Virus record (IMG/VR): IMGVR_UViG_3300040751_002651
Location: 1 to 29,538 of that record
Direction: 5' to 3' (one strand)
Length of the DNA stretch: 29,538 bases
Source of the DNA: a virus
This document shows, piece by piece, positions 1-29,538 of this stretch. The notes under the pieces were generated by a model. The model was not told the origin of the DNA and did no database searches. It was given only the letters and a program-made list of their open reading frames with translations. The position numbers and the translations under genes are program-made. Positions within the stretch are counted from its first letter, which is position 1, and every line of letters begins with the position of its first letter.

Positions 1-1
1 A

Positions 2-1369
2 GCAGCCGTTGCAGAAGCCACTACAAGAAATGGCGATCTTACAGTAATTCACATTGGCCCAGGGATATACACTACCCAAGGTCATATCGATATGCCAGAT
101 AACTGCATTATTCACTCTGATTATCGCGCAGCAATTTTTAGACCGGAGCCAGGATATGAGCAACGTAACGTTTTCAGGATGGGAAGTGGATGCTTCCTAC
201 AAGGTCCGCTATTCGAAGGATTCCAGGTTGATGACATTGATAACCCAACCGAAGGGTTTGCTGTTTCTTTCCGACCAGGCGCAATTATCACCAGAACCCC
301 ATATGCCCACAAAATCGCAGTCAGATCAGTCGTAAACTTTACAGTTGCGCCGCCGCTCGATCGCGATAATGCTAACCCATTAGTTACACGTGGCGGTGGT
401 GTGGTTCTAGCAGACGGCTTAGTATGCTCACCTTACTCAATTTATCCAAACATCATGACATGGGGCGCAACTCCAGTGTCACAGAATGGCATTGGTTATG
501 TTGCTAAGAATGGCGCACTAATTAACGCTGTTAACGCTATTTCGATCTGGGCACATAAACACTTCTATGCCGTAGATGGCGGACAAATTATTCTTTCCGC
601 TTGTTCGACTCAGTTTGGCGATTACACACTTGTTGCTAAAGGCGAACGTAGACTTGTAAGCCCACCAGAAGCTTCATTCGATCTTACCCCGCAAACGACA
701 GCAGCATCTACAATCATCGATTCGGATTATGTAGCAGCTCTTAAGCAAGACGTTTGGGATGATCTGGTAGCAAATGGCTATACTACTGGTTGGACAGCAA
801 CTGATGAAGAATACACCAAGCGTGATACTGGTACACTTTTACAATCACTTAGCTGGGTGCTGCAAACTGGTAATGAAAAACCATGGCTAGATACTATTAA
901 AGGTTTCTTCGACACCCAAGGTAATAGCGTTATCGATTCCGATAAAGTAGCAGCATTTATTCATTCATGGGACTACATCGATTCGGCATTAGGTAATACT
1001 GCTAACGTAAATGATTCTGCAGACGGTATTATTCACGAGCTATTCACTAACTTAAAATCAGCGGTAAATAGTCCTACATTAGTTTCAGAACCATCAACTA
1101 TTACAGCAATTGGACATACATTTAACTCTATTATGGCAGGCGTCGCATTAACTAAGATTCCACCAGCAAGAAACAGTGCTACTATTGAAGAAAGCATTCT
1201 CGAGCTTGACGCTGGTGTGGTTATTGCTTCAGGCCAAGACGATCAGGGTTCGGCACTCTTTATCGGCGGTATGAAGATCGATGCTGATACTGGTGAGCTT
1301 TCTGGACCACCATTTGAACAGGCTGTTAACAGAATTTCAACAAGAGCAGCAATTGCTAGCAACTTCTAA
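2..1369 (+). CDS. Virion structural protein, beta-helix-like (5' partial)
   Basis: The frame is open from base 2 to the TAA at 1367-1369 (455 residues visible), so the true start lies left of the window; the internal ATG at 92 is not a convincing start because coding-like sequence (TVIHIGPGIYTTQGHIDMPD) continues upstream of it. The first ~200 visible residues look like a right-handed parallel beta-helix: short alternating hydrophobic strands, Gly turns, and a pattern (VIHIGPG, then IIHSDYR, then a MGSGCFLQG turn, then GGGVVLADG) that I recognise from structural proteins of marine T4-like phages. The C-terminal ~250 residues are alpha/beta with DSD/DSA motifs (IDSDYVAAL, IDSDKVAAF) and end in a Gly/Asp-rich segment containing DADTGELSGPPF. 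The likely role is a virion-attached, possibly baseplate or fibre-proximal, protein. An enzymatic (pectate-lyase-fold) role cannot be excluded, but I see no catalytic motif. It is followed 11 bases later by the next late gene. Confidence 0.75.
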   Translation, partial: AAVAEATTRNGDLTVIHIGPGIYTTQGHIDMPDNCIIHSDYRAAIFRPEPGYEQRNVFRMGSGCFLQGPLFEGFQVDDIDNPTEGFAVSFRPGAIITRTPYAHKIAVRSVVNFTVAPPLDRDNANPLVTRGGGVVLADGLVCSPYSIYPNIMTWGATPVSQNGIGYVAKNGALINAVNAISIWAHKHFYAVDGGQIILSACSTQFGDYTLVAKGERRLVSPPEASFDLTPQTTAASTIIDSDYVAALKQDVWDDLVANGYTTGWTATDEEYTKRDTGTLLQSLSWVLQTGNEKPWLDTIKGFFDTQGNSVIDSDKVAAFIHSWDYIDSALGNTANVNDSADGIIHELFTNLKSAVNSPTLVSEPSTITAIGHTFNSIMAGVALTKIPPARNSATIEESILELDAGVVIASGQDDQGSALFIGGMKIDADTGELSGPPFEQAVNRISTRAAIASNF

Positions 1370-1380
1370 AGGACATAATA

Positions 1381-1848
1381 ATGGCTAGAATTACATGTAG
1401 AACCCCATCAACAGGTAAATCGCTACGCATTGTTTATAGTGATGTACCGAATACGTACACAGATCTTGTTGAAGCGCCTGACTTTTCGGTACCGGATACC
1501 TCAAACAAATATTCAGAAAGAGATTCGGATGATGCTACAAGAGCAATCCGTCCAGGTGAAATCTTTTTCTTAACTCCGCTTTCTGCTAGAAATAAAGACA
1601 CCGTAGAAAGATGGATTGATACCCAATTAGTTACTGAAGACGGTACTGTCATTCAGGTTGGACGTGTAGCAGTTCCGCCAGGCGATACGGCATTCATTCC
1701 GCTTCAAGGTAGAAGCATTCTAAAACGTACACCGGCAGCAGCTTCTTCCGGTGATAAAATTCAGTTAAGAGCAGAAGTCTCAAGCGTGTTCGATGTTTGG
1801 GTTTCGGCTGAAGAGAAACTTTCCAGCGAACACAGCGGGGTAGTGTAA
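1381..1848 (+). CDS. Small conserved virion structural protein (unknown role)
   Basis: This is a 155-residue protein starting at ATG 1381, with AAGGA at 1369-1373 as ribosome binding site 7 bases upstream; that site overlaps the stop of the previous gene. There is no signal peptide or membrane segment. The sequence is rich in beta-strand and hydrophilic turns. The segment with PPGDTAFIPLQGRSILKR and the C-terminal DVWVSAEEKLSSEH resemble small structural proteins that sit beside fibre genes in marine T4-like phages, from memory of the family. The gene lies between a beta-helix-like protein and the giant fibre, with a 1-base gap to the latter, so a role as an adaptor or assembly component of the fibre/baseplate region is an inference. 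I do not know its biochemical function. Confidence 0.7.
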   Translation: MARITCRTPSTGKSLRIVYSDVPNTYTDLVEAPDFSVPDTSNKYSERDSDDATRAIRPGEIFFLTPLSARNKDTVERWIDTQLVTEDGTVIQVGRVAVPPGDTAFIPLQGRSILKRTPAAASSGDKIQLRAEVSSVFDVWVSAEEKLSSEHSGVV

Positions 1849-1849
1849 T

Positions 1850-4800
1850 ATGGGGTTTGCTACCTATCTTTCAGGCAGAGTTAAAACAGCTACAGGATCT
1901 GATCTTGACTCCGATCGCAGTAGTTATCTCGATTTAAAAAATGCTGAACCGAACTTAGGAAATCCAGGTACAAATGACGAAGTAGTACTTTCAAAAGCCG
2001 ATGGTACACGCTTCTTTGCAACCCTCGGTAATTTACTTTCCTACGATGGTAATAACGGATCGATTAACGTCGATTCAGCACAAGTTGTTGGTATTATTCA
2101 AGGTGAGGGTATTGACTCGGATCTGGTACAGGATCTTGTCGATTCTGCTTACGTTCAAGCTCGTCAATCATATGATGCGAGTACACTGGCAGGTGAATTA
2201 CCTTCGTTTTACTTGAATTGGAATAACTTTAGTAACATTCCAGATTTTGTTGATAGCGCAGATGTTAGCGCTATTATTTTAAATGACGTAGACAGTGCGT
2301 ACGTAAGTGCTCGCGCGTTTGATCAAACCTTAAACACTACAGATTCTGCTGTATTTGCAGGATTAACACTAGGTAGTGCTGGAAACCAGTATGTGTTCCC
2401 GACAGTAGACGGTACAGCTGGATATGCTCTTATTACTGATGGCAACGGGCAATTAACGTTTTCCTTTATTGATGTGGGTGTTGACTCTGCATCTATTTTA
2501 GATATCCTTTCGAATGGTAGTGTTGATACATTAAACTTTACTAATTCATCTTCGATTTTATCTTGGGATTCAGCAGCTGCTAAACTTGACTTTACATCAG
2601 GTATTCAGGTCAATGGCGATATTGCAGTAACTGGCACAGTTGATGGGCGTGATGTTGCTACAGATGGTGCTAAGTTAGACGGTATTGAAGCAAACGCAAA
2701 AGACGACCAGACGATTACTGCAGGCGCTGGTTTAACCGGTGGTGGTACAGGTGACGTAACATTAAACGTCGGTGAAGGTTTTGCTATTAGTGTAGATTCC
2801 AACTCAGTTAGTGTTGTAGAAGCTGCGATTAATCACAATTCGCTTTTAAACTTTGATTCAGATAAACACCTTGCTCACTCGTCAATTAGTATTACAGCAG
2901 GAGCAGGTTTAGTTGGTGGCGGAACTATTGCTGCAAATCGTAGTATTGCAGTTGGTGCCGGTACAGGTATCACGGTTGATTCCGATTCTATCAGTGTTGA
3001 TCCATCGACAATTAACCACGACGACCTTTTAGGATTTGTACTATTTGAACACGTAGATCACTCTGGCGTATTAATTAACGCCGGTGCAGGTCTTACCGGT
3101 GGTGGTAGTATTACATCAAGCCGTACTTTAAACGTAGGTGCTGGTACAGGCATTACAGTGGATTCCGATACTGTAAGCGTAAATGAAGCTGCAGTTAACC
3201 ATGACAACCTAGCTGGTTATGTAGCAAACGAACATATTAACCACTCTTCGATTTCTATTACTGCTGGTGCTGGCCTAACAGGCGGCGGTGATCTTACAGC
3301 TCCAAGAACTCTTGATATCGGTGCTGGTACAGGTATTAGCGTTAGTGTAAATGCGGTTTCAACTAATGACTCGCAGATCGTGCACGACAACCTTTCAGGG
3401 TTTGTTGCCGATGAACATATTGCACACTCGAATGTTAGTATTATTGCAGGTGCGGGTTTAACAGGTGGTGGTGATATTAGTGCTAGCCGTACATTAAACA
3501 TTGGTGCAGGAACAGCTATTACGGTTGATTCAGATTCAATCAGTGTAAATGAAGGTGCTATTAACCACGATAACCTTAGCGGCTTTGTATCCAACGAGCA
3601 TATTAACCACAGCTCAGTAAGCATTATAGCTGGCGATGGTTTAAGTGGTGGTGGCGATTTAACTGCTAGCCGTACTTTAAATATTGGCGCCGGTACAGGT
3701 ATTACCGTAGATTCTGATGGTATTTCTACAAATGATTCGCAGATTGTACACGATAACCTAAGCGGCTTTGTGGCTAATGAACATATTAACCACTCTGGTG
3801 TAAATATTATTGCTGGTGCAGGTCTTACCGGTGGTGGTGATATCACTGCATCACGTACTTTAAATATTGGTGCAGGCACAGGTATTACCGTAGCAGCTGA
3901 TTCAATTAGCGTAAACGAATCTGCTATTAACCACGATAACCTAAGCGGCTTTGTAGCTAACGAACACATCGATCATAGTACAGTAACATTTACTGCTGGT
4001 GCAGGTCTTACCGGTGGTGGCGATTTAACTGCAAATAGAACATTTAATATCGGTGCTGGCACAGGTATTACGGTTGACTCTGATACAGTTAGCGTAAATG
4101 AAAGCCAGATTAATCATGATAACTTAAATGGATTTGTAGCCAACGAACACATTAACCACTCGAATGTGGTTCTTACAGCTGGTGCAGGTCTTACTGGTGG
4201 TGGTGATTTAACTGCTAGCCGTACGTTTAACATCGGTGCTGGTACTGCAATTGTAGTTGACTCAGATACTGTAAGTGTTAACGAAGGAGCACTCAACCAT
4301 GACAACCTTCTTGGCTTTGTGGGAAATGAGCATATTGACCACTCAACAGTTAGCATTACAGCCGGTGCAGGTCTTACCGGTGGTGGGGATCTTACCACTA
4401 CACGTACACTAAACATCGGTGCTGGAACAGGTATTACTGTTGCAGCTGACTCAATCAGTGTTAACGAATCTACAATTAACCACGATAATCTGCTTAACTT
4501 CGTAGCTGATGAACATGTTGCTCACAGTGGAGTAACTATGACTGCTGGCGCTGGTTTAACTGGCGGTGGTACAATTGCAGCAAGCAGAACATTTAACGTA
4601 GGTGCTGGTACAGGCGTTACTGTTACTGCCGATGCTGTGTCAATTGGACAAGATGTTGCAACAACCGCAAACGTTACATTTAACCAGCTTACTACTACAA
4701 GTGATGTTGTAATTGGCGGTAACCTTCAGGTAACTGGTACAACGACTACTGTAGATACCCAATCGCTTCAAGTTAGCGATAACATGATCTATATGAATGC

Positions 4801-7561
4801 TGGTGAATCTGATGGATCACCTACACAATCAATTGACGTTGGTTGGGCAGCAAACGTTAATGATGGTGGTTCATATACTCACGTAGGTATGTTCCGTGAT
4901 GCTACAGATGATCGCTTTAAAGTCTTTGGTGCATATACTCCAGAACCAGATGCTGCTCTTGAAATTAATACAGGTCATGCCTCATTTGCTCTTGCAGATT
5001 TCCAGGCAGCTACATTCTATGGCGCATTAAGTGGTAATGCCACCACTGCTAGCTCATTAGCAACTGCTAGAACCATTAGCTTAACTGGTGACGTTAGCGG
5101 TTCTACATCATTCGATGGCTCAGCAAACGTATCAATTACAGCAGTCGTAGCAGACAACAGCCATAACCACACAACAGGTAATATTACTGGATTTACTGAA
5201 GCAGTACAAGATATCATTGGCGCAGACGTTATCGGTGGAAGCGGTATCACAGTAACCTATAACGACACTACTGGCGATACAACAATTGCTCATACTGATA
5301 CATCAACTCAAGCAAGTGTTGATAACTCAAATGGTACTGTTATCCAAGATATTTCTTTGGATGGGTTTGGTCATATCACTGGCATTGGCTCTGTAAACCT
5401 TGACAGTCGTTACTATACTGAAACTGAAGCAGATAGTCGTTTCGTAAATGTTACCGGCGATACGATGACTGGCACTTTAGACTTTAACGGTACTGGTCGC
5501 TTAATTACTATTACTGGTGACGGTTCACTAGATGGAGCGGATGCAAGTATTTACTTAGGTAATGCACCAGCAAGTTATGGTTTTGATATAACATATGAAG
5601 GTACTGGTACTGGAAATGAAAATGCCTTTGTTATTACATCAACAAATGCTGGAACCCCTAAAGAACTTCTTAGAGCAAATCAAGATGGCATTGTAAATCT
5701 ACCTCAAACTGGAGCTAAAGTAGCAGGTAATACCATCTTTCACGATGGCTACCATCCTAATGCGGACAAATGGACAACAGCCCGTACACTGTCATTAACG
5801 GGTGATGTAACAGGTTCAGTGTCGATTGACGGCTCGGCTAATGCTAGTATTACCACAACAATTGCTGCTAGCCCAGTTCTTACTATTAATGGTGATGCAT
5901 CAGGTTCAGCTACATTTACTAACTTAGGTAATGCGACATTAACATTAACAATTGCAGATGATAGTCATAATCACGTTATTTCAAATGTTGATGGCTTACA
6001 GACAGCATTAGATGCCAAAGCTGATGAAACTATTACCATTACAGCTGGTGCCGGTTTAACTGGTGGTGGTAACTTAACTGCTAACCGTACAATTAGTCAC
6101 GCGGATACGAGCACGCAGGCGAGCGTAAGTAATACTGGTAATAACGTAATTCAAAGCCTTACACTTGACACCTATGGGCATATTACTGCTATTAGCAGCT
6201 TAGATCTTGATACAGAATTTGATAGTCGTTATGTAAGTGTTACTGGCGATACGATGACTGGTTCGTTGGCAATTAATGCTAATGATGCTTCAATTACTTT
6301 AAATGATACAAGTGGAAGTCCAACTGATCAGGGAATTCGTATTAGGGCTGAGTCTCTTGATACAAATCTTCCGGGTAGTGAAGGTTTAGGTATTATATTC
6401 GAGGAAAGCCCTACAAATGGTAGCCCAGATACTACACCTGCTGTAATTACTACCGGCGAGTTTTACGCCCAATCGGATCAAAAAGTATTCCACGATAACT
6501 ATCATCCAAATGCTGACAAGTGGACTACAGCTCGCACACTGACACTAACTGGCGCAGTTACAGGCTCAGCGTCAATCGATGGTTCCGGTAATGTATCTCT
6601 TTCCACTGCAGCAACATCCGACCCAACTTTAACAATCAATGGTGATGCATCTGGTTCAGCTACGTTCACGAACTTAGGTAATGCTACCCTTACGCTAACC
6701 ATTGCAGACGATAGCCACAATCATGTTATCTCAAACGTTGATGGATTACAGGCAGCACTTGACGCTAAACTTAATGCTTCAGCATATACCGCAAATGATG
6801 TTTTAACCAAAATTAAAACAGTTGATGGTGCTGGATCTGGTTTGGATGCTGATTTACTTGATGGTCAGCAAGGATCTTACTACCTTGATTATAATAACTT
6901 AACTAACGTGCCAAATGCGGCGTCGGTAAATGATAATACCATTACTATTGCACCTGGTACGAATATGACTGGTGGTGGATCATTTACAGTTAACCAGAAC
7001 TTTAATGAAACCATTACTATTAACCACGCTGACACAAGCTCACAAGCAAGCGTAAACAATAGCAATGGTACTGTTATTCAAGATATTACTCTTGATGGTA
7101 ATGGACACGTAACAGGTATTGGTTCCGTAAACCTCGATAGTCGTTACTACACCGAAACAGAAGCAGACAGCCGCTTTGTAAATGTTACCGGTGATACTAT
7201 GACTGGCAACCTGACTATGTCAAATGCCAACATCGTTATGGACGAATATGTCGTTAACTCACAAACTGCTACCGTAGCTTCTACTTCAGCTACACAGATC
7301 GCAGCATTTACTGCATCAACCTACGGATCAGCTGAAGTATTAATCACTGCTAAAACTGGTACTGAAAGACATATTAGCAAGCTACTAATCGTACACGACG
7401 GTACAACCGCATCAGCGACTGAGTATGGTAAAATCGCAACAGCAGGAGATCTTGCAACATACGAAGTTGATATTAGCGGTGGTAACGTAAGAATCCTTGC
7501 AACTGGGGCAACAGCTACTTCTACAGTATATAAAGTGGCACTTACACTGATGGACGCATAA
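1850..7561 (+). CDS. Giant repeat-rich tail fibre protein (fibre 1, 1903 aa)
   Basis: ATG 1850 follows the previous stop by one base. The order of parts is as follows. The N-terminal region (about residues 1-285) has several DSA/DSD motifs (VDSAYVQARQ, VDSADVSAI, VDSAYVSAR) and a DGRDVATDGAKLDGIEA module. Ten tandem ~61-residue repeats occupy residues 289-896, with a degenerate eleventh after them. A mixed fibre shaft follows, containing DSHNH (HxH) segments, three RY-VNVTGDTMTG-type modules, the HPNADKWTTAR module and a further GAGLTGGG unit. The C-terminal ~106 residues (MDEYVVNS to the end) match a tip domain that recurs on marine phage fibres (HDGTTASATEYG region). The protein is almost all beta and Gly/Thr/Ser/Asp-rich, as expected of a trimeric fibre. 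The likely role is a long tail fibre for host recognition, the counterpart of T4 gp34-gp37 in function rather than by alignment. Which part attaches to the baseplate is unknown. Confidence 0.88.
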   Translation: MGFATYLSGRVKTATGSDLDSDRSSYLDLKNAEPNLGNPGTNDEVVLSKADGTRFFATLGNLLSYDGNNGSINVDSAQVVGIIQGEGIDSDLVQDLVDSAYVQARQSYDASTLAGELPSFYLNWNNFSNIPDFVDSADVSAIILNDVDSAYVSARAFDQTLNTTDSAVFAGLTLGSAGNQYVFPTVDGTAGYALITDGNGQLTFSFIDVGVDSASILDILSNGSVDTLNFTNSSSILSWDSAAAKLDFTSGIQVNGDIAVTGTVDGRDVATDGAKLDGIEANAKDDQTITAGAGLTGGGTGDVTLNVGEGFAISVDSNSVSVVEAAINHNSLLNFDSDKHLAHSSISITAGAGLVGGGTIAANRSIAVGAGTGITVDSDSISVDPSTINHDDLLGFVLFEHVDHSGVLINAGAGLTGGGSITSSRTLNVGAGTGITVDSDTVSVNEAAVNHDNLAGYVANEHINHSSISITAGAGLTGGGDLTAPRTLDIGAGTGISVSVNAVSTNDSQIVHDNLSGFVADEHIAHSNVSIIAGAGLTGGGDISASRTLNIGAGTAITVDSDSISVNEGAINHDNLSGFVSNEHINHSSVSIIAGDGLSGGGDLTASRTLNIGAGTGITVDSDGISTNDSQIVHDNLSGFVANEHINHSGVNIIAGAGLTGGGDITASRTLNIGAGTGITVAADSISVNESAINHDNLSGFVANEHIDHSTVTFTAGAGLTGGGDLTANRTFNIGAGTGITVDSDTVSVNESQINHDNLNGFVANEHINHSNVVLTAGAGLTGGGDLTASRTFNIGAGTAIVVDSDTVSVNEGALNHDNLLGFVGNEHIDHSTVSITAGAGLTGGGDLTTTRTLNIGAGTGITVAADSISVNESTINHDNLLNFVADEHVAHSGVTMTAGAGLTGGGTIAASRTFNVGAGTGVTVTADAVSIGQDVATTANVTFNQLTTTSDVVIGGNLQVTGTTTTVDTQSLQVSDNMIYMNAGESDGSPTQSIDVGWAANVNDGGSYTHVGMFRDATDDRFKVFGAYTPEPDAALEINTGHASFALADFQAATFYGALSGNATTASSLATARTISLTGDVSGSTSFDGSANVSITAVVADNSHNHTTGNITGFTEAVQDIIGADVIGGSGITVTYNDTTGDTTIAHTDTSTQASVDNSNGTVIQDISLDGFGHITGIGSVNLDSRYYTETEADSRFVNVTGDTMTGTLDFNGTGRLITITGDGSLDGADASIYLGNAPASYGFDITYEGTGTGNENAFVITSTNAGTPKELLRANQDGIVNLPQTGAKVAGNTIFHDGYHPNADKWTTARTLSLTGDVTGSVSIDGSANASITTTIAASPVLTINGDASGSATFTNLGNATLTLTIADDSHNHVISNVDGLQTALDAKADETITITAGAGLTGGGNLTANRTISHADTSTQASVSNTGNNVIQSLTLDTYGHITAISSLDLDTEFDSRYVSVTGDTMTGSLAINANDASITLNDTSGSPTDQGIRIRAESLDTNLPGSEGLGIIFEESPTNGSPDTTPAVITTGEFYAQSDQKVFHDNYHPNADKWTTARTLTLTGAVTGSASIDGSGNVSLSTAATSDPTLTINGDASGSATFTNLGNATLTLTIADDSHNHVISNVDGLQAALDAKLNASAYTANDVLTKIKTVDGAGSGLDADLLDGQQGSYYLDYNNLTNVPNAASVNDNTITIAPGTNMTGGGSFTVNQNFNETITINHADTSSQASVNNSNGTVIQDITLDGNGHVTGIGSVNLDSRYYTETEADSRFVNVTGDTMTGNLTMSNANIVMDEYVVNSQTATVASTSATQIAAFTASTYGSAEVLITAKTGTERHISKLLIVHDGTTASATEYGKIATAGDLATYEVDISGGNVRILATGATATSTVYKVALTLMDA
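2714..4537 (+). repeat. Ten tandem 61-aa (183-bp) fibre repeats
   Basis: Units start at 2714, 2891, 3074, 3257, 3440, 3623, 3806, 3989, 4172 and 4355; a degenerate eleventh begins at 4538 and dissolves by about 4650. The first unit is 177 bp and the other nine are exactly 183 bp. The consensus begins ITAGAGLTGGGDLTASRTL, continues NIGAGTGITVDSDSISVNE, and ends INHDNLSGFVANEHINHS plus three residues. Three histidines (NHD and EHxxH) are present in all ten units. The amino-acid sequence is much more conserved than the DNA: codons for GAGLTGGG differ from unit to unit. All units are in frame within fibre 1. Confidence 0.95.
5741..5820 (+). repeat. Fibre module copy A (partner at 12521-12600)
   Basis: This 80-base stretch encodes HDGYHPNADKWTTARTLSLTG and a few more residues. 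By hand alignment it matches 12521-12600 in fibre 2 at 74 of 80 bases. The related copy in the same gene at 6491-6570 matches it at only 62 of 80. The module itself is a known recurring fibre element; the closeness across genes is the notable part. Confidence 0.8.
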
Positions 7562-7562
7562 T

Positions 7563-8270
7563 ATGGGTATTGCTTATAATACGAGTATAGTTCGTGATGG
7601 ACTAGTTTTGCATTTGGACCCGGCAAATATTAAATGTTTTTCCGGTGGTCAAACTACTTGTGCTAATATAATTACAGGCGGACTAATTACCGGGGCGGCT
7701 GGTAGTCCTGGGTCCGCCGGCCATACCCCAAACCCTAATAACTTTCCGGCATATAATTCCATTAACGGGGGAGTTTTCGACTTTGCTGGGGGAAAGGGTA
7801 TGAATGTCGAAGAAGATTTAGGGGCTCATTCTCAGTTTTCTATAGAAATTTGGTATTATAAAAATGGCTCTGCTACAACTCAATATTTCACCGATGCTAG
7901 AAATAATGGTGGGCAATGGTTTTTAAGTAACTATAGTAATTATAACATAAACTATCAAGGTGCTGCTTATTATAATTTCGACACTACATATAATGTATCA
8001 AATACCGATTTTATAAACAGATGGCAGCATATGATATTTACAAGTGATATATCAGGTTCTAATTTATACATCGATGGTACACAAAGGGCTTTAGTTGCGG
8101 ACAACTCGGTAACAGAAAATTTAGGTGTAAATTTTAGGATAGGAACTCGTTATACTACTAGTAGTCAATGGACAGGCTATATGGGCCCTATTAGAATTTA
8201 TAATAGGACTTTGTCAATTGCTGAGGTTAAACAAAACTTTCAAGCACATCGTGGGAGATATGGGATATGA
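7563..8270 (+). CDS. LamG/concanavalin-like adhesin protein 1
   Basis: This is a 235-residue protein starting at ATG 7563, one base after the fibre 1 stop; no strong ribosome binding site is visible, so translation may be coupled. The N-terminus (TSIVRDGLVLHLDPANIK) and the central WYY...IDGT...IGTRY and YMGPIRIYNRTLSIAEVKQ segments follow the Laminin-G_3/ConA-like jelly-roll pattern: the W-H before a strand, then YIDG, then RIYNRTLS-EV. The C-terminus (KQNFQAHRGRYGI) is shared with the next gene. The likely role is a virion-associated carbohydrate-binding or fibre-tip protein. It forms a tandem set with the two following genes (4-base ATGA overlap with the next). Codon use is richer in ATA and AGG than in the fibre before it, compatible with separate acquisition. 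Ligand unknown. Confidence 0.8.
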   Translation: MGIAYNTSIVRDGLVLHLDPANIKCFSGGQTTCANIITGGLITGAAGSPGSAGHTPNPNNFPAYNSINGGVFDFAGGKGMNVEEDLGAHSQFSIEIWYYKNGSATTQYFTDARNNGGQWFLSNYSNYNINYQGAAYYNFDTTYNVSNTDFINRWQHMIFTSDISGSNLYIDGTQRALVADNSVTENLGVNFRIGTRYTTSSQWTGYMGPIRIYNRTLSIAEVKQNFQAHRGRYGI

Positions 8271-8914
8271 GTCTAGGTCACGGCGCTTCAATAGTTAGAA
8301 ATAATTTGAAATTACAGACAGATATTAGTAATGTTAAATCATATTCTGGTTCAGGCAATTGGAAAAGTTTAATTGATGGTAGTGGTTCTATATCCGGTGG
8401 AAATTCGGTATACGGGACTCCGACATGGGCAGATGGAATGACTGCCATTACAATATCTGTTGTTCTTTCAGTTGAAGGGACAGATACAAATTACGCATAT
8501 AATCCTATAAAAAAATTTTCTAATACAACAACTGCAACATTTGCATTATATCACTTTCAACAGTTCACTGATAATTTAAGAACAAATCTGATTGGTATGT
8601 ATGCAAATGCCGGAGGAACTTGGCAAGCAATATCATCTCAATATTTTGCCACTCAAGGTAATACCTATATTATAGATTTTCAATATGACTCTAATACTGG
8701 TGGGCAATTATGGATAAATGGAGAAAAAATTGGTAGTAGGTCTGGTTCTAGGGGTGTTCTGGGGACCGATACTGCTCCAATAACTATTGACGGTGGTCCT
8801 ACTGGAAGAAGTGGAATCCACACTGTGAAATATGCAGCAATTTATGATGCAGAACTAACTGATAATGAACTTAAACAAAATTTCGAAGCACTTCGCGGAA
8901 GGTACGGTATCTAA
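8267..8914 (+). CDS. LamG/concanavalin-like adhesin protein 2
   Basis: This is a 215-residue protein with ATG 8267 inside the ATGA overlap with the preceding stop; GGAG at 8254-8257 lies 9 bases upstream, inside the codons for RGR of the previous protein. The N-terminus (ASIVRNNLKLQTDISNVK) is alignable by eye to that of the previous protein (TSIVRDGLVLHLDPANIK), and the C-termini are nearly the same (LKQNFEALRGRYGI against VKQNFQAHRGRYGI). The middle has the jelly-roll signature GGQLWINGEKIGS...VKYAAIYDAELTDNELK. It is therefore a diverged paralogue with the same predicted LamG-like fold. Role inferred as glycan or receptor binding on the virion. The next gene overlaps its stop by one base (TAATG). 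Confidence 0.78.
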   Translation: MSLGHGASIVRNNLKLQTDISNVKSYSGSGNWKSLIDGSGSISGGNSVYGTPTWADGMTAITISVVLSVEGTDTNYAYNPIKKFSNTTTATFALYHFQQFTDNLRTNLIGMYANAGGTWQAISSQYFATQGNTYIIDFQYDSNTGGQLWINGEKIGSRSGSRGVLGTDTAPITIDGGPTGRSGIHTVKYAAIYDAELTDNELKQNFEALRGRYGI

Positions 8915-10605
8915 TGGCAGGTAATTCAGGACCTAAAATCGATAGAGAATCATTACTTCTTTCTTTTACCCCAGAGTCTTCTATTTTAAATCCTACCGTA
9001 ACTGACTTATATTCTCCTAAAAAAACTGGTGCAGATAATAAATGGATGATATTAACTACAACTTCTTATCTTTTTGCGGGGTTCGAAGATAATACTGAAA
9101 TTTATGCAAATGGGATATTAAAAGACACTTTAAATAGACAACAAATAAAATCTATTTCTTTATCTGCTAATGATATTATTAGTTCCAATAAGCCTATTTC
9201 ATTTTCTAGATCAGGCGCTGGACAAACTGGGATATGTTATGCTTGGGCTGGTACCCAATTTATACACAGCGTAGATAGATATAATATTAGCTTTTATTTT
9301 GTGGCAACTTCTGTCCCAGCAAATGTTACTGTTAAAGATTCTAGAAATCTTTCTGCTACATATTGGTCTGGAACTGTCGCTACAGATTCTTATACTACAA
9401 TAAATGTCGGGGACACCAATTCTCAATTTATTTTTGAATCCGATCAACCTATAGCAGTTTATACTGGTGAATTATCTAGTTCTGACTGTATGCCAATGTA
9501 TCCTTGTACCACTGAAGTATTTGGTACGGGGTCGAGTGGTTCTCATATTTTAGCAATTGAAGATAATACTACTATAAGTGAATATGCTACTGATGGTTAC
9601 TCTAGGACATTTACATTAAATCGTGGTGCTTTTACATCAGGATATGCAGGTGGATCTCAATTTACTGGAGCATCTGTAAGATTAGTAGCAGATAAACCTA
9701 TTGCTGCAGAGTCTCAAGCTGATGCTGATGGTGGTGAAATGACACCCTATGTGGGCAAAGATGCATTTGGTATTCGATTTGTAATACCTGAAAATGAGAG
9801 AGAATTTGTTAAAATTGTATCAGATCAACCAGCAGTAATTAAAACCTATAGGTCAAATGGCACTCAAATCGGCACATATACTTTAGTTGGATCAAGCTCT
9901 AATCAGGTTTATAACTATAGACTAACTGGTGAATCATCGTACGAAGGAACCTTAATAGTTAGTGATGTTCCAGTATATTGTATATACGAAGGCGCGCTGG
10001 ATGATGAAACTGTATTATTTGCATCTGATACTGAAAACTCGGTAGTGGTAGGATCTATTGCTCCTATTATTTCGCATGGTAATAATAGGTCTAAAATAGC
10101 TTTAAATAAATATAATTTTAAAACTAAAGTAATAGATGATAAAGTAAAAACTGTTTCAGTCAATACTGATATTACTTTTACAGCTGGCAATAGTTCTCCT
10201 TTAACCGCTATAAGCTGGGTGAAAACTGATTCTGTTGGCTCAATTCAATCTATTATTCATACTACCGATTTTACTTTAGAATTAGATGCTACAAATAAAA
10301 TAAAAGTAACCCATAATTCATCATCCCAATCTTTCGGAAGTTCTTTATCTCAAAATGTATGGTATCATGTAGGATATTCGTACAATGGATCTGGCACGGG
10401 TTATATTTATTTAGATGGAAATTTAATAGGTACTTTATCTGTTTCAGGTACTTCAAGCACAGCTAGAAATATTAGTATTGGGACTGATAACAGTTCTTCT
10501 AATTATTTTTCCGGAGAAATAGAAAAAGCTTTAGTATATTCTAAATATTTAACTTCCAATAGGATTAAAAAGAATTATCTTACATTTAATAGAAGATATA
10601 AATAA
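8914..10605 (+). CDS. Adhesin with N-terminal SDxP-repeat domain and C-terminal LamG-like domain
   Basis: This is a 563-residue protein; ATG 8914 overlaps the previous TAA by one base, with AAGG at 8899-8902. Residues ~45-390 carry a repeated beta-strand pattern centred on (S/A)D-x-P: SNKPISF, SDQPIAVYTGE, ADKPIAAESQADADGG, SDQPAVIKTY, SDVPVYCIYEG. This resembles IgGFc-binding-type repeat domains seen in phage and bacterial surface proteins, by resemblance only. Residues ~420-563 are LamG/ConA-like (AISWVKTDS, WYHVGYSYNG, GYIYLDGNLIGTL, GEIEKALVYSKYLTSNRIK) and end in KKNYLTFNRRYK, a relaxed form of the C-terminal motif of the two previous proteins. It is likely a virion adhesin. The last codons (TAT AAA TAA) overlap a late-promoter octamer. 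The gene is AT-rich with many ATA, TTA and AGA codons. Confidence 0.75.
   Translation: MAGNSGPKIDRESLLLSFTPESSILNPTVTDLYSPKKTGADNKWMILTTTSYLFAGFEDNTEIYANGILKDTLNRQQIKSISLSANDIISSNKPISFSRSGAGQTGICYAWAGTQFIHSVDRYNISFYFVATSVPANVTVKDSRNLSATYWSGTVATDSYTTINVGDTNSQFIFESDQPIAVYTGELSSSDCMPMYPCTTEVFGTGSSGSHILAIEDNTTISEYATDGYSRTFTLNRGAFTSGYAGGSQFTGASVRLVADKPIAAESQADADGGEMTPYVGKDAFGIRFVIPENEREFVKIVSDQPAVIKTYRSNGTQIGTYTLVGSSSNQVYNYRLTGESSYEGTLIVSDVPVYCIYEGALDDETVLFASDTENSVVVGSIAPIISHGNNRSKIALNKYNFKTKVIDDKVKTVSVNTDITFTAGNSSPLTAISWVKTDSVGSIQSIIHTTDFTLELDATNKIKVTHNSSSQSFGSSLSQNVWYHVGYSYNGSGTGYIYLDGNLIGTLSVSGTSSTARNISIGTDNSSSNYFSGEIEKALVYSKYLTSNRIKKNYLTFNRRYK
10597..10604 (+). promoter_or_regulatory. T4-type late promoter (TATAAATA)
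   Basis: An exact TATAAATA octamer, the T4 late promoter element read by the gp55 sigma factor family, lies 35 bases before the GTG start of fibre 2. It is embedded in the final Tyr-Lys-stop codons of the preceding adhesin gene. The same octamer precedes four other late genes in this window, which supports function. Confidence 0.7.
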
Positions 10606-10639
10606 TAAGAAATAGAACGCCGAAGGGGAGAGTGGAACC

Positions 10640-13600
10640 GTGGCAAACGATAAAAGATTCGTAGTAAAAAATGGTCTAGAAGCTCAAAATGTAAAATTTG
10701 TAGATTCAGCTCAGACCGGTGATATTACAGTCAGTATGATTGATAGCGATACTTTATCGTTTTCCGGAACTGCTGGCCAGTTATTTTCAATTACAGATTC
10801 ATTAACTGGTACTATATTTTCGGTTAATGATATTTCTGGTATTCCCTCAATTGAAGTTGATGATGATGGTACAGTTCGTTTAGCCGAATTTGCTGGTAAC
10901 GTTCTTATTGGTACTGATAGTGATGATGGTACAAATAAACTTCAAGTTAATGGCACAGTATCAGCAACATTCCTCGGAGATCTTACCGGTAATGTTACAG
11001 GTAATGCCAGCACGGCATCAACATTAGAAACTGCTCGCACAATTTCATTGGGTGGTGTTTTATCAGGTTCTGCATCGTTTGATGGTAGCTCAAACATTAC
11101 TATTACTGCGGCACATACATCTGATCCAACAATTACCCTAACTGGTGCAGTTACTGGCACTGGCACAATGACAAATCTGGGTAACGTAAGCATTACTACA
11201 ACCCATACTGCAGATCCAACCCTTACTCTTGCAGGCGATCTTACAGGTTCTGCCACATTTACTAATCTCGGTAATGCGACATTAACAGCAACTATTGCTG
11301 CTAATTCTGTTGCTCTTGGTACAGATACTACCGGTAACTATGCAGGTTCTGTTGTAGCTGGTAATGCAATTACAGTAAATGGCACAGCAGGTGAAGGCAC
11401 ATTTTTTACCGTAAATCACGCTGATACATCTACTCAAGCAAGTGTGAATAATAGCAACGGAACTGTTATTCAAGATGTTACCTTAGACACTTACGGTCAC
11501 GTTACTGGTTTAACTAGCCTTAATCTTGATAGCAGATATTACACCGAAACTGAAGCAGATAGCAGATTTGTAAATGTTACCGGTGATACGATGACTGGTG
11601 ATCTTACATTAGATAGCGGCCATGATCTTATTGTGGATAGCCAATCTGGGGTAAAAACTTCGGGATCTTGGATAAGAGCTACTACGGGTAGTGGTTATAT
11701 TGATTTAGGCCCAGCTAATACATCTTATGCTCATATTTACACAGATCGACCTGAATTTTATTTTAATAAAAATTTGAGAGTCCTTGGTGATGTCGTATGG
11801 ACAGCAGGTAATGATGGTGCCGGCACTGGTCTGGATGCTGACTTATTAGACGGTCAACACGGTAGCTACTATACAGGTTATACCGATACAGCGATTTCTA
11901 ACTTAATTAACTCTGCGCCCGGTGCTCTTGATACCTTAAACGAACTTGCAGCTGCATTAGGCGATGATCCAAACTTTGCGACAACTGTAACAAATAGTCT
12001 TGCTACAAAAGCTGATAAAACTACAACGATTAGTGCTGGAACAGGTTTAACAGGCGGCGGCGATTTAAGTTCTAATCGTACTATTCAGCACGCGGATACC
12101 TCATCACAAGCGAGTGTAAACAATAGCAACGGTACAGTCATTCAAGACGTAACACTTGATGGATTTGGTCATGTTACCGGATTAGGGAGTGTAAATTTAG
12201 ATAGTCGCTATGTAAATGTTACCGGCGATACTATGAGTGGTGATCTCACTATTAGTAAAGCCGATGCAAAAATAAGATTATATGATAACAGTGGTACTAG
12301 TGGTAATAATCCATTTATTGAATGGGATACTACGGCTAACCAGGGTATAAAAATGGAGTTAAATGTTTATGATGGTGAGTTACCTGAAGCAGGATATGGT
12401 CTTGTTGTTGGTCCATCTACAACAAACGCTCAATGGCCTACAACTGGCGATTTAAGTTTTAGTGTACTAGGGGAGATTTATGCAGGTTCTGAAAGCCTTA
12501 GTACTGTAAATCGGGTATTCCACGACGGCTACCATCCCAATGCGGACAAATGGACAACAGCTCGTACACTGTCATTAACTGGTGCTGTAACAGGTTCTGT
12601 ATCAATTGATGGCTCTGGTAACGTATCTCTTGCTACTACTGCCACATCAGATCCTACCATTACATTAACCGGTGCCGTAACTGGTAGCGGTACCATGACA
12701 AATCTGGGTAACGTAAGTATTACAACAACAGCTACTGCCGATCCAACTCTTACTCTTACAGGTGATGCGACTGGTTCTGCGACATTTACCAATCTCGGTA
12801 ACGCATCACTAGCAGTCACAGTTGATAGAATAGATGGTGTTGCATTTAGAAATACAAATAGTGGCGGCGCTGTAAATGCTGATACTTTAAATGAAGCAGG
12901 TCACACATATTATAATGCCGGCGTAACAAACTTTAGTGGAAACGCAACAGATGGTGCATTATATTCTCAAGTATATAGTTCATCTTGGCAGCATCAAATT
13001 GCCGGTGATTATAGATCAGGAAGAATTGCTGTTAGAGGTAAGAATAACGGTACCTGGCAATCTTGGCAATCTGTATTCTCTGATAATTATCATCCAAATG
13101 CTGATAAGTGGACCACAGCTCGCACACTATCATTAACGGGTGATGTTACTGGATCAACTACTTGGGATGGTTCTGGTAATGCTAGTATAACAGCTACTGT
13201 TGCTAACGATAGCCACAATCACAGTTCTTCTTCAGGCAACTTTACAGTTGGCGGGGATTTAACAGTAAGTGGTGGTCAAGTCGGAGTAAGCACTGCTAGT
13301 ACAAGACACAAGTACTCTCTTTATGGGAATGATGCTAGTTATGCTATAGGTATGCAAAGCGCAATTACCTATGGCGGTCTAAATGATTGGGCTATGACGT
13401 TCCAATTTAATAATGAAGCTGATCGCGGTTTCTGGTGGGGTGATGTATCACATACTACAGCACAAGGTGCTATGGCACTTACTACAGGTGGCCTTTTAAC
13501 AGTTGCTTCAGGTATTCGTGTTGGTTATGGTGAAGCCGATACAACTACGCCATCTGCGGGTCTTCAGGTATCCGGAAATATTTCTGTAACTGGTACAGTC

Positions 13601-15112
13601 GATGGACGTGACGTTTCAGCAGATGGTTCAAAGCTAGACGGTATTGAAGCTGGTGCTACTGCAGACCAAACCATTACCGCAGGTGGTGGTTTAACTGGTG
13701 GTGGTACAGGTAACGTAACTATCAGTCACGCGGACACTAGCGCGCAGGGAAGCGTAAACAATAGCAATGGTACAGTTATTCAAGATATCACTCTTGATAC
13801 CTATGGCCATATTACTTCTCTTGCTAGCGTAAACCTTGACGGTCGTTATTATACCGAAACAGAGGCAGATAGTAGATTCGTAAATGTTACCGGTGATACA
13901 ATGACTGGTGCTCTTACAATGCAAGCACCAATTGTTATTGACCAAAACGGTAATAACGGTAATATTGCATATGAAGTTTCTGGCGGATGTTATATACCGA
14001 GACCTCTCGGTGGTTCATATAAAACTGCTACTTCCTCTATTACCGGTTCTGTAGCAGTTAAACTTCCTACACAATCTTGGAACCAGTCTGATATGCTTTC
14101 ATTCTGGGTTGATATTTTTGATTATGCAGGTAATCCGCAAGGTGAAAGTGTATCCTTACATATTTACGGTTATCAATATAGTACTGGTAACTGGACAAAC
14201 GTAGGTGCTTTGGTTCTTTCAGATAGAACAGACCGTGATTATAACGTTCGATTCGGACACGATGGTACACGCCACATCGTATACATCGGTGAAACAAATA
14301 GCACCTGGTCTTATCCGCAGGTTAATGTCAGGGATTTCCAAGCGGGATATAATGCATCTTATGCAAACTATGATGATGCTTTTGCAGTTACATTTGAAAC
14401 ATCCCACTCTAACATTCAAAATACTGCTTCAAATAACTACCCAGTAGCAAAACAATTTGAAGTAGCACGTAACATTGCACTTTCGGGTGCAGTTACTGGT
14501 AACGCTAACTTTGATGGTTCTGGTAACATTACGATTAGCACAACTGCGACATCAGATCCAACCCTGACTATTAATGGTGATATTAGCGGTAGTGCTACAT
14601 TTACTAACTTAGGTAATGCTACATTAACTGCCAATATTGCAGCAAATGTCGTTGGTGCAAATGAACTTAATGTATCAGGAAATGGTACAGCAGGACAAGT
14701 ACTTAAATCTGATGGTGACGGATCGTTTACTTGGATCGATGCTGGTGGTGGTATTCAGTTTAGTAGAAAAACTTCTAATTATACGGCAGTAGTTAACGAA
14801 GGTATTATTGCTGACACAACTTCAGGGACATGGACATTAACCTTGCCATCTGCACCAGCTACTGGCGATCAGGTAATTGTAGCAGACGGCGGAAGCTGGG
14901 CCGTTACTAATCTTACTATTGGACGTAACGGTAAAACCATCGAAGGCGTAGCAGATAACTATCTTCTTGATGTAACAGGTGCGCAAGTACAGTTTATTTA
15001 CGATGGAACAACGTGGCAGGTATATTCAAATCCAGGTATTGTTCATAGTAACGATAGTCTTACAATATATAACTCTACTGGTACTGCTTTGAAAACTATT
15101 TATAGCGCATAA
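10640..15112 (+). CDS. Second large tail fibre protein (fibre 2, 1490 aa), GTG start
   Basis: GTG 10640 is chosen because a strong AAGGGGAG (10623-10630) lies 9 bases upstream and the protein begins MANDKRFVVKNGL, a typical N-terminus of marine phage fibres. The shaft has the same module types as fibre 1: TARTISL-G--SGSASFDGSSN units, SATFTNLGNATLT units, HADTS-QASVNNSNGTVIQD units, YYTETEADSRFVNVTGDTMTG units, a DGRDVSADGSKLDGIEA module, and one HxH (SHNH) near 13214. A pyocin-knob-like domain lies at about residues 730-815 (NEAGHTYYNAG, GALYSQVYSSSWQHQI, NNGTWQSWQSVF). The C-terminal ~120 residues (FSRKTSNYTAVVNEG to FIYDGTTWQVYS) form a fibre end domain found on many phage fibres. Function: host-binding tail fibre, expressed from its own late promoter at 10597. 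It shares module DNA with fibre 1. Confidence 0.88.
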   Translation: MANDKRFVVKNGLEAQNVKFVDSAQTGDITVSMIDSDTLSFSGTAGQLFSITDSLTGTIFSVNDISGIPSIEVDDDGTVRLAEFAGNVLIGTDSDDGTNKLQVNGTVSATFLGDLTGNVTGNASTASTLETARTISLGGVLSGSASFDGSSNITITAAHTSDPTITLTGAVTGTGTMTNLGNVSITTTHTADPTLTLAGDLTGSATFTNLGNATLTATIAANSVALGTDTTGNYAGSVVAGNAITVNGTAGEGTFFTVNHADTSTQASVNNSNGTVIQDVTLDTYGHVTGLTSLNLDSRYYTETEADSRFVNVTGDTMTGDLTLDSGHDLIVDSQSGVKTSGSWIRATTGSGYIDLGPANTSYAHIYTDRPEFYFNKNLRVLGDVVWTAGNDGAGTGLDADLLDGQHGSYYTGYTDTAISNLINSAPGALDTLNELAAALGDDPNFATTVTNSLATKADKTTTISAGTGLTGGGDLSSNRTIQHADTSSQASVNNSNGTVIQDVTLDGFGHVTGLGSVNLDSRYVNVTGDTMSGDLTISKADAKIRLYDNSGTSGNNPFIEWDTTANQGIKMELNVYDGELPEAGYGLVVGPSTTNAQWPTTGDLSFSVLGEIYAGSESLSTVNRVFHDGYHPNADKWTTARTLSLTGAVTGSVSIDGSGNVSLATTATSDPTITLTGAVTGSGTMTNLGNVSITTTATADPTLTLTGDATGSATFTNLGNASLAVTVDRIDGVAFRNTNSGGAVNADTLNEAGHTYYNAGVTNFSGNATDGALYSQVYSSSWQHQIAGDYRSGRIAVRGKNNGTWQSWQSVFSDNYHPNADKWTTARTLSLTGDVTGSTTWDGSGNASITATVANDSHNHSSSSGNFTVGGDLTVSGGQVGVSTASTRHKYSLYGNDASYAIGMQSAITYGGLNDWAMTFQFNNEADRGFWWGDVSHTTAQGAMALTTGGLLTVASGIRVGYGEADTTTPSAGLQVSGNISVTGTVDGRDVSADGSKLDGIEAGATADQTITAGGGLTGGGTGNVTISHADTSAQGSVNNSNGTVIQDITLDTYGHITSLASVNLDGRYYTETEADSRFVNVTGDTMTGALTMQAPIVIDQNGNNGNIAYEVSGGCYIPRPLGGSYKTATSSITGSVAVKLPTQSWNQSDMLSFWVDIFDYAGNPQGESVSLHIYGYQYSTGNWTNVGALVLSDRTDRDYNVRFGHDGTRHIVYIGETNSTWSYPQVNVRDFQAGYNASYANYDDAFAVTFETSHSNIQNTASNNYPVAKQFEVARNIALSGAVTGNANFDGSGNITISTTATSDPTLTINGDISGSATFTNLGNATLTANIAANVVGANELNVSGNGTAGQVLKSDGDGSFTWIDAGGGIQFSRKTSNYTAVVNEGIIADTTSGTWTLTLPSAPATGDQVIVADGGSWAVTNLTIGRNGKTIEGVADNYLLDVTGAQVQFIYDGTTWQVYSNPGIVHSNDSLTIYNSTGTALKTIYSA
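12521..12600 (+). repeat. Fibre module copy B (partner at 5741-5820)
   Basis: This matches 5741-5820 in fibre 1 at 74 of 80 bases by hand count and encodes the same HDGYHPNADKWTTARTLSLTG segment. It is much closer than the within-gene relatives at 6491 and about 13080, suggesting exchange between the two fibre genes. Confidence 0.8.
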
Positions 15113-15121
15113 GGAATAAAA

Positions 15122-15958
15122 ATGGTACAAAAATTATCAGATAGATTCGGATTAGATGGTGTAATTACCGCAGCAAACCTTGCTAGTAATTTGCCCCCTT
15201 CGGTTATTACTACTAGCAATATTAGTAGTTATGTATCTGCTACACCTCAATCTATTACCCCTACGCTAACCGGCGATTCTTCTTGGACGATCGGTTTTAA
15301 TTATGAATTAACTATTTCTAATTATGCTAGTTATAGTAATGCAGTATTTTTTTGGCAAATGTTAAACAACGCGGGGATAATAGTTGATTCTGGATCACTT
15401 AGTGGAGATGATCTTATTACAATACCTAAAGGTATATTCGATAACTCGCCCCATACTATTAACGTATATGCTATGGAACCAGGAAAATTAACATCTTCTA
15501 AAGCTACTAAGTCTTTAGGAAATGCTGCTTACCCTTCGGTTAGATATATTAGACTTGATAATATCATAGGTGAAACCCCGACTGGCTCAAATGGTGGTGT
15601 CGGGGAATTTAGAGTATATAGTGGGGCTGGACAGAGCGGAACGGATTTAGCGCCTACATCAATTACTGCAAGTTACCAATATTCTGCAACTTATGCTCCT
15701 TCTAGAGCACGAGATGGTAATGTTAATACTATGTGGTGGACATTGGGTAGCTCAGCACCGCAATGGCTACAATATGATTTCGGATCTTCTGTTTCTATAG
15801 GAAGCTTTAGAATTAATCCCTATGGTAATGGTACTAGTTATACTTTTAATGTTGGACGTATTATTGGTAGTAATACAGGATCATTTACCGGTGAAGAAAT
15901 AGTTTTTTATGACGATATATCAACTGTAGGCCTCGGCGGTCCATTAGACTTAGGATAA
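15122..15958 (+). CDS. Discoidin (F5/8 type C)-like adhesin
   Basis: This is a 278-residue protein, ATG 15122 with AAGGA at 15111-15115. Residues 1-~45 are a short linker-like start (MVQKLSDRFGLDGVITAANL). Residues ~46-130 look like a beta-sandwich of Ig type (SWTIGFNYELTISNY, FFWQMLNNAGIIVDSG, HTINVYAMEPG). Residues ~138-262 match the discoidin/F5-8 C pattern: YPSVRYIRLDN, GEFRVYSG, SYQYSATYAPSRARDGN, TMWWT, PQWLQYDFGSSVSIGSFRI. This fold commonly binds glycans or lipids. Placed after a fibre and before its probable chaperone, it is likely a receptor-binding or fibre-associated protein. Its codon use is AT-rich, like the lectin cassette. Binding partner unknown. Confidence 0.78.
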   Translation: MVQKLSDRFGLDGVITAANLASNLPPSVITTSNISSYVSATPQSITPTLTGDSSWTIGFNYELTISNYASYSNAVFFWQMLNNAGIIVDSGSLSGDDLITIPKGIFDNSPHTINVYAMEPGKLTSSKATKSLGNAAYPSVRYIRLDNIIGETPTGSNGGVGEFRVYSGAGQSGTDLAPTSITASYQYSATYAPSRARDGNVNTMWWTLGSSAPQWLQYDFGSSVSIGSFRINPYGNGTSYTFNVGRIIGSNTGSFTGEEIVFYDDISTVGLGGPLDLG

Positions 15959-15962
15959 TAAA

Positions 15963-16292
15963 ATGAACATTTATGAAAATAGTATACTTTTAGAAGAAAG
16001 CCAGCTAGTAAAGGATACTTTAAATCTAGCTTTACAAGGTTTAGATTTTTCTGTAGAAGAAGATCTTACAAAATATTTGTCTATTATTCCTACGGTTAGA
16101 TCTGATGGATTAGACTATATTTCGGCTATTAGAAAAAATAGAGATATTGAATTAACTCTTTCCGATTGGACCCAATTACCAGACACTAATGTTGATAAAA
16201 CCGCTTGGGCAAATTATAGACAAGCATTGCGTGATGTTCCGCAGCAAGAGGGATTTCCTTATAGTATTATTTGGCCAGCTAAACCGGCATAA
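15963..16292 (+). CDS. Tail fibre assembly chaperone (Phage_tail_APC-like)
   Basis: This is a 109-residue protein, ATG 15963 with AGGA at 15952-15955 just before the preceding stop. The C-terminal half carries the hallmark of the phage tail assembly chaperone family (I recall Pfam Phage_tail_APC): LSDWTQLPD at ~67-74, then W-x-x-YRQALRDVP at ~82-93, then GFPYSIIWPAKP at the end. Proteins of this family usually sit directly downstream of the fibre or adhesin they help fold or trimerise. Here the immediate upstream partner is the discoidin-like protein, with fibre 2 before it. The N-terminal 55 residues are less recognisable and may give partner specificity. The stop is followed within two bases by a late promoter for gene 13. 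Confidence 0.82.
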   Translation: MNIYENSILLEESQLVKDTLNLALQGLDFSVEEDLTKYLSIIPTVRSDGLDYISAIRKNRDIELTLSDWTQLPDTNVDKTAWANYRQALRDVPQQEGFPYSIIWPAKPA

Positions 16293-16293
16293 A

Positions 16294-16301
16294 TATAAAT
16301 A
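16294..16301 (+). promoter_or_regulatory. T4-type late promoter (TATAAATA) for gene 13 unit
   Basis: An exact TATAAATA begins two bases after the chaperone stop and ends 20 bases before ATG of gene 13, leaving a very short leader containing AGGAAAA as ribosome binding site. It likely starts the 13-14-15-16-17 transcript. Confidence 0.75.
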
Positions 16302-16321
16302 GCATAAAATAGGAAAATACT

Positions 16322-17077
16322 ATGGCAAATCCATCAACAAGACAAGGTCTAATTGACTACTGCTTAAGAAGATTAGGTGAACCGGTTATCGAAATTAACG
16401 TCGATCCGGATCAGCTAGAAGACCGTGTTGATGAAGCTTTGCAATACTGGCAAGAGTATCATTCGGATGCGACCTATAGAACTTACGTATCGCATCTTGT
16501 AGGTGACAGCGACGTTTCAAGAGAGTACGTGGATCTTAGCGCAGACACACTTTACGTAACAAAAGTCTTTTATATCTCTTCGTCGTTTAATAACTCAGTT
16601 AACTTTTTTGATATTAAATATCAAATGATGTTAAACGACATTACAGACTTACAAAACTTTGCTGGCGATCTTGCCTACTACGAGCAAATGCAACAGTATT
16701 TGTCTATGCTTGATATGAAGCTAAACGGCTATCCCCAAGTTACATATTCACGTCATATGAATCGTCTTTATATCCATGGCGATTTTGCAGATGAAGATGT
16801 AAAAGCTGGCGAATATATCGTGTATGAAGCATATAAAACCATTGACGGTTCTGCACATACGAAAGTGTGGAATGATATGTGGTTAAAAGAATATACCACA
16901 GCGCTAATTAAGCAGCAGTGGGGTTCAAACTTAATTAAGTTCGAAGGAATGCAATTACCTGGTGGCGTAACACTGAATGGTAGACAGATCTACGATGATG
17001 CAGTCAATGATATTCAAAGACTGCAAGAAAAGATCCGTCTGGACTTCGAGATGCCAGCAGACTTCTTCGTAGGATAA
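16322..17077 (+). CDS. 13: Neck protein gp13
   Basis: This is a 251-residue protein whose start MANPSTRQGLIDYCLRRLG is a clear gp13 signature. It is followed by EINVDPDQLEDRVDEALQYW and the helical IDGSAHTKVWNDMWLKEYTTALIKQQWG region typical of the family. T4 gp13 is somewhat longer (about 309 residues). In T4, gp13 with gp14 forms the neck, closing the packaged head and giving the tail docking surface. ATG 16322 has AGGAAA upstream. It is followed after 3 bases by gene 14, keeping T4 order. Cytoplasmic virion assembly component. Confidence 0.93.
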   Translation: MANPSTRQGLIDYCLRRLGEPVIEINVDPDQLEDRVDEALQYWQEYHSDATYRTYVSHLVGDSDVSREYVDLSADTLYVTKVFYISSSFNNSVNFFDIKYQMMLNDITDLQNFAGDLAYYEQMQQYLSMLDMKLNGYPQVTYSRHMNRLYIHGDFADEDVKAGEYIVYEAYKTIDGSAHTKVWNDMWLKEYTTALIKQQWGSNLIKFEGMQLPGGVTLNGRQIYDDAVNDIQRLQEKIRLDFEMPADFFVG

Positions 17078-17080
17078 CAG

Positions 17081-18007
17081 ATGGCAACGAATCACTATTT
17101 TAGCCAAAAGGTTAAATCAGAGCAGAATCTATACGAAGACATTATCATAGAATCTCTTAAGATCTATGGTCAAGACGTCTATTATCTTCCACGAGAACTC
17201 GTAGCCGAAGATAAGATTTTAGGCGAAGATATTCCATCACGTTTCCGTAATGCTTATAAAGTAGAAATGTACATCGAGAATACAGAAGGCTTTGATGGGG
17301 AAGGAGATCTTTTCACAAAGTTCGGCGTAGAAATTCGGGATCAAGCTACATTTGTATTAGCAAGAAGAAGATGGGCACAGACAGTCGGTAGATCAGATAA
17401 CACCATCAACACTGTTAGACCTCGTGAAGGCGATGTAATTTACTTACCACTATCAAACTCGATGTTCCAGATTATGGCGGTAGAACACGAACAGCCATTC
17501 TATCAGTTAAGTAATTTACCGACATATAAATTACGCTGTGAACTTTTCGAATACAGTGAAGAAGATTTCGATACAGGTGTGGAGATTATCGATGACGTCG
17601 AAAATCGTAACTCTTACACATATGTTGTTACTGTTGATAGTGCTAGCTTAGGATTCTATACAGGGGAAACCTTAACACAAACATTGGCAGACGGAACAGA
17701 AATTACCGGTGAATTGGTATCATTTAATCCTGATACACTTGTAATGGAAGTTATCCATGTCGGTGCAGATGATGGTAATTACCACTCATTTGTTTCAGGA
17801 AGATCTATTGTTTCTGATAGACCAAATGTTACAACTGATCCTATTACTCTGGTAGAAACAACAGAATATGCTGAAGCGATTGTTGTATCTGTTACCGAAG
17901 AAAACAATTTAAGTCAAAATGAAAAGAATGAATACTTTGAAACTACATCGTCAGATTTAGGATTCTTAGACTTTAGTGAAAGCAATCCGTTTGGAGATCC
18001 GCAATAA
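17081..18007 (+). CDS. 14: Neck protein gp14
   Basis: This is a 308-residue protein; the start MATNHYFSQKVKSEQNLYED and the LARRRWAQ...RPREGDVIYLPLS region are typical of gp14. T4 gp14 is about 256 residues. The extra length seems to lie at residues ~180-275, a beta-rich stretch (YVVTVDSASLGFYTG to DRPNVTTDP), which would decorate the neck; similar enlargement is known in marine T4-like phages. The AGGA site overlaps the end of gene 13. Its stop overlaps the gene 15 start by one base (TAATG), suggesting coupled translation. Confidence 0.92.
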   Translation: MATNHYFSQKVKSEQNLYEDIIIESLKIYGQDVYYLPRELVAEDKILGEDIPSRFRNAYKVEMYIENTEGFDGEGDLFTKFGVEIRDQATFVLARRRWAQTVGRSDNTINTVRPREGDVIYLPLSNSMFQIMAVEHEQPFYQLSNLPTYKLRCELFEYSEEDFDTGVEIIDDVENRNSYTYVVTVDSASLGFYTGETLTQTLADGTEITGELVSFNPDTLVMEVIHVGADDGNYHSFVSGRSIVSDRPNVTTDPITLVETTEYAEAIVVSVTEENNLSQNEKNEYFETTSSDLGFLDFSESNPFGDPQ

Positions 18008-18831
18008 TGTTACAGAATCATTTTTACCATGAAAGAATCCGCAAGAGTGTGGCGTTATTCGGTTCACTGTTTAATAATATCTACGTGATCCGTAAAGATA
18101 ATACCGATAAAGTAATTAATCAGTTGCGTGTACCATTATCATATGCACCGAGCACTAGCTTTCTTGACCGGATTCGTGAAAACACGGACTTAACAACTGA
18201 CACAAAGGTAGCAATTAAGCTACCTCGTATGTCATTTGAAATTACTTCGTATCAGTATGATTCACAGCGTCAGCTACAGAAAACTAACTCTCTTAATCGT
18301 GCTGCAGCAGATCCGAATAAAAGAAGTAAGATCTATACCTTTACACCTTACTTAATTTCTTTTCAGCTTAACATCTACGCTAAAACACAAGATGATGCGC
18401 TGCAAATTATCGAGCAGATTATACCATACTTTTCACCACAGTATACTTTAACGATTCGTCCATTTGCAGATTATAGCGATATTAAAGAGGACGTTCCGAT
18501 TACCTTAAATGGTATTAACTATTCGGATGCTTACGAAGGTGCTTTAGATCAAAGACGTATCATTCAGTATACATTAGACTTTACTATGCAAGCGAACTTC
18601 TATGGTCCGACGAGCGAACAGAGTATTATTCGTAAAGCAATTGTAGATTTCTATACAGGCAACGATATTGACTCAGATGGTGCATTTGCACTGTACAGTC
18701 CATCTTCCCGTATCACTGTAGAACCTAATCCGTTAAACGCAACAGCTGATAGCGACTACGGATTTACTACGAACATATATAGCATGGAAGATGGTGATAG
18801 TGATAAGGCAGGATGGCCGTATTATGAATGA
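18007..18831 (+). CDS. 15: Tail completion / sheath stabiliser gp15
   Basis: This is a 274-residue protein, close to T4 gp15 (272). The motifs LQNHFYHERIRKSVALFGSL, the VPLSYAPSTSFLDRI region, KLPRMSFEI and YTFTPYLISFQLNIYAKTQDD are typical of the family. Gp15 caps the finished tail as a hexamer and links the sheath to the neck. ATG 18007 overlaps the stop of gene 14; GGAG about 10 bases upstream can serve as ribosome binding site. Gene 16 begins 8 bases before its end. Confidence 0.93.
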   Translation: MLQNHFYHERIRKSVALFGSLFNNIYVIRKDNTDKVINQLRVPLSYAPSTSFLDRIRENTDLTTDTKVAIKLPRMSFEITSYQYDSQRQLQKTNSLNRAAADPNKRSKIYTFTPYLISFQLNIYAKTQDDALQIIEQIIPYFSPQYTLTIRPFADYSDIKEDVPITLNGINYSDAYEGALDQRRIIQYTLDFTMQANFYGPTSEQSIIRKAIVDFYTGNDIDSDGAFALYSPSSRITVEPNPLNATADSDYGFTTNIYSMEDGDSDKAGWPYYE

Positions 18832-19189
18832 TTCAGACAATTTTAAAAACGACTATGATTATTCAAGAGAAGTTCTTTACGATCTAATCGAAAAGGGTCG
18901 TGGAGCTTTAGAAGATATGATCGAGGTCGCGCGCTCGAGCGAGCACCCGCGTGCGTTCGAAGTACTATCTGGACTGATTAAAAATACAGCAGATGTAAAC
19001 GATAAGCTTCTTGATCTGAATAAGAAGCACAAAGATATTAATACAAAAGAAAAACCCCAGCAGGTTGCGGGTCAGACTACGAACAATCTGTTTGTAGGAT
19101 CAACTACTGACTTACAGCGTATGCTACAGAACCAAATGAAACCTGATAATGTGGTGGATATCACCCCGAGATTGAATGATAAAGAATGA
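18824..19189 (+). CDS. 16: Small terminase subunit gp16
   Basis: The start is set at ATG 18824 (121 residues: MNDSDNFKNDYDYSREVLYD...). A longer reading from 18791 would overlap gene 15 by 41 bases and add the unlikely segment MVIVIRQDGRI. The chosen start overlaps the gene 15 stop by 8 bases and has AGGA at 18810-18813. The helical SREVLYDLIEKGRGALEDM and RAFEVLSGLIKNTADVNDKLLDL segments match the helix-turn and coiled oligomerisation region of T4 gp16, which recognises viral DNA and stimulates the gp17 ATPase. It is shorter than T4 gp16 (164). Its 3' end overlaps gene 17 by 14 bases. Confidence 0.88.
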   Translation: MNDSDNFKNDYDYSREVLYDLIEKGRGALEDMIEVARSSEHPRAFEVLSGLIKNTADVNDKLLDLNKKHKDINTKEKPQQVAGQTTNNLFVGSTTDLQRMLQNQMKPDNVVDITPRLNDKE

Positions 19190-20789
19190 AAAAGAAGGCT
19201 ACCTCGGTAATCCAAACGTAAAACGTGACGGTGTAATCCAAGGTTGGTCAGAAGAAACAATCCAAGAATATATGAAGTGCATGCAAGATCCTGCGTATTT
19301 TGCAGTCACTTATTGTAAGATTATCTCGCTTGATAAAGGTCTAGTAAACTTTAAGTTATATCCTTATCAAGAAAAGATGTTCCAGCACTTCAACGATAAT
19401 CGATTCACTATCGTTCTTGCATGTCGTCAATCTGGTAAGTCTATCTCGTCCGTGGCATATCTGCTTTGGTTTGCTATATTCCATTCTGAAAAGAATATTG
19501 CAGTACTAGCAAACAAAGGTGCCACTGCTCGAGAAATGCTAGCACGTATTACTTTAATGTTAGAAAACTTACCATTCTTTTTACAACCTGGTACAAAGGC
19601 ACTGAATAAAGGTTCGATAGAGTTTAGTAATAACTCTAAGATTTTTGCTGCTGCTACATCCGGTAGTTCTATTCGTGGTCAATCGGTTAACTTACTATAT
19701 CTCGACGAATTTGCGTTTGTTGAAAATGCTACAGAGTTCTATACATCAACATACCCGGTTGTTTCATCTGGTAAAGATACAAAGGTAATTATTACATCAA
19801 CGGCAAATGGTATTGGTAACCAGTTCTATAGTATTTGGCAAGGTGCTATTCAAGGCACAAACGCCTACAAACCATTCCGGGTGGATTGGTGGGATGTTCC
19901 AGGACGTGACGAAGAATGGAAGCGTGAGACAATTAACAACACGTCACAGCTTCAGTTTGACCAGGAATTTGGTAACACATTCTTTGGTACTGGTGATACT
20001 CTAATCGGTGCAGAAGCTCTTATGAAAATGAAAGCAATTGATCCGGTTCGAATCTTAGAAGGCGGCGACTTACTCGTCTATGAAGAAGCAGCCGAAGGTC
20101 ATGATTATATTATGACTGTAGATGTAAGTAAGGGAAGAGGACAGGATTACTCTACATTTAATGTGATCGATGTAACGTGTAGACCTTTTAAACAGGTGGC
20201 TGTTTATCGATGTAACTCTATATCTCCAATACTCTTCCCTGATATTATTTATAAGTATGCAACTTCTTATAATCAAGCATATGTAATTATTGAGTCAAAT
20301 GATCAAGGTGTTTTGGTTACTCGTGGCTTATATCACGAATTAGAATATGAAAATATGCACGTATCATCTGCATTAAAATCGGATGGTATTGGTATTGAAA
20401 TGACCCGTAAAGTAAAACGTTTAGGTTGTTCTGGTATTAAAGATATTATTGAAAATGATAAACTTATTATTAATGACACAAATACTATTTTAGAATGTTC
20501 TACGTTTATTGCAAAAGGTCAATCATATGAAGCAAGCGATGGCAATCATGACGACCTAATGATGAATCTCGTTATGTTTGGGTATTTTGCAACTACAGAA
20601 ATGTTTGGTGATATGACGAACATTAACTTAAAAGAAATGATGTTTAAAGATAGAATGCAACAAATTGAAAATGATTTAGTGCCATTTGGCTTTATTGACG
20701 ACGGATCTGCCGCTATTGATGACTGGGAACAGAAAGAAAAAGACAAAGAAAACCCATGGGCAGTGGAATACGGTACTGTACACTTCTAA
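19176..20789 (+). CDS. 17: Large terminase subunit gp17 (packaging ATPase/nuclease)
   Basis: This is a 537-residue protein, shorter than T4 gp17 (610), mostly at the ends. The N-terminal ATPase has Walker A ACRQSGKS at 82-89, Walker B LLYLDEF at 173-179 with catalytic Glu178, and the coupling motif TSTANG at 207-212. The C-terminal RNase H-fold nuclease shows Asp316 in TVDVSKG, Glu373 in IIESNDQG and the Asp pair 459-460 in DGNHDD, so both activities look intact. It pumps DNA into the prohead through gp20 and cuts the concatemer. ATG 19176 lies inside gene 16 (14-base overlap). The stop is followed by a non-coding gap with a late promoter for gene 18. Confidence 0.97.
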   Translation: MIKNEKEGYLGNPNVKRDGVIQGWSEETIQEYMKCMQDPAYFAVTYCKIISLDKGLVNFKLYPYQEKMFQHFNDNRFTIVLACRQSGKSISSVAYLLWFAIFHSEKNIAVLANKGATAREMLARITLMLENLPFFLQPGTKALNKGSIEFSNNSKIFAAATSGSSIRGQSVNLLYLDEFAFVENATEFYTSTYPVVSSGKDTKVIITSTANGIGNQFYSIWQGAIQGTNAYKPFRVDWWDVPGRDEEWKRETINNTSQLQFDQEFGNTFFGTGDTLIGAEALMKMKAIDPVRILEGGDLLVYEEAAEGHDYIMTVDVSKGRGQDYSTFNVIDVTCRPFKQVAVYRCNSISPILFPDIIYKYATSYNQAYVIIESNDQGVLVTRGLYHELEYENMHVSSALKSDGIGIEMTRKVKRLGCSGIKDIIENDKLIINDTNTILECSTFIAKGQSYEASDGNHDDLMMNLVMFGYFATTEMFGDMTNINLKEMMFKDRMQQIENDLVPFGFIDDGSAAIDDWEQKEKDKENPWAVEYGTVHF

Positions 20790-20801
20790 AACTAAATTTC
20801 T

Positions 20802-20809
20802 TATAAATA
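20802..20809 (+). promoter_or_regulatory. T4-type late promoter (TATAAATA) for gene 18
   Basis: An exact TATAAATA lies in the 81-base gap between genes 17 and 18, 61 bases before ATG 20871. The leader is AT-rich and ends in AAAGGGAAAGAG as ribosome binding site. In T4, gene 18 also has a late promoter in this place. Confidence 0.78.
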
Positions 20810-20870
20810 GAAGTAATTGATAGAAACCGTATTATGAAAAACATATAATTTAACTCAAAGGGAAAGAGTC

Positions 20871-22562
20871 ATGGCAGTATCAGAATCTCCAGCGATTACC
20901 ATCAAAGAGATTGACCTTTCTGGGTATGTTCCGAACGTAGGTTCAACATGGGGCGCTTTTGTCGGAGACTTTGGCTGGGGTCCAGTCGAAACCGCAGAAG
21001 TAGTATCCGATGAATCCCAGCTGGTCGCTAAATTTGGTAGTCCAACTAAAGCAAACGCAGAAGATTTTTACACAGCTGCATACTTCTTAAAGTATGCCAG
21101 CACAATGTATGTAACCCGTATGGTTACAGACGTAGCAAAAAATGCACATAATGGCGGTAGCACAGCGCCGCTAGTTAAAAACTTAGATCATTTCGAAGAG
21201 CAACTTTCAGCTCTTACAACAGATGGTGCAGGCATCATTGCAAAATGGCCAGGTATTTTAGGTAACTCTTTAAAGGTCGGAATCGTCGGTGCCGCGCAAT
21301 ATACCGGTTGGGATTACGAAGATGAATTTATTGGTGCACCAGGTACTTCAGCTTGGGCAACAGCAAGCGGTGTTGATAACGACGAAGTTCACGTAGTAGT
21401 TGTTGACGCTGTTGGTGTAATTACCGGTACTAAAGGCGCAGTATTAGAAACATTCCCATTCGTTTCTTTGGCACAAAATGCTAAAGCAGCTGGTGGTGGT
21501 TCTAATTATATCTTAGACGTAATTAATAAAGGATCTAATTACGTTTGGATTACTGAAGCAGGTCTTCCTGCTGGTGGTGCTAAGATTGGTGAAGTTGCTG
21601 TAAGCGGTGACGATCTGGCAACAACAGCAGAAGTTGATGCGAGCCTTACTGGCGGTGTTGATTCTGCCGATCTGACAACATCAGAATTCCAAACAGGGTA
21701 TAACATTTACGGCGACGGTGAAAACATTCAGGTAGACTTCCTGATTGCACCAGGTATGGCAACAAGTGCCAATCAGTACGGCATTATTAATTCGCTGATT
21801 GCTATTGCAGAAAGCCGTAAAGACTGTGTGGTAGTTGCTTCGCCAGCTCGCGGAGATGTTATTAATAACACTACACCAAATGCAGATGTAATCACTACAT
21901 TCGGTAGCACTACCTATACATCGTATGCATTCCTGGACAACAACTATCTGAAAGTTTATGATAGATACAACGACCAGTATATCTGGATCCCAGCATCTTC
22001 ATCAACTGCAGGTCTGATGGCAGCATCTGATAACGCAACTGCTCCTTGGTATTCACCAGCAGGTCAGCGTAGAGGTGTTTATCTGGGTGTAGCTAAACTT
22101 GCTTACACACCAAATAAAACTGAAAGAGATCTTCTGTATAGAAACTCGATCAACCCAGTTGCTAACATTCCTGGTCAGGGTATTCTTCTTTACGGTGATA
22201 AGACACACATGGCACGTCCAAGTGCATTCGATCGCATTAACGTCCGTCGTCTGTTTATCGTAATGGAAAGAGCAATCTCGATCGCAGCTCGTAACGTTCT
22301 GTTCGAATTCAACGATGAATTCACCAGAGCAGAGTTTGTGAACGTGGTTGAGCCATATCTAAGAGATATTCAGGGTAGACGTGGCATCACCGACTTCCGT
22401 GTTATTGCAGACGAAACCAATAACACACCAACAGTCATTGACAGAAACGAATTCATCTGTTCGATCTTCATCAAGCCTGCACGCTCAATTAACTTCGTCA
22501 CACTGAACTTTGTGGCTGTTAGAACGGGCGTCGTGTTTGAAGAAGTTATCGGTGCAGTATAA
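20871..22562 (+). CDS. 18: Tail sheath protein gp18
   Basis: This is a 563-residue protein. The N-terminus (SESPAITIKEIDLSGYVPNV and GAFVGDFGWGPVE) and the C-terminal core (VERAISIAARNVLFEFN-like segment, DFRVIADETNNTP, FICSIFIKPARSINFVTLNF) are the conserved parts of T4-type sheaths. It is about 100 residues shorter than T4 gp18 (659); the difference falls in the middle protrusion domains (roughly residues 90-380), consistent with a simpler surface. It polymerises around the gp19 tube and contracts on infection. A strong ribosome binding site (AAAGGGAAAGAG) and a dedicated late promoter fit high expression. Gene 19 follows after 22 bases. Confidence 0.95.
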   Translation: MAVSESPAITIKEIDLSGYVPNVGSTWGAFVGDFGWGPVETAEVVSDESQLVAKFGSPTKANAEDFYTAAYFLKYASTMYVTRMVTDVAKNAHNGGSTAPLVKNLDHFEEQLSALTTDGAGIIAKWPGILGNSLKVGIVGAAQYTGWDYEDEFIGAPGTSAWATASGVDNDEVHVVVVDAVGVITGTKGAVLETFPFVSLAQNAKAAGGGSNYILDVINKGSNYVWITEAGLPAGGAKIGEVAVSGDDLATTAEVDASLTGGVDSADLTTSEFQTGYNIYGDGENIQVDFLIAPGMATSANQYGIINSLIAIAESRKDCVVVASPARGDVINNTTPNADVITTFGSTTYTSYAFLDNNYLKVYDRYNDQYIWIPASSSTAGLMAASDNATAPWYSPAGQRRGVYLGVAKLAYTPNKTERDLLYRNSINPVANIPGQGILLYGDKTHMARPSAFDRINVRRLFIVMERAISIAARNVLFEFNDEFTRAEFVNVVEPYLRDIQGRRGITDFRVIADETNNTPTVIDRNEFICSIFIKPARSINFVTLNFVAVRTGVVFEEVIGAV

Positions 22563-22584
22563 GAGAAAGCGCAGGAGATAAAAA

Positions 22585-23109
22585 ATGGTTCTCGCAGTAG
22601 ACGATTTTAAAGCCAAATTAAGAGGCGGTGGCGCTAGACCGAATCTGTTCAAAGCCACGATTAACTTCCCTTCCTATGCAGGCGGTGACGTAGAAACTAC
22701 GTCATTCCTCTGCGAAGCTGCACAGCTTCCTGGATCGGTAATGACACCAATTGTCGTTCCTTTCCGTGGTAGAGAATTAAAAATTGCTGGTGATCGTACA
22801 TTCGATACCTGGAGCCCAACAATCATCAACGATACGGATTTTGCTATCCGTAACGCTATGGAACGTTGGATGAATGGCATCAATGCACATACAGAAAACA
22901 CCGGTTTAACAGCACCAGTCGATTATCAAGTTGATCTGTTAGTAGAGCAGCTTGATAGAGATGAATCAGTTCTGAAGTCATACACATTCCGTGGTTGCTT
23001 CCCAACAAACATCTCACCAATCGATCTGAACTACGGAACAAACAATGACATCGAAAGATTCACTGTTGAATTCCAGGTTCAGTATTGGGAATCAAATACC
23101 ACTTCTTAA
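22585..23109 (+). CDS. 19: Tail tube protein gp19
   Basis: This is a 174-residue protein (T4 gp19 is 163). The typical features are LRGGGARPNLFKATINFPSY at the N-terminus, the FLCEAAQLPG segment, PFRGRELKIAGDRTFDTW, and RGCFPTNISPIDLNYGTNND near the C-terminus. It forms the stacked hexameric tube inside the gp18 sheath. AGGAGAT 8 bases before ATG 22585 is a strong ribosome binding site. It is downstream of 18 in the same transcript. A 64-base gap with a hairpin separates it from the portal gene. Confidence 0.95.
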   Translation: MVLAVDDFKAKLRGGGARPNLFKATINFPSYAGGDVETTSFLCEAAQLPGSVMTPIVVPFRGRELKIAGDRTFDTWSPTIINDTDFAIRNAMERWMNGINAHTENTGLTAPVDYQVDLLVEQLDRDESVLKSYTFRGCFPTNISPIDLNYGTNNDIERFTVEFQVQYWESNTTS

Positions 23110-23131
23110 TAAGTGGATATATAAGATCAGG

Positions 23132-23149
23132 CTGGGCGGAAACGCCCAG
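23132..23149 (+). other. GAAA-tetraloop hairpin between genes 19 and 20
   Basis: A perfect 7-bp stem CTGGGCG / CGCCCAG closes a GAAA (GNRA) tetraloop. No T-tract follows (TCCCCTCAAAC), so it is not a standard intrinsic terminator. It lies 24 bases before ATG of gene 20 and leaves the AGGATGA ribosome binding site free. It may be an RNA stability or processing element, or a partial attenuator, between the highly expressed tube gene and the portal gene. Confidence 0.6.
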
Positions 23150-23173
23150 TCCCCTCAAACGATAGGATGAGAA

Positions 23174-24748
23174 ATGGCCGATAACAGTATTAAGCTTTTC
23201 GGGTTCGAAATTAAAAGAACCAAAGCTCAAGAAAACGAAGATAAGAATTTAAGATCCATCGTCCCAAGAGTGGACGAGGATGGTGCTGGTTATGTAACCG
23301 CATCAGGATCGCACTTCGGTCAATATATCGATATTCACGGCGATCAGTCGAAAGATAACTCTGCTCTTATTCAAAAGTATCGTGGCGTTGCAATGCATCC
23401 AGAAGTTGATGCTGCCATTGAAGACATTGTAAATGAAGCAGTTTCAGGCGGTGACGAGATTTCTGTTAAGCTTGACCTGGATAATGTAGAATTATCTAAG
23501 TCAATCAAAACAAAAATGCAAGACGAATTTAACGACATTCTTTATATGCTAAAGTTTGGTGATCTTGGTCATGACATTTTTAGATCATGGTATATTGACG
23601 GTAGAAGAGTTTATCACCTTGTAGTTGACGAAAAAAATCCGAAAAAAGGCATCCTAGATATTCGTCCAGTCGATGCTGCTAAGATTCGTAAAGTAAAAGA
23701 AGTTATTCGTAAAAAAGATCCAGTAACTGGAGCAACAATCGTCGAAGGACAAAACGAATACTACATTTATCAAGAAAAACCAGGTCAGCAAAACAGTGGC
23801 ATTAAGCTTACTAAAGATTCTGTAATTTATGCAACTTCCGGTTTATTAGATGCATCACAGAAGCATATTGTTTCTTATCTTCATAAAGCATTAAAGCCGA
23901 TTAACCAGCTTCGCATGATGGAGGATTCACTTGTCATTTACAGACTTGCACGTGCTCCTGAAAGAAGAATTTTCTATATTGATGTTGGTAACTTACCTAA
24001 GGGTAAAGCTGAAGAGTACATGAAAGGTATTATGACTCGCTATCGTAACAAACTTGTTTACGATGCGGGCACTGGTGAGATCAAAGACGATCGTAAGCAT
24101 ATGTCAATGCTGGAAGATTTCTGGCTGCCAAGACGTGAAGGTGGTCGAGGCACAGAGATTAGTACACTACCTGGCGGTGAAAACTTAGGTCAGATTGACG
24201 ATATTCTCTACTTCCAAAAAAGACTATATAGAGCGTTAAACGTTCCAGTAAATCGTCTTGAGCAGGAGTCACAGTTTAGCTTAGGTCGTTCATCGGAAAT
24301 TACCCGTGACGAACTTAAGTTCCAAAAGTTTATCGATCGTCTGCGTCGTCGCTTCTCTATGATGTTTAGAGAGATGCTTAAGCGTCAGTTAATTTTAAAG
24401 AATATTATTACCGAAGAAGATTGGGAAGAAATTTCCAATGACTTAAACTTCGAATTTACCCGTGATAACCATTTCACAGAACTGAAAGAAGCAGAACTCT
24501 TAAGAGAAAAACTGCAATCGCTTGATCAGGTTCAGAACTACGTTGGTGAATATTTCTCCAAAGAGTGGGTTATGAAAAACGTTTTACGTTTCGATGACGA
24601 TATGATTAAGCAAATGACGAAGCAAGTTGAAGCCGAAGAGCCAGCACAAGAAGAAATTGATGCAGCTGATCAGGCGCAGCAACAAGCACAACAGCAAGAT
24701 AACGAGCCTAAAAACTCACATACTATTAACTTGAAAGTAGCCAAATAA
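23174..24748 (+). CDS. 20: Portal vertex protein gp20
   Basis: This is a 524-residue protein, the same length as T4 gp20. Diagnostic segments are LIQKYRGVAMHPEVDAAIED near residue 65, EDSLVIYRLARAPERRIFYI in the middle, MLEDFWLPRREGGRGTEIST, and LGRSSEITRDELKFQKFIDR. It forms the dodecameric portal, initiates prohead assembly and is the docking site for gp17. The C-terminus is Gln/Glu-rich (QAQQQAQQQDNEP). ATG 23174 has AGGATGA 4 bases upstream. It is followed after 9 bases by gene 67. Confidence 0.97.
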   Translation: MADNSIKLFGFEIKRTKAQENEDKNLRSIVPRVDEDGAGYVTASGSHFGQYIDIHGDQSKDNSALIQKYRGVAMHPEVDAAIEDIVNEAVSGGDEISVKLDLDNVELSKSIKTKMQDEFNDILYMLKFGDLGHDIFRSWYIDGRRVYHLVVDEKNPKKGILDIRPVDAAKIRKVKEVIRKKDPVTGATIVEGQNEYYIYQEKPGQQNSGIKLTKDSVIYATSGLLDASQKHIVSYLHKALKPINQLRMMEDSLVIYRLARAPERRIFYIDVGNLPKGKAEEYMKGIMTRYRNKLVYDAGTGEIKDDRKHMSMLEDFWLPRREGGRGTEISTLPGGENLGQIDDILYFQKRLYRALNVPVNRLEQESQFSLGRSSEITRDELKFQKFIDRLRRRFSMMFREMLKRQLILKNIITEEDWEEISNDLNFEFTRDNHFTELKEAELLREKLQSLDQVQNYVGEYFSKEWVMKNVLRFDDDMIKQMTKQVEAEEPAQEEIDAADQAQQQAQQQDNEPKNSHTINLKVAK

Positions 24749-24757
24749 GGGGTTATT

Positions 24758-25033
24758 ATGACTGAAGAAGTGAATCCAATTTCAAATATGATTGACTATA
24801 TTACTCAATCGGAGTTTCAAAAAGCAAATGACGTTTTTAACGATCTTCTTGGCCAGAGGGTTAATGATTCGCTGGAGCAAGAAAAAGTCGCAGTAGCGCA
24901 ATCCATGTACTCTTCGGAAGAAGAAGAATATGACGACGAAGAAACCTTTGACGAAGATAATGAAGATATGGAAGTTTCTGATGAAGAATTAGAAACGGCT
25001 ATGGCAGACCTCGAAGACGAAGATTTCGAATAA
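24758..25033 (+). CDS. 67: Prohead core protein gp67-like, very acidic
   Basis: This is a 91-residue protein at the T4 position of gene 67 (between 20 and 68/21). The N-terminal half resembles T4 gp67 by eye: VFNDLLGQRVNDSLEQEKVA is a helix with the pattern aromatic-x-x-hydrophobic followed by EK-AxA. The C-terminal half is almost all Glu/Asp (SSEEEEYDDEETFDEDNEDM), also as in T4 gp67. In T4 this core component is degraded by gp21 to internal peptides. AAGGGG serves as ribosome binding site. A late promoter follows its stop. Confidence 0.85.
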   Translation: MTEEVNPISNMIDYITQSEFQKANDVFNDLLGQRVNDSLEQEKVAVAQSMYSSEEEEYDDEETFDEDNEDMEVSDEELETAMADLEDEDFE

Positions 25034-25051
25034 TTTAAAAAAGTTAATTTA

Positions 25052-25059
25052 TATAAATA
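25052..25059 (+). promoter_or_regulatory. T4-type late promoter (TATAAATA) for 68-21-22-23 unit
   Basis: An exact TATAAATA within the 55-base gap after gene 67, ending 29 bases before ATG 25089. It would raise expression of the protease, scaffold and capsid genes independently of the portal gene. Confidence 0.75.
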
Positions 25060-25088
25060 AACTCGAATATCAATCATAAGTGTACTGC

Positions 25089-25307
25089 ATGAAATCTTTT
25101 GTACAAATACGAGAAGCACGTAAAAAAGGTATGCCACCTGGTGAGCATGTCTATGATTCAAAAGTATCTGGTTATAATGTAATGGTACATAAAGAAAAGA
25201 ATAAGTTTGTAGCTTATATAGATATGGAGAAATTGGATACGTACAATTCTCTGAATGATGCTAAAAAAGCTGCAGAACAATTTATAAAAATGGCCGGAGG
25301 CAAATAA
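25089..25307 (+). CDS. 68: Prohead core protein gp68-like
   Basis: A 72-residue protein is read from ATG 25089; an in-frame GTG at 25080 would add only three residues (with no better ribosome binding site for either). The sequence MKSFVQIREARKKGMPPGEH, then VMVHKEKNKFVAYIDMEKLD, then NDAKKAAEQFIKMAG is basic and helical at both ends, with a small beta core. It sits between genes 67 and 21, where T4 carries gene 68, so it is assigned as the gp68 prohead core counterpart mainly from position. T4 gp68 is longer (about 141). The end overlaps gene 21 by one base, and GGAGG at 25294-25298 inside it serves gene 21. Confidence 0.7.
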   Translation: MKSFVQIREARKKGMPPGEHVYDSKVSGYNVMVHKEKNKFVAYIDMEKLDTYNSLNDAKKAAEQFIKMAGGK

Positions 25308-25963
25308 TGAAGCTGATCACAGAATATACCGAAAGCGATGTACAATGCATCGTGGAGAAAAAAGAAGACGGAGAAAAGAACTTCGTTATCGAAGGTATTT
25401 TTGCTCAGGCCGAAGGTAAGAATAGAAACGGACGTATCTACCCAAAATCCGTTATGGAAGGAGCGGTAGATAAGTACGTTACTGACCAAGTTAAAACAGG
25501 TCGTGCTGTAGGGGAATTAAACCACCCTGATGGTCCAACTGTTAACTTGGATAAAGTATCCCATCTCATTACAGATCTTCGTATGGAAGGTAATAATGTG
25601 ATGGGTAAAGCACGCATATTGAATACTCCTATGGGTAAAATTGTAAAGGGTTTACTAGAAGGTGGTGTTCAACTGGGTGTTTCAACTCGTGGTATGGGAA
25701 GTCTTGAACAGAGAAACGGCGTTATGTATGTCAAGGATGACTTTATGTTAAACACCGTAGATATCGTCCAGGACCCATCGGCACCTCAAGCATTCGTAAA
25801 TGGGATTATGGAAGGTGTAGAATGGGTATGGAATAATGGCGTTATCGAAGCTCAAGAAATTGAAAGAATAGAGACAGAAATTAAAAAGACTCCGAGAGCG
25901 GACCTCTATGAGGCACAAGTTCGTGAGTTCAAGAATTTCCTCTCGTTACTGAAAAACAAATAG
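25307..25963 (+). CDS. 21: Prohead core protease gp21
   Basis: This is a 218-residue serine protease of the T4 gp21 (peptidase S77) family, close to the T4 length (212). The conserved features are the GKNRNGRIYPKSVM start of the protease fold, His73 in GELNHPDGPTVNLDKVSH as catalytic His, Ser126 in LGVSTRGMG as nucleophile, and DIVQDPSAPQAFV. It cleaves gp22, gp67, gp68 and gp23 after Glu in (L/I)-x-E sites during prohead maturation, then destroys itself. ATG 25307 overlaps the previous stop (TAATG) and has GGAGG 8 bases upstream. Confidence 0.96.
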   Translation: MKLITEYTESDVQCIVEKKEDGEKNFVIEGIFAQAEGKNRNGRIYPKSVMEGAVDKYVTDQVKTGRAVGELNHPDGPTVNLDKVSHLITDLRMEGNNVMGKARILNTPMGKIVKGLLEGGVQLGVSTRGMGSLEQRNGVMYVKDDFMLNTVDIVQDPSAPQAFVNGIMEGVEWVWNNGVIEAQEIERIETEIKKTPRADLYEAQVREFKNFLSLLKNK

Positions 25964-25972
25964 GAGAGTCAC

Positions 25973-26914
25973 ATGACTGATCAAGTACAAGGACAGGATG
26001 TTGAGCTCGATGATGACGAGAATGTTGTTGAAGCTCACGATCCTAAGAATGCCGAAGAACAGTCTGTAGCTTCTGTAAAGTCAGCTGAAGGTGCAGGTAA
26101 AACTGCAGCTAAGCGTAAGGGCGACAAAACCGGTGGCGATAAGATGGCGAAAGCCTCTGCTGGTGACCCTGAAAAGCACACAGAAGACTACGATTTTTCA
26201 GATGATTTAGAAGCTCTGATTTCAGAAGAAGCTACTTTATCTGAAGGTTTCAAAGGCAAAGCCGCAATCATCTTCGAAGCAGCAATTAAATCAAAGCTGA
26301 CCGAAGAAGTTGAGCGTCTCGAAGAAAATTATGCAACCGCACTGCAGGAAGAAGTTGACACATTCAAAGCCGATATGGTTGAGAAGGTTGACGGTTACCT
26401 GAACTACGTAGTTGAAAATTGGATGAAAGAGAACGAAGTTGCAATCCACAACGGTCTGCGTACCGAGATTGCAGAAGAGTTCATGGACAAACTGCAGGCC
26501 CTGTTCACAGAGTCCTACATTGCTGTTCCTGATTCCAAAGTTGACCTGGTTGACGATCTGGCCGAACAGAACGAAGCTCTGGAAGCTTCTCTGAACGAAC
26601 AGACTGAAGCAATGATCGAAATGAAAGAAGAGCTGGAAGTTTACAAGCGTTACGAAGTTATTCGTGAAGCAGCTCGCGATCTAGCGGAAACAGAAGTAGA
26701 GAAACTTGTTAAGCTTTCTGAAGATGTTGACTTTGTAAGCGAAGAAGTTTTCGCAGACAAAGTTGCAACTATCAAAGAAGCATACTTCAAAAAAGCAAAA
26801 GTTGCTACTACTACACCAATCACAGAAGCAGTTGAAGAAGACGAAGGCGAAGAACAAATCGTCGAAGGTTCAATGGCTGCTTATGTTCAAGCCCTCAGAA
26901 AATCAAATAAGTAA
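25973..26914 (+). CDS. 22: Major prohead scaffold protein gp22
   Basis: This is a 313-residue, highly charged, largely helical protein between 21 and 23 as in T4 (T4 gp22 about 269). The N-terminal ~75 residues are a disordered acidic/basic stretch (GKTAAKRKGDKTGGDKMAKA). The rest is helical and partly coiled coil (ERLEENYATALQEEVDTFKA, NEALEASLNEQTEAMIEMKE). Many candidate gp21 cleavage sites of (L/I)-x-E type are visible: ISE, LSE, LTE, ITE, IVE. It forms the internal core on which gp23 assembles, then is cut to peptides. AGGAGAG is its ribosome binding site. Confidence 0.92.
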   Translation: MTDQVQGQDVELDDDENVVEAHDPKNAEEQSVASVKSAEGAGKTAAKRKGDKTGGDKMAKASAGDPEKHTEDYDFSDDLEALISEEATLSEGFKGKAAIIFEAAIKSKLTEEVERLEENYATALQEEVDTFKADMVEKVDGYLNYVVENWMKENEVAIHNGLRTEIAEEFMDKLQALFTESYIAVPDSKVDLVDDLAEQNEALEASLNEQTEAMIEMKEELEVYKRYEVIREAARDLAETEVEKLVKLSEDVDFVSEEVFADKVATIKEAYFKKAKVATTTPITEAVEEDEGEEQIVEGSMAAYVQALRKSNK

Positions 26915-26929
26915 TTAGGAGATCCTTAA

Positions 26930-28255
26930 ATGGAAACTTATGATCGTTTAACCCAGAAATGGGCGCCAGTACTGAACGAAGGTACTGATATCAAAGACGC
27001 ACACCGTCGCGCAGTTACCGCAGTTATGCTGGAAAACCAGGAAAAAGCTTTCGCAGAGCAAGCCGGCCAGCAGAACTACCTGAGCGAAGCAGCTCCAGCA
27101 AACAACACTTCAGTTGCTGCTAACTGGAACCCAGTTCTGATTTCACTGGTACGTCGCGCAATGCCAAACATGATGGCATATGACGTTGCTGGCGTTCAGC
27201 CAATGACTGGCCCAACTGGCCTGATCTTCGCAATGAAGTCACGCTACAAAACAACCAAAGCAGGCGTTACTTCAGGCGACGAAGCACTGTTCGGTGAAGC
27301 AGCTGTTGGCTTCTCAGGCGACTCAGCAACAACCGGCAACGGTTCATCTTCAGGTCTGTCAGGTCTGACCGATTCAAACAGCGACGGTTCGCTGGACAAT
27401 GATCGTGTTGGTCCATACACAGGCGACGCGTACACCACTGCAGAAGCGGAAGCTCTGGGTGACGGCGTTGGCGAAACTTTTGCAGAAATGGGCTTCTCAA
27501 TCGAGAAAGCAACCGTAACTGCAAAGTCACGCGCACTGAAAGCAGAATACACTCTGGAACTGGCACAGGACCTGAAAGCAATCCACGGTCTGGACGCTGA
27601 AACAGAGCTGGCAAACATTCTGTCAACAGAAATCCTGGCGGAAATCAACCGTGAAGTTATCCGCACAATCAACAGCCAAGCTAAAACTGGCGCACTGACA
27701 GCAAACGTTGCTACCAAAGGTATCTTCGACCTGTCAAGCGATGCAGACGGCCGTTGGTCAGTTGAAAAGATCAAAGGTCTGATCCTTCAGCTGGAGCGTG
27801 AAGCAAACACAATCGCAAAAGAAACACGTCGCGGTAAAGGCAACTTCGCAATCGTTTCTTCAGACGTTGCTTCTGCACTTGCAGCTTCAGGCATGCTGGA
27901 CTACGCTCCTGCAATGTCAACAGCACTGAACGTTGACGACACAGGCAACACATTTGCTGGTACTCTGAACGGCCGCATGAAGATCTACATCGATCCATAT
28001 GCAACCGCAGACTACATCAACGTTGGCTACAAAGGTACTAACCCATATGACGCAGGTGTATTCTACTGCCCATACGTACCTCTGACCATGGTTCGTGCCG
28101 TTGCGGAAGAATCATTCCAGCCAAAAATCGGCTTCAAGACTCGTTACGGCATGGCGTCAAACCCATTCGTTGGCTCAGCTCCTGCAGACGGTCTGGCAAC
28201 AGCAAAAACCAACCAGTACTACAGAATCTTCCGCGTGGACAACATCCTGGCGTAA
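26930..28255 (+). CDS. 23: Major capsid protein gp23
   Basis: This is a 441-residue HK97-fold capsid protein, shorter than T4 gp23 (521). The family signatures are RLTQKWAPVLNE at the N-terminus, PNMMAYDVAGVQPMTGPTGL, the AEYTLELAQDLKAIHGLDAE spine helix region, IVSSDVASALAASGMLDY, and PLTMVRAVAEESFQPKIGF with KTRYGMASNPF at the end. A gp21-type cleavage site LSE/A lies at residues 51-54, so removal of the first 53 residues on maturation is predicted. Codons are markedly biased to CTG, AAC, ATC and GAC compared with the fibre genes, as expected of the most abundant protein. AGGAG at 26918-26922. A strong terminator follows. Confidence 0.97.
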   Translation: METYDRLTQKWAPVLNEGTDIKDAHRRAVTAVMLENQEKAFAEQAGQQNYLSEAAPANNTSVAANWNPVLISLVRRAMPNMMAYDVAGVQPMTGPTGLIFAMKSRYKTTKAGVTSGDEALFGEAAVGFSGDSATTGNGSSSGLSGLTDSNSDGSLDNDRVGPYTGDAYTTAEAEALGDGVGETFAEMGFSIEKATVTAKSRALKAEYTLELAQDLKAIHGLDAETELANILSTEILAEINREVIRTINSQAKTGALTANVATKGIFDLSSDADGRWSVEKIKGLILQLEREANTIAKETRRGKGNFAIVSSDVASALAASGMLDYAPAMSTALNVDDTGNTFAGTLNGRMKIYIDPYATADYINVGYKGTNPYDAGVFYCPYVPLTMVRAVAEESFQPKIGFKTRYGMASNPFVGSAPADGLATAKTNQYYRIFRVDNILA

Positions 28256-28297
28256 GTCTAAGTATAAAAAAAGAGAGGGGAACTAACCCTCCCAACT

Positions 28298-28322
28298 AGG
28301 AGCGCTTCGGCGCTCCTTTTTT
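28298..28322 (+). terminator. Intrinsic terminator after gene 23
   Basis: An 8-bp perfect stem AGGAGCGC / GCGCTCCT with a TTCG tetraloop is followed by six T (28317-28322). It is a textbook rho-independent terminator for the late transcript ending with gene 23. A weaker 5-bp GAGGG/CCCTC hairpin precedes it at 28275-28291. The T-tract overlaps the stop of the convergent minus-strand gene at 28321. Confidence 0.93.
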
Positions 28323-28617
28323 ATGCAATCCTCCAAGGATCTTGATCTTCAGTAACCAAGCTTTCAGAACCGTCGTATTCGTCGATGCGAAATTTAGTCC
28401 CCTCCGGCACCCAACGAATAACAACGTCATAAGCACCGTTAGAATATCCCAATCCCAGTTCATCACATAGCGCAGTTGCTTCATAAAATTTTTCATCCAG
28501 GAACAATTGGTTAAAACGAGCATCCATGGGGTCAACATCATTCCAAGTAGACCAACCAGCACCAAAGCCAGACGATACTGCTACTGCTACCATTCCGTCA
28601 CGCACAATCTTTTCCAT
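28321..28617 (-). CDS. Small phage protein of unknown function (minus strand)
   Basis: This is a 98-residue protein. The start is placed at ATG 28617 (MEKIVRDGMVAVAVSSGFGA), because GGAG (28626-28629) is 8 bases upstream; a GTG two codons earlier would leave too short a spacing. It contains GAGWSTWNDVDPMDARFNQL, then the acidic/aromatic YDVVIRWVPEGTKFRIDEYD, and ends DPWRIA. The EYDGSE segment is familiar from small uncharacterised proteins of large phages. No membrane segment or enzyme motif is seen. It is the last gene of the minus-strand trio and ends in the terminator of gene 23 (convergent). Function unknown; early or middle expression is inferred from strand and promoter. Confidence 0.75.
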   Translation of the reverse strand: MEKIVRDGMVAVAVSSGFGAGWSTWNDVDPMDARFNQLFLDEKFYEATALCDELGLGYSNGAYDVVIRWVPEGTKFRIDEYDGSESLVTEDQDPWRIA

Positions 28618-28632
28618 TTTCACTTCTCCATT

Positions 28633-28842
28633 TTAATCAGTATATTGGCTAGGAACTGCACTTGCGTCCCAGACATATTTGTTATAAGTTGGATCACCAA
28701 CAACTACCACATCATCGGGACCAACTTCGCTCCAAACACGATCGTCCATCCACCTGTTGTAGTATGCAGGACCACCCCAAACGCGTCGTGCACGTTCGTA
28801 AGTGGCCTGATCCATACCTACATAGTGGATAGTGCGATTCAT
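28633..28842 (-). CDS. Small phage protein of unknown function (minus strand)
   Basis: This is a 69-residue protein from ATG 28842, which overlaps the stop of the upstream gene by one base (TAATG on the minus strand). GGAAG 8 bases upstream serves as ribosome binding site. The sequence MNRTIHYVGMDQATYERARR then VWGGPAYYNRWMDDRVWSEV is rich in Trp, Tyr and Arg, with DDVVVVGD as a short beta segment. It looks like a compact soluble protein, maybe nucleic-acid binding by charge and aromatics, but that is a guess. Not recognised as any named family. Confidence 0.72.
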   Translation of the reverse strand: MNRTIHYVGMDQATYERARRVWGGPAYYNRWMDDRVWSEVGPDDVVVVGDPTYNKYVWDASAVPSQYTD

Positions 28843-29048
28843 TAGAAATCTTCCCAGTTCATTTTCATGCCTACGTTCATTTCTGCGTTACGCTTAGCCG
28901 ATTCGAAATCTACGAAAGGGCCAGCGGAGGTAAACTCATCAAGCAGACGGCCTTCAGGAGTGTAAACCATGTAACCATTGAAACCTTTGTGGATCTTGAC
29001 AGGCTTGATGGAGTTAACTGCTTCTTTGTATGCGTTGAAGATCATCAT
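28842..29048 (-). CDS. Small phage protein of unknown function (first of minus-strand operon)
   Basis: This is a 68-residue protein from ATG 29048 with AAGGA 8 bases upstream. MMIFNAYKEAVNSIKPVKIH is followed by GYMVYTPEGRLLDEF and PFVDFESAKRNAEMN, suggesting a small alpha/beta fold. It is the promoter-proximal gene of a tight three-gene operon that reads against the late genes. I do not recognise it. Good ribosome binding site, tight junctions and normal codon use support that it is real. Confidence 0.72.
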   Translation of the reverse strand: MMIFNAYKEAVNSIKPVKIHKGFNGYMVYTPEGRLLDEFTSAGPFVDFESAKRNAEMNVGMKMNWEDF

Positions 29049-29075
29049 GGTGTGTTTCCTTTTGTTGATATAGTA

Positions 29076-29104
29076 GATATAAGGCTTTTCATTTGAAATG
29101 TAAA
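29076..29104 (-). promoter_or_regulatory. Sigma70-like promoter for the minus-strand operon
   Basis: On the minus strand: TTTACA (29099-29104) as -35, a 17-base spacer, and TATATC (29076-29081) as -10, ending 27 bases before ATG 29048. This is a host-type promoter, in contrast to the late octamers on the plus strand, so the trio is probably transcribed early by unmodified host RNA polymerase. Confidence 0.65.
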
Positions 29105-29137
29105 CCCCCCATGTGCATTTTTTTCAGATTTTTTTCA

Positions 29138-29145
29138 TATAAATA
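29138..29145 (+). promoter_or_regulatory. T4-type late promoter (TATAAATA) for the last gene
   Basis: An exact TATAAATA, preceded by T-rich sequence, ends 24 bases before ATG 29170. It diverges from the sigma70-like promoter about 34 bases away on the other strand, giving a compact early/late divergent control region. Confidence 0.75.
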
Positions 29146-29169
29146 CACGTAAGCAACAGAGGATTAGTC

Positions 29170-29538
29170 ATGGCTACCACAGAATCTATATTAGAATCTA
29201 CTAACTTCTTACAGCCTTCTGGGTTCAAGTTGGTAGTGAACAGACGTCGATTTAAGAACTTGGAATTTTTTGCTACTAGTGTAATGCATCCAGATGTAAC
29301 CGTATCTGCTGGTGTTACACCATTCCGGCATGCTGACGTGTTTACTCCAGGTGACAAGCTAGAGTATGGCACGTTGACTGTAGATGTTATTTTAGACGAA
29401 AACATGAACGTGTACAAAGAGATGTTAGACTGGTGCAATAAATTGGTAGAGACCAAATACATTTCTCCTACCAATCAGCCAGATATGAGATTTGATAAAG
29501 ATATGTCCATTTATGACATTACGCTGTCGATTTTAAGC
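29170..29538 (+). CDS. gp19-like tail tube-fold structural protein (3' partial)
   Basis: The reading frame is open from ATG 29170 to the window edge (123 codons, no stop). GAGGA at 29159-29163 lies 6 bases upstream. The protein starts MATTESILESTNFLQPSGFK and continues LVVNRRRFKNLEFFATSVMH, then PDVTVSAGVTPFRHADVFTP, GDKLEYGTLTVDVILDEN and YKEMLDWCNKL. The order (strand pair, P-x-F, PGD-LEYG-L-V-ILDE, Y-E-L-W helix) is that of the T4 tail-tube (gp19) fold as I recall from paralogues in marine T4-like phages that act at the tube/baseplate junction. Its exact role (tube initiator, baseplate tube protein or completion protein) cannot be fixed here. Confidence 0.75.
   Translation, partial: MATTESILESTNFLQPSGFKLVVNRRRFKNLEFFATSVMHPDVTVSAGVTPFRHADVFTPGDKLEYGTLTVDVILDENMNVYKEMLDWCNKLVETKYISPTNQPDMRFDKDMSIYDITLSILS

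Follow-up and report, generated by a model that had tools for sequence, protein, structure and literature searches.

The window, i.e. the whole 29.5-kb stretch of viral DNA analysed here, has a T4-like gene order in which the fibre genes are followed by gp13, gp14, gp15, gp16, gp17, gp18, gp19, gp20, gp21 and gp23, and its source is a fragment of a T4-like marine phage. A near-identical phage genome was not found in the phage collection, and among the phage loci compared the nearest one, as judged by gp13-gp16, is that of Phage C48C1 (Kyanoviridae) with 44–64% identity. The three genes studied here, A, B and C, are located between two large fibre-like genes at positions 1850–7561 and 10640–15112, just as the initial annotation had placed them, and A starts at position 7563 directly after the gp37-like fibre gene that ends at 7561. 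The ending that the three proteins have in common is referred to as the tag. The features of the locus are as follows.

1850–7561, plus strand: fibre 1, 1903 amino acids, T4 gp36/gp37-type repeats; matches Phage_T4_gp36 (2.2e-11) and long tail fibre distal subunit PHROGs
7563–8270, plus strand: gene A, 235 amino acids, a single LamG_3/ConA jelly-roll module with the conserved N-terminal segment SIVRDGLVLHLDPANIKCFSGG and a predicted C-terminal helix
8229–8267, plus strand: tag of A, KQNFQAHRGRYGI; end of the predicted C-terminal helix (219–230) plus RYGI
8253–8258, plus strand: predicted Shine-Dalgarno (SD) site for gene B, GGGAGA, the Gly-Arg codons of the A tag; anti-SD duplex −7.3 kcal/mol
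8267–8914, plus strand: gene B, 215 amino acids, a divergent LamG module; its start overlaps the stop of A
8873–8911, plus strand: tag of B, KQNFEALRGRYGI
8897–8902, plus strand: predicted SD site for gene C, GGAAGG, the Gly-Arg codons of the B tag; anti-SD duplex −7.0 kcal/mol
8914–10605, plus strand: gene C, 563 amino acids, a C-terminal LamG core (residues about 424–563) after approximately 400 amino acids of repeat-like sequence
10567–10602, plus strand: diverged tag of C, KKNYLTFNRRYK; modelled as helix 548–562
near 10622, plus strand: SD sequence in the leader of fibre 2, GAAGGGGAG; anti-SD duplex −8.7 kcal/mol
10640–15112, plus strand: fibre 2, 1490 amino acids; matches Phage_T4_gp36 (3e-6) and PHROGs
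15122–15958, plus strand: F5/8 type C (discoidin-like) protein, directly 3′ of fibre 2; Pfam 2.3e-10
15963–16292, plus strand: fibre assembly chaperone (Phage_tail_APC); Pfam 7.9e-23

The initial annotation had described A, B and C as adjacent, overlapping genes for LamG/ConA-like proteins with similar endings, and the open reading frame coordinates, the overlaps and the endings bear this out. The overlap between A and B consists of four bases (ATGA) and that between B and C of a single base (TAATG). Relative to the gathering score of 27.6 bits for the Pfam family Laminin_G_3 (PF13385), A (5.9e-16, 59.4 bits) and C (5.3e-18, 66 bits, residues 426–551) are above the cut-off and B is below it (0.0015, 19.1 bits). 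A phage LamG profile built after removal of the last 20 residues, and thus lacking the tag, still matches A, B and C with 1.5e-31, 6.6e-16 and 1.1e-15, respectively, which implies that the common ending is not a product of chance. A and B can be aligned from residue 1, with the N-terminal residues conserved in both, whereas the initial annotation had pointed to the C-terminus alone, and are about 32% identical in a global alignment; without the last 14 residues the two bodies score 47, compared to −32 ± 15 for shuffled sequences, and the proteins are therefore homologous along their length and not in the tag alone. A homologue of B that is 42% identical to it is found in another locus, L103, directly downstream of a fibre gene.

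A β-sandwich fold is predicted both in the AlphaFold model of A (pLDDT 79, pTM 0.82) and in the core of C. In a Foldseek search of the PDB, the model of A is most similar to the carbohydrate-binding domain of AbnA (5hon, 5e-11), followed by the tailspike of the cyanophage Pan3 (9vyh, 1e-10), and receptor-binding domains of other systems are also among the matches; a further fold match is to GC864 of the phage S-PM2. The Pan3 protein differs from A in belonging to a podophage, is only 15% identical to it and was missed by the sequence search with A. In the model of C, the LamG core has a pLDDT of 94–97, and the N-terminal 412 residues are mostly below 50. The profile of the conserved N-terminal segment gives −0.4 bits in C, and the approximately 400 N-terminal residues have no significant match in Pfam, the PDB, phages or the fetched loci; this part may resemble IgGFc-binding-type repeats (SDxPxxxY).

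The three proteins belong to a large family of LamG/ConA jelly-roll modules that is mostly phage-borne. Single-protein queries of IMG/VR with A, B, C and the N-terminal part of C returned no close relatives, and the family was instead uncovered by pattern scans of DNA for the codons of QN[FY]NAxxG[RS][FY]G followed by a stop, which gave at least 120 stretches in IMG/VR and 13 stretches among 84,980 bacterial and archaeal genomes. Throughout the loci fetched, 166 of 167 open reading frames with the tag ending match the LamG profile that lacks the last 20 residues, the sole exception being the 52-residue remainder of a short frame. Conservation is also seen over the first 45 or so residues of the module (P.IVTDGLVL.LDAAN.KSYPGSGT.W.DLSG). 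Of 101 long members, 63 begin with this segment and end with the tag, typically with additional sequence separating the segment from the core, and C may be a diverged case of such a payload-insert layout.

As judged from the models, the shared ending is the C-terminal helix of the phage LamG module, and it is confidently predicted in A and C. In A, a helix spanning residues 219–230 comes straight after the last strand (205–213), with a pLDDT of 94–95 for residues 211–230 and 85 for residues 231–235. The ending, QNFxAxxGR[FY]Gx, is present in A and B; that of C is in register and diverged, scores 1.9 bits against the profile, and is modelled as the terminal helix 548–562. Since QNF.A..GR[FY]G extends about 12 residues past the Pfam model and past the PDB sequence matches shown, the terminal helix appears to be a feature of the phage LamG module family. 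The phage modules thus resemble Laminin_G_3 in the match of A and C, in the weak match of B and in the common fold predicted for A and the core of C, but add the conserved N-terminal segment and a terminal helix of approximately 12 residues.

The common tail had initially been interpreted as a docking surface, through which lectins of variable body would attach to the baseplate or to the tip of either fibre 1 or fibre 2. In line with this idea, few stretches of the family are as conserved as the ending, which also reaches past the Pfam domain, and fibre-like genes are frequent as upstream neighbours of the arrays. However, the N-terminal segment is strongly conserved too, and the tag is not confined to contexts with a partner fibre. 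First, it is found in uncultured bacteria and Patescibacteria on six pilin-like proteins (recorded under uncultured bacteria, Parcubacteria and Paceibacterota), which have a type IV pilin-like start (GFTLLEILLV...), carry the same LamG module and tag at their end and have no fibre. Next, the tag is kept on carriers fused to the N-terminus of the module, as in S-PM2, where a 1058-residue virion protein ends in the module with a closely related variant of the tag, and between fused modules, as in the locus L161, where it lies between two of them. Finally, the fibre ends encoded upstream of the arrays belong to several unrelated types (one C-terminal domain in 16, an S74-type end in 15 and many others), and the C-terminus of fibre 1 has no significant homology to the fibre end common upstream of other arrays. 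The C-terminal domain of fibre 1 is also present in fibres of S-SM2, S-SRM01, S-TIM5, C48C1, DSL-LC02, S-SCSM2R and a marine single-cell virus, and no LamG gene is present in any of the stretches retrieved for these fibres. A fibre-specific docking tag was rejected on account of the carriers, the fused modules and the unpaired fibres, and the broader docking reading appears improbable, as the tag is widespread and kept on fused carriers and fibre 1-like ends occur without LamG genes. The shared ending is thus probably not a special docking tag, although it may have a weak docking role on top of its roles in the fold and as an SD site, and for annotators the case is a warning that a conserved C-terminus need not mean docking.

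Among the closest known counterparts of A, B and C are proteins of T4-like marine phages: T4-GC864 of S-PM2, SWZG_00005, SWZG_00007 and SWZG_00008 of S-SKS1 and Syn1_217 of Syn1 have the same module and the same kind of ending. In these cyanophage proteins the module usually forms the C-terminal end of a larger polypeptide, whereas A and B stand alone in an overlapping array.

At the RNA level, there is strong statistical support for a second use of the tag, in which its Gly-Arg codons would double as the SD site for the next overlapping gene. The terminal codons of A are CGT GGG AGA TAT GGG ATA TGA and those of B are CGC GGA AGG TAC GGT ATC TAA, so that at both the A/B and the B/C junction a −4/−1 stop-start overlap is combined with a predicted SD site inside the upstream gene, with a spacing from the SD site to the next start of 9 nt at ATGA junctions and 12 nt at TAATG junctions. 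In C, the last gene, the Gly-Arg signature has been lost, the anti-SD energy of the tag is only −1.0 kcal/mol, and a gap of 34 bases without overlap precedes fibre 2.

In the family as a whole, with genes de-duplicated by tail and expectations obtained by synonymous resampling, LamG genes overlapped by the next gene (n = 123) have an anti-SD energy of −7.46 kcal/mol versus an expected −5.47, and the non-overlapped ones (n = 258) have −4.48 versus −4.58. The excess differs between the two groups with a Mann-Whitney p of 2e-14, and the difference is replicated in loci fetched by the N-terminal motif regardless of the tag (p = 1.7e-4); the genes are related by descent, and the statistics given here ignore this kinship. 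The arginine of the Gly-Arg pair is encoded by AGG in 53 of 73 overlapped tagged genes versus 27 of 123 non-overlapped ones, and in the rest of the same genes AGG accounts for 11% of the arginine codons. A glycine precedes the arginine in 87 of the 123 overlapped genes (71%) versus 131 of the 258 non-overlapped ones (51%, p = 2.5e-4), and in an independent set in 10 of 22 versus 19 of 90 (p = 0.03). The support is family-wide, while for A and B taken singly the SD site is not beyond the synonymous expectation (fractions of 0.11 and 0.30, respectively), which is explained by the tag peptide being already SD-prone in comparison with other C-termini (p = 3e-61).

Part of the conservation of the tag can also be explained at the RNA level, its codons being a predicted SD site for the next gene, and since many non-overlapped LamG genes keep much of the tag, selection at the protein level is also present. 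That the ending is conserved as a true double code, i.e. a portable SD/stop/start junction kept for both RNA and protein, seems about as likely as not. Translational coupling of genes with −4/−1 overlaps is known, and the junctions described here have the same kind of short stop-start overlaps (PMC6728339, PMC10666635). They differ from the known coupled genes in that a conserved protein motif of the LamG module supplies the SD codons and in that the predicted pairing exceeds that of the other overlapped genes in these loci. A weaker SD bias is also present in overlapped non-LamG genes (−4.40 versus an expected −3.27), which makes the LamG junction a strong case of a general rule, and only the strength of the effect and the use of a conserved peptide are special to it. 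No paper describing the tag or the junction was found in the literature.

The tagged genes are frequently arranged in arrays. At least two modules are present in 93 of the 185 arrays in the fetched loci, arrays reach six neighbouring modules, and 94 of 154 junctions between neighbours are at −4 or −1. Many arrays also contain a small protein of about 85 amino acids without a family match, and no such gene is in the list of open reading frames of the window. In S-SKS1, the fibre region encodes three tagged LamG proteins, and three are encoded close together in a 735-kb uncultured phage. Between the large fibre gene and gp13, the number of LamG genes varies among related phages, from none in C48C1 and one in Sf-CH1b to three in the window, which fits well with the earlier suggestion of an expandable and swappable set. 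The proposal that the bodies are free to vary is likewise supported, as array members are about as diverged from each other (33% identity) as from the members of other arrays (31%), and the LamG arrays do look swappable. While adjacent homologous genes might suggest that one ancestral gene was recently duplicated in tandem in this phage, this origin is very improbable given the equal identities within and between arrays: no pair exceeds 50%, the nearest relative is in the same array for only 10 of 230 members, and B is closer to its homologue in L103 than to A. Recent duplication was thus rejected on the basis of the identities and the counts of nearest relatives.

As a whole, the observations are likely best explained by a coupled operon of exchangeable LamG modules with a double-coded ending. 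A, B and C would be translated from one translationally coupled operon in the fibre region, with the last codons of each module supplying the translation signal for its neighbour, and would bind cell-surface glycans as exchangeable adhesins or fibre accessory proteins. The double-coded end and the conserved first 45 or so residues could together permit the gain, loss or reordering of modules while the operon stays intact. The glycan-binding role is our best inference, and the location of the proteins in the virion is likewise inferred. Next to the fibre genes of many aquatic phages, LamG lectin modules are a recurrent feature whose role is poorly understood; an ending that is both a translation junction and the end of the fold would explain how arrays of such highly diverged modules shuffle and yet stay expressed, and would make the locus a plug-in array of adhesins behind a fibre gene, with each gene containing the ribosome site for its successor and with insertion, loss and reordering possible.

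Compatible with the coupled operon, and not exclusive of it, is a role as tip adhesins in the manner of the T4-type gp38, in which A, B and C would sit on the fibre tip by another surface and the tag would be only the end of the fold. This is a realistic possibility, albeit one that falls somewhat short of even. Like gp38, a small gene located directly downstream of a gp37-like fibre gene, A follows fibre 1, the closest relative of B also directly follows a fibre gene, a fibre assembly chaperone is encoded nearby, and the second-best match to a solved fold is the cyanophage tailspike. On the other hand, it would be unusual for one tip to carry three different adhesins, and the LamG modules of other phages are built into large structural proteins. 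No family match of A, B or C to gp38 was found in Pfam or PHROGs, and the fold of gp38 is different, with glycine-rich motifs.

It appears rather unlikely that A, B and C are instead capsid or tail-sheath decorations or secreted glycan binders unlinked to the fibres. A and B match a PHROG whose category is head and packaging, virion structural protein, but this category is a mere annotation of large multi-domain proteins, and the three genes lie inside the fibre cluster and, as predicted from their junctions, are translationally coupled to each other. The LamG proteins of S-PM2 and Syn1 are annotated as virion structural, and a survey of jumbo phages describes an association of Laminin G3 domains with tail fibres and further components of the virion (PMC7824862).

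The overlapping lectin-like genes B and C, which lie between the two fibre genes, have third-position GC contents of 0.20 and 0.16, respectively (8267-10605), whereas head and tail genes range from 0.28 to 0.48; the low values are consistent with a recent acquisition of both. The first ~400 residues of gene C (8914-10140) contain several repeats with an SDxPxxxY-like motif, which may resemble IgGFc-binding-type repeats. Searches of Pfam, PDB, phages and the fetched loci detected no homologue of this part.

A protein of ~85 residues recurs within or next to the arrays of adjacent LamG genes in other loci:

L117, 1492-1743, ~85-residue protein
L034, 2057-2317, ~85-residue protein
L027, 6778-7044, ~85-residue protein
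L055, 3569-3826, ~85-residue protein

It is also found in about a dozen further loci, follows the consensus M.ENR.(F/Y)MIF...EL..IDF.QV ... TKTF(V/I)KW(D/N)G ... EGPY..(S/E)EIL.IL and matched no Pfam or PHROG family.

The LamG module and C-terminal ending of the phage fibre-region lectins are also present, in the same form, on type IV pilin-like proteins in the comparison loci L131, L132, L135, L141 and L142, which come from uncultured bacteria, Parcubacteria and Paceibacterota; an exchange between phages and adhesive pili is possible.

Genes gp15 (18007-18831) and gp16 (18791-19189), with limits called from the first start codons, overlap by 41 bases, and the true gp16 start may lie further inside the called frame. 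On the 3′ side of fibre 2, an F5/8 type C protein gene, a further small lectin-like gene immediately following a fibre gene, precedes a Phage_tail_APC fibre assembly chaperone (15122-16292).
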